This document shows positions 1 to 64,000 of a stretch of DNA of 64,000 nt, in pieces (position 1 is the stretch's first letter; every line of letters begins with the position of its first letter). Made by a program: the position numbers and the translations under genes. Below the pieces are notes generated by a model. It was not told the DNA's origin and made no database searches. It was given only the letters and a program-made list of their open reading frames with translations. The stretch comes from Microvenator marinus. Its GTDB lineage: Bacteria; Myxococcota_A; Bradymonadia; Bradymonadales; Bradymonadaceae. The stretch is taken from the NCBI RefSeq assembly GCF_007993755.1, contig NZ_CP042467.1, positions 5,728,001 to 5,792,000 on the forward strand, given 5' to 3'.

Positions 1-975
1 CGAGAGTTGGCGAATTTGGTGCGAACCACGCGCACGTTAAGAACGCTTACGCTTCTCACGTTTTGCGATATGGCGACGGTGGGAGACAACGTGCTCACGG
101 ACTGGAATGCCTCGTTATTGCTGGGCCTACACCATCGCATCGAACAGATGTTGGTGCATGGCGCAGAAGATACCTGGCAGCGAAACGAATCGCGGATTCG
201 AGAGATCGAGGAATGGTTGCTTGAGGAAGGCCATGTTTCGGGGCATGTCGAGCGCTTTTTGAGAGATGTTCCAAGCGCCCACCTCGTGGAGACTCCGGCC
301 CAGGCTTTGGGGCGGCAATTCTTGGCCTACGAAGCGTCCATGGCCACAACACCAATTGTAGTGACTTCAAATCTCGAGGACGAAGGTGTGACCGAAGTGA
401 TCGTCGCGACGATCGACCGACCAGGAACTTTGGCGCGAATCACTGGAACAATATCAGCTAATGGCCTCACGATTCTTGGTGCAAGGATTGTTTCTACCCA
501 CAACGGAAAAACGCTGGATATTTTTCAGGTAGAGAAGTCGGGCGGTCATGGGGCATGGTCTGGGGGCAGTGAGCCGCTGGGGGCGCGTCGCGCGGCAAAA
601 CTTGAGGAACAATTGAAAGGGGTGTTGAGCGGGGAGTTGGATGTTCGAGAGCTTTTGGACAAGCGCTTGAGCGAGGGTAAATTGGGCCGCAAACCGACGC
701 CTGCAGTTGACCAAAAAGTAGAGATTCTGGAAATCAGCGAAGAATTTACTGTGTTTGAGATTTCTGCAGAAGATCGCATTGGTTTGCTCTATGAGATAGC
801 GAGTGCCCTTGAGAACTCGGGGGTTGATATCCAACTCTCGAAGATCGACTCCGTTGGCACGCAGGTCGTTGATACATTTTATGTGGAAGAACTTAGTGGA
901 GGCGCTCTGAGTCCCCAACGGGCTCAAGAGGTCAAAACATCATTGGAACGCGTTATAGGAAAGAGGTCAGAATGA
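1..975 (+). CDS. glnD: GlnD (PII uridylyltransferase / uridylyl-removing enzyme), C-terminal part
   Basis: This is the 3' end of a gene that begins before the window; the frame is open from base 1. The visible 324 residues hold the end of the HD hydrolase region, with the typical stretch TLTLLTFCDM followed by VLTDWNASLL, and then two ACT domains. The first ACT begins near TEVIVATIDRPG and the second near TVFEISAEDRIG. GlnD adds UMP to the PII nitrogen-signalling protein and removes it; the ACT pair senses glutamine. The stop codon overlaps the start of the next gene by four bases (ATGA), so the two are probably translated together. The nucleotidyltransferase domain would lie upstream and cannot be checked here. 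Confidence 0.92.
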   Translation, partial: RELANLVRTTRTLRTLTLLTFCDMATVGDNVLTDWNASLLLGLHHRIEQMLVHGAEDTWQRNESRIREIEEWLLEEGHVSGHVERFLRDVPSAHLVETPAQALGRQFLAYEASMATTPIVVTSNLEDEGVTEVIVATIDRPGTLARITGTISANGLTILGARIVSTHNGKTLDIFQVEKSGGHGAWSGGSEPLGARRAAKLEEQLKGVLSGELDVRELLDKRLSEGKLGRKPTPAVDQKVEILEISEEFTVFEISAEDRIGLLYEIASALENSGVDIQLSKIDSVGTQVVDTFYVEELSGGALSPQRAQEVKTSLERVIGKRSE

Positions 976-1619
976 GATATCTATTCGTTGCACTAGGACT
1001 CCTTTTTGTGGGTTGTGAAAAGAAGGAGGCTGCTCGGGAGTCCGAAACGACTCAAACTCAAGAGGTCGTTGAAGAGGCGCCTGAGGCTAAGCCAGCCCAG
1101 CCGAAGGAAGAAGCAAAGTGGGTTGAGACGCCGATGGTGCCTGAAGGGCAGCGCCGTCAGGTCGCCATCGCGACCGAAGCACAACGACAGCTCGCCACGC
1201 AACTCATGCAGAAGCTCAATGCCGCTATCGCAGAGGGCGGGCCGAGTGCTGGTGTGGAGGTCTGTTCTACAGTGGCACCGGAGATTGCGACGAGCGTAGG
1301 AGAGGCGAACGGAGTCAAGATTGGAAGGACGTCTGCTAAGCTCCGAAACCCTAAGAATACTGCACCTGAGTGGATGGTGAGTGTGCTTGAGGAAGAAAAG
1401 AACACGAGACGCTTCTTTTCGCACCCAGACGGAACACTTGGGGTAGCCACTCCAATCCCGATGGCAGAGCTGTGTGTGCAGTGCCATGGGCCCGCGGAGG
1501 GAATCAGTGCGGAGGTCAAAGAGGCCCTTGGAGCGGCGTACCCCGAGGACGAGGCGACCGGGTATAAGCCTGGTGACACCCGTGGTTGGTTCTGGATTGA
1601 AGTCCCGGCAGAAAGCTAG
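972..1619 (+). CDS. Lipoprotein with DUF3365 (Tll0287-like) haem-binding domain
   Basis: 215 residues. The N-terminus is a lipoprotein signal ending in the lipobox FVGC near residue 15, followed by a Glu/Ala/Pro-rich linker to about residue 55. The rest matches the DUF3365/Tll0287-like pattern: a Cys before APEIA, then RTSAKLRNPKN, and a single c-type haem motif CVQCH near residue 168. The protein is therefore likely an exported, membrane-anchored monohaem protein, perhaps a redox or ligand sensor; its partner is unknown. It overlaps glnD by ATGA, an odd pairing for a nitrogen-signalling enzyme. Its TAG stop shares bases with the stop of tsaB on the other strand (CTAG at 1616-1619). Confidence 0.75.
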   Translation: MRYLFVALGLLFVGCEKKEAARESETTQTQEVVEEAPEAKPAQPKEEAKWVETPMVPEGQRRQVAIATEAQRQLATQLMQKLNAAIAEGGPSAGVEVCSTVAPEIATSVGEANGVKIGRTSAKLRNPKNTAPEWMVSVLEEEKNTRRFFSHPDGTLGVATPIPMAELCVQCHGPAEGISAEVKEALGAAYPEDEATGYKPGDTRGWFWIEVPAES

Positions 1620-2332
1620 GCGCTTTTTGGGGTTTTTACTTTTGCGTCGCTCGGCCGAATATAATTCGGCTCCAGCTGCTTCCAGGAAAGCGTCTGACTG
1701 GCGAGCGCTTTTTCGCGTCCGAGAAGGGCAAGAGAGTAGGGCGACGGGCAATCCCAGCCCTCACCAAACCGGCTAACGTTCTTGGGGAGGTCTTCGAAGA
1801 ATTTCGAGTATGCGTCAAGGCCGGGGCCTACCACGCTCACCGCGCTCGCTTCGGCCAGTCGTCGAATCGTGTTCGCGCACTCAGTTGGCGAGAGCGCTTT
1901 GTCAGCTTGGACGAGTTGAAAGTCCTCATCCAATACCGAGATGTAGCACTCGTTTCTTCGCGCGTCGGCTAGGGCGACCGTGACCTCCCTGCGCGCAGCC
2001 CAGACAGGCCTCGCCATTGCGGCCAAGCTCGAGACACCCACCACAGCTACTCCTGCCGAGAGGGCGAGCGCCTTGGCGTTTGCGAGTCCCACTCGAAGGC
2101 CGGTGAAGCTCCCCGGGCCGAGTCCAACACTGATCAAATCCAAATCAGCAACGCTCAAACCGTGTGATTCGAGCGTCTGTGAGATGTTTTTCAAGAGGCT
2201 CGCCGCATGGTTGTTATTGGCGAGGTGCTGGCGCCTCTCCAAGAGATTCTGCCCACGAACCAAAGCGATTGTCTGAATTTTTGAGGAGGTGTCGAGCGCG
2301 AGCACCAATTCGAACTCATTCTCAGCCTTCAT
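1616..2332 (-). CDS. tsaB: TsaB, tRNA threonylcarbamoyladenosine biosynthesis protein
   Basis: 238 residues, normal for the family. The N-terminus LALDTSS and the motif GLGPGSFTGLRVG are hallmarks of TsaB, the ASKHA-fold partner of TsaD needed for the t6A37 modification of ANN-decoding tRNAs in the cytoplasm. The start overlaps the 3' end of rseP by 11 bases and closes a six-gene operon that starts with the shikimate fusion at 8663. The C-terminus (PNYIRPSDAK) also fits TsaB, where it usually reads YLR followed by a polar tail. Confidence 0.93.
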   Translation of the reverse strand: MKAENEFELVLALDTSSKIQTIALVRGQNLLERRQHLANNNHAASLLKNISQTLESHGLSVADLDLISVGLGPGSFTGLRVGLANAKALALSAGVAVVGVSSLAAMARPVWAARREVTVALADARRNECYISVLDEDFQLVQADKALSPTECANTIRRLAEASAVSVVGPGLDAYSKFFEDLPKNVSRFGEGWDCPSPYSLALLGREKALASQTLSWKQLEPNYIRPSDAKVKTPKSA

Positions 2333-4034
2333 TGATAAAACTCGCGATGTTGTCCCATTGCCGTTGAATATCGTTCTTGAAAGCGAGGATCACGAGGAAA
2401 AGGATCATCGCGAAACCGATATAGGCGGCGATTTGCCTCGTTCTGAAGCTCAGTGGGCCTCGCTTGATGGCTTCCATCAAGAAGAGAAGAAGCTGGCCGC
2501 CGTCCAATACCGGAATGGGCAAAAGGTTGATAACCCCGAGATTGATGGAGATTAGCGCCATCATCTGAAGGAACCGGTCCCATCCGGCGGCGCCTGCTTG
2601 AGCGGCAAGTTCTCCGATCAAAATCGGTCCACCGACGTTGTCTAGACTGAGTCTGCCCTGAGCCATTCTCACAAAGCCCATCACCAACATGGTGCTGAAC
2701 TCCCAGGTTTGGCGAACCGAATGGTCGGCCGCAAAAGCGAGACGTTTGAAGAAGGGAAACGGAATGGAATCCGCAACGTAGGTATCGGCAATCTGTCCCC
2801 ATCCAATATGCATGCGGTGATAGCCTTGTTTTTCGAGATTGAGGAGTACCGGCTTAAGCTTGAGGTCCACCTCTTCACCGCTTCGGAGCACTTTGAGGTC
2901 AAATTCTACGTTGTTAACGGTAGGTGCTTTTGCGTCCTCGGCCTGACGGGCGACGACCTCGCTATTGATGGCGTTGGAAATTTGCGAATTCAAGAGCCGC
3001 CAGTTGGATATCTCGCGAGCATTCAGATGCGTGATGATGTCGCCGACTTGCAGGCCGGCAGCCTGGGCTGGCGAGTCGCTCTCGACTCGCGCAACGGCCA
3101 TCTCTGCGTTGCGAATTCCGAGGGTCCATTCACCATTCTTCTGGATCGGAGTGACCGTGATGTCGATCACAGACTGCGCGTAGAGTTGTGCGTAGTCGAC
3201 CTCGAGAGGTTTTCGTCGAAGTACTTGCAGCTCAAGGGGCTTACCCTCAGAAGTCCTCGCGTTGGCCTGAATCTCGTCAAACCTGTGAATGACTTTGTCG
3301 TTGATCTTGACGATTTTGTCGAAGTTCTGAAGCCCAGCTGTGGCCGCAGCACCTTGAGGATCCACAATGGCGATGGTGGGGCCGTAGGTTCCTGGATGAA
3401 TTCCAACTAACCCGAAGGTCTCAGAACTAAGCCCCATCATGTCCGTGATGTTTCGCTCCTCGGGCGTAACTTTCAGGGTCATGGGATTCGAGTCTCGGAC
3501 GATCTGGAGTGTGATTTCCTGATTCGGTTTCTCGGAGATGTTCTCTACGACTTGATGCCAAAATTCGATCTTCTCATCATCGATTTGAGTGATCGTATCG
3601 CCCGGAAGAAGGCCCGCCTCAGCCGCTGGGCCGCCCGCAAAGACATCTCCGACAATCGGCGGGGTAGTCGTAGTGATGGTCATCGTAAAGAAGAAGTAGA
3701 TGACCAAAGGCAGCAAGATGTTGGCTGCAGGTCCTGCCAAGACGATAAGACTGCGTTGCCAAATCGGCTTCATCATCAGTCCGCGCTTTTGCTCCTCGGG
3801 AGGAAGATGCTCGAGTGATTCGAGGTCTCCTCCCAACATCTGAACGTACCCGCCGAGCGGTAGGGCGCAGAGTGCGTACTCCGTCTCGCCCTTTTTGAAC
3901 GAAGCCACGGTGGGGCCGAAGCCGATCGCAAATCTGATGACCTTTACATCGAATAGCCTCGCCACCAAAAAGTGTCCGAGCTCGTGGATGAAGACGAGTG
4001 CCCCAATCAATATCAATGCGTAAATGAGACCCAT
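2322..4034 (-). CDS. rseP: RseP-type site-2 zinc metalloprotease with three PDZ domains
   Basis: 570 residues; intramembrane protease of the M50 family. The zinc motif HELGH is at residues 17-21 in the first membrane helix, and the second signature NLLPIPVLDGG sits in the C-terminal helix pair. Three PDZ-like segments can be read between them (around VFAGGPAAEAGLLPGD, QGAAATAGLQ and SDSPAQAAGLQVGD), whereas the common form has two, which explains a length about 100 residues above the usual 450. Known family role: cleaving anti-sigma factors and leftover signal peptides in the inner membrane. It follows cdsA after 15 bases; dxr, often placed between the two, is absent here. Confidence 0.93.
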   Translation of the reverse strand: MGLIYALILIGALVFIHELGHFLVARLFDVKVIRFAIGFGPTVASFKKGETEYALCALPLGGYVQMLGGDLESLEHLPPEEQKRGLMMKPIWQRSLIVLAGPAANILLPLVIYFFFTMTITTTTPPIVGDVFAGGPAAEAGLLPGDTITQIDDEKIEFWHQVVENISEKPNQEITLQIVRDSNPMTLKVTPEERNITDMMGLSSETFGLVGIHPGTYGPTIAIVDPQGAAATAGLQNFDKIVKINDKVIHRFDEIQANARTSEGKPLELQVLRRKPLEVDYAQLYAQSVIDITVTPIQKNGEWTLGIRNAEMAVARVESDSPAQAAGLQVGDIITHLNAREISNWRLLNSQISNAINSEVVARQAEDAKAPTVNNVEFDLKVLRSGEEVDLKLKPVLLNLEKQGYHRMHIGWGQIADTYVADSIPFPFFKRLAFAADHSVRQTWEFSTMLVMGFVRMAQGRLSLDNVGGPILIGELAAQAGAAGWDRFLQMMALISINLGVINLLPIPVLDGGQLLLFLMEAIKRGPLSFRTRQIAAYIGFAMILFLVILAFKNDIQRQWDNIASFINEG

Positions 4035-4049
4035 CTCAAGCCTGTGAAA

Positions 4050-4943
4050 TCATGCGACGAATGTGAGGTAGAAAAAGTAAACCCATGGGGTCGCAAAGAT
4101 CAACGCATCTATTCTGTCGAGCATTCCACCGTGCCCTCGAATAACTGTGCCGCTGTCTTTGACGCCATGAGAACGTTTCACGAGGCTTTCAGCCAGGTCA
4201 CCGACCTGTCCGAGGATGTTGGCCGGAATGGTGAGGATCAAAATGTTGATGATGCCCAGTTCTTTCCACTGAAGGTCTACTTTCAGGGCTTCAATACCGA
4301 AGAGTGTGGTGCTTAGACCCTCACCCGCCATTGCTGTGAATCCCTTGTCCCAAAGAAATGCCAGTAAAATTGCGGAGAGGAAGCCACCGATGGCGCCTTC
4401 GATAGATTTTGCAGGGGACACTGCCGGGTAGAGCTTGTGTTTTCCGAATGCTCGGCCGGCAAAATAGGCGCCCGTGTCGGACATCCAGACGATGGACATG
4501 GCCATGAAGACCCAGAAGGGGCCTGCGTTTCCAGCGTCTCGATTGAGCAGTGCCATGGTGGAGATTAAGAGCCCACCGTAGATCAAGCCGACGACACAGG
4601 CCCCGATGTCTCGGGTCGCCGTTTCGATCGATTCGTATTTGAAGAGAAAGTAGATCATCAAGCCGATGACTGCGGCCGAGAGCGCAAAGAGGAAACTCGC
4701 TGGCGCCCAATAGAGCACGCTCATGAGGCCGATCCCGAGCAGAGTCGTTAGCCATCTGGCAGCCGCTTTATCAGCTCCTAGAGTGATGTTGACGTATTCC
4801 CAGGCGCTCGTGCCTGAGGCCCAGGCGATCAAGGCAAAGAATGCCCATTTCGGAGCCACAAAGATGAGATAGAGCAGTATTGGAATGGCGACTGCCGCTG
4901 TGAGCAGGCGAGGGCCAAGGTCTGACTTCTTCTTTTCTGACAT
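4050..4943 (-). CDS. cdsA: CdsA, phosphatidate cytidylyltransferase
   Basis: 297 residues with about eight hydrophobic segments. The C-terminus carries the CDP-alcohol synthase signature, reading SLVKRSHGVKDSG and then GHGGMLDRID. The enzyme makes CDP-diacylglycerol from phosphatidic acid and CTP in the inner membrane, the branch point for all phospholipids. The first residues are charged (MSEKKKSDLGPR) and precede the first helix. It starts four bases after the stop of the J-domain gene and leads directly into rseP, a common arrangement, although uppS and dxr are missing from this cluster. Confidence 0.94.
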   Translation of the reverse strand: MSEKKKSDLGPRLLTAAVAIPILLYLIFVAPKWAFFALIAWASGTSAWEYVNITLGADKAAARWLTTLLGIGLMSVLYWAPASFLFALSAAVIGLMIYFLFKYESIETATRDIGACVVGLIYGGLLISTMALLNRDAGNAGPFWVFMAMSIVWMSDTGAYFAGRAFGKHKLYPAVSPAKSIEGAIGGFLSAILLAFLWDKGFTAMAGEGLSTTLFGIEALKVDLQWKELGIINILILTIPANILGQVGDLAESLVKRSHGVKDSGTVIRGHGGMLDRIDALIFATPWVYFFYLTFVA

Positions 4944-4947
4944 GAAA

Positions 4948-5832
4948 CTACTTGCCTACAAGATTCTCGTACTCGGCGATTTTCGCCTGAACGGCTTGAT
5001 TATCAGGCTCAAGGCTAAGTGCAAAGCGAAGGTTTTGGATAGCTTGAGCCCAATCTCGGCGGGCAACATCGGATTGAGCAAGTTTTAGGAACTTCTTAGC
5101 AGCAGGGTTTTGGCTCAGCTCCCCGAGTGTACGAGGCCCTGAATCCAATGCAGCATCATCTGAAAGACGTAGCTCGCCACGTGAAAGTGCCTCATCGTAT
5201 TTCGCTCGAGACTTTCGGTCAGATAGCACGCCATAAGCTTCTGTGTAGGTCTTGTAGAGTTCGTTGACGTGTTCGTGGATAGCCGCGCCCCATTTTTCGG
5301 AGCGAAACCTCGAGTACCTGTCAGGGTGGTACCTCAAGCTAATTGCGTCATAAACACTCACGATCACGTGATGAGGCGCACCCGCTTTGAGACCGAGCAT
5401 TTGGTAGTAGGACTGGGTCGGGATGAGTTCGAGCCGTGCCTTGATCTCCTCGTAGAACGCCTTCCAGCGCGCCATATCTTGTTCGGATGAGTTCTGTGCG
5501 GTGATCCGCTTGAGCCCATTTCTCAATACCGGGCCAGGAACGGGAAATTTGAGAGCGAGATCAAACGGCCCCTCTTTTGGGACCTCTGCCGGCACGAGGT
5601 ATAGAATTTTTGGGACCGGATCGAGCTGTTTAAGCGCGTTGGCGAGCGCTGCCCCGGGCCCGTCTTGCAAAGACTCGTGGATAATCGCGACTCGAAGCCC
5701 TCGTCCTTTGAGCTTTTCCGCGATCCCTGCTCCCTTTCTCGTGGCGATGGGCTTGAATTCGTCCTGGGGAAGGGCGGCAACAATATCCCGAAGGGTGTCG
5801 GTGTCTCCACATGCGATGAGAATAGATTCCAC
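4948..5832 (-). CDS. J-domain protein with N-terminal receiver-like segment
   Basis: 294 residues. Residues 1-85 look like a receiver-type alpha/beta fold (SILIACGDTDTLRDIV, VAIIHESL, KILYLVP), but the usual acidic pocket and phospho-acceptor Asp are not clearly kept, so it may be a pseudo-receiver. Residues of about 140-215 form a DnaJ domain with the HPD triad in RYHPDRYS, the site that stimulates DnaK-type ATPases. The end (AQSDVARRDWAQAIQNLRFALSLEPDN) looks like one TPR unit. It is not canonical DnaJ: there is no Gly/Phe-rich region and no zinc-finger region. It sits between aroC (21 bases away) and cdsA (4 bases away), and no role in either pathway can be read from the sequence. Confidence 0.75.
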   Translation of the reverse strand: MESILIACGDTDTLRDIVAALPQDEFKPIATRKGAGIAEKLKGRGLRVAIIHESLQDGPGAALANALKQLDPVPKILYLVPAEVPKEGPFDLALKFPVPGPVLRNGLKRITAQNSSEQDMARWKAFYEEIKARLELIPTQSYYQMLGLKAGAPHHVIVSVYDAISLRYHPDRYSRFRSEKWGAAIHEHVNELYKTYTEAYGVLSDRKSRAKYDEALSRGELRLSDDAALDSGPRTLGELSQNPAAKKFLKLAQSDVARRDWAQAIQNLRFALSLEPDNQAVQAKIAEYENLVGK

Positions 5833-5853
5833 TAAAGGCCTCAGATCCGTTGA

Positions 5854-6915
5854 TTAGACTTCAGAATTACCGCTGAACTCGGGTTCGGTGCAAGCAAAAG
5901 CGCGGTCAAGTCGTTGAGCGAGTGCCAAATCCGCCATAACGAGCGCACACATGGATTCGAGAACGGGGATCGCTCGCGGCACGATACACGGGTCGTGACG
6001 GCCCTCTTTCGCCATGCTTCCCACGGTGCTCGCCGGCTTGAAGTAGACGAGGAGGCGGATGGTTTCTCCGTTCGTGATTCCGCCTTGAATTCCGTTCGCC
6101 GAGGCACTGATCCCACTCAATTCACCGCCTGCACTTTGATGGAACTCAAGACCTCTAGTTTGAGCGTCCTCGTGAGCGTCTCCTAAGGTTACACCAACAA
6201 CCGCGCCAACACTCATCAAGGCACCTGGGAGCAAAGCCTTGGCCTTTCGAAAAACGGGTTCGCCCAGACCGATAGAGGCTCCTGAGATCTGAATTTCCAC
6301 GATTCCACCAAACGAGTCGCCATCGCGCTTGGCTTGTTCCAGCGCAGCTTGAATGGCCTCGGCGGCCGCAGGGTCGGGGCAACGCGTGGGATGGGCATCA
6401 ACCATGTCTCGGCTGAGGTTCTCGGGGATTGTGGTGGCGCGATGCGGCCCGATTTGGCGCGTAAACCCCACGATTTTGACGTCCGGAATCAACTTTTCGG
6501 CCACGACCCCGCCAATGACTCGCGCCAGAGTTTCTCTTCCAGACGCGCGTCCGCCGCCGCGATGGTCACGGTGTCCAAACTTCTCCTGCCAAACTCGATC
6601 GGCATGTCCCGTGCGGTAATAATTCGGGTCGTAGTCTTTGGACCGAGCGTCGTGATTTCGAACGATCACACAAATCGGACTGCCGAGCGTCTTTCCCTCG
6701 AAAACACCGGATAGGATTTCAGGTTCATCAGCTTCAGCACGCGAAGTTGTGATGGACGATTGTCCAGGTCTGCGGCGCCCAAGAGCGACTTCCAAATCGG
6801 CTTCGCTAAGGCTGAGGCCGGCCGGGACGCCGTCGATCACCGCCCCGAGGGCGACCCCGTGGGACTCACCGAACGTAGTGATCGTGAAAAACTCTCCAAA
6901 ACTATTTCCTCTCAT
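5854..6915 (-). CDS. aroC: AroC, chorismate synthase
   Basis: 353 residues, full length. The N-terminus (GNSFGEFFTITTFGESHG) and the RRRPGQSSITTSR and GVTLGDAHED segments are typical. The enzyme converts EPSP to chorismate with reduced FMN, the last common step of aromatic amino acid synthesis. The start codon overlaps the stop of the upstream three-domain shikimate gene by four bases, so the last common steps are made from one transcript with probable translational coupling. Confidence 0.96.
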   Translation of the reverse strand: MRGNSFGEFFTITTFGESHGVALGAVIDGVPAGLSLSEADLEVALGRRRPGQSSITTSRAEADEPEILSGVFEGKTLGSPICVIVRNHDARSKDYDPNYYRTGHADRVWQEKFGHRDHRGGGRASGRETLARVIGGVVAEKLIPDVKIVGFTRQIGPHRATTIPENLSRDMVDAHPTRCPDPAAAEAIQAALEQAKRDGDSFGGIVEIQISGASIGLGEPVFRKAKALLPGALMSVGAVVGVTLGDAHEDAQTRGLEFHQSAGGELSGISASANGIQGGITNGETIRLLVYFKPASTVGSMAKEGRHDPCIVPRAIPVLESMCALVMADLALAQRLDRAFACTEPEFSGNSEV

Positions 6916-8663
6916 ATGCCATCCTGAAACCAGTAAACTCGTTGTTCTCGGGCTTGTCCCTCAAAGAACCGGTCACCATTTAGATGAATCGCGGCTTTCG
7001 AGGGTGCCACTGACGTGTAGTGGAGGTCGATTTGTACTTCCGTGAACACCGGCCTCTTAAGCTCGCGGCCCGTGGCGTTGATGACGAGTGGCACTGGGCC
7101 TATCGCGGTATCAGCCCGCCCGCGCACCAGTTCGACCTCCCAGCCTTCGGATTTCATGGAACGAGACACGGCATGGCTGACATCTCCTTGACCGACGATC
7201 GCGGCACGTTTTTCCAAGGCGGGTAGGCCAGACAAGGCATTTCTCATCCCAGCCTCATCCGTATCGGTACCCATCCACGTTCCACCACGAAATTTCAGGG
7301 TGTTGATTGGGCGGTCAGCGCCAATCACCCTCGCGGCCACGGACTTCAATGGCGTGGTGATCGAAAGTTCGTGAACGCCGAGGTCTCGCAGTAGTTTTGT
7401 CAAGATGTCGAACTCGGCTTCCTCGCATGGAATCTTGATGTAGCCGTGGTTTTGGGCCGCGCGCAGAGCCGCTCGACGATGCCACCAGTCACCCTGACTC
7501 TTTTGAACTGGCATACCTAGCAGGGCTTGAAATGAAGGATCGGGAATAAGCGTCCAAATCGGCAGAAGGTCTTGAAGATCGTGTGGTGTCGGTCCGGGCC
7601 GGTTTCCTCGTGCTTTGGAGAGTCCGACCCTCACGTAAGAAAGCGGATTTTGGAAGCTCTTGAGAAATCGAAGCCACACAAAATTGCTCCCTTGAGGAAT
7701 GAACGACGTCTTGGCGGAGTCGAAGCCTCGCCAAAGAGCGAGGGCTTGAGCAAGCCCGCTAATGCCCGAAATTCGCGGGGCAACCTTGAACTCGCATGCC
7801 ACCTTCCACTCGGGTCTGAGTTGCTCGTAACAATCACGAAGATTCTTCAGTGTTGATTCGGCGAGAATATTCGGGTGAGTTGAGAGGATAAGGCGGCGGG
7901 GAGGGGTTTCAAAGACTCCACTGTTTAGCGCATCCGCAAAGTAGTCGATATCGATGTCCCATGCCTCAGCCTCCAGATGCTCCAATAGCCACGCAGCATT
8001 TGAGCCTCTAAGGCTCGCGAGGTACGGGCTCGATGTGGAAGTTTCAAGGTCAGAGCGAATTTCGACACCTGCCAAGTTGAGGCGACGCGCCAAGTACTCA
8101 GCTTTCGCAACCTCAGCCTGCGATTGAGGAACCACGAATGTGCGAGGGGCTAGCATTGACGAAGAGTCTGTCCAAACGATGAGGTCTTCGAGCTCATCGG
8201 CCACTCTCTCGAGCGCTCGTCCACGCGGAATCTCGACCTTGAGGTCAGCCCATCTCTGGTAGCGAGGCTCTCGTGTTTGCCGCATCCACTCTACTTCTTC
8301 TTCCCATGAGAGTTCGGGGCGTAGGCGTTCGCGCTCTGTTCGGGCAGACTCTTCCCAGCCGTCGCGGTCTATCCAAACGGCGATGGCATGGTTTGGAATC
8401 TCCTCGATTCCAGCGCCACATACTATGAGTCGAGGTGTTTCCGCTTGGGGTTGAGCGAGCAGGTCTCGCAGAGTCTCTGTTTCAAGCCGTCTGAAATGCT
8501 GCCAGTTCTCGGCTACCAGGTTCGCTGCGCTTCGCCCCGTTTTCGTCTCGATAGCACAGTCAAGGTCGATGACCTCGAATCCTCGCTCACTAAGGATGCG
8601 CCCCAACGAGGACTTACCTGCGGTGCGATGACCAAATAAAATGAAATCTCTGGGACAATTCAT
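6912..8663 (-). CDS. Three-domain shikimate pathway protein: shikimate kinase, type I dehydroquinase, shikimate dehydrogenase
   Basis: 583 residues with three domains in series. Residues 1-165 resemble shikimate kinase: P-loop GHRTAGKSS, DLDCAIE, FRRLETETL, the lid RERLRP and REPRYQRWAD; the GGG motif reads GAG. Residues of about 170-360 resemble type I 3-dehydroquinate dehydratase: EIRSDL, LILSTHPN with the usual His, and EFKVAPRIS with the Schiff-base Lys; the position of a second acidic catalytic residue reads DIDIDYF. Residues of about 375-583 resemble shikimate dehydrogenase: KSQGDWWH, TTPLKS, MGTDTDEAG, INATG and FEGQAREQ. The domain order equals the last three domains of fungal AROM. 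It is also the order of the fungal quinate repressor, so a regulatory role cannot be excluded, but the overlap with aroC argues for an enzyme. Confidence 0.85.
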   Translation of the reverse strand: MNCPRDFILFGHRTAGKSSLGRILSERGFEVIDLDCAIETKTGRSAANLVAENWQHFRRLETETLRDLLAQPQAETPRLIVCGAGIEEIPNHAIAVWIDRDGWEESARTERERLRPELSWEEEVEWMRQTREPRYQRWADLKVEIPRGRALERVADELEDLIVWTDSSSMLAPRTFVVPQSQAEVAKAEYLARRLNLAGVEIRSDLETSTSSPYLASLRGSNAAWLLEHLEAEAWDIDIDYFADALNSGVFETPPRRLILSTHPNILAESTLKNLRDCYEQLRPEWKVACEFKVAPRISGISGLAQALALWRGFDSAKTSFIPQGSNFVWLRFLKSFQNPLSYVRVGLSKARGNRPGPTPHDLQDLLPIWTLIPDPSFQALLGMPVQKSQGDWWHRRAALRAAQNHGYIKIPCEEAEFDILTKLLRDLGVHELSITTPLKSVAARVIGADRPINTLKFRGGTWMGTDTDEAGMRNALSGLPALEKRAAIVGQGDVSHAVSRSMKSEGWEVELVRGRADTAIGPVPLVINATGRELKRPVFTEVQIDLHYTSVAPSKAAIHLNGDRFFEGQAREQRVYWFQDGI

Positions 8664-8805
8664 TCGTTAAACCCTGTGGACACAAGGTGAGTAGCGCTTA
8701 GGTCGCGACTTCGCAAGTTGTGGCGGTTATCTTGCGCCACGCGATGGTCTGCCGTAGTCTCCAAAAGAGATGCTTGGGCGGCGGCCCAGAATTGGATTGA
8801 TAGAA

Positions 8806-10377
8806 ATGGACCAGAAGCTTCGAACACTCGGGAAATACACGCTGGTGCGTCGGTTGGCGGTCGGGGGAATGGCGGAAATTTACCTCGCCGAGCAAGAGGG
8901 CCCCGGTGGGTTTAAAAAGAAGCTCGTCATCAAGCAGATTCTTCAGAGTTTTGCAGAGGACGAGAACTTCAAGACGATGTTCCAAGACGAGGCTCGTCTT
9001 GTGGCACAGCTGACCCATCCCAAAATCGCTCAACTCTACGAATTAGGCGAGATTGAAGACAGCCTCTTCATCGCCATGGAATTCGTTGAAGGGGTGGACC
9101 TTCAAGAGATCGTGGAGTGGTCGAAGGAGAATAATCGCCCCGTGCCTTTCGATATCGCTGCAAAGCTGATGATCGACTTGATGGAGGCGCTCGATTACGC
9201 CCACGACTTCACGCATGAAGGTGTTCCCTACAATCTGGTCCATCGAGACGTGACGCCACATAACGTGATGGTGTCCAACGATGGCGTCTTGAAATTATTG
9301 GATTTCGGAGTGGCGAAGGCACTGGCCAATCAGTCCAAGACCCAGGCCGGTGCCGTGAAAGGTAAGTTTGCCTATATGGCGCCTGAGCAGGTCCAAAACG
9401 CGCAGCTCGATCGACGTGTCGATATATTCGCAGCTGGCGTAGTTTTTTACGAGCTTTTGTGCGGCGAAAAGCCCTTTGGTGACGATCTGGCAGCCATCGT
9501 GAACGTGGTTCAAATGCCCACGCCGGACCCTCGCCAAAAGCGCTCAGATGTTCCAGCCGAGTTGGTGCAAGTCGTCATGCGGGCCACGGCGAAGGATCCA
9601 AACGATCGTTACCCAGATGCGCATGCGATGGTGGTCGACCTCCAGAACTATTTGCGGCAGGTCGGGGCATTTATCGGTGATCGAGATATCGCGGCTTTTG
9701 TTCGCGAGATGCAAGGGATTCCGCTGACTCGGGGCTCCGGGCCGAGGCAGACGGTTTCTGAGGCACCTGGGCCCTTGAAGACGGACTCAGCGCCGATGTC
9801 TACCATCGCGACGCCACCACCTAGCGTGGTCCCTGATTACAAGACCCCGTCAGGCACAGCGGGAATTGCGGCACCACAGCTTCATTCTTCCCTGGGCGAG
9901 GTAGGCGGTCCGAGCACGGCGGAATTGCCGCAGCTAGGTGGCAACGAAGGGCCAAGGTCTAATACCGAGGCGATTTCACTTCAGGATTCCAGTACTCGAA
10001 AGATCTTCGGCGTGTTTATCGTACTCTTTTTCGCGCTGGTTCTCGCGAGCGGTGCCCTGATTTGGGTGTACGTTTCCAAGAAGTCGGAAACTGTTGAACC
10101 GGCGGTTGCCGTCACGAAGACAACGCCCGAAGTCAAACCCAAGACGAAGACACCTGCCGTTGAGACGGCGTTTAGACACGCAAATGGAGATATCGTCTCG
10201 TTTCACTCAACTCCAAAAGCAAAAGTCTATTTCGAAGGCGAAATGGTGGGAGAGACTCCGTTTTCAACCAATCTTCGCAAGGGTTCTTATACGGTCACTT
10301 TTAAGACAGATAAGAAGTCAATCGATAAGACTTTTGAAGTTAAAGAACTCATCAACTCGGTCAGCGTGAAGTTTTAG
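8806..10377 (+). CDS. Membrane Ser/Thr protein kinase with PEGA domain
   Basis: 523 residues from ATG 8806; an in-frame ATG at 8770 would add 12 residues, but the kinase fold starts right after MDQKLRTLGKYTL. The kinase domain (about 10-285) keeps the Gly loop (LAVGGMAEIY), Lys43, HRD at 147-149 with the myxobacterial variant DVTPHN, and DFG at 167-169, so it should be active. A Pro/Ser/Thr-rich linker follows, then one membrane helix (about 400-424). The outer part is a PEGA domain (about 460-523, STPKAKVYFEGEMVGETPF), a small beta fold found on the extracytoplasmic side of many such kinases. This is a typical one-pass sensor kinase; its signal is unknown. The next gene is a lipoprotein 83 bases downstream. 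Confidence 0.9.
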   Translation: MDQKLRTLGKYTLVRRLAVGGMAEIYLAEQEGPGGFKKKLVIKQILQSFAEDENFKTMFQDEARLVAQLTHPKIAQLYELGEIEDSLFIAMEFVEGVDLQEIVEWSKENNRPVPFDIAAKLMIDLMEALDYAHDFTHEGVPYNLVHRDVTPHNVMVSNDGVLKLLDFGVAKALANQSKTQAGAVKGKFAYMAPEQVQNAQLDRRVDIFAAGVVFYELLCGEKPFGDDLAAIVNVVQMPTPDPRQKRSDVPAELVQVVMRATAKDPNDRYPDAHAMVVDLQNYLRQVGAFIGDRDIAAFVREMQGIPLTRGSGPRQTVSEAPGPLKTDSAPMSTIATPPPSVVPDYKTPSGTAGIAAPQLHSSLGEVGGPSTAELPQLGGNEGPRSNTEAISLQDSSTRKIFGVFIVLFFALVLASGALIWVYVSKKSETVEPAVAVTKTTPEVKPKTKTPAVETAFRHANGDIVSFHSTPKAKVYFEGEMVGETPFSTNLRKGSYTVTFKTDKKSIDKTFEVKELINSVSVKF

Positions 10378-10403
10378 GCAAAAAACTTTTGTCTTGCCGA
10401 CTT

Positions 10404-10443
10404 TGTCCTACACTGACTCCTGAAAGCGGTGGATGTCCTACAC
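10404..10443. repeat. Pair of 10-bp direct repeats, 30 bp apart
   Basis: TGTCCTACAC occurs at 10404-10413 and again at 10434-10443, a period of exactly 30 bp or about three helical turns. The second copy forms the loop of the hairpin at 10413-10459 and the first lies just before its left arm. The spacing would put two protein sites on one face of the helix; an accident is also possible. Confidence 0.5.
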
Positions 10444-10459
10444 GTCCACGAGGAGTCAG
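10413..10459 (+). promoter_or_regulatory. Hairpin that pairs the Shine-Dalgarno site of the next gene
   Basis: A perfect 9-bp inverted repeat has arms CTGACTCCT at 10413-10421 and AGGAGTCAG at 10451-10459. The right arm contains the ribosome binding site AGGAG (10451-10455), five bases before the ATG at 10461. A second stem inside it (GTGGA 10429-10433 with TCCAC 10445-10449, plus one G-U pair) closes a 9-base loop. In mRNA the whole binding site would be double stranded, so translation of the lipoprotein gene may be switched by temperature, a ligand, a protein or an antisense strand. No T-run follows, so it is not an intrinsic terminator. Confidence 0.6.
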
Positions 10460-10460
10460 C

Positions 10461-11276
10461 ATGAAGAAAGTAGTTTTGGCAGTAATAGGTCTCGGGGTTG
10501 TTGGATGTGCTCCAAGCTCCAATGCCCCTTTCCACATGTACGACTCGCCGTTACTCCAGTCGGGGCTTCACCCGTCAGCGCCAAGGGCTCGAAATTTTGA
10601 TCCTTTGGGAACCGGCGATTTTCAGACCTCCGATACGTATCAGCTGGCGCAAGCCGAACCGACTGCACGCGACTCGGCGCCAAAGGTTGAGCTTACTCCC
10701 AAGGCATCCTCGAAGCATCTTGCCGAAGCTCCACAGAAGAAGTTGCCTACTTTGGCCATCGGCTCGAGGCCCGATCCACAAACCACAGGCAAGTCCGCCT
10801 CAGACTGGAACCACCGTCCCGAGCACTCGGCGGCCTACGCGGCTAAGGTCTTGGAGGTCAATGGCCATGCGGTCGACGCTTCTGCGATGAGTAGCGTTTC
10901 CAAGCTATACAAACATTGCAAAGAAAGTGGGAAAATCTCGCATGACTCGGCTCATATCGGTGACTTGGTCTTTTTCCACAACGTCGCGGATATCAATGCC
11001 GATGGGCGAAACAACGATTGGTACACATTCGTTGGAGTCATCGAATCGAAAACTTCCGACGTTTACACGATTCAAGGTGTGTTGGGTGGAAAACTTGGCA
11101 AGCACACGATGCGCCTGGCCAAGGACGAGCCCACGGATGCGAGCTCCAGGCTTCGTGATCCTTCGGCGTCCGATGCGCCTTTCACGCAATACTACACGTC
11201 AGAGCTATTCGCTGGATTCTGCGGATTGCTCGGCGACAAACCAGACTTGATCCTGGTTGATGAGTGGTCACCCTGA
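10461..11276 (+). CDS. Lipoprotein with degenerate CHAP/NlpC-like domain
   Basis: 271 residues from ATG 10461, chosen because a signal peptide with lipobox VVGC starts there and AGGAG lies five bases upstream. A low-complexity region (about 20-110) leads to a C-terminal domain with the look of a CHAP/NlpC peptidase fold (HIGDLVFFHNVADIN, YTFVGVIESK, YTIQGVLGG). The usual catalytic Cys near the domain start and the His at the position of YTFVGV are not visible, so it may bind rather than cut cell-wall material. The assignment is by pattern only. Its stop overlaps the convergent symporter gene by nine bases. Confidence 0.6.
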   Translation: MKKVVLAVIGLGVVGCAPSSNAPFHMYDSPLLQSGLHPSAPRARNFDPLGTGDFQTSDTYQLAQAEPTARDSAPKVELTPKASSKHLAEAPQKKLPTLAIGSRPDPQTTGKSASDWNHRPEHSAAYAAKVLEVNGHAVDASAMSSVSKLYKHCKESGKISHDSAHIGDLVFFHNVADINADGRNNDWYTFVGVIESKTSDVYTIQGVLGGKLGKHTMRLAKDEPTDASSRLRDPSASDAPFTQYYTSELFAGFCGLLGDKPDLILVDEWSP

Positions 11277-12875
11277 GGCTTGGATCTTTCGGTCTGAGAA
11301 CTTCGCCCATCCATACCCAAGTCCCATGACAACAGCGCTCGCCAGGATTCCGTAGGTCGCACCGACGCTTGGATTCAGAAAGCCAAGCTGTGGCATCTCG
11401 GTGTCAAAGAGCCATCCGAACGACGAGTGGTTGGCCCACTCGTTGAGGGATAACTTGGCGGCTGTTGCGCTCGAAGCCCAGTAGTAGAGACCGAGATGTA
11501 TGCCAAGCCCCGTAGTCGCACTCAACCAAACCATCGGTGTTGGGATACGCTTGAGCATGATGCCAGCCAAGATGGGAACGCAGCTCGCGGCCACGATTCC
11601 GTAGGCGCCCACTTGACCGAAGATCCCCAAGAGCTCGGGCGGATCTTTGGCCACAAAGAAGGTCGCGACCCCGAGAGCCACTAGAATTGCCTGGCCGGCA
11701 CGGTGAGCGATCTTGCGGGCCTCGTCCTCGTCCTTGTCTTTTAGGAGGTTCTTCCTGGTAAGGTTCAGGAAAAGGTCATTTGCGGCAATGCTGGAAAGGG
11801 CGATCAAAATGCCATCGAGGGTACTCATTCCGGCGGAAAGCAGGGCCACCGTGACCACCGCGACCATGGTCGGAGAGAAAGTTTCGGTGATGTAGACCGT
11901 CATCACCAAGTCTTGCCTGAACGCGCCTGTGGTCGGGTCCAAGAATCGCTCGGGCGGGACGTCAAGTAGATGCGTGTAGAAACCCACGAGCAGGAGGGCG
12001 GTGAAGATGATGCTGACGCCCAGGCAGACAGCCAGATACTTCCAAACCTCGCGGTCAGACTTCACGTAGAGGGCTTTGATCATGATGTGGGGCTGGGAGA
12101 CCAGAGCAAATCCAATCACGAAGCCAGACAGCCAAATACTAAAGAAACTTCCAAAGAGGGTGCTCTCAGGATTGATAGGAGCCACGAGATTCGCGTTCTT
12201 GGCGGCTAGGGCATCCCACGCCGCCCCGAACCCATCGGCGAGCAGCGGGAAGCCACTGGCTACGATCACGGCTGCAATCACGGCCATGATCGCGCCCTGT
12301 AGGGTATTTGTATAAGCGTGAGCGTAGGTGCCTCCCACAAAGATGTAGGAGAACACGAATCCAATCGTCAGGACGAGGCTTTCGATGTTGGTGAGGCCCA
12401 GTGTGAGTTGCATCACGATCGAGATGGCGCCAACGATGAGGACCACAAAGGTCAGGGATAGGAGATTGATGGCGGCGAACGCGATGGTGAGCCATTCCGA
12501 GTTGTATCGTTGACCGATCCACTGAGGCAATGTGAGCGCCTTCGACCCAGATCCGATGCGTCTGAATCCGACACTCATGGTTATCAATCCGGTGAAGATT
12601 CCAAGCGCAGCTGCGACTCCGAGATGCAGAAATGCGGATAGGCCGTGCACATATACGAAGCCAGGATTGATGACGAATGTCGCCGTTGAGGCGATTGAAG
12701 AGGCGAGGGTGATGCCAACCACCCATGCAGGCATGTCTCCCTTGCCCAACGCAAAGCTCTCCAAGTCTCCGGTCTTCTTATGTCCTTGCCACGCGAGCCA
12801 GGAGGTTCCGAAGATGTAGAGTAAAAAGAGCCCCCAAATGAGCGGGTTTTCCAAGATTAACTCAACGTAGCGCAT
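11268..12875 (-). CDS. Sodium/solute symporter (SSS family)
   Basis: 535 residues with about 13 hydrophobic helices. The N-terminal core fits the SSS family (PutP/PanF/acetate permease type): YIFGTSWLAWQG, the LGKGDMPAWVVG segment and TLASSIASTATFV. The family moves small organic solutes inward with sodium. The substrate cannot be told from the sequence. It lies 72 bases downstream of the pterin dehydratase gene on the same strand and could be read through from it. Confidence 0.85.
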   Translation of the reverse strand: MRYVELILENPLIWGLFLLYIFGTSWLAWQGHKKTGDLESFALGKGDMPAWVVGITLASSIASTATFVINPGFVYVHGLSAFLHLGVAAALGIFTGLITMSVGFRRIGSGSKALTLPQWIGQRYNSEWLTIAFAAINLLSLTFVVLIVGAISIVMQLTLGLTNIESLVLTIGFVFSYIFVGGTYAHAYTNTLQGAIMAVIAAVIVASGFPLLADGFGAAWDALAAKNANLVAPINPESTLFGSFFSIWLSGFVIGFALVSQPHIMIKALYVKSDREVWKYLAVCLGVSIIFTALLLVGFYTHLLDVPPERFLDPTTGAFRQDLVMTVYITETFSPTMVAVVTVALLSAGMSTLDGILIALSSIAANDLFLNLTRKNLLKDKDEDEARKIAHRAGQAILVALGVATFFVAKDPPELLGIFGQVGAYGIVAASCVPILAGIMLKRIPTPMVWLSATTGLGIHLGLYYWASSATAAKLSLNEWANHSSFGWLFDTEMPQLGFLNPSVGATYGILASAVVMGLGYGWAKFSDRKIQASG

Positions 12876-12947
12876 GCCAATACCTATAAATGTTGCAGTG
12901 CAACATAGCAGCGCAAATCAATTTATCAAGCGATAACGCGCGCTTGT

Positions 12948-13232
12948 TTAGATGACCCGATCTATTTCTTGTGCAAGGTCAAAATCTTTGTGCGTCAATC
13001 CACCGCTATCGTGAGTCGTCAGAAGCAACTCGACGCGATTGTAGACGTTGAAGATTTCAGGGTGGTGGTCTGCCGAGTCCGCAAGCGTGGCGATTCGGTT
13101 GATGAACTCAATGGCTTCCAAAAAGTCGTCGAACTCAAGTTTGCGTTTGATGGCGTCGCCCTCAAGGCGCCAGTCCTCAAGGTCTTGAAGTCGAGTTTCG
13201 ATTTCGGAAGAACTCAATTTGGGCGGTGCCAT
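12948..13232 (-). CDS. phhB: Pterin-4a-carbinolamine dehydratase
   Basis: 94 residues, the normal size. The family signature is complete: DHHPEI (His56, His57), NVYNRVELLLTTHDSGGLT (His74) and LAQEID. The enzyme dehydrates 4a-hydroxytetrahydropterin, recycling the cofactor of aromatic amino acid hydroxylases; some bacterial homologues act in molybdopterin or folate-related steps. It starts 13 bases after the end of the giant kinase gene. No phenylalanine hydroxylase is seen in the window. Confidence 0.93.
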   Translation of the reverse strand: MAPPKLSSSEIETRLQDLEDWRLEGDAIKRKLEFDDFLEAIEFINRIATLADSADHHPEIFNVYNRVELLLTTHDSGGLTHKDFDLAQEIDRVI

Positions 13233-13245
13233 GGCTTAGCTCCAG

Positions 13246-16200
13246 CTATTGGATATTACGTGTGTCGTTGAGGGCGCTCTCTAATTTCTTGGCGCTTCTC
13301 AAGATTTGTTCACCGTGTTCGATCTGGCCGAACTCGATCCAGAATCTAGCGGTAGTATGATAGAGGCGCGCCGTTTGGCGGCTCTTTTCGTTTTCCGTGG
13401 TGTGGATAGCGAGTTGTTCCAAAAATCGCAGAAAAACTGAACGTTCCATCGTGTATAGGAAGCTCGAGTCTTTGATCTCGGCAAGCAAGGCTTGGAATGT
13501 GGACTCGGTTTCTGTCAGGCCCGCGTAGAACGCAGCGCAGGCGAGGCAAAACTTGGAGACTTTCTCGCTCCCAAGATCTTCGGCATCTGCACGTGCACGT
13601 CCGAGCTCAAGTGCAGCGAGCTGCAACCGACTTTGGAAACAACGCAACAATCCCATCAAACTTCTCGCAATGGCGCGATCTTCTGCTGTACCGCGCTCAT
13701 CGACCGTTTCCAGGGTCTCTTGAAGCATGCGTTCCGACTCGTCAAAATCACCGAGCCACATCGAGACAATCGACATATGATTTCGGATATCGTAGACGGC
13801 CCAATTGGTGCCCATCGACTCCTTCATGCGACGCGATTCTCTCAATAGATTCTGAGCGGACCGGATGTCTCCCTTGTTGATGGCCAACTCTCCGAGGTTC
13901 ATGAGCACGTGTGAGCAAGCGATTTGATCACCGAGCTTCTGGAAGATCTCCAGACACTTTCTCATATGCTCTTCCGCACGCTCATAGCTCGCCATGAAGA
14001 GGAAGGCGACACCCAAGGCGTTGTGGACCGCAGCAACGTAGTAGAGCGTTCCAAGCGCCGAGTGCAGTGAGAGGCTCTCGTTGAGCAGCTGAATACCAGA
14101 CTCAAAATTGCCAAGCTCGACTTCGAGTTGGCCCAGGTTTCGATAGGCCTCGGCCACGCCGGTTCTATCTCCGAGCGCTTTCTTAACCTCCAAGGCCTGC
14201 CGGAACATTCGGCCGGCCTCATTGAGTCTGTCCGGCTCGTTCATTGCCGGATCCATGAGCGCGTTTCCGAGCGCGAGTAGGGCGTCCGAGAGGCCTTCTC
14301 GATGCCTTGCGCGTTCAAACTCTTGGCGGGCCTTCACAAGGTGGTCACGCCGTTTCGAAAGCTGGCCGCGCCTGCGTGCAACCTCGGCCAGATGCAAATA
14401 GACCTTGCCGGCTATCTCTCCCTGGGGAAGGCTCGGAAGCATTCGAACGAGTTGCTGCGAAACATGTTCTTCGCCACGAAGATCGCTGGTCATCAAGTGA
14501 ATTTTAGAGAGACCGACGAGTGATTTTGCCGTTCCAGGCAGATCGTTGATCTTGGCTGCCCAGTCGAGCGCATTCTTGTACCAGTCGTGGGCCTCTTTGT
14601 GGCGGCCCTGCATGATGAGTAGGTGTCCCAGCCCGCGATATGCGCGGCCGAGCTCAGGACCCTTTGCGGCCCGTTTTTGGATGGCGATCTTAAACCGGTC
14701 TTCCGCGAGGCCAAACTCTCCGAACTTCCACGCAAGCTCCGCGAGGGCGAGCTGAGCTTGAGCCCACATCTCGGTGTAGTCATCGCTCTCCTCGAGCAAC
14801 GTGGTCAACTCGCGGTATTGGTCTCTGGCACCCCGCAAGTCCTGCCGGTTAAGGGAGCGTTGCGCCGCAGCAAACAAGATGTCCCGGTACTTCTCTTGCT
14901 CGCCCGCTTGCCGCCAATGTTCCGCGATTTCAACGAGCGGCACCTCCATGGAGCGCCCTTTGTAGAACTCGATCTTTTTCTCCGCAGCAGCCTTGTGCAT
15001 CCGGCGATTGGCCCATCTCTCTGAGAGGTCGTGCAAGATGGCCTCACGCAGCAACGAGTTATCAAACTCAACGCAGACAAGATTCTGATGAAGTGCTTGA
15101 CGCACGATTCCTTGGTCACGAAGCGAGACTAAATCGTCATTGAGGGATTGTGGACTGCCGCCCAAAACCTCGCTCAAGAGCTCAACGGGAGTTCTCATTC
15201 CTAGAATCGCGAGCCACTCGAGAGTGGCCCTGAGACCAGGCTTTTCGGCAAACCGCGACATGGCTTGCTCAATACGCAATCGCATGAGGTCCATGAGGTC
15301 AGGCGGCAAATCGATCTCGCGTGGCGAGCCCTTCTTGAGACTCCAACGCCCCTTTTTCTGAACCAGATTTCCTTCATCCTGCAGATAGCGGACAATCTGG
15401 ATTGTGTGGAGCGGCACGCCCTGACTCAGCCAACCGACGCGCTCTTTGAGACGTGGTTCGAGATTCAGGATCGAGTCTAGGAGCATCGCTAGGTCTCGGC
15501 CTTTGAGCCGTTTGACCACATATCGAGTGTAAGACGCCCCAATATTGGAGAGGATCGTTCGAAGACTTTCTTCCAAGTTTGGATTTAGATGCCTCTCTTC
15601 TGGCCGATACGTCAGCATCAATGCAATCGAGACCGATTGAGTTCTGAGAGTGACCGCAAAGTACTCGAGGAAGGCGAGGGTGGCGCTGTCAGCGTACTGG
15701 ACGTCTTCAATGACGAGGAGCCATTGACGCCTCTGAGCGAGTTGCACGAGTACCCGTTCTAGCTGCGCGAAGAGTACGCCTGCTTCTTCGGTACCAGGCT
15801 TCATCAGGGAGTCATCGCCGCGAGGACGAAAGAAATCCACCAGCCTCTCGACTTCCACTTCTGAATATTCACCAAGACGATGGAGCTCGGTCTTCAGCGT
15901 CTTTTCAACCAACGCTCGCTCGGCAGACGCAATCTTGAAATGATCGGCGAGTGCTTCGCGAATAGCCTCCATAGGCATCGATCGACGACGGCAATAGCCA
16001 ACTCCGACGTCGATGCCTAGATTGCGAAGGTTCGACTTCAGTGCGTGAACAACCCTGGACTTCCCGATTCCGTTTTCTCCTTCAAGAAGAAGAATATGAC
16101 CGGAATTGGCGAAGACCGCCTCTTGAACCGAAGCACTGAGTTTCAAGACGTCGTTATCGCGCCCGATGAGCGGCAATTCATAGCGCGGCTTAGAAGCGGG

Positions 16201-17436
16201 AGCGGGTTCTTGGCGCTCACCCTTGGCCAGCCTGTCGGCGAGGGACCGCCGCTCGATAGTTGGGAACTGCCCAGAGTCGGGGTTCGCCTCCTTCGTTTTG
16301 GTCGGCAAAGGAGGTGGCATCGGCTTTGTAGGCTTGGAATCTACCTCTATCTCGTCGACCACAACGCTATGGGATGTAGGGATCGCAGCGCTCGGAACCT
16401 TGACCACCTTATTGACCGTCTCGTCTGGTGTGTCCTCAACTTTGGGCAAAAGCGAGGTTTGATCTGGGTCGGAATCCACGAGTTTATCGAGGCCGTCCGG
16501 CACGATTGCAGTCACCGAAATTTCGGGGAACGTCGCTCCACGAGGGCGCGGCACAATGTTCATGGCGCGAAGCGTATGCGCTAGCGCTTCGAGCATCTCC
16601 GCGGCGTCGTGATAGCGTTGTTCGGGCTTTTTCTCCGTAGCCTTTCGGATGAATTTTCCGAGCGGGGTTCCCGCAAGGTCTGGGGTGAGCTCAGGAACTG
16701 GATCCCTGATCTGTTTATGAATCACATCCATGCGATTGCGCCCCGTCACGGGAGGCAGGCCGGTCATCATCTCGAAGACCAAAAGGCCCAGCGCGTAGAC
16801 GTCCGTTGCAGGCGTGATGGGCTCGGCACAGGCCTGTTCGGGCGCCATATACATGGGAGTTCCGAAGATCCTGCCGGCCTTGGTAAGTTTCTCGTCGGCG
16901 CCTTCGTCGTTTTCGTCGAGCATCGTCATCTTGGCGACACCGAAGTCCAAGACTTTTACGTAGTCTTGTTCGCCGAAGAGCTCGCTTAGGAAGATGTTTT
17001 CCGGCTTGAGATCGCGGTGCACAAGTCCGCGTTGGTGGGCTTCGCTCAGACTCTTGAGTACCTGGATCAATACGTGGGAAGCTCTCGGCCAATCCAAGGC
17101 GCCATCATCTTGAATGACATCGGCCAGACTTGTTCCCTCGAGGAGCTCCATCACCATGTAGATCAGGCCCTCTTCGGTCTGCCCGTAGTCATAGAGCGTG
17201 ATGGTGTTGGGGTGCCGGAGCTGCGAGACGTGATAGGCCTCACGACGAAACCTCTCGACATTCACAGGGTCTTTGGCGACGCCTGGGGTGAGGAATTTCA
17301 TCGCGACTTCGCGGCCTACATTCTCTTGAAGGGCCTTGTACACCGTTCCGAAGCCTCCGCTGCCGAGTAATTCGATGATGCGGAAGCGCCCCGCCACAAC
17401 GTCCCCTGGTTTTGGCAGTTGAGGTAGCTTAGCCAT
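13246..17436 (-). CDS. Giant Ser/Thr protein kinase fused to AAA ATPase and TPR repeats
   Basis: 1396 residues. The kinase domain (about 17-285) has the Gly loop LLGSGGFGTVYKA, Lys47, HRDLKPEN at 140-147 and DFG at 164-166, so it looks active. A disordered Pro/Ser/Thr-rich linker (about 300-420) follows. An AAA/STAND ATPase module begins near residue 445 with Walker A GENGIGKS (Lys459) and Walker B LLVIEDVQYAD. From about residue 850 to the end there are many TPR units. No membrane helix is seen, so it is probably cytoplasmic. The design matches the large kinase-ATPase regulators of myxobacteria, where TPRs bind partners and nucleotide controls assembly. It heads an operon with the pterin dehydratase. 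Confidence 0.9.
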   Translation of the reverse strand: MAKLPQLPKPGDVVAGRFRIIELLGSGGFGTVYKALQENVGREVAMKFLTPGVAKDPVNVERFRREAYHVSQLRHPNTITLYDYGQTEEGLIYMVMELLEGTSLADVIQDDGALDWPRASHVLIQVLKSLSEAHQRGLVHRDLKPENIFLSELFGEQDYVKVLDFGVAKMTMLDENDEGADEKLTKAGRIFGTPMYMAPEQACAEPITPATDVYALGLLVFEMMTGLPPVTGRNRMDVIHKQIRDPVPELTPDLAGTPLGKFIRKATEKKPEQRYHDAAEMLEALAHTLRAMNIVPRPRGATFPEISVTAIVPDGLDKLVDSDPDQTSLLPKVEDTPDETVNKVVKVPSAAIPTSHSVVVDEIEVDSKPTKPMPPPLPTKTKEANPDSGQFPTIERRSLADRLAKGERQEPAPASKPRYELPLIGRDNDVLKLSASVQEAVFANSGHILLLEGENGIGKSRVVHALKSNLRNLGIDVGVGYCRRRSMPMEAIREALADHFKIASAERALVEKTLKTELHRLGEYSEVEVERLVDFFRPRGDDSLMKPGTEEAGVLFAQLERVLVQLAQRRQWLLVIEDVQYADSATLAFLEYFAVTLRTQSVSIALMLTYRPEERHLNPNLEESLRTILSNIGASYTRYVVKRLKGRDLAMLLDSILNLEPRLKERVGWLSQGVPLHTIQIVRYLQDEGNLVQKKGRWSLKKGSPREIDLPPDLMDLMRLRIEQAMSRFAEKPGLRATLEWLAILGMRTPVELLSEVLGGSPQSLNDDLVSLRDQGIVRQALHQNLVCVEFDNSLLREAILHDLSERWANRRMHKAAAEKKIEFYKGRSMEVPLVEIAEHWRQAGEQEKYRDILFAAAQRSLNRQDLRGARDQYRELTTLLEESDDYTEMWAQAQLALAELAWKFGEFGLAEDRFKIAIQKRAAKGPELGRAYRGLGHLLIMQGRHKEAHDWYKNALDWAAKINDLPGTAKSLVGLSKIHLMTSDLRGEEHVSQQLVRMLPSLPQGEIAGKVYLHLAEVARRRGQLSKRRDHLVKARQEFERARHREGLSDALLALGNALMDPAMNEPDRLNEAGRMFRQALEVKKALGDRTGVAEAYRNLGQLEVELGNFESGIQLLNESLSLHSALGTLYYVAAVHNALGVAFLFMASYERAEEHMRKCLEIFQKLGDQIACSHVLMNLGELAINKGDIRSAQNLLRESRRMKESMGTNWAVYDIRNHMSIVSMWLGDFDESERMLQETLETVDERGTAEDRAIARSLMGLLRCFQSRLQLAALELGRARADAEDLGSEKVSKFCLACAAFYAGLTETESTFQALLAEIKDSSFLYTMERSVFLRFLEQLAIHTTENEKSRQTARLYHTTARFWIEFGQIEHGEQILRSAKKLESALNDTRNIQ

Positions 17437-17550
17437 AGGTCAAATTCACCACGCCGGCAGTTCGAGTTCGATAGAAGTGTACACCAAGTGATACGCAACG
17501 CACCACGTAAGTCAGATTTGTGCCGAGTTGTTATCACGCCACCTTTCTCA

Positions 17551-17637
17551 TAGGCAACTGAGAGCGGGCCGCTTTTGTTTCCGAAATTTAACCAAAACGT
17601 CGTGAATTCTTCTTGGTGGGTCTTTGTAAGTTGCCTA
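17551..17637. repeat. Inverted repeat in the divergent intergenic region
   Basis: TAGGCAACT at 17551-17559 is the exact reverse complement of AGTTGCCTA at 17629-17637, with 69 bases between. An inner weak pair (ACCAA with TTGGT) lies within. It could be two operator half-sites for a shared regulator of the divergent genes, or the closing stem of a small structured RNA. Confidence 0.4.
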
Positions 17638-17662
17638 AAGAGCGAGATTTTTTCGGAACGCT

Positions 17663-17691
17663 TTGACCTTGGTTCTCGAGATTGTTAGTGT
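17663..17691 (+). promoter_or_regulatory. Probable sigma-70 promoter of the CysM-like/JAMM operon
   Basis: TTGACC at 17663-17668 and TAGTGT at 17686-17691 are separated by 17 bases. The -35 box is near consensus and the -10 box is weak. It would give a leader of about 85 bases before ATG 17783. Confidence 0.4.
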
Positions 17692-17782
17692 GATTTGAAG
17701 TTAAGCCCAAACGTGGGAACAAAATCGCCGTCCATCTTGATTAATACGTGGTGAACCTAGATTTCGGTGGAGAGGAGGAATC

Positions 17783-18697
17783 ATGGCTACCGAGACGCAG
17801 AGTTTAGAGAACACCAATCCCCCGGTTTACAAGACGGGACGTGTGGATTTGATGGTAGGAAAGACCCCGTTGCGCCGATTGAAATCGATGGGCCAGGGGC
17901 GTTGTCCGATTTTCATCAAGATGGAAAACCTTAACCCTAGCGGCTCAATTCGAGACCGCTACATCGCGGAGATCGTGCTTCGCGCGATGGATGCACAATC
18001 GATCCAAGTCGGGGATGAAATCTGCCTTGCCGGGTTGAATGACTCGGCGGTTTCGGCCTCGTACGTTGCGTCGAAACTAGGCCTACGTTGTACAGTCTTC
18101 ACCCCTGAATCGAGTTCTAAACGCCTTTTGGAAACCTTCGAGACCTTCGGTGGTAAGATTGTTTGGACATCGGCGGCTGCCGGACTTCAGGGGGCAATTA
18201 AGGAAGCCGCAAAATGGGCCAGAGACGGAATAGACCGGCTTTACGTGGACGGCTATCGCCGCCAAGCGGTCAAAGATTCATACCGGTACCTCGCCATGGA
18301 AATCATCGAGTCGCTCGAGGACACACCGTTGGGAGGCTTTACAACGTCAGTCACGACGGGGGCCACGTTCCGTGAAGTCTCGAGGGCACTTAGGCAGATG
18401 CAGGCTAATCTGGAGGTCCGCGGCGCAAAACTTGAGGAGAATGAATTCGCGACAGCCGAAGAGAACCCTTATATCTCGTCGGTGACTCTCGCTCAGTTGT
18501 GGGAGATTCGTGACGAGATCTCCGAGAAAGAGGGCATATTGCTTGGACCGAAAGGAGCCGCCTGCGTTCAGATTGCGCTAGACTTGGAAGCTGAACTCGC
18601 GCCTGGGCGCTCTATCGTTGCCTTGAATCCGGACAGCGGGCAGCGATACATCGGTTGGGAAGATCGTGAACTTTTCCGTGCAAACACGTTCGCGTAA
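17783..18697 (+). CDS. Cysteine synthase-like protein lacking the PLP lysine
   Basis: 304 residues over the whole length of the CysK/CysM fold: VGKTPLRRL near 25, IKMENLNPSGS near 45-55, a glycine-rich C-terminal half, and the end motif NPDSGQRYI. In active members the motif is NPxxSxKDR, with Lys forming the Schiff base to PLP; here it reads NPSGSIRDR with Arg57 (codon CGA). The substrate loop SGNTG is replaced by GLNDSAV (84-90), and the phosphate-binding GTGGT loop by TSVTTGAT. It is therefore probably not a beta-replacement enzyme and may be a binding or regulatory pseudoenzyme. A strong ribosome binding site precedes ATG 17783. The JAMM gene follows after three bases. Confidence 0.82.
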   Translation: MATETQSLENTNPPVYKTGRVDLMVGKTPLRRLKSMGQGRCPIFIKMENLNPSGSIRDRYIAEIVLRAMDAQSIQVGDEICLAGLNDSAVSASYVASKLGLRCTVFTPESSSKRLLETFETFGGKIVWTSAAAGLQGAIKEAAKWARDGIDRLYVDGYRRQAVKDSYRYLAMEIIESLEDTPLGGFTTSVTTGATFREVSRALRQMQANLEVRGAKLEENEFATAEENPYISSVTLAQLWEIRDEISEKEGILLGPKGAACVQIALDLEAELAPGRSIVALNPDSGQRYIGWEDRELFRANTFA

Positions 18698-18700
18698 CCG

Positions 18701-19147
18701 ATGAACCCTTCGGCACTTTTGGAATGGACCTTGGATTCTGGGGTGGTTAAAGAACTCGAGGCTGCATGGCCGCTCGAGGGCTGTGGCTTCATTGTTGAGA
18801 CCGAAATGGGCCTGGCGTGGGTGAAAGCCAAGAACTGCTCAACAACCCCTCAGGAAGACTTTGAGCTCTCTCCTGAAGAGGTTATCGGGGTGCTAGAGGC
18901 ACGAGGTCTTGTCGCAATCGTCCATTCCCACCGCGGAGCTTCCACGCTGAGTTCCAAAGATATCATGGGCGCAACCTTTGCCTCGCCACAGGGGCGCGAA
19001 CCGTTCTATCCCGGAATTCTCTGGCTGGTGATTGGAATCAGGGACGGGAGAGTTGAGGAAGGCTCCGTCTGGAAAATCAACGGATCAAAAGGGGAGGGTT
19101 CATTGGCAGGTAATGCCGAACGCCTTGCCTTTATGTCTTGTCTTTGA
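18701..19147 (+). CDS. JAB/MPN (JAMM) family metalloprotease-like protein
   Basis: 148 residues. The prokaryotic JAB pattern can be followed: Glu26 in PLEGCGF, then an Asn/Phe segment (NCSTTPQEDFELS), then VAIVHSHRGASTLSSKD with His75, His77, Ser84 and Asp87. The usual motif is HSHP, seven residues, S, two residues, D; here the Pro is Arg and the gap is one residue shorter, so zinc binding is likely but not certain. JAMM proteins of this type release ubiquitin-like sulfur carriers from targets, as Mec does beside CysO and CysM in mycobacteria. The last 48 bases overlap the convergent gene. Confidence 0.75.
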   Translation: MNPSALLEWTLDSGVVKELEAAWPLEGCGFIVETEMGLAWVKAKNCSTTPQEDFELSPEEVIGVLEARGLVAIVHSHRGASTLSSKDIMGATFASPQGREPFYPGILWLVIGIRDGRVEEGSVWKINGSKGEGSLAGNAERLAFMSCL

Positions 19148-21157
19148 ACTCTCAGACTCCGAGTCGGAATAGAGAGCCGTTAGTTTTCCGCTCAGTAGTG
19201 CGGACGCAATGCTCACGCCACAACGCGCACCGTTGAGGCGTTCGTCGCAGGATCCGACCAAATTGTCCACGTGAGGTGGTGCACTCAAACAGGTGTTGTG
19301 GTCTGGGAGTTCAACCGGGCCTTTCTTTGCGCAATACGACTGCATCAGGCGAACCACGTCGTCGCGCGACTTGCAGACCAACCCGACATAAGCCTGAAGG
19401 TCCTCGGTCGAATCGGATAGGACCAGAACCTTTTTCATCAATTGAATCGCCGACTCTCCCAACGCTTCTTTTCCTGCCGTCTCGCTTGCTGCGGTTAGGA
19501 GTCCTTCCCCGGTCGAGCCGTGAACACTGCCGTTGGTGGGCGAGACGGACCACCATGCGCGGGATGGTGTGCCGTCTTTGGCCGCTCCCTTGGGAATCAA
19601 GACGATCCTCCCAAACCGCGTCACTTCTTGGCGAAGCGAATCCGAGCGAGTCTTTCCGAGTTTGAGTTTCGAGACATCTCTTAGATTTGACCGGTCAATC
19701 GTAAGAAGTTCCGAATCTTCAGTGATAGCTTTCTGGAAAACGGCAGATGCTGTCTGAAGTGGGACCGACTGAATTTTAGCCAAGAGCTGGGACTCGAGGT
19801 CTGACTCAAGGTAGCTGACAAGGGAGATCAAACCGGTGGCCGACGCGACGGGAACCCCTTGCCTTGGGATGGCCTCGAGTCCTGGTTGCATCAATCGCAT
19901 CCGCAATGCGTATTCGCCTCCGTTTCTCAGGAGGGCAGTGGCCACAATGCGAGGTTCTGTGTGGAAGGCTCGCGTTCCCATCGAAAACGCAAGTTCGTTG
20001 ACCAAGCGGTCTGAGTGAGCAAGGTACGCGTTGGAAATCGCGTATGGCAATTGACGATGCGCCTGATTGAGGAACGGATCTTGAGGAACTTTCGCCTCAT
20101 CTTGAATGCTATCAGCGAGCGCGCTCAGTGCAACCAAGCCGGAGTGCAATGAATTGGTCGCGCGAACCCGAGCGTACGTGGGGCTGATCTGCGTGGTGAA
20201 AATACCAATCGAGTAATAGACTTGGTCGAAGGAAAACACCGAGCGGGACTCACCCTCGGCCTCTAGCATAAGGCGGTGTTGGGTCTCGAGCCGGCCACGC
20301 TTCAACTTGATGCGAGCTTCTAAAGAACGAATATCGGCTTTCGGAAGATAACCGCCAGCCTTTGAGTCGTCTCCGATGTGAATGATGGGGCGGATGGCGT
20401 GATTCAACCGCACATCCTGTTCAAACGTCAGAGAGATATCTCGAGTTCCAAGGTGAGAGAGTGGGCCGGTGTATTGTCCAAAAGTCTTGATTTGTCCGTC
20501 CGCTAGAGCGGCCCGAAACTCGATCGACACCGAGGATTGAAGGTCATCCCAGAGCGTCGTTTCGCGACTTTTTGCCTCCACTGTTGAAGGTCCAAGGCCC
20601 TGATTGAAAATTGGGTCAACACCAAGCCACGCGCCATTGTCTTCGATTTCTAGCCACACGTGCTCGTCGAGAAGCGTACGATAGCGAGCAAGGACAGACG
20701 CATCGACGACAACCTTCTCGGAGCTCAAATCACTTGGATTGATGAGGCTTGCGCTGCCTGCAAAACGATAAAGGACCTCATCGATTTGGGACTCAGAGAG
20801 TTGTCCCCGAACGAAACGAGACTGAATGCCCTTTTGCTTAAAAATCTCGTGCAGAAAGAGAGCTTGGTCCACCGAGTTTCCGGTTAGATCTACGGCCACA
20901 CCTTCGGCTCCCCGCAGCTGACCCTGATAAGGCTGGAACTTGAGATTCTGTCTGGCCCACTTGAATATATCTGCCGCGCGCCTTGCACGAATAGACTTGG
21001 CTACAGACTCTAAAGTGTTGGCCGAACTAGGTTTGTCCAGGGTTCGCTGAAGGGACTTGGCCTTCTCCTGGACGGACTTCGCATCAAAGGCCTGCTGAGC
21101 CGAAATTGGCTCGATAAGAACGAAAGAAACCAAAAGGAAAAGAATCGCGCGCTTCAT
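19100..21157 (-). CDS. Exported transglutaminase-like protein without the catalytic cysteine
   Basis: 685 residues from ATG 21157, preferred over an upstream in-frame start because a signal peptide (MKRAILFLLVSFVLIEPISAQ) and the binding site GGAGGA fit it. Residues of about 55-190 follow the transglutaminase-like fold: GNSVDQALFLHEIFKQKGIQSRFVRG, then HVWLEIED with His167 and GVDPIF with Asp181. The position of the nucleophile Cys is Ser95, so it is probably not a normal thiol enzyme. The rest (about 200-680) has no domain I recognise. Four Cys in the last 80 residues may form disulfides. It lies 60 bases after ricT and overlaps the JAMM gene at its 3' end. Confidence 0.65.
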   Translation of the reverse strand: MKRAILFLLVSFVLIEPISAQQAFDAKSVQEKAKSLQRTLDKPSSANTLESVAKSIRARRAADIFKWARQNLKFQPYQGQLRGAEGVAVDLTGNSVDQALFLHEIFKQKGIQSRFVRGQLSESQIDEVLYRFAGSASLINPSDLSSEKVVVDASVLARYRTLLDEHVWLEIEDNGAWLGVDPIFNQGLGPSTVEAKSRETTLWDDLQSSVSIEFRAALADGQIKTFGQYTGPLSHLGTRDISLTFEQDVRLNHAIRPIIHIGDDSKAGGYLPKADIRSLEARIKLKRGRLETQHRLMLEAEGESRSVFSFDQVYYSIGIFTTQISPTYARVRATNSLHSGLVALSALADSIQDEAKVPQDPFLNQAHRQLPYAISNAYLAHSDRLVNELAFSMGTRAFHTEPRIVATALLRNGGEYALRMRLMQPGLEAIPRQGVPVASATGLISLVSYLESDLESQLLAKIQSVPLQTASAVFQKAITEDSELLTIDRSNLRDVSKLKLGKTRSDSLRQEVTRFGRIVLIPKGAAKDGTPSRAWWSVSPTNGSVHGSTGEGLLTAASETAGKEALGESAIQLMKKVLVLSDSTEDLQAYVGLVCKSRDDVVRLMQSYCAKKGPVELPDHNTCLSAPPHVDNLVGSCDERLNGARCGVSIASALLSGKLTALYSDSESESSKTRHKGKAFGITCQ

Positions 21158-21217
21158 AAAATCCTCCACATCATCGCTGACGCTAGCAGTCAAGCATGTG
21201 CGAGGCAAAATATCGCG

Positions 21218-22342
21218 TTATTCCTTTGGTTTTGAATCGGTTTTGTCCTTCGAGGAGCGCCGACGTCTGCGTCTTCGACGTGGTTTGTCCGACGTATCAG
21301 CCTCAGGATTGGGCTTATCTGCTTTGGGCTTATCAGTTTTGGGCTTATCAGCTTTGGCCTTGGCGTCCGACTTCGACTTTGAGCGGTCTGAGCGTCGTCG
21401 CCGCACCACCGTTTCAACGGATTTCGCTTCGTCCTCGACCGTCTCCTCGTCCCAGATGTAGTTGGTGGGAGCTTTCTGAATAGTCGATTGTGTGGGCTCG
21501 GCCTGAGCGACATCATCGGCGCGATAGTAGCGTCGATTGGTGTCTTCCAATTGCACTTGCACGCGCTGATTCACAACGTCGAGCCCAATCACCTTTCCGG
21601 GCCCGTCCGGCGTCATGACGTCCTTTCCAGCTCTCGGAAGGGTTTTCTTCATGCGTCGGTAAACGGCCTGCTCGTAGACAAGGCAACACATCAATCGGCC
21701 GCACATACCAGACACTTTTGCGGGGTTGAGCGTCAGGCCTTGGTCCTTCGCCATTCGAATCGATACGGGGGCAAAATTCTCGAGGAAAGAGCTACAGCAA
21801 AGCTCGCGACCACACGGGCCAATTCCTCCAATCATGCGCGTGCCATCTCGAACTCCGATTTGGTGCATCTCGATACGGGTGCGAAAACGGTGGGCCAAAT
21901 CTTTGACCAAGTCGCGAAAATCGATGCGTCCGTCGGAGCTAAAATAGACCACAATTCGCGACCCATCTTGCATCACGTGGGCGCGAACAACCTTCATGGG
22001 CAGGTCGCGTGCTTTCACTCTGTCGACGCAGAAATGATACGCTTGAGCTTCGAGGTCTTCGTTGCGGTCGGCCTGCTGAACATCCTCGTCGGTCGCTTTT
22101 CGAATAACCTGAATGACCTCATCGGCAGCCAGAACACGCCGCTCCATATGGGCGGTGACTTTGGCAATTGCGGGTCCCCGTCCAGTTTCCACGATGACGT
22201 GGTCTCCAGGGCGCAACTGTAAGAGCTGCGCGTCAGCCAGATGCTTTACGAAGCTCAGCCGCAATTGGACCGGGACAATCGTAAAGAGCTTCTTATTGCC
22301 TCCAAAAGCGTTGCCCTGGAAGATCTCGTTCGGTTTGGTCAT
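21218..22342 (-). CDS. ricT: PSP1-domain protein, RicT/YaaT type
   Basis: 374 residues. The PSP1 core (about 1-260) has the cysteine-rich hallmark CGRELCCSSF and MCGRLMCCLVYE, which in Bacillus RicT binds an iron-sulfur cluster in the RicA-RicF-RicT complex that assists RNase Y. A C-terminal tail from about residue 310 is Lys/Asp/Pro-rich with repeats of the type KADKPK, ending in eight Arg residues; this basic tail could touch RNA. The gene overlaps holB by four bases (ATGA); holB next to this gene is also the order in Firmicutes. Confidence 0.85.
   Translation of the reverse strand: MTKPNEIFQGNAFGGNKKLFTIVPVQLRLSFVKHLADAQLLQLRPGDHVIVETGRGPAIAKVTAHMERRVLAADEVIQVIRKATDEDVQQADRNEDLEAQAYHFCVDRVKARDLPMKVVRAHVMQDGSRIVVYFSSDGRIDFRDLVKDLAHRFRTRIEMHQIGVRDGTRMIGGIGPCGRELCCSSFLENFAPVSIRMAKDQGLTLNPAKVSGMCGRLMCCLVYEQAVYRRMKKTLPRAGKDVMTPDGPGKVIGLDVVNQRVQVQLEDTNRRYYRADDVAQAEPTQSTIQKAPTNYIWDEETVEDEAKSVETVVRRRRSDRSKSKSDAKAKADKPKTDKPKADKPNPEADTSDKPRRRRRRRRSSKDKTDSKPKE
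21312..21360 (-). repeat. Tandem 15-base repeats coding the Lys-Pro tail of RicT
   Basis: Three near-identical units containing TTGGGCTTATC (plus strand) follow one another and code for the repeated residues KADKP and TDKPK. The repeat keeps the reading frame, so copy-number change would lengthen or shorten the tail without breaking the gene. Confidence 0.7.
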
Positions 22343-23370
22343 GTCAAGTTGTGGGGCTGAGTGAATTGGGGGCTTAAATTGAGCAGAAGTTCTTCGGCAA
22401 TGAGCGTTGTGTTGACGTTTCGGTCAACCAAGTCTGACGCCTTTCCGACCGCCTCTAGCGCGACTAAGAGCGCGTCTAGGTTCGTACGTGCTGCAAGTGC
22501 GTGAACTTCGTCCTGAAGGTCGGTGTTGATCGCGAGTGCTTGCCAGCCCGAGTCGGGAGCGGTCCTCGCGAGGAGGATATCGCGCAAAAGTATCCGAAAG
22601 ATTTCAAGCGTCTCGCGGAGGTCATCGCGGCTACGTCCAAATGACTCGGCGGCGTCGATCAGGGAAGCGGGGTGGTCGATATTCAAATTTCCGAGCAAGG
22701 AAAGCGCTGACTTTCGCTTCTCCAAAATGCCGCTATCGAGCACGAGCTTCGCGCGTCCAAGACTGCCCTCAGCGAGCTGTGCCGCAACTCTCCTAGATTC
22801 CTGATCGAGCTCAGCGGCACCATCTAAGTTCTGTACAAGTCGACTCAGAATCTCAGGGTTCAGGCTCGCAAACGTGAGCATCTGGCAACGCGAACGAATT
22901 GTGTCGAGCATCAAATGTGGCTGGGAAGACACCAAGATGATTCGCATGGTGAGCGGCGGCTCTTCCAGGGTCTTCAAAAGCGCGTTTGCTGCCTCATCGG
23001 TCATCCGATGGGCTTCGTCGATAATGATGACCTGGAAGCGCGATTCGTAGGGGCGATGGCTCGCCGCCTTTTGTACGACTCTGACCTGGTCGATCTTGAT
23101 GAACTGCCCTTGGGCCTCGACGAGCAATAAGTCTGGGTGTTGATTGCTCGCGATTCGAACACAGTTGGTGCATTTTCCGCATTGTGGCTCAAAGGCGTCT
23201 TTTCGTGCTTTGCAGTTTAGGACGGCCGCAAAGGCCAGGGCGCATTGGCGTTTGCCTACGCCGTCTGGGCCGCAGAAGAGGTAGGCATGGTGCACCCGCT
23301 CCGTGTCTACCGCCCTCTCAAGCACTGCTTTAGCCGCATCTTGGCCTTCGATTTCGTTCCAAAAAAGCAT
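22339..23370 (-). CDS. holB: DNA polymerase III subunit delta'
   Basis: 343 residues. The clamp-loader AAA fold shows a P-loop GPDGVGKR, a zinc-binding cluster CGKCTNC with an earlier Cys, the DEAH-like IIIDEAHRM and the sensor segment LEEPPLTMRIILVSSQ. Delta' is the stator subunit of the replication clamp loader. It starts two bases after the end of the htrA gene and overlaps ricT by ATGA. Confidence 0.92.
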   Translation of the reverse strand: MLFWNEIEGQDAAKAVLERAVDTERVHHAYLFCGPDGVGKRQCALAFAAVLNCKARKDAFEPQCGKCTNCVRIASNQHPDLLLVEAQGQFIKIDQVRVVQKAASHRPYESRFQVIIIDEAHRMTDEAANALLKTLEEPPLTMRIILVSSQPHLMLDTIRSRCQMLTFASLNPEILSRLVQNLDGAAELDQESRRVAAQLAEGSLGRAKLVLDSGILEKRKSALSLLGNLNIDHPASLIDAAESFGRSRDDLRETLEIFRILLRDILLARTAPDSGWQALAINTDLQDEVHALAARTNLDALLVALEAVGKASDLVDRNVNTTLIAEELLLNLSPQFTQPHNLT

Positions 23371-23372
23371 CC

Positions 23373-24755
23373 TTACCTCTCGAATGCTACATAGAACACA
23401 TGACCGCCTCGGATCACCTTAAATCGAACGATATCTCCGGCCGAGAATGATTTCATGCGCTCTTGGAACGCGACTTCTGAATCCACGGTGTTGGAATTTA
23501 TCTCGACCACGATATCCCTTACCTTGAGGCCGGACGCGCCCGCCTTGGAGTTCTCGACGACATCGGTTACGACGATTCCAGCGCTGGTAGCGCCTAGTCG
23601 TCTGGCAAGTCCAGCGCCGATTTCTTTGATCTCGATACCAAGCTCATCGCTAAGTGATTCGGGCTTCTTTGCCAGTGAGGGGATTTTGGGTGGCTTCTGG
23701 TCTGGGGCTTCTTCAGGTGTAAGTTTGACCTCCATTCTTTTGCCATCTCGATACACCACGACATCAACGGCATTTTCGGCTTGGGCGAGTGAAAAAAGCC
23801 ATTGTACTTGCTCTGCGTTGTCCGCTCCGCGTTTGTTGACTTCGACCACAATATCGCCCTCTTTGAGACCTGCTTTTTTGGCGGGGCCATTGTCTACGAT
23901 AGTGGTTATCAGGGCGCCATTCGGTTTATCGAGACCAAATGAGCGAGCCAGAGCGGCGTTGAGGTCTTGTAGTTGAAGCCCAATCCATGCGCGTTTGACG
24001 TATCCAATGGCGTTGAGCTGCGGAAGGATTGATTTGACCACATTGATAGGAATCGCGAAGCCAATTCCCTGTCCTTGGCGGATGATCGCCGTGTTGATCC
24101 CTATAACGTCTCCGTTCAGATTGATAAGTGGTCCGCCCGAATTCCCAGGATTGATCGAGGCATCTGTCTGAATAAACTCGGAGAAATTATCTTTACCAGA
24201 CGGGCTCAGATTTCTTCTTCCGAGCGCGCTCACTATCCCAGCTGTTACCGTATGGCTCAACCCGAGCGGATTTCCAACGGCCACAACGGGGTCTCCAACT
24301 GCAACATCGTCCGAATTCGCGAGCGGAATGGTCGGCAATTGCCGAGTGCCAACAATCTTCATCAGCGCGATGTCTGTGGACGGGTCCAATCCCACAAACT
24401 CGGCATCGGCTTCGGTGTTGTCGTGTAGACGCACGCGTACCTGCTCCGCCCCTTCAACCACGTGATTGTTGGTTAGAAAGAGGCCGGAAGGGTGGATGAT
24501 GAATCCTGTACCAAGGCCGGGGCCTTCGCCGCCCCAGGTCTCGGTTGTGAAGAGTTCGTCGAGTCCTCCCGGGTTTCGATAGGAGACGATGACGTTAACC
24601 ACCGCCGGGCTCACCCGTTTGGCTAGCTTCGTATAGGTATCCGCCTTGATGGTCGTGGCTGCTGGTGTACGTGACGACTTTTCCACCCAGAGGCGCTCCT
24701 GGGCGTGCGCCGAAGCGGAAAGGGTGAGTATGAACACGGCAGCAAGAATTCTCAT
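23373..24755 (-). CDS. htrA: HtrA/DegP-family periplasmic serine protease
   Basis: 460 residues. A signal peptide (about 1-19, ending AHAQ) is followed by a trypsin-like domain with His98 (TNNHVV), Asp128 (STDIAL) and Ser206 (GNSGGP), then two PDZ domains (about 255-345 and 370-455). It is a quality-control protease or chaperone for misfolded envelope proteins. The leader region before the protease domain is short. It lies between a nucleotidase and holB with gaps of seven and two bases, so it is part of one transcript. Confidence 0.93.
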   Translation of the reverse strand: MRILAAVFILTLSASAHAQERLWVEKSSRTPAATTIKADTYTKLAKRVSPAVVNVIVSYRNPGGLDELFTTETWGGEGPGLGTGFIIHPSGLFLTNNHVVEGAEQVRVRLHDNTEADAEFVGLDPSTDIALMKIVGTRQLPTIPLANSDDVAVGDPVVAVGNPLGLSHTVTAGIVSALGRRNLSPSGKDNFSEFIQTDASINPGNSGGPLINLNGDVIGINTAIIRQGQGIGFAIPINVVKSILPQLNAIGYVKRAWIGLQLQDLNAALARSFGLDKPNGALITTIVDNGPAKKAGLKEGDIVVEVNKRGADNAEQVQWLFSLAQAENAVDVVVYRDGKRMEVKLTPEEAPDQKPPKIPSLAKKPESLSDELGIEIKEIGAGLARRLGATSAGIVVTDVVENSKAGASGLKVRDIVVEINSNTVDSEVAFQERMKSFSAGDIVRFKVIRGGHVFYVAFER

Positions 24756-24762
24756 CGGAACC

Positions 24763-26247
24763 TCAATAGCGCTCGTGCGGCATGAGCTGCCGTGGTGCGC
24801 GAAAATAGTGCATGGGCGAGTAATTCAGCAGGTTGGTTACTCGACTCGAATAGATGCATGCGTAGTCTTCAACTTGAGCCCCGAAGAGCGTCGCTTCGTT
24901 GTTTTGCCTGAAAATCAGGCCCCAAAACGGGTTGAACTCTCGGTCTAAGGCCAATTCCAATTCTTCGAGTTCATCGAGCAAGATTCGCCTTTGCCGTTTG
25001 AGCTGGTCCCGTTTAAGAGAGATGTCCTTCCTCGCGTCCTCTCTTTCTTCCTCTTGGGAAGCCTCAAGGCGGAAAAGCAGGTGCTGCTCAAAGATTAACC
25101 GTTCATTGAGTCTGGAAATTTCCGCATCCAGACTGTCGATCCATTGAATATCCTGCGAGAGAGCCTCTGCCTTTGCGAGCTCATCCTCAAGTTCCTCCAC
25201 GATCATCATGGTGCGCCAGGCGCTCGACTTCTTGCTTCGAACGATATCCCCATAGATATGGTCACCGACGTACACCACGCGCTCCCCACCATAGCCGAAG
25301 AGTCGCTCGAAATCTTGGAGGTTTCCACCCTGGTAAATCACCCCCTTTTCGAACCGCTGCTTTTCCTCGCCGTGAACGGTTCCGCGCGTATCGGTGATCA
25401 GGAATGGCGCCTGATCGGTGAAGAAGCTTGGTTTATGCGCGCCGGTGATAATGACATCGAAATAGCTTTGCCATGTCGGGTACTCGGGCAACACACCGTC
25501 GAGTAGGTGTCGCATGACGTGGTCGCTGTAGACCGCGAAACTATTCGTGAGAACAAAGAGCTTTTTGCCAGCGCTTCGGTACCTGTGCAGTGTCTGGGCG
25601 AGCTCCACATCACGCCCGTGAATAAACTTCTCCAAATCAGCCATGATCTCAGTCTTGATGCTTCCATCACGGTGGGCCAAATCGATGCAGAATCGTATAT
25701 CCTTGTAGAGTTTCTCAAAATCTTCTCGTCCGAGCTTCCTATCCTTTGAGAGCTCTTCGATAATCGCCGCATACAGATAGGCTTCCGGGAGCGCAAAGAG
25801 TGTATCGATGAGGGCAAAGCGACTGGCATCGTTAAGGCGAATGGTCTCGTCTCGATAGGCTTTGAGCTCATCCTTCGAGAGCTCTTTCAAACCCTCGTAT
25901 CCCTTACCCACATGACGATGTGCATCGAGTTTTAGGACTCGCCCTTTCCACGTATCGATAATGAGCCCACGTATTGCGAAATCGGGTTTGGGCTCGATGC
26001 CGAGCAGTCTCTCTGGATACGCTCGTTCAGAAACGAGGCGTTCTAGAGTCAGCCGAACAGAGGCCTCGTCAAGCGCGTTTTGATGATAACGGGCGAGCGT
26101 GTAATCCATATCAAACCCGAGTGCCTCGATTTTAGCGAGGTTGAGATCTCGGTTCGTGAAGATTTGACGGGCTCGATCGAGCCCTTTGACCTGCTTTCTT
26201 AGCGATTCCAAGACGGTGGATACGGGTCGTTGAGGAACGAGAGACAT
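24763..26247 (-). CDS. HAD-superfamily 5'-nucleotidase (cN-II-like, IG family)
   Basis: 494 residues. Motif I FDMDYTLARY carries the nucleophile Asp; later VLTNSF and VYVGDHIYGDI give the other HAD motifs. Overall the match is to the cytosolic purine 5'-nucleotidase family (HAD-IG), which removes phosphate from IMP/GMP-type nucleotides. A coiled coil rich in Glu, Arg and Leu lies near residues 375-440. It opens the five-gene operon nucleotidase-htrA-holB-ricT-transglutaminase-like and has its own promoter just upstream (26276-26305). Confidence 0.87.
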   Translation of the reverse strand: MSLVPQRPVSTVLESLRKQVKGLDRARQIFTNRDLNLAKIEALGFDMDYTLARYHQNALDEASVRLTLERLVSERAYPERLLGIEPKPDFAIRGLIIDTWKGRVLKLDAHRHVGKGYEGLKELSKDELKAYRDETIRLNDASRFALIDTLFALPEAYLYAAIIEELSKDRKLGREDFEKLYKDIRFCIDLAHRDGSIKTEIMADLEKFIHGRDVELAQTLHRYRSAGKKLFVLTNSFAVYSDHVMRHLLDGVLPEYPTWQSYFDVIITGAHKPSFFTDQAPFLITDTRGTVHGEEKQRFEKGVIYQGGNLQDFERLFGYGGERVVYVGDHIYGDIVRSKKSSAWRTMMIVEELEDELAKAEALSQDIQWIDSLDAEISRLNERLIFEQHLLFRLEASQEEEREDARKDISLKRDQLKRQRRILLDELEELELALDREFNPFWGLIFRQNNEATLFGAQVEDYACIYSSRVTNLLNYSPMHYFRAPRQLMPHERY

Positions 26248-26275
26248 GAAACTCCTAATGAATTGCGCTCGCCCA

Positions 26276-26305
26276 AGTATAGCGCACCAACACTAGACTT
26301 GTCAT
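26276..26305 (-). promoter_or_regulatory. Sigma-70 promoter of the nucleotidase-htrA-holB operon
   Basis: On the minus strand ATGACA (26305-26300) and TATACT (26281-26276) are separated by 18 bases; each box has five of six consensus bases. Transcription would begin near 26269, about 22 bases before the ATG at 26247. Confidence 0.6.
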
Positions 26306-26369
26306 ACGTCTGGAAGTGGTTTGTTGCCTGTGGTAGCTCTTGGCCGAACTACCTAACGAAGGAAGAACG

Positions 26370-28367
26370 ATGAGAAATTTATTCATACTAATGCTTCTGG
26401 GCGCGATGGCCTGTGGAGACGACTCTTCGCCTCCGGCCAACAACACCGCGAACTCAAACAATATTAGCGATTCAAACAACGCTTCTAATAACCAGAACAA
26501 CACGAACAACACGAATAATCCGACGAACATGGCAACGACCAACAACCCGGACGTCCTCGACGTGGATGTCGTTGAGGTAGAACCGAATGACGACTCTACG
26601 AGCGCGACGCCTCTTGAGTTGGGCCAGAGTTTCGGAGGAAACATTGCGGCGGGGGCCGGTGAAAATGCGGATATCGACTTCTTCTCGCTCCAACTTGAAG
26701 CCGGACAAATTGTCGAAGTTGCCTTCGATTCGAGCGAGAACATAGAGGCTGAACTCGTCATTTTTGATGCTGAGGAAAACGTGGTTCGGTACTTGACCGA
26801 GAGTGTACTCACGTCGAGGCAATTCTACGTTCCAATCAGCGGTGAGTATTTCATTGGTGTCTACGATGTTCGCGAAGACCAGCAACATGGCGGTGATTCC
26901 GCGATCTACACCTTGACGACCCGCAGCATTGACCTCGCCGGCGAGGCTATTGGTGTGCCCGGTAATGCGACAGGGAACTTCGAGAACGGTGCGGTCAACG
27001 TCTACCTTGTAGAAGGCGAGGTGGAAGACGTGGCCGTCTTTGAAACATTTGGCATGCGTGAGCCCGGACAAGGCGTGGTGGATACGGTCTTGGCGGTCTA
27101 CAGCCCGGAGCTTGGCCCGTTGGACTTCAACGACGATATCGACCCAGAAGCTGAGAATTACGATTCAGAGGTCTACTTTCGTGTGGAGGAATCCTCTTCG
27201 TATTACGTGATCGTAGACGCATGGGATGTGGGGCCCGAAACTGGATACAGCCTTCAGTCGAGCACCACCGACGACACCATTTCAATTCCAAGCCCTATCT
27301 CCTTGGACACACCTTTCAGCGGCGTCATTTCGGCGGCAGAGGGTGACGAATTCGACACGGACTTTTTTGTAGTTGAGCTCGGTGCCGGGGAAGTGGCGAG
27401 GTTTGAGGTAAGTGCCACAGACTCGGATATGGAGCCTACAATCAGCGTCTATATCAACTCTCTTTTCGGCTTCTTTTCTATCGCGGATGCGCTTCCGGTA
27501 GGCGATCTCGCGGCTGTTGAGTTTGGCAACTCAATCGAAGGACCTGGCACTTATTTCGTGCTCGTGGACGATGTTCGCAATGTTCCATTTGAAGGTGATG
27601 GCCAGAATGTCGGCGGCGAGACGTTCACCTATACGGCGTCTTTAAGCCTGACCACTTGGTCTGCTGATGCAGTGAACGGCGAGGCCTCCAACCAGGGGGC
27701 GAGCATCAGGCTTGGGACTTATGACTGGTACGAGTTCACCATTCCCGCGCAGACAAACGCGATGGCAACCATCGAATCCCTCATTGATGATGCTCAAAAC
27801 TCTGACCCAATCTTCGCTGTCTATTCGGGCGGCGTTGAAGAGGCCTATGACAATCAACTCGCACTCTTCAACGAAGGACCAGACCCTCAAATCGTGATTG
27901 TTGGCGTGCGCGATCGATACTTCAGAGGAACCCCAGATTGGGAGATTACGTTCAATATGAGCTGGGTCACAACGCCCGAGACGTCTGTGGACGAAGTGGA
28001 GCCAAACGACACGTTGGAGACCGCTCAGATCGTAAGCGGGCAAGGACGGGTCGCCGCATCTACTCAAGGCACCAATCTAGAAGACCTTAACGAGGACTGG
28101 TTCCATGTCCAGGGAGCTACGAGTGGTACGGATTATCTGATCTGGACTCGAGAAGTGGCCGGTCAGGCACCTGCGGACACCATCATCGAAATCTACAACG
28201 CAGAAGGCGAGCTCTTGGCAGATAACGACGACTATCCAGGTCAAGAAGAAACCTACTTTAGCGGGTTGAGCTTCGAGGCGGCTGGAGATTTCTGGGTTCG
28301 AGTGGTTCCCTATTGCACTGACTCCAGCTGCGCAAACGGTCAATTCGAGCTGGCCATCAACGAGTAG
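26370..28367 (+). CDS. Lipoprotein with repeated PPC (pre-peptidase C-terminal) domains
   Basis: 665 residues from ATG 26370, with GGAAG upstream and a lipobox MACG at residues 14-17. An Asn/Thr-rich spacer (about 20-60) projects the protein from the membrane. Three stretches follow the PPC pattern (VEVEPNDDSTSATPL near 70, DTPFSGVISAAEGDEFDTDFF near 320 and VDEVEPNDTLETAQIV near 550), each with the DxDxF core of this beta-sandwich fold. PPC domains usually accompany secreted peptidases; here no catalytic domain is present, so it is a stand-alone surface binding protein. It is monocistronic; its stop is one base from the convergent MBL gene. Confidence 0.8.
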   Translation: MRNLFILMLLGAMACGDDSSPPANNTANSNNISDSNNASNNQNNTNNTNNPTNMATTNNPDVLDVDVVEVEPNDDSTSATPLELGQSFGGNIAAGAGENADIDFFSLQLEAGQIVEVAFDSSENIEAELVIFDAEENVVRYLTESVLTSRQFYVPISGEYFIGVYDVREDQQHGGDSAIYTLTTRSIDLAGEAIGVPGNATGNFENGAVNVYLVEGEVEDVAVFETFGMREPGQGVVDTVLAVYSPELGPLDFNDDIDPEAENYDSEVYFRVEESSSYYVIVDAWDVGPETGYSLQSSTTDDTISIPSPISLDTPFSGVISAAEGDEFDTDFFVVELGAGEVARFEVSATDSDMEPTISVYINSLFGFFSIADALPVGDLAAVEFGNSIEGPGTYFVLVDDVRNVPFEGDGQNVGGETFTYTASLSLTTWSADAVNGEASNQGASIRLGTYDWYEFTIPAQTNAMATIESLIDDAQNSDPIFAVYSGGVEEAYDNQLALFNEGPDPQIVIVGVRDRYFRGTPDWEITFNMSWVTTPETSVDEVEPNDTLETAQIVSGQGRVAASTQGTNLEDLNEDWFHVQGATSGTDYLIWTREVAGQAPADTIIEIYNAEGELLADNDDYPGQEETYFSGLSFEAAGDFWVRVVPYCTDSSCANGQFELAINE

Positions 28368-28368
28368 C

Positions 28369-29181
28369 CTAGGCTTGCACGAGCTTCGGAACAGAGTCGT
28401 GCATCTCCACGCGGGCCATATCGGTCTTAGGATCGTGGCCAAACACAAGCGTCCAATCCGACTTTGCTGCCTCGTATAGGACTTCGCGCTTTTCTTTTAC
28501 GGTATCGAGGGGGTTAATGTCGTATCCCATGACGTAAGGGTCTCGAAGATGCGATGTCGTCGGCACGAGGTCTGCCAAATGCGCGTAAACCTTACCCGAT
28601 TCGGTGGTCACCTTGACGACTTGCATTCCGAAGGTGTGGCCGTTCATTGGCAGTACTTCAATACCGGGAAGAATTTCAGCGATACCATCGATGAGCTCGA
28701 TTTCAGCCAATCCCTTCTCAAAGATTTCGAGCTCCTCGGGGCGATAGCTTCCCTGGTCTCTTGCGCTTGGTGTGTGAGCCCATCCCCAGTTGGCGCGCTG
28801 CACCCAGTGTTTGGCGTCTTTGAAAGTGGCCTGAAGCTCATTTGAGTCGTTCAGGAAACTAAGGCCGCCAGCATGGTCAAAATGCAGATGTGTCAGAATG
28901 ACGTGTTTGACGTTCAGGGGCTTCACCTCTGGCGTTGAGCCCACGATCTTGTAGATATCGCGCTCTTTATCGTTCCATCTCGTGCCCATGCCGACGTCTA
29001 CGAGGACGTCGTAGTCCTCGTAGCGGACGACCATGGAGCGGCAAGCTAGATCGATTCGATTCCTCTCATCAGCCGGATTGGTGCGCATCCAAAGCGGTTT
29101 TGGAATAATTCCAAACATCGCTCCGCCGTCGAGGGCAAACATAGATTCAACAAGCGTGAATACTTCGAGTGGTTTTGACAT
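28369..29181 (-). CDS. MBL-fold metallo-hydrolase
   Basis: 270 residues from ATG 29181 (a TTG at 29193 would add four); GAGG lies at the right distance. The metal motif THLHFDHAGG gives His98, His100, Asp102 and His103, with further candidates in NGHTFGMQ and HLADLVP. The overall layout resembles the AttM/quorum-quenching lactonase-like group, but that group is broad and the substrate is not readable. It follows an Rrf2 regulator after eight bases, suggesting joint control. Confidence 0.82.
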   Translation of the reverse strand: MSKPLEVFTLVESMFALDGGAMFGIIPKPLWMRTNPADERNRIDLACRSMVVRYEDYDVLVDVGMGTRWNDKERDIYKIVGSTPEVKPLNVKHVILTHLHFDHAGGLSFLNDSNELQATFKDAKHWVQRANWGWAHTPSARDQGSYRPEELEIFEKGLAEIELIDGIAEILPGIEVLPMNGHTFGMQVVKVTTESGKVYAHLADLVPTTSHLRDPYVMGYDINPLDTVKEKREVLYEAAKSDWTLVFGHDPKTDMARVEMHDSVPKLVQA

Positions 29182-29189
29182 GTGGCGCC

Positions 29190-29639
29190 TCAAATTTGGT
29201 AGATTGGGAAGAACTCACCGACGGGTTCCTCGGGTACGGCGTCTGCGATGGATTGAATCGTGTACGAGCCTAGAATGCGGATGGTGGCTTCCCGTATCTC
29301 ATTCCACACTGGGCTAAAAGCCATTTGTCTCGGAGTGGGTTCGGGGCCTCCAGAACGGTCCTCAATGGGTTGCGGGGCAACAGGACCCTCCATGTGGCGC
29401 AAGATTTCGAGGATGGTGATTTCGCTTGCTGGACGGGCGAGAACGTATCCGCCGTTCGCCCCTCGCTTACTTCTGACGAATCCACCTCGTTTGAGGTCAG
29501 CCATGATGCCTTCCAAGAACTTGCTTGGTAGACCCTCACGTTCGGCGATGAGCTGGATACTCATCGGGTCCAATGCGCGCGCTCCAGCCATTGTGACCAA
29601 GGCGCGAAGGCCGTACATCGTTCGTGCGCTAATTTCCAC
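29190..29639 (-). CDS. Rrf2-family transcription regulator without cysteines
   Basis: 149 residues. The winged helix fits Rrf2: MEISARTMYGLRALV, IAEREGLPSKFLEGIMADLKRGGFV, and the wing KRGANGGYVLARP. Members such as IscR and NsrR bind an iron-sulfur cluster through three Cys; this protein has no Cys at all, so it must sense something else (compare CymR) or use other ligands. It lies between the TSP3 lipoprotein gene (three bases) and the MBL hydrolase gene. Confidence 0.88.
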   Translation of the reverse strand: MEISARTMYGLRALVTMAGARALDPMSIQLIAEREGLPSKFLEGIMADLKRGGFVRSKRGANGGYVLARPASEITILEILRHMEGPVAPQPIEDRSGGPEPTPRQMAFSPVWNEIREATIRILGSYTIQSIADAVPEEPVGEFFPIYQI

Positions 29640-29642
29640 GTA

Positions 29643-30980
29643 TCAAAACTCGCAAAGGTCACCGATACCATTCTCGTTTTGGTCGAGTTGGTCGGGATTG
29701 AAGATTGTCGGGCAGTTATCACACATATCGAGGATTCCGTCTCCATCGGTATCTGGGCCCATACATTCGCAAACGTCCCCTTTGCCATTAGAATTAGAAT
29801 CGAGCTGGTCCGGGTTGGCGAGCTCAGGGCAATTGTCACACGCGTCCCCAACACCGTCTGAGTCTCGGTCTGCTTGCTGATCGTTGGCCACATTCGGACA
29901 ATTATCACATGCGTCCCCTAGGCCATCGCCATCGGTATCCTCTTGTTCTGGATTTGCGGTAGCTGGGCAATTATCGCAGACGTCTGGAACCCCATCGGCA
30001 TCGGTGTCAGGTGCGCCGGCGCTCGGGATGGTTGGGCAGGCGTCACAAAGGTCGCCAATGCCATCTCCGTCGGAGTCCGCCTGATTCTCACCCGCGACGT
30101 CTGGGCAGTTATCACACGCATCTCCTAACCCATCTTCATCGGCATCCGCTTGGTCAGGATTCGGCTCGTTCAAACAGTTATCACAAGCGTTTCCGACATC
30201 ATCGTCGTCTGAGTCTTGCTGAGCAGCATTGGACACTAAAGGGCAGTTGTCGAACTCGTTCGGAATACCATCTCCGTCGGCGTCTGGGTCACATTCGTCG
30301 CCGATGCCATCTTCGTCGATATCCGACTGGTCTGAGTTTTGGTCCCCTGGACAGTTATCGCAGACATCTCCGACCCGGTCGAAGTCACCGTCCTCCTGAT
30401 CCGGGTTTGCATCACTAGGACAATTGTCGCAAGCATTGCCCAAGCCGTCTTCGTCGGTGTCTCGTTGTTCGGGATCGGCGACGTTCGGACAGATATCGCA
30501 GACGTCACCGACTCCGTCACCGTCTTCATCTTCTTGCCCTGGGTTGGCGATTTCAGGGCACACATCGCAGACGTCGCCGGCCCCGTCTCCATCGCCGTCC
30601 TCTTGTTGAGGGTTAGCCACCGAGGGGCAATTGTCGTCGTCGTTCAAAAGGCCGTCATTATCGATATCTTCGTCGCAAGGATCGCCGATGCCGTCTCCGT
30701 CCACATCCGATTGATCGGGATTGAAGACGCCGAGGCAGTTATCGCAAAGGTCTCCTGCGCCGTCGTTATCTTCGTCTTCCTGACCGCGATTTGCATCGAA
30801 CGGGCAGTTATCACAGGAGTCACCGATGCCGTCGCCGTCGTTATCGTCTTGACTCGGATTGGCGACGGTAGGGCAGTTGTCCCTTGTGTCAGGCACTCCG
30901 TCGTCGTCGGCATCGGCTCCATCACAGGCGATTGCAGACATCAGGAGCAGGGCGAATAGAATGAATGTGGTTTTCTTCAT
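29643..30980 (-). CDS. Lipoprotein built of thrombospondin type 3 calcium-binding repeats
   Basis: 445 residues. A lipoprotein signal ends in SAIAC near residue 19. Almost all the rest consists of about 15 TSP3 units of the type DNCPxxANPDQxDxDGDGxGDxCD, each with Asp-rich calcium loops and a Cys pair. No other domain is present. Such proteins are thought to form stiff calcium-stabilised rods on the cell surface. The start overlaps the end of the spo0M-like gene by four bases. The DNA is repeat-rich and could recombine. Confidence 0.9.
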   Translation of the reverse strand: MKKTTFILFALLLMSAIACDGADADDDGVPDTRDNCPTVANPSQDDNDGDGIGDSCDNCPFDANRGQEDEDNDGAGDLCDNCLGVFNPDQSDVDGDGIGDPCDEDIDNDGLLNDDDNCPSVANPQQEDGDGDGAGDVCDVCPEIANPGQEDEDGDGVGDVCDICPNVADPEQRDTDEDGLGNACDNCPSDANPDQEDGDFDRVGDVCDNCPGDQNSDQSDIDEDGIGDECDPDADGDGIPNEFDNCPLVSNAAQQDSDDDDVGNACDNCLNEPNPDQADADEDGLGDACDNCPDVAGENQADSDGDGIGDLCDACPTIPSAGAPDTDADGVPDVCDNCPATANPEQEDTDGDGLGDACDNCPNVANDQQADRDSDGVGDACDNCPELANPDQLDSNSNGKGDVCECMGPDTDGDGILDMCDNCPTIFNPDQLDQNENGIGDLCEF

Positions 30981-31717
30981 GACGCGACAATAACCCGTTG
31001 AAGGGCTTGAAAGATTCCCTGAAGGTCGGGTGTACGCACGACAAACTTCGCACGCTCAAACTCAAGGTATGCTGTATTCGTGGATGGATCAAAATCCTTA
31101 CCAAGAGTCCGAATCGCGGAAGGTGAAAAAGGGTCCATCTGAAGATGCACCACAAGCCCTTCATCACTCTCATCGAATGAACAAACAAGTGACCGAATGC
31201 GGTCTTTCACGGCAGCGTCAGGCTGAAACTCGACCCAGATTCCGTCTTCATCGGCACCGTGGTCTTTGGGGTAGAACCCAAATTGTTTGGTGAGTACGTG
31301 AACCACCGCACCCGTGAGCTCTCCCCAGCCTACTTCGATGGTCTCTCGGTGCACGATGTCAGAACCACCTTGAAGTGCGGCCCAGCACTCAATTTCCCAG
31401 GAGAAACCCTTGAGAGTCGGTACGGCCTCGAAAGGCAAATAGAATCCAAAAGGTCGCGAAACTGAGTCTCCAGGGTTGAACGCGACCCGCTCGGCGAGCA
31501 CGATCTCGTCCAGTTCCACACTTTCTTTGCCGTAGTCACCCATGAAATGGTGATGAAGGCGGGTGCCTATCGTGAGTACGTTGAGTGACTCAGTAGCACT
31601 TAGCGTGACCGTCCCTTCAAACTCTTCTCCGAGTTTGGGAGTGCCTTCCAGCTTTACTGAAAACGTGGCTTTGGGCCCGAGTCCAAGACCTTTTTTGAGC
31701 GAGTTGAAGAAACTCAT
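30977..31717 (-). CDS. Spo0M (SpoOM) family arrestin-like protein
   Basis: 246 residues. The N-terminus (MSFFNSLKKGLGLGPKATFSVKLEG) and the later FGFYLPFEAVPTL and GWGELTGA segments fit the Spo0M family, which has an arrestin-like double beta-sandwich fold. In Bacillus it affects sporulation and cell shape; its action elsewhere is poorly known. No catalytic site or signal peptide is visible. It lies between a DUF368 transporter gene (nine bases) and the TSP3 gene (ATGA overlap). Confidence 0.85.
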   Translation of the reverse strand: MSFFNSLKKGLGLGPKATFSVKLEGTPKLGEEFEGTVTLSATESLNVLTIGTRLHHHFMGDYGKESVELDEIVLAERVAFNPGDSVSRPFGFYLPFEAVPTLKGFSWEIECWAALQGGSDIVHRETIEVGWGELTGAVVHVLTKQFGFYPKDHGADEDGIWVEFQPDAAVKDRIRSLVCSFDESDEGLVVHLQMDPFSPSAIRTLGKDFDPSTNTAYLEFERAKFVVRTPDLQGIFQALQRVIVAS

Positions 31718-31726
31718 CGACAGACC

Positions 31727-32971
31727 TCATGCATGAGAAACTTCCTCGGTCTTTCCTCCGAGCCACGTTAAGCCGGCCACAATCACCATTCCAACAACAC
31801 CACACCCCACGGCGATGAGCACTTCCGAGCTTAGCTCCGCTGGGATCACGTTTTGCTCAAGACCGGCCGCAGTGGTGGTACGGAATGGCCAAATGCCACG
31901 GAGACAGCCGAGCATCAGTCCTACCAGGCCGCCGAGTGTCGGCGCCGTGTAATTGTGTAGGAGATAGCTCAGGAGCCGGGCAAAGCTAAGTAAGCCTATC
32001 AAACATCCAAGGCAAAAGACCGCCACAAACGTGCCCTGACTCAATGGCAATGAGCCCGAGGCAAGCGTGGTTAGGAAGCCTTTTAGGGAGTTCAGAATAA
32101 AGAAGTAGAGACCCAAAATGAGTAGCAAATACGAGCCGCTGATGCCGGGCAGAATCATCGCGCAGATTGCGATCAATCCGGCGACAAACACGAACCAAAT
32201 CGCGGGTTGAGGGACCTTGACAGGCGTCCCCGCCGGCAGTTCCAAAGACTCATAGGGCTTTGCGCGCGCCTTCATCAACTCTTTGTCCACGACGTCTTCA
32301 CTCTCGCCCAGGTGGAGCTTCTCAAGTTCGGCGAATTTTTCTGGAGACGCGTGTGATAGGGCGGATCTCAGCGACTGATTCTCCGGGGCCCAGAATACGC
32401 GGTCAGCAGCCCATGCACTCGGCTCTCTGCGCGTGATGTCTTTGAGGGTTTCACCCTCATTTGACTCCACCGATTTCCATGTCGATGTCGTTTCAAACGA
32501 ATGCGACGGATTTGTGAAATTGAACCCAAAGATGCCACCCAAAATACCGGCGATCGCAACTGCTACGAGGGCTTTCGGAGTCGGAGTGCCCACCATTTTC
32601 AAGGGCACGTAAACACTCGCCAGGATGAGGCCAAAAAAGAAGGCGCGCATCGCGGACGGGTAGGACTCCATCAACGAAGGAATTACAGCACTGCCGACGA
32701 TAATCGCACTCACAATCCCTGCGAAAAGCGTCAACAAGAAAAGCAAATTGAGGCGCTCAAACTCAGCGAGAAAGGCGTCTTTAGCCGCCGCGTCACGTGA
32801 CTTGAGCCAGCGGAGTCCAATCAGGAGGATTTTCGGTGAAAGCCCCTTAATGGTATCGACCAATTCGGTGTAAATCCCCAGTATCAGTGCCATGGTGCCG
32901 CCTGAAACGCCGGGAATGACGTCCGCAGCACCCATAGCCATACCTTTCAAAAACAGAATCAACCGATGCAT
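31727..32971 (-). CDS. DUF368 membrane protein, probable polyprenyl-phosphate transporter
   Basis: 414 residues from ATG 32971; an in-frame TTG further upstream (33019) is less likely. The two-fold repeat of the family is clear: PGVSGGT at 20-26 and PGISGSY at 275-281, each in a re-entrant segment within multiple membrane helices. DUF368 proteins (PopT) have been shown to return undecaprenyl phosphate to the inner face of the membrane for wall and O-antigen synthesis. A polar insert of about 100 residues (152-256) splits the two halves and makes the protein longer than the usual 300. The lytic transglycosylase gene lies upstream, a fitting wall-recycling neighbour. Confidence 0.88.
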   Translation of the reverse strand: MHRLILFLKGMAMGAADVIPGVSGGTMALILGIYTELVDTIKGLSPKILLIGLRWLKSRDAAAKDAFLAEFERLNLLFLLTLFAGIVSAIIVGSAVIPSLMESYPSAMRAFFFGLILASVYVPLKMVGTPTPKALVAVAIAGILGGIFGFNFTNPSHSFETTSTWKSVESNEGETLKDITRREPSAWAADRVFWAPENQSLRSALSHASPEKFAELEKLHLGESEDVVDKELMKARAKPYESLELPAGTPVKVPQPAIWFVFVAGLIAICAMILPGISGSYLLLILGLYFFILNSLKGFLTTLASGSLPLSQGTFVAVFCLGCLIGLLSFARLLSYLLHNYTAPTLGGLVGLMLGCLRGIWPFRTTTAAGLEQNVIPAELSSEVLIAVGCGVVGMVIVAGLTWLGGKTEEVSHA

Positions 32972-33040
32972 CCCAATCCTTATGTGAATGACCACGAGGC
33001 GTTGTAGTGGAAACCCCAATGCTCTTCAAGGATGGAGGTG

Positions 33041-36000
33041 TTAGAAACGTGGCTCAGGGCGGTAGTCAGACCTGACGTTTTGTCCGATGTAGAGCTCGCT
33101 GCCGCCTTCGTAGATGCGAAGGTAGAGTGCAATGAATCGCGCTACCTTCTTGGCGTACCCACGGGCCTCAGTGAACGGAATCTCTTCTACGAACTCATCG
33201 AGCGGCTGGTTACCGCGGCTGTCCAGCCAATCTCCGACCCTGTGAGGGCCGCCGTTGTAGCCAGCAAACGCGAGGAGTTCTTGGCCGTGAAACTTTTTCA
33301 AAAGCTGCGAGAAATAGAAGGCCCCGTGTCGAATGGCCACGTCTTCGTCTAGAAGGTCCATCGGCCCAAAATCATCATCGCCCAGCATCAATGCGGTCTT
33401 TAGACCGGTCTTTGGGATGACCTGTAGGAGTCCGAGCGCCAAGGCCGGTGAGATGCTGTCCGGATTGTACGAACTCTCCACCGTCATCAAGGCCCAGAGG
33501 ACATAAGGGTTCATGCCGTATCTCTTGGCTTCCTTGAGCACCAGATTGGGAAAAGCTCTCGAATATGCCTGCATCCACGAGTCACGCGCCGGGCCCGTGG
33601 GGTCTCGTCGCCACCAGCCGCCCGTGCCAAGCGTGTAACGGCGAACCATGAAGTGGTCGCCCGCCTCCTTGAACGCGTCCATAAGCACGGGTTTTAGGGC
33701 AGTGCGCTGTTCGTAGATTTTCTGTTGGCGCTGCAAAAGCTCTTGTTTTTTTGCAGCATTGGAGGGCACAGGAAATCGTAATTCATCTGAATTCATGCCC
33801 CAAAACTCGGCCTGATCTCGACGACGGTTGTCGATATAGTACGACCACCTACGGTTGTTCAGTTCGTGAGGAGCACGGGAAGGACGGTACTTCCGGGAGA
33901 GCTCGCGAAACTCAATTGCGACGTCACGAACCGACCATCGGGCCGCGGAATCAAGGCCAGCGTTCCAGAGCCAGTCGGCCCGAACCAACTCGGGGAACAA
34001 ATCACCCGCTTCCCGAGCGGCACGTGAGAGGCCATTGAGGTGGGTGGTCTCATCGTAGGCGAGGGCACGCGTGGGCATGGGGCCAGGAATCTGGCCGCCT
34101 CTGGCACGCGCAAACGATGCGGACGAGCTCATGCGCCCGTCCCAATAGATTCGCGCTGAGGTCGTGTAGTCTGCTTTTACAGGACTATTGTGCTTTAGCC
34201 GAGCCTTTGGAAGGGGCTTCTCTGACCGCGTGTCGCCTCCAGAGCCGTCCGAGTCTGTGTCACGCTCCGGCAAATCCGCACCGATGCCAAGCACGTTGGA
34301 GATTTGGCTGAGTGGGCTTACCGCCATATTCAATACTTCCAGCGCATTCTCAGGGATTGGCGCTTCGACTTCGCACTCCACACAGACCTCTTCAGTGGGC
34401 GTGGTTTCAGCATAGCCTCGGAGGAGCGTACGCGGGTCCCTCACGTTTGATGCAAGTGCAACATTGGCCTCGGCGGTTTCCAGTGCGTCGAGGGCTATAT
34501 CAGCTGCGTTCGCGATATCTTCGGTCTTGGCTATCAAGGCGCCATCTACCGAGAGGCGCTGGTCGATGTCGAGGATTCGGTTCGCCGCCTGTAATCCGTA
34601 ATAACGCGTGCGATGGTCGTCTCGTACCTGCGCGAAGACCTCCTTTGCCTCTTTAAAACGGCCTGCGTTCTCTAGAGTCCTAGCCGCCCAATAGAGGTAT
34701 TTTGCCTGTCTCTCACCTGAGGAGCGATCGGCCAAGTTCGAGAGGTTCTCATAGGCTTGGTCGTACTGTCCGGTCTTGTAGAGTAGCCACGTGAAATCCC
34801 AGCCGCGCTTCTGATTGGCCGAGGCTAGGCGGTCATAGATTTCGAACGCGTCTTGGTACCTTGCGTGATTTTCCAGAAGTTGTGCTCGGGCCGAAAGTCG
34901 AGTGCGAACCGAGGAGTACTCGTGCTCCTTGTCGAGAGCGGAAAGCGCCTTGTCCAAATCACCCATCGCAGAATAGGTCCGACTCAAGAAGCGATAGATG
35001 AAACCGCGATTGATACCTTCACGTTGACCGTTTTCCCAACGTTGAGCGAGCGCGAGGAAGTGACGCTCAGCGTCTTTAAAATGACGTTGTCCATAATCGT
35101 TCATCGCCATCTGTAGGATGATGCGGTGTTCGAGCGACGAATCGCCTGTCTCGGTCGCGACTTCGGTCAAGAGAGCGGAGAGGAGTTCGCGCACATCATC
35201 CCAATGTTTATTGATCCGCATGGTGCGGAAGCGGTCGAGCCTGGCTTCGGCAGAAATCTCCTTGCTCGGCTTGATGTCGTCTTGGGCATAGAGCTCGAGT
35301 TCGAGCCGTGCGGCTTTGCCTTTGGGGTGAAATGGGTAGTCGAACCAGGCATCTTGGAAAGCGTCTGCCGCCTCTTGGTGTCTATCGAGCTTGGCGAGCG
35401 ATTTTGCACGCTCATAGAGTGCGCGTGGGCGACGCGGATAGTCCGGAAACGTCTTTACCAATGAATCGAGCGCCTTGTGCGCTTCTTCCCACTTCTCGGC
35501 AGCGTAGAGTGCATGAGCATGCCTCGCCCGAGCGCGATGTTTGACTTGTGTGTCGGCCTTGACCGCCACTTCAAACCAGGTCGCGGCGTCGGCGTGCTCA
35601 CCGAGTTCTGTGCGCACGCCGCCCTTCATATACGCAAGCATATCGTCAACAGGCGTGTTGCGAGGCACCATGTCCAGATGACGCTTAGCTTCCTCGAATT
35701 CACCGTCCTGCATTTCAATATTCGCGACCAAGAGTAGGGCTTGGCTTCGAATGTCCGAGAGTGCTGGATTCTGAGTTTCTTCTAGTTGTCGCGCGACGGC
35801 GAGCGCCGAAGTTCGAGCCTCGTCGGTGTTTCCGTCGTAATACGCGCTCACCGCAATAGTAAGAGCGCTCTCTTCAAAATCCTTGACTGAGCTAGAGAGG
35901 GCGGCGGAATTCGACTCGATAAGGGCTTTGCTCGCGAGTGTGATGACTCCAGGCATCGCCAGTCGCACAGCGACCTTATCAACCGCCTTTTCACTCACTG

Positions 36001-36124
36001 GAGTGGCGGGTAGGACCTTGCTTTCGCGCACGTGCTGAGCGGCAATCTCGGGCACGCTGGCCGCAAATAAGGCTATCCCAATCAGTCCAGCCAATGTCGC
36101 GTTGTGCCTGCGTTCGTCACCCAT
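33041..36124 (-). CDS. TPR-containing lytic transglycosylase (Slt family)
   Basis: 1027 residues. A signal peptide (about 1-29) is followed by a long alpha-helical TPR solenoid (about 110-560), an Asp/Ser/Arg-rich linker, and a C-terminal SLT domain. The catalytic Glu is Glu883 in LMTVESSYN, with the usual LGLLQVIPKTG and FAGYNGGPHRV after it. It cuts the glycan strands of peptidoglycan to 1,6-anhydro products in the periplasm. The layout is like Slt70 with a much longer helical arm. It opens the operon that continues to DUF368 and the TSP3 lipoprotein. No strong ribosome binding site is seen before ATG 36124. Confidence 0.88.
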   Translation of the reverse strand: MGDERRHNATLAGLIGIALFAASVPEIAAQHVRESKVLPATPVSEKAVDKVAVRLAMPGVITLASKALIESNSAALSSSVKDFEESALTIAVSAYYDGNTDEARTSALAVARQLEETQNPALSDIRSQALLLVANIEMQDGEFEEAKRHLDMVPRNTPVDDMLAYMKGGVRTELGEHADAATWFEVAVKADTQVKHRARARHAHALYAAEKWEEAHKALDSLVKTFPDYPRRPRALYERAKSLAKLDRHQEAADAFQDAWFDYPFHPKGKAARLELELYAQDDIKPSKEISAEARLDRFRTMRINKHWDDVRELLSALLTEVATETGDSSLEHRIILQMAMNDYGQRHFKDAERHFLALAQRWENGQREGINRGFIYRFLSRTYSAMGDLDKALSALDKEHEYSSVRTRLSARAQLLENHARYQDAFEIYDRLASANQKRGWDFTWLLYKTGQYDQAYENLSNLADRSSGERQAKYLYWAARTLENAGRFKEAKEVFAQVRDDHRTRYYGLQAANRILDIDQRLSVDGALIAKTEDIANAADIALDALETAEANVALASNVRDPRTLLRGYAETTPTEEVCVECEVEAPIPENALEVLNMAVSPLSQISNVLGIGADLPERDTDSDGSGGDTRSEKPLPKARLKHNSPVKADYTTSARIYWDGRMSSSASFARARGGQIPGPMPTRALAYDETTHLNGLSRAAREAGDLFPELVRADWLWNAGLDSAARWSVRDVAIEFRELSRKYRPSRAPHELNNRRWSYYIDNRRRDQAEFWGMNSDELRFPVPSNAAKKQELLQRQQKIYEQRTALKPVLMDAFKEAGDHFMVRRYTLGTGGWWRRDPTGPARDSWMQAYSRAFPNLVLKEAKRYGMNPYVLWALMTVESSYNPDSISPALALGLLQVIPKTGLKTALMLGDDDFGPMDLLDEDVAIRHGAFYFSQLLKKFHGQELLAFAGYNGGPHRVGDWLDSRGNQPLDEFVEEIPFTEARGYAKKVARFIALYLRIYEGGSELYIGQNVRSDYRPEPRF

Positions 36125-36278
36125 TTATCTTGCTCACGTAGCTTCTTCTCACTCAAGTATAGGGCAGAAATGCGATCTGACCAAGTACCTCCCTCTAACA
36201 ACTCTTGTCGGCGCTTGTGTTCCCATGAATCTCAATTACTGGTAGAAAACCACGAAGACTGAGAAAATCGAGTGTGCG

Positions 36279-38078
36279 ATGGGAGAAAAGGCTTCAGCGT
36301 GGAAACGCTTTCGGGGCGGCGATTGGGATGACATTCCGGGATGGCAGTTTAACGTGCTTGTGCCACTGCTCTCGGTAGGTTTCGCCATCCGCGAGTTCTT
36401 TCGCGACCGCGCGATGATCCTCGCGTCCTCGCTCGCCTACACCACGGCGATTTCGCTCGTTCCACTGCTCTCCGTGGTGACCTCAGCGTTGGCTATTTTT
36501 GGGGCCTTCGACGAATCGAATCAGAGTCTGGTCTTTTATCTGGAGCCGGTCTTTCCTAGCGCTGCGTCGCAGGCTGCCGAGCATCTGAGCCTTTTTGCTC
36601 AAACCAGTGCGGCGAGCGTCGGGGGAATCAGCGCGCTGATTTTTCTGGTGATCGCCATTTTCCTCTTTATGGATATCGAGCGTGCTTTCAACGCGATCTG
36701 GCATGCCCGAAACGATCGTCCGATTCTCCGAAAAATTCTTACGTTCTATTTTGTGGTCACGTTCGGCCCCGTACTCGCCTCGACGTCGGTGGGTCTGACG
36801 GCCCGAACCCAGCTCGTGGTGGACAGGTTTGGCCTCGAGACGGGTTTTTTGGTTTCGATCGTCCCGTTTTTCATCGCCTTTCTCTTGTTCACCCTGATGA
36901 ACCAGCTGCTCCCGAACACCAAAGTACACTGGAGCGCGGCGATTGCCGGCGGGTTGTTTACAGCGCTTGCGTTTGAGGCCGTGAAGTTTGGATTTAATGT
37001 CTATGTCTCCCAGGTCATTTTAGAGAGCTACAACAAGATTTATGGCGCGTTGGGGCTCATCCCCCTTTGCCTAATCTGGATCTATATCTGTTGGATTCTG
37101 GTGCTCCTTGGGGCTGAGCTGGCCTACACGATTCAAAATCTGCGAACCATTGTTGAGGTTGATGCGGCCAAAGAGCGAACACCACTCAAACAAAAGCGAA
37201 ACATCTACAATCCACTGGTGGGGCTTGAGATCTTAGCGCCAGTCGCGCGCCATTTTAAGGGCGGACACGGGGCTCTCAAAGAGGCCGATTTGATCCGGCA
37301 AACAGGCTATGATGAGAACTTCTTGAGGGAAGTCGTGGCGGAGCTCGAGAGCCTGGGGGCTGTCAAGGCGGTGGAAGTCGAAAACGATGAGCGGGCCGTG
37401 ATGCCGGCCAAAATGCTAGACGATGTTTCTCTGGTGCCCATTGCTGAGCATTTCTTTGATTTTACCGAGCCGAATTCGGTTCCGATGCAAAAACTCCAGG
37501 GCGATATCCGGCGCGTGACGCTTGAGCAGCTTGGTGGAAAGACCGCGCTGGCTTTGGTTCCGCACAACGATCACTTTTTGCGCTCGTGGACGCCCCCGGA
37601 GTATCCAGAGGAACTCGTGTCCGGAGCACATGCGCGACAAGCCTACCTCGACCCTGATGCCGATGCTTCGCAATCTGCGGAGATTCCCAAGTCTACGAAT
37701 TCATCGCCTCTTAGCGGGCACTCCTCTACCGAGGGCAAGGCGCTTTCCAGAAGTGAGGATACGTCGGCGAGCATCGAAGTTTCCGACGAGTTGGTTGTGG
37801 AGGCAATTGAGGCGCCCAAACCTGCTCCGAGCTCTTCAACCGCGCTGCGGCAAGAGACTGCTCGTTTGCAGACTCAGGAATCCTCCACGGACACTCAAGA
37901 CTCGCTCAAGGCGCGGCTGAAGCGAAGCCTTAGCGCGCCAAAACCCGAGCCCGAAGAGATCGATATCGACCTGGGCGACGATTGGGCAGAGATCGACCTC
38001 GAAGACATGAGCGATATTGACGCTCAACTGCGAGAGACGGCTGAATTGTCGGTTGATAAGTCAGGGGAGTCAGCTTAA
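36279..38078 (+). CDS. YihY/BrkB family membrane protein with winged-helix-like segment and long acidic tail
   Basis: 599 residues. Residues 25-295 hold the six-helix YihY core (once misnamed RNase BN), with SLAYTTAISLVPLLSV and the end motif YGALGLIPLCLIWIYICWILVLLGAEL. Residues of about 300-430 look like a winged-helix unit (HGALKEADLIRQTGYDENFLREVVAELESLGAV) found in some longer members. The final 170 residues are low-complexity, Ser/Glu/Asp-rich and end with a very acidic stretch. The molecular role of the family is not established. The stop overlaps the DUF465 gene by nine bases. Confidence 0.85.
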   Translation: MGEKASAWKRFRGGDWDDIPGWQFNVLVPLLSVGFAIREFFRDRAMILASSLAYTTAISLVPLLSVVTSALAIFGAFDESNQSLVFYLEPVFPSAASQAAEHLSLFAQTSAASVGGISALIFLVIAIFLFMDIERAFNAIWHARNDRPILRKILTFYFVVTFGPVLASTSVGLTARTQLVVDRFGLETGFLVSIVPFFIAFLLFTLMNQLLPNTKVHWSAAIAGGLFTALAFEAVKFGFNVYVSQVILESYNKIYGALGLIPLCLIWIYICWILVLLGAELAYTIQNLRTIVEVDAAKERTPLKQKRNIYNPLVGLEILAPVARHFKGGHGALKEADLIRQTGYDENFLREVVAELESLGAVKAVEVENDERAVMPAKMLDDVSLVPIAEHFFDFTEPNSVPMQKLQGDIRRVTLEQLGGKTALALVPHNDHFLRSWTPPEYPEELVSGAHARQAYLDPDADASQSAEIPKSTNSSPLSGHSSTEGKALSRSEDTSASIEVSDELVVEAIEAPKPAPSSSTALRQETARLQTQESSTDTQDSLKARLKRSLSAPKPEPEEIDIDLGDDWAEIDLEDMSDIDAQLRETAELSVDKSGESA

Positions 38079-38255
38079 CTCACGAATCCTGTCTTTTAGG
38101 GCGAGTTTCCTCTTTTTGATGACCTGAATCTCATAGCGTTCCTCGGGTGAGTGAGATTTACGGGCCTTGAGAGCTTCGAGGCGATGCTCAAGGAGTTCGT
38201 GCTCCGACTGAAGGGTTCGCAAATCGGCGATTGAGGAAGGTGCCAGATGGGTCAT
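38070..38255 (-). CDS. DUF465 (YdcH-like) small coiled-coil protein
   Basis: 61 residues from ATG 38255, with AAGGAG upstream. The sequence LQSEHELLEHRLEAL followed by YEIQVIKKRKLALKDRI is the DUF465 hairpin of two helices. The function is unknown; members are short, abundant and single-domain. A longer in-frame start exists upstream but has no binding site and its extra residues do not resemble the family. It has its own promoter (38291-38320), divergent from that of the tRNA. Confidence 0.85.
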   Translation of the reverse strand: MTHLAPSSIADLRTLQSEHELLEHRLEALKARKSHSPEERYEIQVIKKRKLALKDRIRELS

Positions 38256-38290
38256 AAAGAGTCTCCTTAGGGGCAGGGTTCCAGGCCAAG

Positions 38291-38320
38291 AGTATGAGCA
38301 AAAAGCCCCAAACCTGTCAA
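38291..38320 (-). promoter_or_regulatory. Sigma-70 promoter of the DUF465 gene
   Basis: On the minus strand a perfect TTGACA (38320-38315) and CATACT (38296-38291) are 18 bases apart, about 30 bases before the likely leader and the AAGGAG site of the DUF465 gene. Confidence 0.6.
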
Positions 38321-38346
38321 AGACAATAGGGTGGGGCACTTGAATG

Positions 38347-38375
38347 TTGACATGCCCTACTAGCTTCCCTATAAA
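38347..38375 (+). promoter_or_regulatory. Consensus sigma-70 promoter of tRNA-Glu
   Basis: TTGACA at 38347-38352 and TATAAA at 38370-38375 are separated by exactly 17 bases. Transcription would start near 38382, about 20 bases before the mature tRNA 5' end. A GC-rich stretch (GCGCGCC) follows the -10 box, as in stringently controlled stable-RNA promoters. This is the best promoter in the window. Confidence 0.85.
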
Positions 38376-38400
38376 GCGCGCCCTAAGTCGCTAACGATAC

Positions 38401-38473
38401 GGCCCGTTCGTCTAGCGGTTCAGGACGCCGCCCTCTCACGGCGGTAACACGGGTTCGAATCCCGTACGGGCTA
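38401..38473 (+). tRNA. tRNA-Glu, anticodon CTC
   Basis: A full cloverleaf can be drawn. The acceptor arms GGCCCGT and ACGGGCT pair with one G-U, the anticodon stem is CCGCC/GGCGG with loop CTCTCAC, and the T arm is CGGGTTCGAATCCCG. The anticodon CTC at 38435-38437 reads GAG codons. The sequence is close to other bacterial tRNA-Glu, including GTTCGTCTAGCGGTTCAGGAC in the D region. CCA is not encoded and must be added. It shares a transcript with the small zinc-ribbon gene 60 bases downstream. Confidence 0.96.
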
Positions 38474-38532
38474 CTGAAAAACACTAGATGACAGCCTAGA
38501 AATGCCGATTGGCGCAGGCAAGGAGAAGAGAA

Positions 38533-38742
38533 ATGGCAACAAAAAAACCCGCAAAAATCGCTTCGGCGAAAAAAGGCAAAGGTTGGGTACGTACTTGTCC
38601 AGCTTGCAACTCGGATATGGCGATGGCCAAGATTCTCCGCGTTGAAGCTTCAAGTGGCATGTTCTGGCTTTGCTCAAACGCTTCATGCAACACCCTTGTG
38701 ACCTCGGCAGGTGCGAACGCCGGCGTACTCGATCTTAAGTGA
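38533..38742 (+). CDS. Small zinc-ribbon-like protein
   Basis: 69 residues from ATG 38533, which is preceded by AGGAG at 38521. A Lys/Ala-rich start (MATKKPAKIASAKKGKG) leads to CPAC and, 23 residues later, CSNASC, a four-Cys zinc ribbon with an unusual CxxxxC second pair. No family is recognised. The basic N-terminus and ribbon suggest nucleic acid or ribosome contact, as an inference. It lies between tRNA-Glu and a strong terminator, so its expression should follow that of a stable RNA and be high. Confidence 0.7.
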   Translation: MATKKPAKIASAKKGKGWVRTCPACNSDMAMAKILRVEASSGMFWLCSNASCNTLVTSAGANAGVLDLK

Positions 38743-38768
38743 TCGTCAAAAGGGGGCATGCACATCCA

Positions 38769-38800
38769 GAACCCGTGATCACTCACGGGTTCTTTTTTTT
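38769..38800 (+). terminator. Rho-independent terminator after the zinc-ribbon gene
   Basis: A perfect 10-bp stem (GAACCCGTGA with TCACGGGTTC) closes a four-base loop TCAC and is followed by eight T residues at 38793-38800. It ends the tRNA-Glu/zinc-ribbon transcript. Confidence 0.93.
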
Positions 38801-38933
38801 GCGCGCGCTTTGCTGTAGAAACCGCAATTCCCCGGCCATCAAATTTTGACCCTCGGGAATCAATTTGTAGTCGCGAGACATTTTGCATTGGCGAGAGCGA
38901 GCCTGAAGTGGGTTCAGCGAAGGAGCTAAGTTG

Positions 38934-41204
38934 ATGGGATTGAAATTTGGAAAGAATCTTTTGGGTGCTTTGGGTGCGTCACTTTTGCTCAGCACCACTG
39001 CCTGGGCGGATGCGGGAAGCGTGCGCTACTCCTACGAGAAGGTTGAGGTTGGATCGACCGTGGAGTGGGTTCTAGTCCCCAAGACAGAAGCCGTGTTGAC
39101 AGGAAAGCCGACGATTGCAACCGTAACTTCAGCGTTTGAAGCGCTCAGGAAGGATAAACGTTCGACGTATCTCAAGTCCGCGTTGACCGTGAAAGGCAAG
39201 ACCCCTTCTAGCGCCAATGTGAGCGTGCAAATCGATCCCGCGGCATCTCGCTACGCCCTAATCATCATGGCGGAAACCGTCTACACGCTGACAGAGATCG
39301 GTGTGCCTGGCGTTGAGTTCCCAGGATACGCCAACGGCGCTTTGGCTCGCGAGGACGTACCTTTCTCGGGCTACGCACTCACTGTTCCGCTTTGGAAGGT
39401 GGTTCCAAGTACTTCAAGCCCTCAGATTTTGGCGCGTATGCCAAACGGCGAGTTAGTGAGCAGCGAGCAAATAGTCCAGCGTTGGAAGTCCAAGGATCAG
39501 GCGCTTGTTGACCAAGTCTACTCGTACCTTCAGGCCAAAGACCCATACACCGTGACGTCGGTTGCGAAGGTCCTACCTGAACTCAAGATCCCTTACGCCG
39601 AGCAGGTGGCGGCTCTTTTGAAAGATGAGCGCTCACAAGTCAGGTCCACTGCGCTCGAAGTCTTGGAGTCTGTCCGAGATCAGCCGGTCGTCTTAGACGC
39701 CGTGGTGGCCTACATGAACACCGAGAAAGATGATGCCGCAGCTGCCAAGGCAGCGGCTTTTCTGGGTAAAGCCAAAGATAAAAAGTTTGCAGTGCAACAA
39801 CATCTTTTCGCGTTGAAGCGAGGGGATGAGAAGCTCGCAGTTGAAGCCGCGAAGGCGCTTGCAGGATTCAAAGATGAGCGCGTCCCAACGGCCCTGGCCG
39901 CCGCATTGGAAGATAAGCGACTTCCAGTTGCAAAGGCATCGGCTGACGCACTGGAGTCGGTCGGAGGTGTCTCCGAGCAGAAGGCAGCGCTCACCAACTC
40001 GAAAGTCGTGGCTGAGGTTAAACTTCAAGTGGCCGGGCATCTCGCTGAACAAAAGGCGGATGACTCCAAAGTCGCAGGACAAGGTTTCTTGGCCCGCAAC
40101 GATGTGGAGCATAAGGCGGTAAGCGCAGTAGAGGCCCTTGCAAAGGTCAAGTCAGACGCTGCACGATCCAATGTGGAAGACCTGCTCAAGAGCGAGAAGC
40201 GCTATCTCAGGGTGGCTGCTGCCAACTCTCTTGTAGAGCGCGGAGACGCGGCATCGCTGCCGGCGTTTGCAGCTGCAGCAAAGTCTGTGACCGAGCCGAA
40301 TCTCGAGGAGCTCGCCTTTCAGATCGTGATGAAAGAGTCATTGAATGCCATCCAAACCCGTACCAAGGATTCCAATCCTATCTTGCGTCGGGTTGCGTAC
40401 AGAGCCTTGGGAGAAAAGGCTCAAAAGGAGAATGCCGGTTCAAGAGTGTTCAACACGTTGAAGGATGGACTTGGAAACTCGGACCCGCTCATTCGTGGCG
40501 CTTCAGCACGCGCTCTGGGAGCGTTTGCTGACTCAAAGTCGGCCGAGGCTCTTAAGCCAGTGGCAAAGGATCGAGACGCTAAGGTGAGGGCCGACGTGGC
40601 CTTGGCCATTGGCCGCTTTAAGAACGGCGAGCTCGCAGAAGAATTGACGGCACTGCTTGAGGATAAGAACGAGTTGGTTAAGGCAAATGCACTCAGAGCT
40701 ATCGGAATGCGGGGCGATGCGTTCGCTTGGAAGACCGTTGTCGGCTCGGTTGGTGACAAGAATGCCGAGATTAGAGCGGCTGCTGTTGAAGCATTGCCAA
40801 GCCTCGTCAGCCGTGATGATGCACAGGGCGTACGGGACGCGATCGGAACTTTGAGCGCCGCTGTGAACGACGATAGTACCGACGTGCAGATCGCGGCGAT
40901 CAAGTCTCTCGGGACGTTCAATTCCGATGCAGCGGTCACGGGTATCGCCTTCCAATTGGGAGCCAATGACGATGATGTCCGCCTTGCTGCCGTTAACGCG
41001 TTGGGAGCTACCGGACATTCATCAGCCGCAAGTGTCGTGGCTAACGCTGCTGCAGACCCGAATCGCAACGTTCGTGTCGCAGTGGTGGAGGCGTTGACCA
41101 AGCTCAAAGGACCCGATGCTCGTCGTGCTCTTGAGCAACGATCTCAACAAGAGAAAGATCCTGAGCTCCTGGAGCTGATTAGTGCATCGATTAAGAAACT
41201 TTAA
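38934..41204 (+). CDS. Exported HEAT-repeat protein
   Basis: 756 residues from ATG 38934 (AAGGAG upstream). A signal peptide ends near residue 25 (TTAWA/DAG). An N-terminal domain of about 180 residues has no recognised family. From about residue 185 to the end there are many HEAT repeats of the type DERSQVRSTALEVLESV and DRDAKVRADVALAIGRF, about 30 residues each, forming a helical scaffold for protein binding in the periplasm. It is the first gene of a five-gene plus-strand cluster and overlaps the DUF192 gene by 23 bases. Confidence 0.83.
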   Translation: MGLKFGKNLLGALGASLLLSTTAWADAGSVRYSYEKVEVGSTVEWVLVPKTEAVLTGKPTIATVTSAFEALRKDKRSTYLKSALTVKGKTPSSANVSVQIDPAASRYALIIMAETVYTLTEIGVPGVEFPGYANGALAREDVPFSGYALTVPLWKVVPSTSSPQILARMPNGELVSSEQIVQRWKSKDQALVDQVYSYLQAKDPYTVTSVAKVLPELKIPYAEQVAALLKDERSQVRSTALEVLESVRDQPVVLDAVVAYMNTEKDDAAAAKAAAFLGKAKDKKFAVQQHLFALKRGDEKLAVEAAKALAGFKDERVPTALAAALEDKRLPVAKASADALESVGGVSEQKAALTNSKVVAEVKLQVAGHLAEQKADDSKVAGQGFLARNDVEHKAVSAVEALAKVKSDAARSNVEDLLKSEKRYLRVAAANSLVERGDAASLPAFAAAAKSVTEPNLEELAFQIVMKESLNAIQTRTKDSNPILRRVAYRALGEKAQKENAGSRVFNTLKDGLGNSDPLIRGASARALGAFADSKSAEALKPVAKDRDAKVRADVALAIGRFKNGELAEELTALLEDKNELVKANALRAIGMRGDAFAWKTVVGSVGDKNAEIRAAAVEALPSLVSRDDAQGVRDAIGTLSAAVNDDSTDVQIAAIKSLGTFNSDAAVTGIAFQLGANDDDVRLAAVNALGATGHSSAASVVANAAADPNRNVRVAVVEALTKLKGPDARRALEQRSQQEKDPELLELISASIKKL

Positions 41205-41832
41205 ATTCGTTCTCGTCATGGTCGCAGGGCTGTTCGGATGTCATGAGAAAATCAAGGCGCCGAGTGCCGCTGAGCAAGAGACCGCGAAAGTCGAGGCTCC
41301 GGTGGTGGAAGAGGAAAAGCCCAAAGCCAAAGATAGCCGCGGTCAGACGTGTCGCGACGACCGAGAGTGTACCTCTTATCTGAGATGCATTGACGGGCTC
41401 TGTGAAGAACCACCCGCTATGAGCGGCAAAGTGCAGATCGATACGCCACGAGCGATTTTTCAAGGGCCAGACGGGAAAGAACTCGCGACCTTCCATTTGG
41501 AGCTCGCGGTGGCACCGTACGAGCAGTCACGCGGATTGATGTATCGCCGCTCAATGCGCCCAGATTGGGGCATGTTGTTTATCTATCGGCGTGATGAAGT
41601 GCTGACGTTCTGGATGCGAAACACCTTGATTCCTCTGGATATGGTCTTCTTAGACGCTTCTGGAACTGTTCAGGGCGTTGTCAGGGCTGAGCCCCTCACC
41701 GAGACGCCTCGTTCAGTGAACAAGCCCGGACGCTACGTCTTGGAGCTTAACGCAGGAACCGCTGAGAAGTTTGGGATCGCCCAAGGCGCCCAAATGAAGC
41801 TCGAACACGTCGATCCAGAATACACACCATGA
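41182..41832 (+). CDS. DUF192 domain lipoprotein
   Basis: 216 residues from GTG 41182, chosen because GGAG lies eight bases upstream and the signal with lipobox LFGC (Cys20) follows; ATG 41218 would lose most of the signal. A charged linker and a short Cys-pair segment (CRDDRECTSYLRCIDGLC) lead to a DUF192 domain (about 85-210) with its hallmark RGLMYRRSM, GMLFIY and FWMRNTLIPLDMVFLD. The function of DUF192 is unsettled. It overlaps both neighbours (23 bases and 4 bases), so it is tightly coupled. Confidence 0.87.
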   Translation: MHRLRNFKFVLVMVAGLFGCHEKIKAPSAAEQETAKVEAPVVEEEKPKAKDSRGQTCRDDRECTSYLRCIDGLCEEPPAMSGKVQIDTPRAIFQGPDGKELATFHLELAVAPYEQSRGLMYRRSMRPDWGMLFIYRRDEVLTFWMRNTLIPLDMVFLDASGTVQGVVRAEPLTETPRSVNKPGRYVLELNAGTAEKFGIAQGAQMKLEHVDPEYTP

Positions 41833-44096
41833 GTTGGCTTCGTGCGCTGCTGCCAACGATCGGGTATCGGGTGCAGGCTGTGCTCTATCTGGTCTTGGGA
41901 GCGCTCGCGTGCTTCGTCCCATTGCTCAACGTAGTCGGCTACGAGTCAGCTGCTCTCTTTGGCGTGGTGGGTGGCATCTACGCAACCTTTGTCAGGGACC
42001 CGGGACTACTCGATCGTGCGAAGTCTCCCGGCTTCAGATTCTTAAAGGCTTGGGGGCGGCAGGTCTTGCTCCTGGGCGTGGGACTACTGATTTTGGGACT
42101 CAATGCTTTGCGTGTTCAAAACTGCGACCCGGTTTTGGGGGTTTTGTTTTGGGTTGCGATCCCCTTGGTCTCGGTTGGAATCGGTGTGTTGACGCGGCTC
42201 TTTGTCAGCGAGATTTTTCGCGGATGGAAAGCAGAAGTTGCGGCGCTCGTGACCATTCTCTCTAGCATCGGTTACTTTGCTTGGCGCCTCGCCACACAGC
42301 CTCCAATCATCGGTTTTCAACTGCATCTGGGATACTTCTCCGGCTCGATTTACGACGAAGCGCTTGCTCTACCGGAGAGTCTGGTCTTCTATCGCCTTGT
42401 CCTCTCAGCAGGCGCGCTTGCACTTCTCCTGGCTCTGGAGTTTCGGTTTAGATGGAAGACTTACGACCGCGCTGCTGGAATAGGAGCTCTGGCTCTGGTT
42501 CTAGCTGGAATCACAGCGCTAGGCGTATCTCGGTTTGAAGAGAACGGCATAGATATTGGAGCGGATTATGTGGCTGAGCAATTGGCTGGTCGCATCGAGA
42601 GTGAGCACTTCGTCATCCACTACTCGACCCGCGGCAATTTTGATGTCAAGCGACTCGTCGAGGACCATGAGTTTCGATACCACGAGATGAAGGAGTTTTT
42701 TGGTACCGATCCCATCGCTTACCACGGAGAAAAACTTCGCAGTTTTGTCTACGCCTCGCCGCAAGAGAAGGGCGTGTTGATGGGAGGTAGGCGAACTCTG
42801 GTCGCGAGGCTATGGCTCGGCGAGATGCATATCGTTTGGCGACGCTTCGGGGAGTCCCTTTTGGCTCATGAGCTATCGCATATGTTCACGGCTCCATTTG
42901 GCGCTGGGCCACTCGACTTGAGCGCTAGATACTGGGTAGGTGTGAATATGGGCTTGGTCGAAGGAATCTCTGTGGCCGCCGATTGGCCGCCGGCCGAGTT
43001 TTCGCCCCACGAGGCCACTGCGATCCTGAGGCGACTCAATATCGCCCCTGATATCCGCAAGATTGTGGGGGCGACCGGTTTTTGGGGGCAGTCATCCTCG
43101 CGCTCCTACACGGTAACCGGCTCTTTCATTCGATATCTGGTAGACAAGTATGGAATGGAGAAGCTCCAACGAGCGTACGCCAGAGGCGAGTGGGAGTTCG
43201 CATACGGTCGCCCCCTCGACGAACTCGCGCTTGAATGGGAAGCATTCTTGGACGGACAGGTGGTGGACGAAAGCACGATGGACGTCGCAAGATTTGTGTA
43301 CGATCGACCTAGTATCTTCCAAAAGGTATGCGCTCGATCTCTGGCTGAGTTGAGGCTTGAGGTAGAACGCGCATTGGCGAGCGGGCAAGTGGATCGTGCC
43401 AAGGAGATCTACGGGCAGATTCTTGGATTTGACCCTCAGAATGTCTACTACCATCTTGAGTATGTGCGCTTCCTTGCCGGGCTTGGCTTGGACCAGCAGG
43501 CGCTCGAGGCCGCATCTGAGGCAGCGACGCTCGCGAAAACTCCAACCGAAAAGGCTCAAATCGAAGAGATTCGAGGGGACCTTTATTGGAGGGCGGGCAA
43601 ATCTAGCGATTCGCTAGAGAGTTATGACGAGTGCTTGAGTTTCGGCCTTCCAATCGAGCGGAAGCGAACCGTCTGGGTCAAACGCGATTGGGTATCTGGG
43701 GAACCTGATGCATCGCGTTTGGCTCAAGAGTACCTGGTTGACTCCCAAGGTCATGACAACTGGTTAGCGCTTCTGGAGTTGGCGAGACTGAATCCGTCCG
43801 ACCCAATGGTGAACTACCTCGTGGCAAGGCGCCATATGCATGCCGGGCGCTATCGGGACGCGAAAGAGAGTCTTGAACTGAGCGATGGGGTCAAGACGCC
43901 TTTGGTTGAGGTGGAACGCGACTTTATGGGAGCTCAAATCCACTACCACCTCAGAGATTGGCCGGCCGCACTCGGGTACGTGGAGCGTCTCAAGGAAAGC
44001 GAACACTCGATGTACCGCATGTATGCTGAGGAGTGGGAACGGCGTATAGAATGGCAACGAAAACGTTTGGAAGGAATAGACAACGAGTTCGATTGA
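41829..44096 (+). CDS. Membrane-anchored gluzincin metallopeptidase (MA clan) with TPRs
   Basis: 755 residues. The N-terminal 230 residues hold about seven membrane helices. After helix seven comes an exported peptidase-like domain with HELSH at 347-351 (zinc ligands His347 and His351, catalytic Glu348) and a likely third ligand in GLVEGIS about 30 residues later. From about residue 500 the protein has TPR-like helices. The arrangement fits the clan MA TPR peptidases, which have few characterised members. It overlaps the DUF192 gene by ATGA, and a second such peptidase lies two genes downstream. Confidence 0.72.
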   Translation: MSWLRALLPTIGYRVQAVLYLVLGALACFVPLLNVVGYESAALFGVVGGIYATFVRDPGLLDRAKSPGFRFLKAWGRQVLLLGVGLLILGLNALRVQNCDPVLGVLFWVAIPLVSVGIGVLTRLFVSEIFRGWKAEVAALVTILSSIGYFAWRLATQPPIIGFQLHLGYFSGSIYDEALALPESLVFYRLVLSAGALALLLALEFRFRWKTYDRAAGIGALALVLAGITALGVSRFEENGIDIGADYVAEQLAGRIESEHFVIHYSTRGNFDVKRLVEDHEFRYHEMKEFFGTDPIAYHGEKLRSFVYASPQEKGVLMGGRRTLVARLWLGEMHIVWRRFGESLLAHELSHMFTAPFGAGPLDLSARYWVGVNMGLVEGISVAADWPPAEFSPHEATAILRRLNIAPDIRKIVGATGFWGQSSSRSYTVTGSFIRYLVDKYGMEKLQRAYARGEWEFAYGRPLDELALEWEAFLDGQVVDESTMDVARFVYDRPSIFQKVCARSLAELRLEVERALASGQVDRAKEIYGQILGFDPQNVYYHLEYVRFLAGLGLDQQALEAASEAATLAKTPTEKAQIEEIRGDLYWRAGKSSDSLESYDECLSFGLPIERKRTVWVKRDWVSGEPDASRLAQEYLVDSQGHDNWLALLELARLNPSDPMVNYLVARRHMHAGRYRDAKESLELSDGVKTPLVEVERDFMGAQIHYHLRDWPAALGYVERLKESEHSMYRMYAEEWERRIEWQRKRLEGIDNEFD

Positions 44097-44140
44097 GTTA
44101 GTTTTGGTGATATAGGCACCCTAGGTGTTTCGGAGTTTAG

Positions 44141-44653
44141 ATGAAAAAGTTGCTACTAATGTTGGTGTTTGCTGGGTTCGTGAGCGCATGTGGTGCGGAC
44201 TACCTGCGCAAAGAGTCTTATCCTGAGGTCGACGGTTTCGATATCGACCAGGAGGCGCAAATCGAAGATAGCGCTGAGCATCGCGAAGTTGTTGCCGTCT
44301 TGATCGAGTATCGAGGCGCTCTTGTGAACAAGGATATCGGGCGACTCAAGCGTTTGATAGCTGACGATTACTACTCGAATGCTGGCACGACAAACACTAC
44401 GTCGGATGATTACGGCGCGGGCGAGCTACCCGAAGTTTTTGAGCTACTCTCGCAGCATGCGGACGAGGTCAAATACGACGTGGTTCTCAAAGCGGTCTCC
44501 GTAGATGGCAAGAAGGCCAGCGTGGATTACGAGTACAAGTACGCCTATCAATACGACGTGGATGGCCAGCCTTCATGGGATGCAGGTGTGGACTTGAATC
44601 GGCTCGAAATGGAGCAACGTGAAGGTGATTGGAAGATAGTCTCGGGATTGTAG
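44141..44653 (+). CDS. Small lipoprotein with SnoaL/NTF2-like domain
   Basis: 170 residues with a lipoprotein signal ending VSACG near residue 17. The rest (about 45-168) resembles an NTF2-like cone fold: VVAVLIEYRGALVNKDIGRLKRLIADDYYSN and, at the end, LNRLEMEQREGDWKIVSGL. Such domains bind small ligands or other proteins. No enzyme residues stand out. It lies between two metallopeptidase genes and may assist them; this is inference from position only. Confidence 0.65.
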   Translation: MKKLLLMLVFAGFVSACGADYLRKESYPEVDGFDIDQEAQIEDSAEHREVVAVLIEYRGALVNKDIGRLKRLIADDYYSNAGTTNTTSDDYGAGELPEVFELLSQHADEVKYDVVLKAVSVDGKKASVDYEYKYAYQYDVDGQPSWDAGVDLNRLEMEQREGDWKIVSGL

Positions 44654-44689
44654 GTTCTATCTTCGAAGTAGTTTCGACGGGGTAGAATT

Positions 44690-47437
44690 TTGCAATACAT
44701 CATCGTGACAATCCTGCTCGTCTTCATCACCGGTGAAGGCTGGGCACAAACGGCAGTCGAGCGTTGGGAAACGGGAACATTAGATTCGGCCTTGGTCTCA
44801 GGTGAATCCGCCCAAGACTTGGTGGCAAAGGCTCTGGGCCTTCTGGAATCAGGGGAGCTTGAGCAGCCGCTCAAACTCTTGAATCGTGCAGAGACGCTCG
44901 GACCCGACCAAGACACTCGCGATTGGATTGTGTGGGGGAAAGCTAGAATTGCTCGCGACCGCGGCGACGTTGAGACTGCGGAGCGGCTCTTGCGGGAAGT
45001 ACTTAGCGCGAGACCTCAGGCCCACGCGATACGGCTCGAATTGGGAAAAGTGCTCTTGAGCAAAGGGTCAAAGAGTGAAGCCGTACTCGTGCTCGATTCG
45101 TTTAGCTCGTTCTTCAACAATCGCCTGCTCAAGACTTCGGCCGAATTGCAGATCGTGTCGGAGGCGATGGCTCTACTTGGGTCATTCCAGGACGCGAACC
45201 ACGCCGCGCAACTAGCCTATGACGACGACCCAAAGAATGTGCGAAATCTAGTCTCGTGGGGAAATCTCTTGCTCTCGAAGTACAACTATCGGGACGCAGA
45301 CAAGAATTTTCGTGAGGCGTTGGATGTGCAATCCGAGCATCCGGGGGCGCTGGTTGGATTAGCGAAGGTTGAACTTGAGGATTCTAATTCCTTTAACGAG
45401 GCCCGAAATCTGCTCGACCGGGCGGCGATGACTTCCCCGCTTTATCCAGAGGTGTGGACGGTTAACGCGAGGATTTCCATTTTTGATTCTGACTGCAAAG
45501 AAGCCATGAATCATTTGGACAAGGTCTTTAAGCAACGGCCGAATCACCTTGAAGCGCGTGCCTTGGAGCTCGTGTGTTCATACCTCGGAGACAATGAGAA
45601 GGAGTTTGAGAGGCAACTCGAGTCGATCTTGGAGACAAATCCTCGTTATGTGGATGTTTTTTCAACGTTGAGCGAGTTCGCAGTTCGCGCCTATCGCTAT
45701 GATGATGCGGTGAGGTTTGATCGGCGTGCTCTTCAGATTGAGCCTGGGCATTCGGCTTCATTGATCGGGTTGGGCATTGGGCTTTCCCGCACAGGAAAAG
45801 AGGATGAGGCTCTGGATGTGTTTCGCGATGCGTTTGATGCGGACCCCTACAATGTCCGCGCCTTCAATATGGTGGAGCTCTACGAAAAGAAGATCCCTGA
45901 GTATGAATTCACCGAGTACCCGAGATTTAAGATTAGGGCCCACCAGGCACAACGAGAAGCGATCAATCATCTGGTCAGTCCGCTGGTGGCGGAAGCTCTT
46001 GATGAGTTTGACGCCAAATACAAGTTCAAGCCGGATCCGTATCTTGCGGTCGAGGTGTTTCCAGATGCGGAGGTCTTTTCGGTTCGCTCCGTTGGTGTCC
46101 CCAACATTAGTCCTCAAGGCGTGTGTTTCGGAAAAGTCACCGTGGTTCGCTCGCCGAGCGACGGTAACTTCAATTGGGCTCAGGTCGTCTGGCACGAGCT
46201 CGCGCACGTCTATCATATCCAGATTTCAAACTCGCGGGTCCCGAGGTGGTTCACCGAAGGCATGGCGGAGTACGAGACCAACGTCAAGGACCCCGCTTGG
46301 TCGAGGCATCACGACAAAGAGCTAGCGCGTGGGCTTGTCGCCGGTGAGCTCAAGGGAGTGATGGACCTCGACAAAGGCTTTACGCACGCAAGAACGCTCG
46401 AGGAAGTCTTGCGTGCCTACCACCAGGCCAGTCTTGTCATTCATTACCTGGCTCAAACTCATGGTTATCCAAAGCTTGTGGAGATGTTGCGGGCGTGGGG
46501 AGCAAAGAAATCCAATCGTAGCGTCTACAATGATGTGCTTGGGGTTAGTCCAGAGGACATCGATGCCGGATTCCGCACCTGGTTGTTGAAGCGATTCATG
46601 AACTTCCAGAACCAGCTTCTCGTGGACTTGGCGAAGGTGGGCGGAGCAGCGGAGATTCGAAGCGAGCTCTTGAAGGATTCCGATAATTTGCGGCTTCGAG
46701 CCGATTTGGCGGTGGCCCTATACCGAGACGGCAATACATCTGAGGCGCTGAAGGAGCTAGAAGCCGTTCTGGCGGCATCTAACCCTCCAAGTGAGGCCCG
46801 AATGGTGGCCGCACTCATCTACGCGTCTGAGGGGCGCCTGAAGGACGCTCATGAGCAAGGTAGCTTAATCTTGGGCGCCGCCCAAGATTCGTATGACCTG
46901 AGAATGCTGATGGGATCTGCGGCGCAAGGGCTCGAAAAGGTAGAAGAGGCCGAGATTCACTTTCATGCGGCGACCGAGCTTTTTGAGAACGGACAAGACG
47001 CCTGGGATGCGCTCGATAAGTTTGCGCTGATGCGGCGTGACGACCAACTTGCGGAAAGGGCACTTACCCGTCTCTTTGCGCTGGACCCTCATGATACGAC
47101 CATCGCACGGCGTTATGGGGAGCTGATGCTTGAGCGTGGTGATCTCGAGTCGGCGAAGCGGGCAGGGGAGCGCTGGATGGAGATTGCCCCGTTTGATGCC
47201 CGAGCGCATCAGTTCATCGCCGAAGTCGCCTTGAAATCCAAGGACGTCGCGGGGGCAGAGGAAATCTGGGAGACAGCGTTGATTGTGCGAAACGGCGAGG
47301 ACCGCGAAATCATTCTGGGAGCCATCAAGCTCGCCCAAGAGTACAAAATGGCGGACCTTGAGACTCGATGGACGAAGAGAGCGAAAGAGTTGGGTCTCTC
47401 AGATCGGCAGATTCAACGTGCGCTCGAACTTAGGTGA
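44690..47437 (+). CDS. Exported gluzincin metallopeptidase flanked by TPR repeats
   Basis: 915 residues from TTG 44690; the signal peptide ends near residue 19 (GEGWAQ). TPR units fill about 30-400; the peptidase domain lies at about 420-620 with HELAH at 502-506 and the third-ligand helix WFTEGMAEYE about 25 residues later, a complete gluzincin site. A second TPR set runs from about 640 to the end. This is a mirror of the peptidase gene at 41829: here TPRs flank the catalytic domain and there are no extra membrane helices. The last 25 bases overlap purK on the other strand. Confidence 0.78.
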   Translation: MQYIIVTILLVFITGEGWAQTAVERWETGTLDSALVSGESAQDLVAKALGLLESGELEQPLKLLNRAETLGPDQDTRDWIVWGKARIARDRGDVETAERLLREVLSARPQAHAIRLELGKVLLSKGSKSEAVLVLDSFSSFFNNRLLKTSAELQIVSEAMALLGSFQDANHAAQLAYDDDPKNVRNLVSWGNLLLSKYNYRDADKNFREALDVQSEHPGALVGLAKVELEDSNSFNEARNLLDRAAMTSPLYPEVWTVNARISIFDSDCKEAMNHLDKVFKQRPNHLEARALELVCSYLGDNEKEFERQLESILETNPRYVDVFSTLSEFAVRAYRYDDAVRFDRRALQIEPGHSASLIGLGIGLSRTGKEDEALDVFRDAFDADPYNVRAFNMVELYEKKIPEYEFTEYPRFKIRAHQAQREAINHLVSPLVAEALDEFDAKYKFKPDPYLAVEVFPDAEVFSVRSVGVPNISPQGVCFGKVTVVRSPSDGNFNWAQVVWHELAHVYHIQISNSRVPRWFTEGMAEYETNVKDPAWSRHHDKELARGLVAGELKGVMDLDKGFTHARTLEEVLRAYHQASLVIHYLAQTHGYPKLVEMLRAWGAKKSNRSVYNDVLGVSPEDIDAGFRTWLLKRFMNFQNQLLVDLAKVGGAAEIRSELLKDSDNLRLRADLAVALYRDGNTSEALKELEAVLAASNPPSEARMVAALIYASEGRLKDAHEQGSLILGAAQDSYDLRMLMGSAAQGLEKVEEAEIHFHAATELFENGQDAWDALDKFALMRRDDQLAERALTRLFALDPHDTTIARRYGELMLERGDLESAKRAGERWMEIAPFDARAHQFIAEVALKSKDVAGAEEIWETALIVRNGEDREIILGAIKLAQEYKMADLETRWTKRAKELGLSDRQIQRALELR

Positions 47438-48582
47438 GCGCGGAGTTCATCCATGTTCTTGCGAGCCGACTCGGCGTTTGGTTCATGAGTGATTACGTGT
47501 CCCATTTTTCGTTTCGGGCGGGTCGGATCTTTTCCGTATAGAAAGAACTCATGGATGTTGGGGAAGGCTCTGAGCGCGTCGGTGTTGAGGGTCTTTGAAG
47601 GCAACCAGAGATCGGAGAGCAGATTGCACATTGCCCAAGTACCCGATGCGTTTGCGAGAGTTGGTTCCACAAGAGGAATGCCCACGAGAATACGAGCCAG
47701 CGCATCGAATTGGCTGATGCTCGTGCCACAACGAGTGAGATGCCCAGAATTGTGCGGTCGTGGAGCGATCTCGTTGATCAGAAGATAGAAGCCATCCGCG
47801 CTACGATGAGGTCCGCGCGGTTTCACTTGAGTCACAAAGAACTCCACTGTGATGAGCCCGGGGCTGCCTAAAAGCCTTGCGGTTTCTTTTGCTGTCTCGG
47901 TGACCAAATCTGCAAGGTTTCGGGGAATCTCTGCAGGCAAGATGCTCAGGTCTAAGACGTGATGTTTGTGAAAATTCTCGATGACCGGAAACGCAACCTG
48001 ATCTCCATTGGAGTCCGTCGCCACAATACAAGAGACTTCGGTATAAAGTTCTATCAATTCTTCTAGAACAAAGCCGTGCTGGAGTTGCTCTGCTGAAGCC
48101 GATTCCAGTGACTTTACCAGCCGATCTTGTGAACCTTGGATTCCCTGACCAAGTCCGTCGTAGCCTCCCACGGTGGTCTTAGAAACGCACGGGAACTCAA
48201 AACGTGTGTTGGCAGCAGCGTCGATGGAGTCAACGAAGTCCCACTGAGCATGCGGGAGTTCGTGGTCTCGCAGGAACTCTTTCTCGAGTCGGCGGTGGCG
48301 ACATGTCTCGAGTGTGTCTAGGCGTGGAAAGACTGGGCATTCAATTGCTTCAAGGAGCAGGGGGTCTACGTGTTCGACCTCGAGCACAATCGCGTCTTTA
48401 CCCTTCGCAAACTCGGAAATATCGGACTGTGACTTGAGGTCGCCAGGTTGAAATTCGGCCAAGAACTTCGAGGCAGGCGACCCTTGGGGACCCAGTGCGT
48501 AAGCGGTTGATCCAAGTTTGTTAATGGACTCCCCGAGCATGACGCCAAGTTGTCCCCCTCCAATGATTCCGATGTGTTTCAC
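47413..48582 (-). CDS. purK: PurK, N5-carboxyaminoimidazole ribonucleotide synthase
   Basis: 389 residues, ATP-grasp fold. IGIIGGGQLGVML at the N-terminus, VSKTTVGGYDGLGQG, LEELIELYTEVSCIV and EIAPRPHNSGHLT are all standard. It makes N5-CAIR from AIR, ATP and bicarbonate in purine synthesis. The start overlaps the stop of purE by four bases. The terminal residues reach into the convergent metallopeptidase gene. Confidence 0.95.
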   Translation of the reverse strand: MKHIGIIGGGQLGVMLGESINKLGSTAYALGPQGSPASKFLAEFQPGDLKSQSDISEFAKGKDAIVLEVEHVDPLLLEAIECPVFPRLDTLETCRHRRLEKEFLRDHELPHAQWDFVDSIDAAANTRFEFPCVSKTTVGGYDGLGQGIQGSQDRLVKSLESASAEQLQHGFVLEELIELYTEVSCIVATDSNGDQVAFPVIENFHKHHVLDLSILPAEIPRNLADLVTETAKETARLLGSPGLITVEFFVTQVKPRGPHRSADGFYLLINEIAPRPHNSGHLTRCGTSISQFDALARILVGIPLVEPTLANASGTWAMCNLLSDLWLPSKTLNTDALRAFPNIHEFFLYGKDPTRPKRKMGHVITHEPNAESARKNMDELRAHLSSSAR

Positions 48583-49082
48583 GCGTCCTCGAAGCGCCGT
48601 CTAACATTCTCGCTACTCTTTATAGCGGAGTCGTGGCGGTCGCGTCGATAGTCTCTTATTTTTTCAAGGAGTTCGGGATGGTGTGCGGAGAGTATCTGGA
48701 TGGCAAAAAGCGCGGCATTTGTGGCACCGGCCTTTCCAATCGCGAAGGTCGCGGTGGGGACACCCGCAGGCATCTGAACGATTGAGAGCAAGCTGTCCAT
48801 GCCGCTCAACGCTTTGGATTCGATTGGGACGCCCAGAACCGGAAGGTGCGTGAGTGCCGAAACCATGCCCGGAAGGTGAGCTGCTCCGCCTGCCCCTGCG
48901 ATGATGATCGCAACACCATCCTGGTGAGCGTGGGTGGCGAATTCGTACATTCTATCGGGGGTGCGGTGGGCCGAAACGACCTCGATGCTGTAGTCCACGC
49001 CGAAGTCTCGGAGAATGTCTTCTGCGTGCTGCATGGTCGCATAGTCGGAATCACTCCCCATGATAATGGCGACCTTATTCAT
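48579..49082 (-). CDS. purE: PurE, N5-CAIR mutase
   Basis: 167 residues from ATG 49082. Class I PurE motifs are complete: IIMGSDSDYATM, SAHRTPDRM and GAGGAAHLPGM. It moves the carboxylate of N5-CAIR to give CAIR. The start codon shares ATGA with the stop of an upstream S1 protease gene, and the end shares ATGA with purK; purE has no room for a promoter of its own next to its start. Confidence 0.95.
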   Translation of the reverse strand: MNKVAIIMGSDSDYATMQHAEDILRDFGVDYSIEVVSAHRTPDRMYEFATHAHQDGVAIIIAGAGGAAHLPGMVSALTHLPVLGVPIESKALSGMDSLLSIVQMPAGVPTATFAIGKAGATNAALFAIQILSAHHPELLEKIRDYRRDRHDSAIKSSENVRRRFEDA

Positions 49083-50401
49083 TTGCGTCGTCGGATGAAG
49101 AGGCCGATGAGAAGTAGGAGAAGACCTTGTTCGGGGCCTGTGCCTGCCGCTGAACACCCTCCAGACGACTTCGATGCTGCGGATGCCACAACGTCCAAAT
49201 CAACTTGTTCCGTGGGCTCGGGTGCACAGGCGTCGCCAATGCCGTCTTCGTCGCCATCAGTCTGCGCTAGGTTCGGCTTGAGCGGGCAGTTGTCCTCGTC
49301 GTTCGGGATGGTGTCGTTGTCGGCATCGTCATCGCACTCGTCTCCAAGTCCATCCCGGTCACGATCAGCCTGGTCTTCGTTTGCGATGTTAGGGCAATTG
49401 TCGTCGCCGTTCTTGGCGCTGTCGCCGTCGAGGTCAGAGTCGCAGGCATTACCGATTCCATCGTCATCCGTGTCCAACTGGTCAGGGTTGTAAAGCCCCT
49501 GGCAGTTGTCGGTTGAGTCTGAGACGTCGTCGAAGTCCTGGTCGTCGGCCGGAGCTTCACTGACGCCTTGAGTTACCCAGAAATGGGGGGTGTATCCACC
49601 GTATTCGGCAGCCTGCGCGCCGATGTCGCGAATCCAATCGGCCCACTCGACGACACCTGAGTAAACCGAGCCTGCGCAACCTGATGGCCCTCGCGAAAGT
49701 GCTCCAAATACTCTGCCTTGTTCGTCGAGCGCCGTTCCACCCGAGTCGCCCTGGCAGGTTCCGTCGGATCCAAGGAACTCGGTGATCTGAACTGAGGTGT
49801 AGCCAGGGCATTGAGCGCCAGCACATTGGACCACGCGATTGTCGATTCGGCGTCGCACGCCCGAGCGTCTTCCCGTGCCGTCATGACCGTATCCGATAGC
49901 GGAGTAGACTTCGCCTTCGCGGGGAAGAATATCGATCTTAGGAATGATGGGTACCGCGACCGAGTCTGGGATGTTCTCGGAGAGGACGAGAAGTGCGATG
50001 TCATTGCCGCACATATCGTTGGACCCTTGAGGCACGTGTACCGAGTTCACATTGAAGAAGTCGCCGTATCTCATTCTCGAGTCCGCGGTGACGAGAATGT
50101 TTCCGGGGCGGATTTGCTCTCCGAAGCCGGTTTCGCCACAAATGACGTACTGGCTTGTGACTTCAGCAATGCAATGTTGGGCGGTTAGCACGAGGTTCGG
50201 AGCGATGAGGGTTCCGCTGCAAATGCCACCGGCATAGCCCTGGGCTGCGTAGAGTCCAACGGCGAACGTACTCGCGACGTCTTCGTATCCGCCCATGATC
50301 TCCTGGCGTTTGATTTCGTGTGTATCGGATTCTTCGACACATCCGCTGAGTGGAAAACAAACGAGGGCGCTTAGAGCAAGGGCTAGGCGGGTTGGGGACA
50401 T
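49079..50401 (-). CDS. Trypsin-like (S1) surface protease with TSP3 repeats and MYXO-CTERM-like tail
   Basis: 440 residues from ATG 50401; a GTG four codons upstream is possible and neither has a clear binding site. The signal ends in a perfect lipobox LSGC at 18-21. The protease domain has His76 (LTAQHC), Asp134 (DIALLVL) and Ser220 (GDSGG), with Cys pairs for disulfides. Residues of about 290-395 are three TSP3 calcium repeats. The end reads GGCSAAGTG, a hydrophobic run and RRRK, the MYXO-CTERM sorting pattern. Having both an N-terminal lipid anchor and a C-terminal sorting tail is odd. The stop overlaps purE by ATGA. Confidence 0.87.
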   Translation of the reverse strand: MSPTRLALALSALVCFPLSGCVEESDTHEIKRQEIMGGYEDVASTFAVGLYAAQGYAGGICSGTLIAPNLVLTAQHCIAEVTSQYVICGETGFGEQIRPGNILVTADSRMRYGDFFNVNSVHVPQGSNDMCGNDIALLVLSENIPDSVAVPIIPKIDILPREGEVYSAIGYGHDGTGRRSGVRRRIDNRVVQCAGAQCPGYTSVQITEFLGSDGTCQGDSGGTALDEQGRVFGALSRGPSGCAGSVYSGVVEWADWIRDIGAQAAEYGGYTPHFWVTQGVSEAPADDQDFDDVSDSTDNCQGLYNPDQLDTDDDGIGNACDSDLDGDSAKNGDDNCPNIANEDQADRDRDGLGDECDDDADNDTIPNDEDNCPLKPNLAQTDGDEDGIGDACAPEPTEQVDLDVVASAASKSSGGCSAAGTGPEQGLLLLLIGLFIRRRK

Positions 50402-50479
50402 GTAATGACTCACGCAGGGAGGACTTAATGGGACGGTAGGCTTAGCAAAATGTGTGGCAGAGCACCAGAGTTCCCTACA

Positions 50480-51364
50480 TCAACTTACGTGCAAATCGTT
50501 TCTGTGAAGAAACTCACCGATTCTGGCGGAAATGGCCTCGGTGTGCTCGAGGAGTCCTGCGTGAGTGGCGCTAGGGAGAAGAAAGAGCTCAGAGCCTTTG
50601 ATGCTCTTGTGCATGTGTACGCTCAGTCGATGAGGGGTAAAGACGTCGCGTCCCCCGGAAACGATCAGCGTTGGTACGTCGATGGATTCGAGCAGATCCT
50701 CAGCACTATGATCCTGTGCGTGGACGCCCATTGCGATCCATGACGGTCCATCGAGAACTTGGAAGTGGTCGTAAAATGGCTTCATTTTCGCCAAGTCTAC
50801 GTCCGGGCCGACCATCCCTGTCATCCGAGTTACCGTGTGAGTGGTTGGAAGCCTCATGTTCAGACGTACGGCCGGCATGATGGACCGCGAGATCTTCGGT
50901 CCGATGGCCTTGAAGGCGCGATACGCGCTCTTGCCGAATTGAGGGTGAAGCAAATTATCAAAAGGGCGTCCATAGGTTCCTAGTACGGGGATGAAGGCCA
51001 GAATTCGGTCAGGATGCTGCCGCCAGGTCTCCAGAATGATCTGGCACCCGAGGGAAAAGCCTGCCAGCACAGCCTTTTCGACCCCTGCGGCGTCTAGGAC
51101 ACGTATGAGGTCGTCCGCGCATGCGGGAATGGAGCATTCGTCGAGGTTTCGCGCGGGTGCCGAATAGCCGTGCCCCTTAAGATCCCAAATCAACGTGCGA
51201 TACTCGGGGTCAAGCTGAGCGCGGACACCTTCCCAATAATAGTGGGAAGTGGCGTAACCGTTGGTGAATATTATCGGTGTGCCTTGTCCTCGGTCTTCGT
51301 ACGCGATAGAGGTTCCGTCGCGTGCGACGGTATATCTCGGCCATGCTTGTGGCTTGGAATTCAT
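50480..51364 (-). CDS. Alpha/beta hydrolase
   Basis: 294 residues. The nucleophile elbow is GFSLGC, the oxyanion region NGYATSHYYWEG, the acid lies in VSGGRDVFTP, and the His in SATHAGLLEH. This is the common fold of esterases, haloperoxidase-like and C-C hydrolases; the substrate is unknown. It has no signal peptide and is likely cytoplasmic. AGGA lies ten bases upstream of ATG 51364. Only 40 bases separate it from the divergent DksA-like gene. Confidence 0.85.
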   Translation of the reverse strand: MNSKPQAWPRYTVARDGTSIAYEDRGQGTPIIFTNGYATSHYYWEGVRAQLDPEYRTLIWDLKGHGYSAPARNLDECSIPACADDLIRVLDAAGVEKAVLAGFSLGCQIILETWRQHPDRILAFIPVLGTYGRPFDNLLHPQFGKSAYRAFKAIGPKISRSIMPAVRLNMRLPTTHTVTRMTGMVGPDVDLAKMKPFYDHFQVLDGPSWIAMGVHAQDHSAEDLLESIDVPTLIVSGGRDVFTPHRLSVHMHKSIKGSELFLLPSATHAGLLEHTEAISARIGEFLHRNDLHVS

Positions 51365-51404
51365 CAGCTGGATCCTAAAGTTTAGCTACTGCGCGAGTCA
51401 TCTC

Positions 51405-51755
51405 ATGGTAATGCCAGAATCACTTCTACTAGAGTTTCGATCGAGCCTGCTTGAATTGAAAGAAGAACTCGAAGAATCTCTGGTAGGACTGCGAGAAATG
51501 TCCAAACCTATCGCGCCCGATGATGCTATAGGAAGACTATCCCGTGTGGATGCGATGCAGCAGCAAAAAATGGCTCAAAACCAACGTGCAAGCGCCGAAG
51601 CGCGACTTAGGCTGGTGCATGCGGCACTCGATGCGATGTCTCGGGACGAGTATGGGATTTGTCGAGTTTGCGAAGATGAGATTGATCACAGGCGGTTGCG
51701 GGCGCGGCCCGAATCGATGGTATGTGTGGGTTGTCAAAGTGCCCAAGGTGGTTGA
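51405..51755 (+). CDS. DksA/TraR-type C4 zinc-finger protein
   Basis: 116 residues from ATG 51405 (ATG 51411 also possible). An N-terminal helical hairpin (about 5-70, ELKEELEESLVGLREM) is followed by a four-Cys zinc finger: CRVC, 17 residues, CVGC, at the expected place near RDEYGICRVC. Proteins of this class insert into the secondary channel of RNA polymerase and, with ppGpp, retune promoters. This one is shorter than E. coli DksA. Two bases later the next gene's GTG begins, giving an operon with secreted proteins. Confidence 0.85.
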   Translation: MVMPESLLLEFRSSLLELKEELEESLVGLREMSKPIAPDDAIGRLSRVDAMQQQKMAQNQRASAEARLRLVHAALDAMSRDEYGICRVCEDEIDHRRLRARPESMVCVGCQSAQGG

Positions 51756-51756
51756 A

Positions 51757-52425
51757 GTGAAGACATTCATGTTGTTTTTCTTAGTTCTATCGGTCTCCCT
51801 CGGCATTGGATGCTCTCAGGGGCCAACATGGCCCGCCGATGCCAAGCTTGAGGCAGGCGAGCTCGAAGGGTCGAGCGCGAGCCTGAATTGGCCCGCTGCA
51901 ACGGGGGAAGTGGCGCAATACAAGATCAAACACGGAGAAGAGGTCCTCGGTGAGGTCAAGGACAGCACAACCTTTAAGGCCACTGAACTAAAAGGAAAGA
52001 CCGAGTACGTGTTTCAGGTCGTAGCAGAAAACAAGAAGGGGCAGGCCTCCAAACCTTTGGAGGCTCGTGTGCTCACAGGTGACCTCGATGCTCCGACCTG
52101 GAAAGAGACCGATGTGTTACAGACCACTGTAGAAAGTCGGGGAGCGCTAGGAGCGATGGTCCGATTTGAATGGCCAGCGGCGACGGATGATACCGCCGTG
52201 ACGAAATATCGTTTGATGCGCGGCGACGAAATGATTATTGAGTTGGAGGAGACCACGTACGAGTATCAGTCGACCCAAGTGGACGGCGATTATACGGTTT
52301 TGGCTTCTGATGAAGCCGGCAACTGGTCAGAAACTGGACCGAGTGCGAAGGTCTGGGCCAACCGTGGCCTTCAGAATATCTTGAGAAATGAGGGGCTGAT
52401 TAAGCCCAAATTGATGTTGGAATGA
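51757..52425 (+). CDS. Lipoprotein with fibronectin type III-like domains
   Basis: 222 residues from GTG 51757 (AAGGTGG upstream; ATG 51769 is an alternative). Lipobox GIGC lies near residue 19. Two FnIII-like beta-sandwich repeats can be read: SASLNWPAATGEVAQYKIKHG to ASKPLEARVL, and MVRFEWPAATDDTAVTKYRLMRG to WSETGPSAKVW. Such domains bind other surface proteins or polysaccharides. The in-frame stretch upstream of 51757 belongs to the shadow of the DksA-like gene. It overlaps the Cys-rich gene by ATGA. Confidence 0.78.
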   Translation: MKTFMLFFLVLSVSLGIGCSQGPTWPADAKLEAGELEGSSASLNWPAATGEVAQYKIKHGEEVLGEVKDSTTFKATELKGKTEYVFQVVAENKKGQASKPLEARVLTGDLDAPTWKETDVLQTTVESRGALGAMVRFEWPAATDDTAVTKYRLMRGDEMIIELEETTYEYQSTQVDGDYTVLASDEAGNWSETGPSAKVWANRGLQNILRNEGLIKPKLMLE

Positions 52426-53801
52426 TCATGAAACTACTCTTTTTGCTCTTTGCGCTCATGTTTTTAGGGTGCGGAAATGACGTGGCAAAGAAGCCGAACA
52501 CACCTGCAGGCACGTGTGGAAACGGCCGACTGGACACAAATGAAACGTGCGACCCGGGAATTTCGAGTGGTGAGGGTTCGTGTCAGGTGAGCTGTGGTGC
52601 CGGGTCTTGTGAAACTGCGGAGCTTGTAGGCTCGGCCAATGAGTGCAATCTGCGTTGTGTGAGAACACCGCAAGCCTGCGCGGATGGCGACGGATGTTGT
52701 CCCCAAGGGTGCGACGCGTCTTCGGATTCGGACTGCACCAACACCTGCGGAAATGGGACGGTTGAGACTCCTGAGATTTGTGACGGTGATTGCCCAACGT
52801 CTTGTCAGGGCACAGCATGTGCGCCAGGGGTGGTCGTGGGTTCTGCTTCAACGTGCGACGCGCGCTGCGAAACTGAACCGATTATACTTTGCGACGACGG
52901 TGACGGGTGCTGTGCGGCTGGTTGTGATGCGTCGAACGATTCGGATTGTGAAATGGTAGGACCGAGCTGTGGCAACGGTGTGGTCGAAGCTGGTGAACTC
53001 TGTGATGGCAACTGTCCGACCGCTTGTCAGCCGCGAAATGCCTGCGAAACAGCCTCACTTCAGGGCAGTGCGGCTCAATGCAACGCTGGCTGCGAGTACG
53101 ATCCAATCAGTGCGTGTGTGGGTGGTGATGGATGCTGCCCTGCAGGCTGCACGAACGCGACTGATAGCGACTGCTCGACGACGTGCGGCAACAACTTCAT
53201 CGAGCCAGGGGAAACTTGCGATGGCAACTGCCCAACGAGCTGCACGGCTCCGAACGCTTGTACCCGAGTGACACTCACGGGCGATGAAGAACAGTGTAAC
53301 GTGAGGTGCATCGAGGCGCAGATTACACAGTGCCAGAACAACGATGGGTGCTGTGCCGCCGGTTGTACCACTGCGAACGATAATGATTGCGCCTGTCAGC
53401 CCTCGACATGCCAGCAGTTGGGTGCAGAGTGTGGGCGACCCGGAAACGGATGCGGTCAGTCCTTGAATTGTGGGCAGTGTGCGAGCAACGAAACGTGCTC
53501 CAACTTCCAGTGTGTACCTGTGAGCAATGGAACCCTGGGGGCGCCGTGTACCGGAAATGAAAACTGTACGGGTGGTCTGACCTGCGTGACGACTGACACC
53601 GTGACCATGGTCACCTATCCGAATGGTTATTGCACGACCTTCTGTGCCGCTCTCATTGCTCCGTGTACCGAGGGTGTCTGCATTGGGACAACGGATGCAG
53701 GACTTCCCCTCGAGGTGGGCAATTGCCACAAACCGTGTACCTCTAGCGCTCAATGTCGCGGCGGGTACTCTTGCGTGTCCGGCGGTTGCTATCCAAACTA
53801 G
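52422..53801 (+). CDS. Cys-rich repeat lipoprotein
   Basis: 459 residues from ATG 52422 (MKLL at 52428 is also a good start). Lipobox LGCG lies near residue 17. Five repeats of about 70 residues carry the pattern CGNGxVExxExCDGxCPxxC and GDGCCPxGCDAxxDSDC, which is common in myxobacterial secreted proteins. Many Cys suggest a disulfide-rich exported domain; a role as an adhesin is possible but not shown. A last Cys-rich part lacks the repeat. It overlaps the FnIII lipoprotein by four bases. Confidence 0.82.
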   Translation: MIMKLLFLLFALMFLGCGNDVAKKPNTPAGTCGNGRLDTNETCDPGISSGEGSCQVSCGAGSCETAELVGSANECNLRCVRTPQACADGDGCCPQGCDASSDSDCTNTCGNGTVETPEICDGDCPTSCQGTACAPGVVVGSASTCDARCETEPIILCDDGDGCCAAGCDASNDSDCEMVGPSCGNGVVEAGELCDGNCPTACQPRNACETASLQGSAAQCNAGCEYDPISACVGGDGCCPAGCTNATDSDCSTTCGNNFIEPGETCDGNCPTSCTAPNACTRVTLTGDEEQCNVRCIEAQITQCQNNDGCCAAGCTTANDNDCACQPSTCQQLGAECGRPGNGCGQSLNCGQCASNETCSNFQCVPVSNGTLGAPCTGNENCTGGLTCVTTDTVTMVTYPNGYCTTFCAALIAPCTEGVCIGTTDAGLPLEVGNCHKPCTSSAQCRGGYSCVSGGCYPN

Positions 53802-53803
53802 TC

Positions 53804-53824
53804 GACGAGGGCTCTGTCCTCGTC
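53804..53824 (+). terminator. Hairpin after the Cys-rich gene, possible weak terminator
   Basis: GACGAGG at 53804-53810 pairs perfectly with CCTCGTC at 53818-53824 around a seven-base loop, two bases after the stop codon. No T-run follows, so it may protect the 3' end or pause transcription rather than terminate it. Confidence 0.35.
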
Positions 53825-53882
53825 AGATGGGTAGGGCAGACATCAGAAACCCACAAGCTTTCAAAGACCGTGGCCTAAGTAA

Positions 53883-54578
53883 ATGAAACTCCCAAAACTC
53901 ACCGCCTTACTCCTCTTGTTCCTGTTCGGCTGTTCCGATTCAGAAACCTCACCTACACCTACCGATATGGGGACTGACTCCAGTGTCGTAGCAGACCAAG
54001 ATGTCATGCCGGTGCAGGATATGGCCGCACAGGATATGCAGGCGGAGGACATGCCCGCGCAGGATATGACTACGGAAGACATGGCTCTGCAAGACATGAC
54101 CGTGGATATGCCGGGAGAAGACATGTCGATTGAAGACATGTCCGTGGATCAATCCGCAGATATGACCGTGGATATGCCTCAAGACATGGCAGACCCTTTT
54201 GAAGGGCGCCCGATCGGTCAATGCGTGGCGTCCTCTGATTGCCCTAGTAATCCGAATGGTGCGTTTTGCAACCGAACGTTGCCTGGTGGGTCATGCGGTG
54301 GATGTGGGACCGATTCACATTGCGATGATGAGTGTTTCAACGGTGTCTGTGTGACCACCTGCCAGTCCAGCTCAGATTGTCCTCCTGGGCTCAGCTGTAC
54401 CGGGGCGGGTCGCTGTGGCGCGATGATGTGCGTGAATGGTCAATGCCCGGATTCGCTCTTTGGTTGTTCTGCCTCCAATCGTTGCGAAAGGATTGATTGC
54501 AGCGATGACGCGGGCGTCTGTCCGACTGGGACGACCTGTACTTCTGGTCTCTGCGTAGAAGACAGGGCGTTGAATTGA
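53883..54578 (+). CDS. Lipoprotein with Met-Asp repeat linker and Cys-rich end
   Basis: 231 residues. Lipobox FGCS lies near residue 17. Residues of about 35-100 are a low-complexity chain in which the pair DM returns many times (VQDMAAQDMQAEDM, TVDMPGEDM, DMTVDMPQDM). The C-terminal 125 residues carry about 18 Cys in a pattern such as CVASSDCPSNPNGAFC and CVNGQCPDSLFGC, probably disulfide-bonded. The acidic Met-rich linker is unlike the Asn- or Glu-rich ones of the other lipoproteins here and could bind metals such as copper, but this is only suggestion. Confidence 0.72.
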   Translation: MKLPKLTALLLLFLFGCSDSETSPTPTDMGTDSSVVADQDVMPVQDMAAQDMQAEDMPAQDMTTEDMALQDMTVDMPGEDMSIEDMSVDQSADMTVDMPQDMADPFEGRPIGQCVASSDCPSNPNGAFCNRTLPGGSCGGCGTDSHCDDECFNGVCVTTCQSSSDCPPGLSCTGAGRCGAMMCVNGQCPDSLFGCSASNRCERIDCSDDAGVCPTGTTCTSGLCVEDRALN

Positions 54579-54582
54579 TTGG

Positions 54583-55794
54583 TTAGCGTGGAGGGTTGGC
54601 TTTGAGGAACTCGACGGTCTCGTCGATGTCGTCGGTAAGTAGAAGAAGGTCTCCATAGACCGTTTCCATGCCGCGGCGCTTGACGAAACCCTTGATAAAG
54701 CCAAAGAGGTCGGAGTAGGCGTCTACGCCTAAGAAGACCATCGGACTGCGCACAATGAATGTGGCATAATGATTTTGGGCGAGGTCCATGAAGACCTCTT
54801 GAAGAGTTCCGGCGCTACCAGGCGCGAAGACCACGCCGGCAGTGCTTATCGCCAGCAAATTGTCTTCACGCAACGAGTTCGAGAAGTACTTTGCGACGTG
54901 GGTTCCGAAGAGGTTGGTGGGCTCATGTCCGTAGAACCATGTGGGAATGGCTAGGCTTTCTCCGGGCTTTCCAGACGTGCACTGGTAGGTATTTCTGAGT
55001 CCAGGATCGTCACCAAAACACGCATTGCACACATTTTTTGCCAATTGGATGTACTCGGAGACAGCGCTCAAGAATTCGGGCGTTCCGTCGGTAAAGCCAC
55101 CGTCAAACTTTGGGGCAGCACTAAGGGTTTCCAACGCGAAGTCAACGATTCCCTCGTCCTCGAACGTTGAAAGGTAGGCGCCCAGGTTTGCAGCTTCCAT
55201 GATGCCCGGTCCACCGCCACTTGTGACGAAGAAACCATTGGTTGCGAGTCGGAACGTCAATCGCGTAATCGCCTCAAAGTAAGGGTCGTTACGCTTGGTT
55301 CCGTGTCCCCCCATGATGCCCACGGCACCCGGGCTTCCGTTTGAAATGACCCTCGAGATGAGATGCTCGATACCATCGTCGATGCCGTGGTCGTGAATTC
55401 GTTGAGCTAGCGCCTCACGGATTCCAACGCCGGCGGCCGATTTCCTTGCTCGGTCAAAATGCGCGTAGATTTGGTAATCGGTGGTGTGGGTGTAACCTGT
55501 CTCCCAGCCTTCTAGAAGCTCTTCTGGAGAGTAGAGTTTGTGTCGGTAGACCTCGTAGGGGACCTCTGAAAACTTGGGGAAGACGTGCGCTCCGCGTTCA
55601 ATCAGGTCGAGCTTCTGTTGTAGGTCAAAGGTACATCCTAGAAAGATCGCGTCTTCGACACTGACTTTGAGCTCAAACGAGCTCAGGTCCAAGTCCCGGA
55701 TGACCCATCCTGCCAATGTTTTCTCGGTTTCGAGCACGGCTTTGAGTTCATTGGCTTCGTAGACTTCTTTGCGACGCAGCGATCTGGGAGTCAT
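54583..55794 (-). CDS. LOG/lysine-decarboxylase-like nucleotide-binding protein
   Basis: 403 residues from ATG 55794; the upstream in-frame extension has no binding site. The family motifs are GGHGTKRNDPYFE, TSGGGPGIMEAAN and PGSAGTLQEVFMDL, the last matching PGGxGTxxE. This Rossmann-like fold acts as cytokinin riboside phosphoribohydrolase (LOG) in some members and as nucleotide-5'-monophosphate nucleosidase (PpnN) in others. At 403 residues it is much longer than LOG (about 190) and closer to PpnN (454 in E. coli). Confidence 0.8.
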   Translation of the reverse strand: MTPRSLRRKEVYEANELKAVLETEKTLAGWVIRDLDLSSFELKVSVEDAIFLGCTFDLQQKLDLIERGAHVFPKFSEVPYEVYRHKLYSPEELLEGWETGYTHTTDYQIYAHFDRARKSAAGVGIREALAQRIHDHGIDDGIEHLISRVISNGSPGAVGIMGGHGTKRNDPYFEAITRLTFRLATNGFFVTSGGGPGIMEAANLGAYLSTFEDEGIVDFALETLSAAPKFDGGFTDGTPEFLSAVSEYIQLAKNVCNACFGDDPGLRNTYQCTSGKPGESLAIPTWFYGHEPTNLFGTHVAKYFSNSLREDNLLAISTAGVVFAPGSAGTLQEVFMDLAQNHYATFIVRSPMVFLGVDAYSDLFGFIKGFVKRRGMETVYGDLLLLTDDIDETVEFLKANPPR

Positions 55795-55828
55795 GTTTGG
55801 GCTCTTGGATATGGAACAAGAAATAGAG

Positions 55829-55856
55829 AAGACGCCACGAGATCTCACGGCGTCTT
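55829..55856 (-). terminator. Hairpin between the LOG-like and FAS1 genes, probable terminator of the FAS1 gene
   Basis: AAGACGCC (55829-55836) and GGCGTCTT (55849-55856) form a perfect 8-bp stem around 12 bases. On the minus strand the following bases are TCTCTATTTCTT, moderately T-rich. It stands 27 bases after the FAS1 stop. Confidence 0.5.
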
Positions 55857-55882
55857 ATCTAAAGTGTCAAGTTAAGTTGCGA

Positions 55883-56482
55883 TTAGTTCGCAGCTTGACC
55901 TTCTGCTGGAGGCATAGCGACGGTGTCGATCACGTGGATGACGCCGTTGGTGCAGTCGATGTCGGTCTTGACGACGTTTGCGCCCTGGTAGGTCACAGTT
56001 CCGTCTTCAGCGACGACAACGTTTACTTTGGTACCAGCGAGGGTGTCAGCTTCCATGGTCGTGACATCAGCAGCCATGACGCGTGCAGGCACAACGTGGA
56101 ACTTAAGGATGTTGACGAGCTGGTCCTTGTTTTCTGCCTTGAGGAGTTCCTCGACGGTTCCTTCTGGAAGCTTAGCGAAAGCTTCGTCGGTAGGAGCGAA
56201 AACGGTGAATGGGCCTTCGCCTTTGAGAGCTTCGACGAGCTCAGCTGCGGTGAGAGCCGAAACAAGGGTCGTGAAGGTGCCAGCGCTGATAGCGGTGTCA
56301 ACAACGTCAACTTTGACTGCTTCTTCTGCGGCAGCTTTAGCATCAGCTTCTGCTTGCTCAGCAGCAGCATTTGCTTCTGCTTCCATCGAAGCGTTGGCAT
56401 CGTCAGCCATCTTGTCCATGTCACTAGATTTACAACCAAAAGCCATGGTTGAGAGCAAAAGCAATGCGATCATCTTCTTCAT
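55883..56482 (-). CDS. FAS1 (fasciclin) domain lipoprotein with Ala-rich helix
   Basis: 199 residues from ATG 56482, with AGGAG upstream. Lipobox AFGC lies near residue 16. Residues of about 20-58 are an Ala/Glu/Asp helix with a spacing reminiscent of the Lpp alanine zipper, probably a coiled coil or spacer. Residues of about 62-195 are one FAS1 domain ([54 protein letters not shown]), an adhesion module. No gene on either side is closely linked. Confidence 0.88.
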
Positions 56483-56524
56483 GTGTGTCTCCTGTGTGCC
56501 TTTTGACCAGTCATAAGGCGATTT

Positions 56525-56543
56525 TTTGAAACGATTTTTCAAA
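56525..56543. repeat. AT-rich inverted repeat upstream of the FAS1 gene
   Basis: TTTGAAA (56525-56531) and TTTCAAA (56537-56543) form a perfect 7-bp inverted repeat with five bases between, between the kinase stop and the FAS1 start. It could be an operator or a weak terminator of the kinase gene. Confidence 0.35.
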
Positions 56544-56578
56544 CAACAAAGCGGAGTTAGACCGTCGTCAAAGTTTTG

Positions 56579-59500
56579 TCAAGGTCGCTCCTCTTCCTCG
56601 ACTTCGCTGACTTCACTGGCCTCACTCGCCTCGCTCTCGTAGTCCGGAATTTCCGACCACGCATCTGGGTCGAAAGCTTCGAAATGAGAGGATGATTGTG
56701 CGAGTGCATTAAGTGCATCCGAATTTACCATTTGCACAGGTTCAAAATCGTCGGGTTCCGAGTCCTCGATGTGTCCAAGTGTCTGAACTTCAGGCAGAAT
56801 TTCGCTACTTTCGGACATTGGAGGGGCGCTGGGAATCGTCTGAGTGAGCTCTGAAATTTGTGTCTTAAACTCTTCAGGTAAGTCAAAGATTTCAGCGAGT
56901 TGCTCGAACTTTCGATCGACTAGATTTGGTTCCAGATAATTTTGGATCGAGAATTCATAAAGGCGGCGCAACATATCGAGTTCAATGTGATCAGGTGTTC
57001 GGTCAAATTGAAAAGCTGCGTCGATAGTTTGTGCAAAGAGCGCTTCATCACTTTGGGCGGTCGCCACCGCGGCCAAGGCATCTGCGGGATGTGTGAACGG
57101 GCTGCGCGCCCCGGCCAGCACACGTTGATGCAGTCGCTCTAGAATGGGCCGAGCGGTTGAAATTTCTCCACGTGCGATCAGTGTTCTCGCAATCAGTTCC
57201 TCGGAGCGCGACCGAAGGCTAGAATCACCGCTTAAAAGCTCTCGGATCTGCAATGACTCTCTAAACCTGAGTTCTGCGCTCTCGAAGTCGTTCTGAAGAT
57301 AGGCGAGGGTGCCGAGCGACTCTAGTGCGTGGGCCTCAGCCATAGAGACTGAAGCCTCGCGAGCCTTGGCAATGGCGTCGTCTAGAATCGTGTGCGCATC
57401 TTCGAGCCGGCCTTCCTTGATAGCGCAGTCGCCAAGCTGGGTGTGAGCCCAGATCGCATGGACCGACTCAGGCGCAAGCGCGATCGTTTGCTCGAATTCT
57501 GAGCGTGCGGACTCAAAGTCCCCCTTGTGATAGTGCAGGTGTCCCAGCGTTCTGTGGCACGAGGCCGCGTGATGGGGCTTCGCCTGTGAAAGCTCCAAAG
57601 CTTCTTGTGCCAGCGTAAGGCCGTGTTCAAGCCTCCGCGCGTAAACTGAAGCCCATGCCTGTGCCCTGAGAATATTGGCCAATAGCTTTGGTTTCGCGCT
57701 CTCTCGGGCGAGCTCCTCGGCGCGCTCCAGCAAGCTAATACCGTGGTTAAAGGTTGCCTCGTTCTCGCTGTACACCATCGGGATGCCGCGTCTGACCCAG
57801 AGTTCGGCCCACCGAATATCGGTTGGGGACATTCCCATCGACGTGTAGGCCATCTCGAGTAGGTCGACGATTTCTGCCGTATCTCGTTGTTCAGGAGCTC
57901 CGTGGGCGCGCTGATACGCCTCTTCCAGGCAGGTGATGGCGAGCTGATAGGCCTGGCCTTCTACAAAGTGTCTTCCGACCCTTTGGGCCAGTCCTGGGGT
58001 GTCTGGGTCGTAGAGTGACATGAGTGCCTTCGCAGAGTTCATGTTCTGGGATTTCCAACGGTCGTTGTCTGCTGAACTTTGAACCAGAATGTCGCGAAGT
58101 TGGTTGTTGATGAACGCAAATCCGTTGGGCTGCTCAACGGCGAGCCTTAGCCGGACGAGCTCATTGATGAGTCCGGTGGGGATGGTGAGGTCGAGAGCTT
58201 CACAAACCTTTTCCCACTCCTTGAGCCTTACGTCGTGGCCGAGCGCTGCCGCGACCTCGAGTGCTTGCCGAACTTTGTCCGGGTCGAGGCCGAGTCGCAT
58301 CTTTCCGTCCGAGACCTGACCCGGACGCGCAAACACCTGAACGATGAATTCGATGCGGCTATCCCAAACAGCGGCGAGGTTTCTCGGGACGGTAGCGGTC
58401 TCACCGTGTTTGACCACGAGCGCTCCGTTGTCCTCCACAAGCACGCCTCGTTTAACCCAGTCTTCAACGAGCTGCACGGCGAAGAGTGGCGAGCCTGCCG
58501 AGCGTCCAGAGACGTCGTGCGCTAGAGCTTGAGGTAAGCCAAGGTGGTTTTGCAGAAGTTGGCGGATATGATCGCGGCTCAGAGGGTCCACACTGACAGA
58601 TGAGGAACTTGGACGCGCGAGAAGGGCCGAGAGAGCCTCATTTTCCTCTGGTCGCTCGGCAAGAGCTTCGTCTCGTACTGTGAGCACGAAGAAGATCGGG
58701 TTTTCCCCCTCTGCATCGAGCACGTGGCGGGCAAACTCAATCGAGTCCCAGCTAAAGTGGGCGTCATCCATAAAGACCACAACGGGTCGAGTGGTCGCGA
58801 GCCTGGAAAGCACGCGCCGGATCACCACGTAGCGTTGGTCGGGTGAGGTAAACTGAACGAATTTCGAGGTTCGGTCAGATTCCTCCATATTTGAGCGCAT
58901 GATTTCGGTAAGTGCGCGTACTTCGTACTCGTCAGGTGTTCCGAATCGCTCGAGCTCCGCGCTCACGCGTGCCTGCATATCTTCGGCGTTGAGGCCAGCA
59001 GACCGAAAATAGCTGGTCAACATCCAGCCGAGTCCATGAGTGGGAGAGTTGATCTCGCCATGCGTAGTCTGAAGGACGTGGGCTGCGCCGATCTCGGCCA
59101 GCATTTCGCAAAGCCAATTTCCTAGGCGTGTTTTTCCGGACCCAGCGAGGCCACGAAGTACCAGGGCCTCGGGCTTCGCGTCCATGTAGACTCGCTTGAA
59201 CGACTCCCAGAGTGAGGTGCGAATCGATTCGCGATCGACTACCGGGATGGTACGAAGTCCAAAGAGTCCGAGACCAGCGCCGACAAGATTATTCTGAGCT
59301 TTTGGAGGCTCGGCCTCTTGCCACGTAATCGGGAGGGCGGGTGCGTCCGGATAGCGTTGTTGCTGAGCGGTTTTGCTCATCGTAAAGATTCGAAGCGCCT
59401 CCGGGAGTGCGAAGTCTACGCGCGTAGGCATCATGTCCGTGGCGTCGTCAAACTCATCTTCGTCTTGGCCCATAACCGAGCTTAGTTCTCCGAAGAGGAT

Positions 59501-60379
59501 CGCCGAGTCATCGAGCTGTGTGAGCGCCCAAACGGCGTCAGCGCTCGAGCGAAAGCGGTCTTGCGGGGCCTTAGCGGTCATTCTCGAGACCCACTCGTCA
59601 AATCCTCTTGGAACATCAATTCGAGGCTTGAGGGCCGGCATCGGATTGTTGATATGCGCCATGGCGAGCATCATGAACGTGCCGCCCTTGAAAGGCAGCT
59701 CACCCGTGACCAGCTGGTACGCCATGATTCCCACGGCGTAGAGGTCGGTCCACGGGCCGTAATCGCGCCATTTTCCCATGAACTGCTCGGGAGCCATGTA
59801 CCGAGGGGTGCCGGAAGCTTCTTCGGTGCTTCGGGACGTGAAGTCCATAGCGTCGGTGCGGGTATGGGCATCTTTTGCGTGAGCGACGCCGAAATCGGTC
59901 AGGATGATGCGCGGGGGGGACTCGTGGTGAGAGCCGAGAAGCACGTTTCCGGGCTTGATATCGCGGTGGACGAGTCCGCATGCGTGGGCGTGTGAAAGCC
60001 CGCCGAGCACAGACATCAAGATGTTCTTGATATCGCGCCAGTTTAGCGGGTCGATCTGCGTGGCCAAAGAGCCCCGGCTTGCGTACTCCATAACGAGGTA
60101 AGGGCTTCCGGGAATCAGGTTTCCGGGGAGTGACTTGACCTCTTCTGGCAGGGTGCCGTAGTCGAAAATCTGCACCACGTTGGGGTGGTTGAGGCGTGCA
60201 ACGGCTTGTACTTCGCGCCGAAATTCCTCCTGATATTCAGGCATCAAGGCGTTTGCGCCTGTGATGACCTTGATGGCCACGGGAAGCGCCTGCTCAATAT
60301 GAGTGCCGCGCCAAATTTCTCCCATGCCGCCCGTGGCAAACTGGGATTGGATATCAAAAGGACCGAGTCGCACCGCCAT
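56579..60379 (-). CDS. Second giant Ser/Thr kinase fused to AAA ATPase and TPR repeats
   Basis: 1266 residues. The kinase domain (about 8-280) has the Gly loop FATGGMGEIWRG, Lys37, HRDIKPGN at 138-145 and DFG at 162-164. An AAA/STAND module has Walker A LAGSGKT (Lys416) and Walker B VVFMDDAHFSWD. TPR-like helices run from about 750 to 1170, and the end is an acidic Ser/Glu tail (SEASEASEVSEVEEEE). The design repeats that of the kinase at 13246, but they differ in motif detail, so this is not a recent copy. The protein is probably cytoplasmic. It lies alone between the FAS1 gene and the methionine aminopeptidase gene, separated from the latter by 82 bases. Confidence 0.9.
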   Translation of the reverse strand: MAVRLGPFDIQSQFATGGMGEIWRGTHIEQALPVAIKVITGANALMPEYQEEFRREVQAVARLNHPNVVQIFDYGTLPEEVKSLPGNLIPGSPYLVMEYASRGSLATQIDPLNWRDIKNILMSVLGGLSHAHACGLVHRDIKPGNVLLGSHHESPPRIILTDFGVAHAKDAHTRTDAMDFTSRSTEEASGTPRYMAPEQFMGKWRDYGPWTDLYAVGIMAYQLVTGELPFKGGTFMMLAMAHINNPMPALKPRIDVPRGFDEWVSRMTAKAPQDRFRSSADAVWALTQLDDSAILFGELSSVMGQDEDEFDDATDMMPTRVDFALPEALRIFTMSKTAQQQRYPDAPALPITWQEAEPPKAQNNLVGAGLGLFGLRTIPVVDRESIRTSLWESFKRVYMDAKPEALVLRGLAGSGKTRLGNWLCEMLAEIGAAHVLQTTHGEINSPTHGLGWMLTSYFRSAGLNAEDMQARVSAELERFGTPDEYEVRALTEIMRSNMEESDRTSKFVQFTSPDQRYVVIRRVLSRLATTRPVVVFMDDAHFSWDSIEFARHVLDAEGENPIFFVLTVRDEALAERPEENEALSALLARPSSSSVSVDPLSRDHIRQLLQNHLGLPQALAHDVSGRSAGSPLFAVQLVEDWVKRGVLVEDNGALVVKHGETATVPRNLAAVWDSRIEFIVQVFARPGQVSDGKMRLGLDPDKVRQALEVAAALGHDVRLKEWEKVCEALDLTIPTGLINELVRLRLAVEQPNGFAFINNQLRDILVQSSADNDRWKSQNMNSAKALMSLYDPDTPGLAQRVGRHFVEGQAYQLAITCLEEAYQRAHGAPEQRDTAEIVDLLEMAYTSMGMSPTDIRWAELWVRRGIPMVYSENEATFNHGISLLERAEELARESAKPKLLANILRAQAWASVYARRLEHGLTLAQEALELSQAKPHHAASCHRTLGHLHYHKGDFESARSEFEQTIALAPESVHAIWAHTQLGDCAIKEGRLEDAHTILDDAIAKAREASVSMAEAHALESLGTLAYLQNDFESAELRFRESLQIRELLSGDSSLRSRSEELIARTLIARGEISTARPILERLHQRVLAGARSPFTHPADALAAVATAQSDEALFAQTIDAAFQFDRTPDHIELDMLRRLYEFSIQNYLEPNLVDRKFEQLAEIFDLPEEFKTQISELTQTIPSAPPMSESSEILPEVQTLGHIEDSEPDDFEPVQMVNSDALNALAQSSSHFEAFDPDAWSEIPDYESEASEASEVSEVEEEERP

Positions 60380-60461
60380 ACGTCATCCTGTTGCAGGTCT
60401 GTCTGCTTTGGATGGCTCTACCATGATGCGGTTGCAAAGTGAATTGCCTGAGTCATTAAGC

Positions 60462-61457
60462 TCAGCGCTTATCGTGTAGAAATCGGGGCGCGCGGGGGCT
60501 TGCGGTAAGAATTTCAAAACCGGATGAAGTCACCATCACAGTGTGTTCGAACTGCGCGCTGAGTTTGAGGTCCGAGGTCACCGCAGTCCAGTCGTCGGGC
60601 CAAATAACGCATCGCCATGAACCTTCGTTGATCATGGGTTCCACGGTGAACGTCATGCCTTCTTTCATGATCTCGTTCTGGCGCGGCGAATAATAGTGCA
60701 AGAGTTGGGGTTCCATATGGAACATCTCGCCGATGCCGTGAGCTGTGAAATCCTTGACCACGCTATATCCATGCGCGTGTGCGTGAGTCTCGATTGCCTT
60801 GCCGATGGCGTTGAATGGCTTACCTGGGGCAACCTCCTCGATGCCACGCATCATGCACTCCCACGTGGTCTGAACCAGACGGTGCGCCGACTGAGAGACC
60901 TGACCGACGAAAACGGTCTCGGAATTGTCTCCGTGCATGCCGTCCAGAAAAATCGTGCAGTCGATATTGACGATTTCGCCGTTTCTTAAGGGGCGAGAAT
61001 CCGGGATGCCGTGGCAAATCACCTCGTTGATCGAGGTGCAAATGCTCTTCATGTATCCCTGGTAGCCGAGCGTACTCGGGTAGCCGCCAAGCGAGATCAT
61101 CTTCTCGTGCGCCAGTCTATCGAGCTCATCGGTCGTGATGCCTTCCTCGACATGGTCGATGATATAATCAAGCGTTTCTCGAGCGGCCTCGCACGCTGCT
61201 CTCATGCGCTGGATCTGGTCCTCGGTAGTCTTTGTGCACCACTCGCGCTTGCCCTTCGGTCGTCCGTTGTTCAGCACATAGTCTGGGCGCGGAATGTGGT
61301 CAGGGACCGGTCGTATCGGGGAGACTTTTCCCGGCTGAATACGGGTATCTGGTACCACGGGACCGGACGCTGATAGATCCGTTGAGAGATGGCATTTCTT
61401 GTATTTCTTGCCGCTTCCGCACCAACATGGGTCATTGCGGCCGATTTTATCGTTCAT
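60462..61457 (-). CDS. map: Methionine aminopeptidase type I with N-terminal SEC-C motif
   Basis: 331 residues from ATG 61457, chosen because AAGGA lies just upstream and the N-terminus then starts with the SEC-C zinc motif [16 protein letters not shown]; the longer frame upstream is not supported. The catalytic pita-bread fold (about 70-320) has [40 protein letters not shown] and FTVEPMIN with the five usual metal ligands (DDHEE). It removes the starting Met from new proteins. The SEC-C addition, also found on SecA, may contact the ribosome or nucleic acid. Confidence 0.92.
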
Positions 61458-61541
61458 GGTCCTTTCCGGTTCAGGGGCCTCGTAGACGGGGGGAGAGATA
61501 CCCGATAATAGACGAATCGTCCAACTGACTGGAGATTCGAA

Positions 61542-62363
61542 ATGGCAAAAACGATTCAAATCTACTCGTGGAATGTCAATGGCATTCGTTCCGCGCACCA
61601 GAAAGGCTTTTTGGAGTGGCTTCATGCACGGCCACGTCCCAGCATTGTCGGGCTGCAGGAAACGCGCGCCGAACGCGAACAACTCTCAGAAGATCTGGAG
61701 AGTCCAGATGGCTGGCTGAGTCATTTTGTTTCCGCCCAAAAGAAGGGATATAGCGGGGTTGGCGTCTATACCAGCGCCAAGCCCAATGACGTGGTGACGA
61801 GCCTTGGGCGCCCTGAATTTGACGACGAGGGGAGAGCGATTCTGACGCGATTTGGTGAGCTGGATATCTGGAATGTTTATTTCCCAAACGGTAGTGGAAA
61901 GAACCGCGATTTGAGTCGAATTCCGTATAAGTTGGATTTCTACGCGCACCTGCTCGAAAGCCTGAAACCCCAGATAGACTCAGGCGGAAGGGTGCTGGTG
62001 ATGGGCGACTTCAACACCGCGCTTTCCGAGATTGATTTGGCCAGACCAAAGGGAAATGAGAAGACGAGTGGCTTTAGGCCTGAAGAGCGTGAGGCGTTGC
62101 AGCTCTGGTTGGATGCTGGGTTCGTGGACACATTCCGCCACCAGCACCCCGATGCCGAAGGGCACTACACATGGTGGAGCCAGCGAAAGGGTGTTCGCGA
62201 GCGAAACGTGGGTTGGCGAATCGACTATATTTTGGCTTCGCCAGCGGCCCATGCCTACGTGGAGTCAGCGCAAATCCATGCCGATGTCATGGGCTCCGAC
62301 CATTGCCCAATTTCGGTCAGCGTGAAGCCTGAGATTGCCGGCGACTTCAACTGGTCATTCTAG
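61542..62363 (+). CDS. xthA: Exonuclease III (AP endonuclease)
   Basis: 273 residues. The EEP fold shows [21 protein letters not shown] (metal-binding Glu), [36 protein letters not shown] and GSDHCPISV (His). It cuts DNA at abasic sites in base excision repair. GGAG precedes ATG 61542 by eight bases. It runs divergently from map (84 bases apart), and its stop overlaps the esterase gene by nine bases. Confidence 0.94.
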
Positions 62364-63290
62364 GTGAAGCGCTCGGTCCAAAAACGCAAACTGGTCCGTC
62401 CAACACCGAAGGGCTTGCTCGCGCCAGATAAATGCGTGAAAGGCGTGGACCTCTCCGGGGTAGATGCGTGAATCCGAGTAGACACCGAGGTCCCTCAAGG
62501 CTCGGTCAAGCCGGCGTGTATCATCAAGGAGTGGGTCCTTGGTTCCAACGCTCGAGAAGAAAGGAGGCAGCGGCCGTTCCCACGCGCGCTCCTGCTCGAG
62601 TATGAGCAAGGGGTCTGCAAGTGTGCCTGGACGGTCGTCGGGCAAGTAGGCCAGGCTGACCTCTTTGAGTCTCTCTTCCACAAACTTCGATATATTCTTT
62701 CGGCGTGCAAATCTCGGCCAGTCTGAAACCTGCAACACTCCACAATTTGCTAGGACAGCGTCGGGTCTAACGCCGAGCTCAAAGATCTCTTCGGCAAAGG
62801 GTTCGGAAAACCGTTTGCACGCAGCGAGCGTGGTTGCGCTGACCAGATTTGCCCCGGCTGATTCACCCGCGAATACCAGCGGAAGTTTGCCGAGTTTGGA
62901 GTCGCGCGCTCGGATCCACTCAAGCCCCAACGCAAGGTCTTCAAGCGCCGAAGGATAGGGGTGTTTGGGGGCGAGTCGGTAGTTTAAGTTGTAGACCCGA
63001 TAACCACGGCGGGCGAAGCCCAAACCCATGATCCAATGGGTGTCTTTGGACAAGATTCGAAAACCGCCACCATGCACGTAGACTACAATACCCTTGGGCG
63101 GTTTGACCGGATGGTAGATATCCAGCGTGTGGTCGGGCATAGAGCCGTATTTAATGTCCCTTTCGATGAAAAGTGAGTTAAGCTCTCGCCGTGCTCTCGG
63201 GGTCATTTTGGATGCAAAAGAGAGCCCTTCGAAGAAGGATTCTACAGTTTTTGACCCGACTTTTTCTCGTATTGAACGTTGATGACTCAT
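62355..63290 (-). CDS. HSL-family alpha/beta hydrolase (esterase)
   Basis: 311 residues from ATG 63290 (ATG 63299 would add three); neither start has a clear binding site. The oxyanion motif VYVHGGGF and the nucleophile GESAGANL place it in the hormone-sensitive-lipase group. Probable acid and His lie near DPLLDDTRR and GEVHAFHAF. Members hydrolyse short acyl or acetyl esters. No signal peptide is seen. It is divergent from the PAS sensor gene with 46 bases between. Confidence 0.85.
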   Translation of the reverse strand: MSHQRSIREKVGSKTVESFFEGLSFASKMTPRARRELNSLFIERDIKYGSMPDHTLDIYHPVKPPKGIVVYVHGGGFRILSKDTHWIMGLGFARRGYRVYNLNYRLAPKHPYPSALEDLALGLEWIRARDSKLGKLPLVFAGESAGANLVSATTLAACKRFSEPFAEEIFELGVRPDAVLANCGVLQVSDWPRFARRKNISKFVEERLKEVSLAYLPDDRPGTLADPLLILEQERAWERPLPPFFSSVGTKDPLLDDTRRLDRALRDLGVYSDSRIYPGEVHAFHAFIWREQALRCWTDQFAFLDRALHLE

Positions 63291-63336
63291 GACGACCATT
63301 CGACTTTGATTCTGAAAACGGTATAGGATACCTGAC

Positions 63337-64000
63337 GTGCACGATTCAATTGAAGAGCATCTTAAAACGTATTTTAACCTCGTTGAACATTTGGGGTTCC
63401 GGGCAGAGTTGCGTGTCTCTGGTGATCTGGTCATCGAAGGGCCGGACGAGGCCACGCGAGAGGTGCTTCGCAGTCTTGGGGAGGATCTGCTTCGAGGTTG
63501 GAAGCTTCGTCAGCGAAACACTTACCTCGAATCGGAGCTGAAGACGCTCGACAAGGCCGAGCGCGAGCTCAGGCTAAAAGAGACAGGCTTGCGTCGTCTT
63601 TTGGATTTGTCGCCGTTTTTCATTTTGGTGGAATCCGCCGACGAAGCCCTCCAGTACATCAACCAGAGTATGGAAAATTTGCTGGGGCGCGATTTTGAGG
63701 ACGTGTTTGGACAGCGCATCGAGGAGATTGCGTCCGAGTTTTCGTTCTTCAAAGAGTGCAGAGAGTCGGTGTTGAAGTCTCCAAGGACGCTTGAGCTCGA
63801 GGTTGAACTCAAGAGAACCGAATCGGTATGGTTGCGTTGCGTGGTGTTTCCCGAACTAGGCGCAGACGGAAGCCTTGCCCGTATCATTTGCATTGCGTCC
63901 GACGTGACATTGCGCCGCAAAAGCGAAGAGGCGCTGCGTAAGTCATTGAGCGATTATCGCGAACTCTTTCACCGATCTGGCGACGTCGTGCTCTTGGTTG
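63337..64000 (+). CDS. PAS-domain sensor protein, N-terminal part
   Basis: The frame is open from GTG 63337 (AGGA eight bases upstream) to the window end, 221 residues so far. After a helical, charged start (about 1-85, with a coiled coil ESELKTLDKAERELRLKE) comes a PAS domain (about 88-205: LLDLSPFFILVESADEALQYINQSMENLLGR, LRCVVFPELG, IICIASDVTLRRKSEEAL), and a second PAS seems to begin (YRELFHRSGDVVLLV). This is the usual front of a cytoplasmic hybrid sensor or histidine kinase; the output domain lies beyond the window. No membrane helix is seen in this part. Confidence 0.82.
   Translation, partial: MHDSIEEHLKTYFNLVEHLGFRAELRVSGDLVIEGPDEATREVLRSLGEDLLRGWKLRQRNTYLESELKTLDKAERELRLKETGLRRLLDLSPFFILVESADEALQYINQSMENLLGRDFEDVFGQRIEEIASEFSFFKECRESVLKSPRTLELEVELKRTESVWLRCVVFPELGADGSLARIICIASDVTLRRKSEEALRKSLSDYRELFHRSGDVVLLV

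Follow-up and report, generated by a model that had tools for sequence, protein, structure and literature searches.

Cysteine is made in Mycobacterium tuberculosis by a route that uses CysO, CysM and Mec (PMC3227635). A regulatory use of a cysteine synthase is the CymR-CysK co-repressor complex of Bacillus subtilis and Staphylococcus aureus (Tanous 2008, as cited in PMC4961446 and PMC12895370). CysK moonlights with regulators and other proteins through C-terminal isoleucine tails, those of CysE, CdiA, EGL-9 and CymR being known to bind it (PMC12895370, PMC4961446); the Ile carboxylate is held by Thr69 and Thr73 of the TSGNT loop and by a Gln (PMC9547175, PMC12895370), and a structure of CysK with the CymR pentapeptide is in the PDB (8t2c). 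Gene neighbourhoods that bring together ThiS/MoaD-like, JAB peptidase and cysteine synthase genes, with an E1+rhodanese gene and one cysteine synthase, are described in PMC1779556. Finally, the M. tuberculosis protein Rv3778c has a PLP fold without the lysine and is presumed to be non-catalytic (PMC12910592).

We analysed a 64,000-nucleotide stretch of DNA from Microvenator marinus (the window), in which a gene for a lysine-less CysK-like protein, here PALP-A, stands next to a JAMM peptidase gene. The PALP-A system is a variant on the known CysO-CysM-Mec and CymR-CysK systems. As in the M. tuberculosis route, relatives of the window genome carry CysO, a Lys-bearing CysM and a JAMM protein in one operon; unlike that route, their operon also includes a dead CysK and, upstream, an Rrf2 regulator, and the window genome is without CysO and CysM. 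The relatives also resemble the CymR-CysK case as cited above, in that an Rrf2-family regulator with a C-terminal Ile is encoded beside a CysK-fold protein, but PALP-A is without the lysine and the loop, the regulator falls below the CymR cut-off, and it is we who infer the interaction. The gene classes of PMC1779556 are found together in the PALP-A cluster as well, although no E1 was seen in this cluster, which has two synthase-fold genes, and the account of the neighbourhoods given there mentions no lysine-less synthase. Rv3778c, like PALP-A, has lost the PLP lysine and presumably catalysis as well, but it is related to cysteine desulfurases, whereas PALP-A is of the CysK type (beta family), a pseudoenzyme encoded in a sulfur-carrier operon. 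A search of the open literature turned up no account of a CysK without its lysine in an operon of this kind, which is weak evidence of absence.

PALP-A and the neighbouring JAMM gene

PALP-A matches PF00291 (PALP) with E=2.9e-33 in a profile search. Its AlphaFold model (pLDDT 82.5) has predicted similarity to CysK (8srt; Z 28.5, rmsd 3.8 Å, 274 residues) and to M. tuberculosis CysM (5iw8; Z 28.3), and the Pfam and structure matches together place it in the PALP (fold type II) fold; its score of 116 bits is below the curated cysKM cut-off of 344 bits. A scan of genome contigs with PALP-A found only a distant relative, at 25% identity. The PALP-A stop codon, TAA, ends at 18697 and the ATG of the JAMM gene is at 18701, with three bases between them, as the first-pass annotation had it. 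A transglutaminase-like gene follows on the other strand (Table 1) and adjoins the cluster in most relatives.

The JAMM protein is divergent. Its model (pLDDT 87) is predicted to have the JAMM (MPN) fold, with Z 12.6 to Pyrococcus furiosus JAMM1 (5lda) and rmsd 2.7 over 119 residues, and the residues E26, H75, H77, S84 and D87, invariant among the aligned members, are all retained; its Prok-JAB score is 20.5 bits, against a cut-off of 25. The motif spacing is HxHx6Sx2D where orthologues have HxHx7Sx2D, so the missing residue reported earlier is real, and the shortening between HxH and Ser is peculiar to the window genome. Arg does replace the motif Pro, as also reported, but this Pro is not conserved (P, A, V or C in other members).

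Table 1. Positions of the features discussed; window coordinates unless locus handles are given.
Feature	Position	Strand	Basis or remark
PALP-A, CysK-like pseudoenzyme, 304 aa	17783..18697	+	ORF, PF00291, AlphaFold model, 20 full-length orthologues aligned
Arg57 codon CGA at PLP-lysine site	17951..17953	+	all 20 PALP-A have R, all 24 active relatives K
Former substrate loop (T)SGNT, here GLNDS	18032..18046	+	active relatives T/S-x-G-N-T; PALP-A G-x-[DNTS]-[DN]-S
Arg159-Arg160, replacing x-Asn of QFxN motif	18257..18262	+	all 20 PALP-A have R160; all 24 active relatives have N
Former phosphate-binding loop TTGAT, first Gly to Ser/Thr (position 191)	18353..18367	+	alignment
GPKGA motif, Lys257 replacing Ser of CysK GxSSGA	18545..18559	+	all 20 PALP-A have K; the 24 active relatives have S or T
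JAMM/Mec-like metallopeptidase, divergent, 148 aa	18701..19147	+	ORF, profile, alignment, model
Glu26, JAMM catalytic Glu	18776..18778	+	invariant in 13 aligned members
JAMM motif HSHRGASTLSSKD (H75, H77, S84, D87), one residue short	18923..18961	+	alignment
Transglutaminase-like protein, conserved cluster neighbour	19100..21208	-	context, outside the mechanism
Rrf2/CymR-like regulator, ends ...FFPIYQI, candidate PALP-A partner (inferred)	29190..29639	-	
CysO-like genes inspected for extra residues past Gly-Gly	L034, L035, L036, L037, L038, L041, L045, L046, L047, L048, L138, L139		

The operon in relatives and its reduced forms

We searched 379 genomes of the phylum with a PALP-A profile, taking E of at most 1e-90 as a strong match. 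Strong matches were confined to the window's order, where they occur in 20 genomes of two families; G009 has in addition a partial gene (6e-51), and the next-best matches, at 2e-47 or weaker, bear the lysine.

The usual cluster in most relatives is [Rrf2/CymR-like regulator]-PALP-A-CysO-CysM-Mec, and the complete set of PALP-A, CysO, CysM and Mec is present in 13 genomes from both families. Most relatives have a Gly-Gly CysO; the CysO-like carrier ends in AIAGG, and its best solved relative is M. tuberculosis CysO (3dwg_C, 2.6e-21). The CysM of most relatives is intact, with the lysine in NPGGSVKDR and with SGNTG, and matches Escherichia coli CysM best and M. tuberculosis CysM also strongly; their Mec-like JAMM has the canonical spacing. 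The connection with the CysO-CysM-Mec route, proposed from the window alone, is genuine. As for a repurposed two-gene module, the pair is not conserved as one: genes of the Arg type are indeed conserved in relatives, but the pairing with a JAB gene sits inside the larger operon, where CysO and a live CysM stand between the two genes, and both have been lost here. CysO-like genes with one or two residues beyond Gly-Gly (GGRS, GGLR, GGKP, GGQS, GGEA, GGR) are numerous in the order; in these, the Gly-Gly end would first have to be freed by a protease, for which the JAMM protein is a possible candidate.

The cluster is reduced to PALP-A and JAMM in the window genome (G000). G004 has PALP-A, CysM and JAMM but no CysO; G001 and G012 have PALP-A with a loop-altered CysM, with CysO absent and no JAMM relative found; G023 has PALP-A, a carrier without Gly-Gly and JAMM, with no adjacent CysM; and G022 has PALP-A, a Gly-Gly carrier and a CysM with Lys changed to Ser, no JAMM being seen on the contig. 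These genomes are a stepwise series in the dismantling of the CysO-CysM-Mec pathway, and the series shows which part is kept last. G000, G004, G001 and G012 form one clade of the PALP-A tree (97/83), so the carrier was probably lost from their cluster once. The window lineage would then have lost CysO first and CysM later, along with the operon's own regulator, and kept PALP-A.

Individual genes in the series deserve mention. The CysM-like proteins of G012 (L125:5059-6006) and G001 (L126:844-1779) keep Lys, have TGSIG in place of SGNTG and are fast-evolving, with CysO and JAMM gone. The G022 gene (L138:6884-7966) reads NPGGSVSDR, a second, independent lysine loss, beside Gly-Gly CysO and PALP-A. 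The CysO-like protein of G023 (L044:7435-8328), without the Gly-Gly end (ILPSVIAQRRTA), belongs to another dismantled version.

The absence of a carrier, noted in the first pass, extends to the whole window genome: family searches for ThiS, MoaD and CysO proteins gave only two ThiS-family matches, which are MoaD and the ThiS beside ThiG, and no Gly-Gly CysO. A Lys-bearing CysM is absent between the PALP-A and JAMM genes in the window, and the best match to the cluster CysM lies elsewhere in the genome, at 39% identity. Remnants of CysO, CysM and Rrf2 were sought around PALP-A in the window, with short chance-level matches only. A MoeZ-like E1 was considered as a marker of the CysO route; one is present in G000, but it is uninformative, because MoaD needs an E1 too.

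The former active site

For the active site we compared 20 full-length PALP-A sequences with 24 Lys-bearing active relatives. Two early observations are borne out: in the window PALP-A the PLP lysine is replaced by Arg57, in the context NPSGSIRDR and with a codon, CGA, two changes away from AAA, and the SGNTG loop is gone. Counting the partial G009 gene, Arg occupies the lysine site in 21 of 21 readable members of the order, and the SGNT loop is found in none of the aligned PALP-A sequences. Across PALP-A the Gln of QFxN has become G, S or A157, the GIGAGF-bearing segment of CysK is missing from the alignment, and other former catalytic positions have changed as listed in Table 1. Judged by these sequences, PALP-A is a fixed pseudoenzyme and not a mutation, because Arg is invariant and further positions of the old active site, though changed, are conserved too. 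The single invariant residues across the changed pocket point to kept function rather than decay, and the rebuilt pocket is, by its sequence, basic in character. PALP-A has been kept after the carrier and the active synthase were lost in the window genome; its job is therefore probably non-catalytic, perhaps regulatory.

Origin of PALP-A

In another class (G228, G193, G456, G460) a CysK-like gene with NPGGS[IV]KDR directly precedes CysO, in the place of PALP-A, and an Rrf2 gene also precedes the first gene in G228, G193, G460 and G080. Positional counterparts that keep the lysine do exist, then, but in that other class; because they hold the PALP-A position, it is likely that Lys is ancestral and Arg derived. 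In the tree PALP-A is a single clade (100/100) with a long stem, beside those Lys-CysK first genes. A clade of PALP-A and the first genes including G080 is not rejected (p=0.28), whereas PALP-A with the four Lys-CysK first genes without G080 is rejected (p=0.001); G080, which is Rrf2-preceded and grouped with the first genes, was added to the test after the tree had been seen. The exact sister of PALP-A is in some doubt owing to the long stem. A recent duplication of the operon CysM was also considered as the source, and a PALP-A plus CysM clade was rejected (p=0.035). Gene order, with which the tree is compatible, indicates that PALP-A derives from the CysK-like enzyme encoded first in an [Rrf2/CymR-like]-CysK-CysO-CysM-Mec operon. 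The sequences show that in this order the Schiff-base lysine disappeared along with other catalytic features, which left a fixed pseudoenzyme whose rebuilt pocket is basic.

Rrf2-family regulators with isoleucine tails

An Rrf2-family regulator stands directly upstream of PALP-A in 12 genomes, in addition to the four first-gene loci named above; the full cluster occurs without an adjacent regulator in G003, G007 and G010. All 26 of the Rrf2 relatives found in these loci have a [YW]-x-Ile C-terminus, with tails such as FVYVI, FTYVI, FIYII, YVYSI, MYFI and IYQI; in this they resemble the tails by which CysE and CymR dock in CysK. Surveying Rrf2 proteins in 12 genomes, we found 14 that end in Ile, these being cluster-linked or of the PIYQI type, and 14 others that do not. 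The tail of CysE was dropped as a PALP-A partner, terminal Ile being present in none of the seven CysE proteins checked. The class has other families in which an Rrf2 gene encoding a YMYFI end directly precedes a JAMM gene, with no CysK or CysO between (L050, L051, L052, L132).

In the window no regulator stands before PALP-A, and the Ile-ended one that is present is not adjacent to it. The best equivalog family of this Ile-ended regulator is CymR, at 89.8 bits and so below the cut-off of 195. The nearness of the PIYQI regulator to PALP-A is partly due to general synteny with an MBL-fold gene. The MBL-fold hydrolase gene (28369-29193, minus strand) overlaps the PIYQI Rrf2 gene; several genomes have a relative of this hydrolase close to the PALP-A cluster, including where the Rrf2 gene is not close by. 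In G001 and G012 (84-87% complete), where PALP-A is present, the search found no Ile-tailed Rrf2. The window genome also has a true CysK, near 1840 kb and above the TIGR01139 cut-off, which could instead be the partner of the PIYQI regulator. Separately, a serine acetyltransferase below the CysE cut-off (G000:C1:1760141-1760623) adjoins a cysteine-synthase paralogue; G004 and G012 have this type too, and in G005, G007, G010 and G016 the corresponding protein encoded near a synthase gene is a canonical CysE.

The sites by which CysK holds an Ile tail are partly lost in PALP-A: Thr69 has become Gly, the Gln is G, S or A, and only the Thr73 position keeps a Ser. Docking of an Ile tail would thus have to use Arg57, Arg159 and Arg160.

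Constraint and possible functions

The reading we prefer, though we put it at somewhat short of an even chance, is that PALP-A is a CysK no longer capable of catalysis that has been retained for binding or co-regulation, with an Rrf2 tail as its putative partner. PALP-A would most likely be a binding protein and not an enzyme, as CysK is with CymR or CysE; the [Tyr]-x-Ile tail of an Rrf2-family regulator may dock in the former active site, and PALP-A, perhaps together with an anionic metabolite, might tune the transcription of sulfur genes. In the window genome the candidate partner would be the CymR-like regulator with the PIYQI tail. On this reading the attached JAMM protein would be a former Mec, left without CysO as its substrate and now either drifting or taking on another role. 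A more specific proposition, which we regard as possible but on balance doubtful, is an order-wide dedicated pseudo-CysK, its former active site rebuilt as a receptor for the Rrf2 Ile tail and/or a new anionic ligand and outliving its sulfur-carrier pathway. The moonlighting role appears here to be split from catalysis, a CysK without the lysine being kept across the order beside Ile-tailed regulators, and whether CysK regulation can stand without catalysis becomes directly testable with purified proteins.

A putative anionic metabolite may itself be the point. PALP-A could be a PLP-independent receptor or enzyme with a new site formed by Arg57, Arg159, Arg160 and Lys257, as the replacement of several catalytic positions by one invariant residue each would suggest; this is not a random pattern and is also seen in genomes without CysO. 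We consider this unlikely. We would give an equally low probability to a role for PALP-A inside the CysM-CysO-Mec machinery, as a scaffold or non-catalytic subunit that forms hetero-oligomers with CysM or holds the CysO tail; in the window genome it would then be a leftover of that complex. The direct linkage to the CysO, CysM and Mec genes in 13 genomes fits such a role, as does the known CysM-CysO complex of M. tuberculosis (3dwg), but PALP-A persists, with its pocket residues intact, in four genomes that have no cluster CysO (G000, G004, G001, G012) and in two that have no adjacent CysM (G000, G023). Nor does its relative rate rise like that of CysM in G001/G012 or of Mec in G000. Expressed as distance over RpoB distance to the carrier-bearing genomes (pairwise, with no formal test), the PALP-A rate is 2.8 for the window genome, 2.3-2.5 for the three others whose cluster has no carrier and 1.9-2.5 elsewhere; CysM is at 2.6-2.9 in G001/G012 against 1.3-1.8, and JAMM at 5.4 in the window genome and 3.0 in G004 against 2.0-2.6, so that the window JAMM is about twice as fast. 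PALP-A is at most slightly faster without CysO and did not join in the fast change of its neighbours.

The first-pass annotation had proposed that the neighbouring peptidase is controlled by PALP-A, to which a ubiquitin-like tail or O-acylserine-like ligand would bind. The two genes are adjacent in the window, and the JAMM fold and catalytic residues are there, but the adjacency is the product of losing two intervening genes. PALP-A is present in G001 and G012, where no JAMM relative was found, so peptidase control is not its common function, and other families have JAMM genes but no PALP-A. We hold this model to be very improbable. That PALP-A and JAMM in the window genome are a decaying, functionless remnant of the operon seems to us quite unlikely. 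No trace is left of CysO, CysM or the operon regulator, and the JAMM protein, which evolves fastest, keeps just 17 of the 34 columns invariant among its relatives; yet both reading frames are intact, PALP-A keeps 68 of the 76 columns invariant elsewhere, and the JAMM protein has all its catalytic residues.
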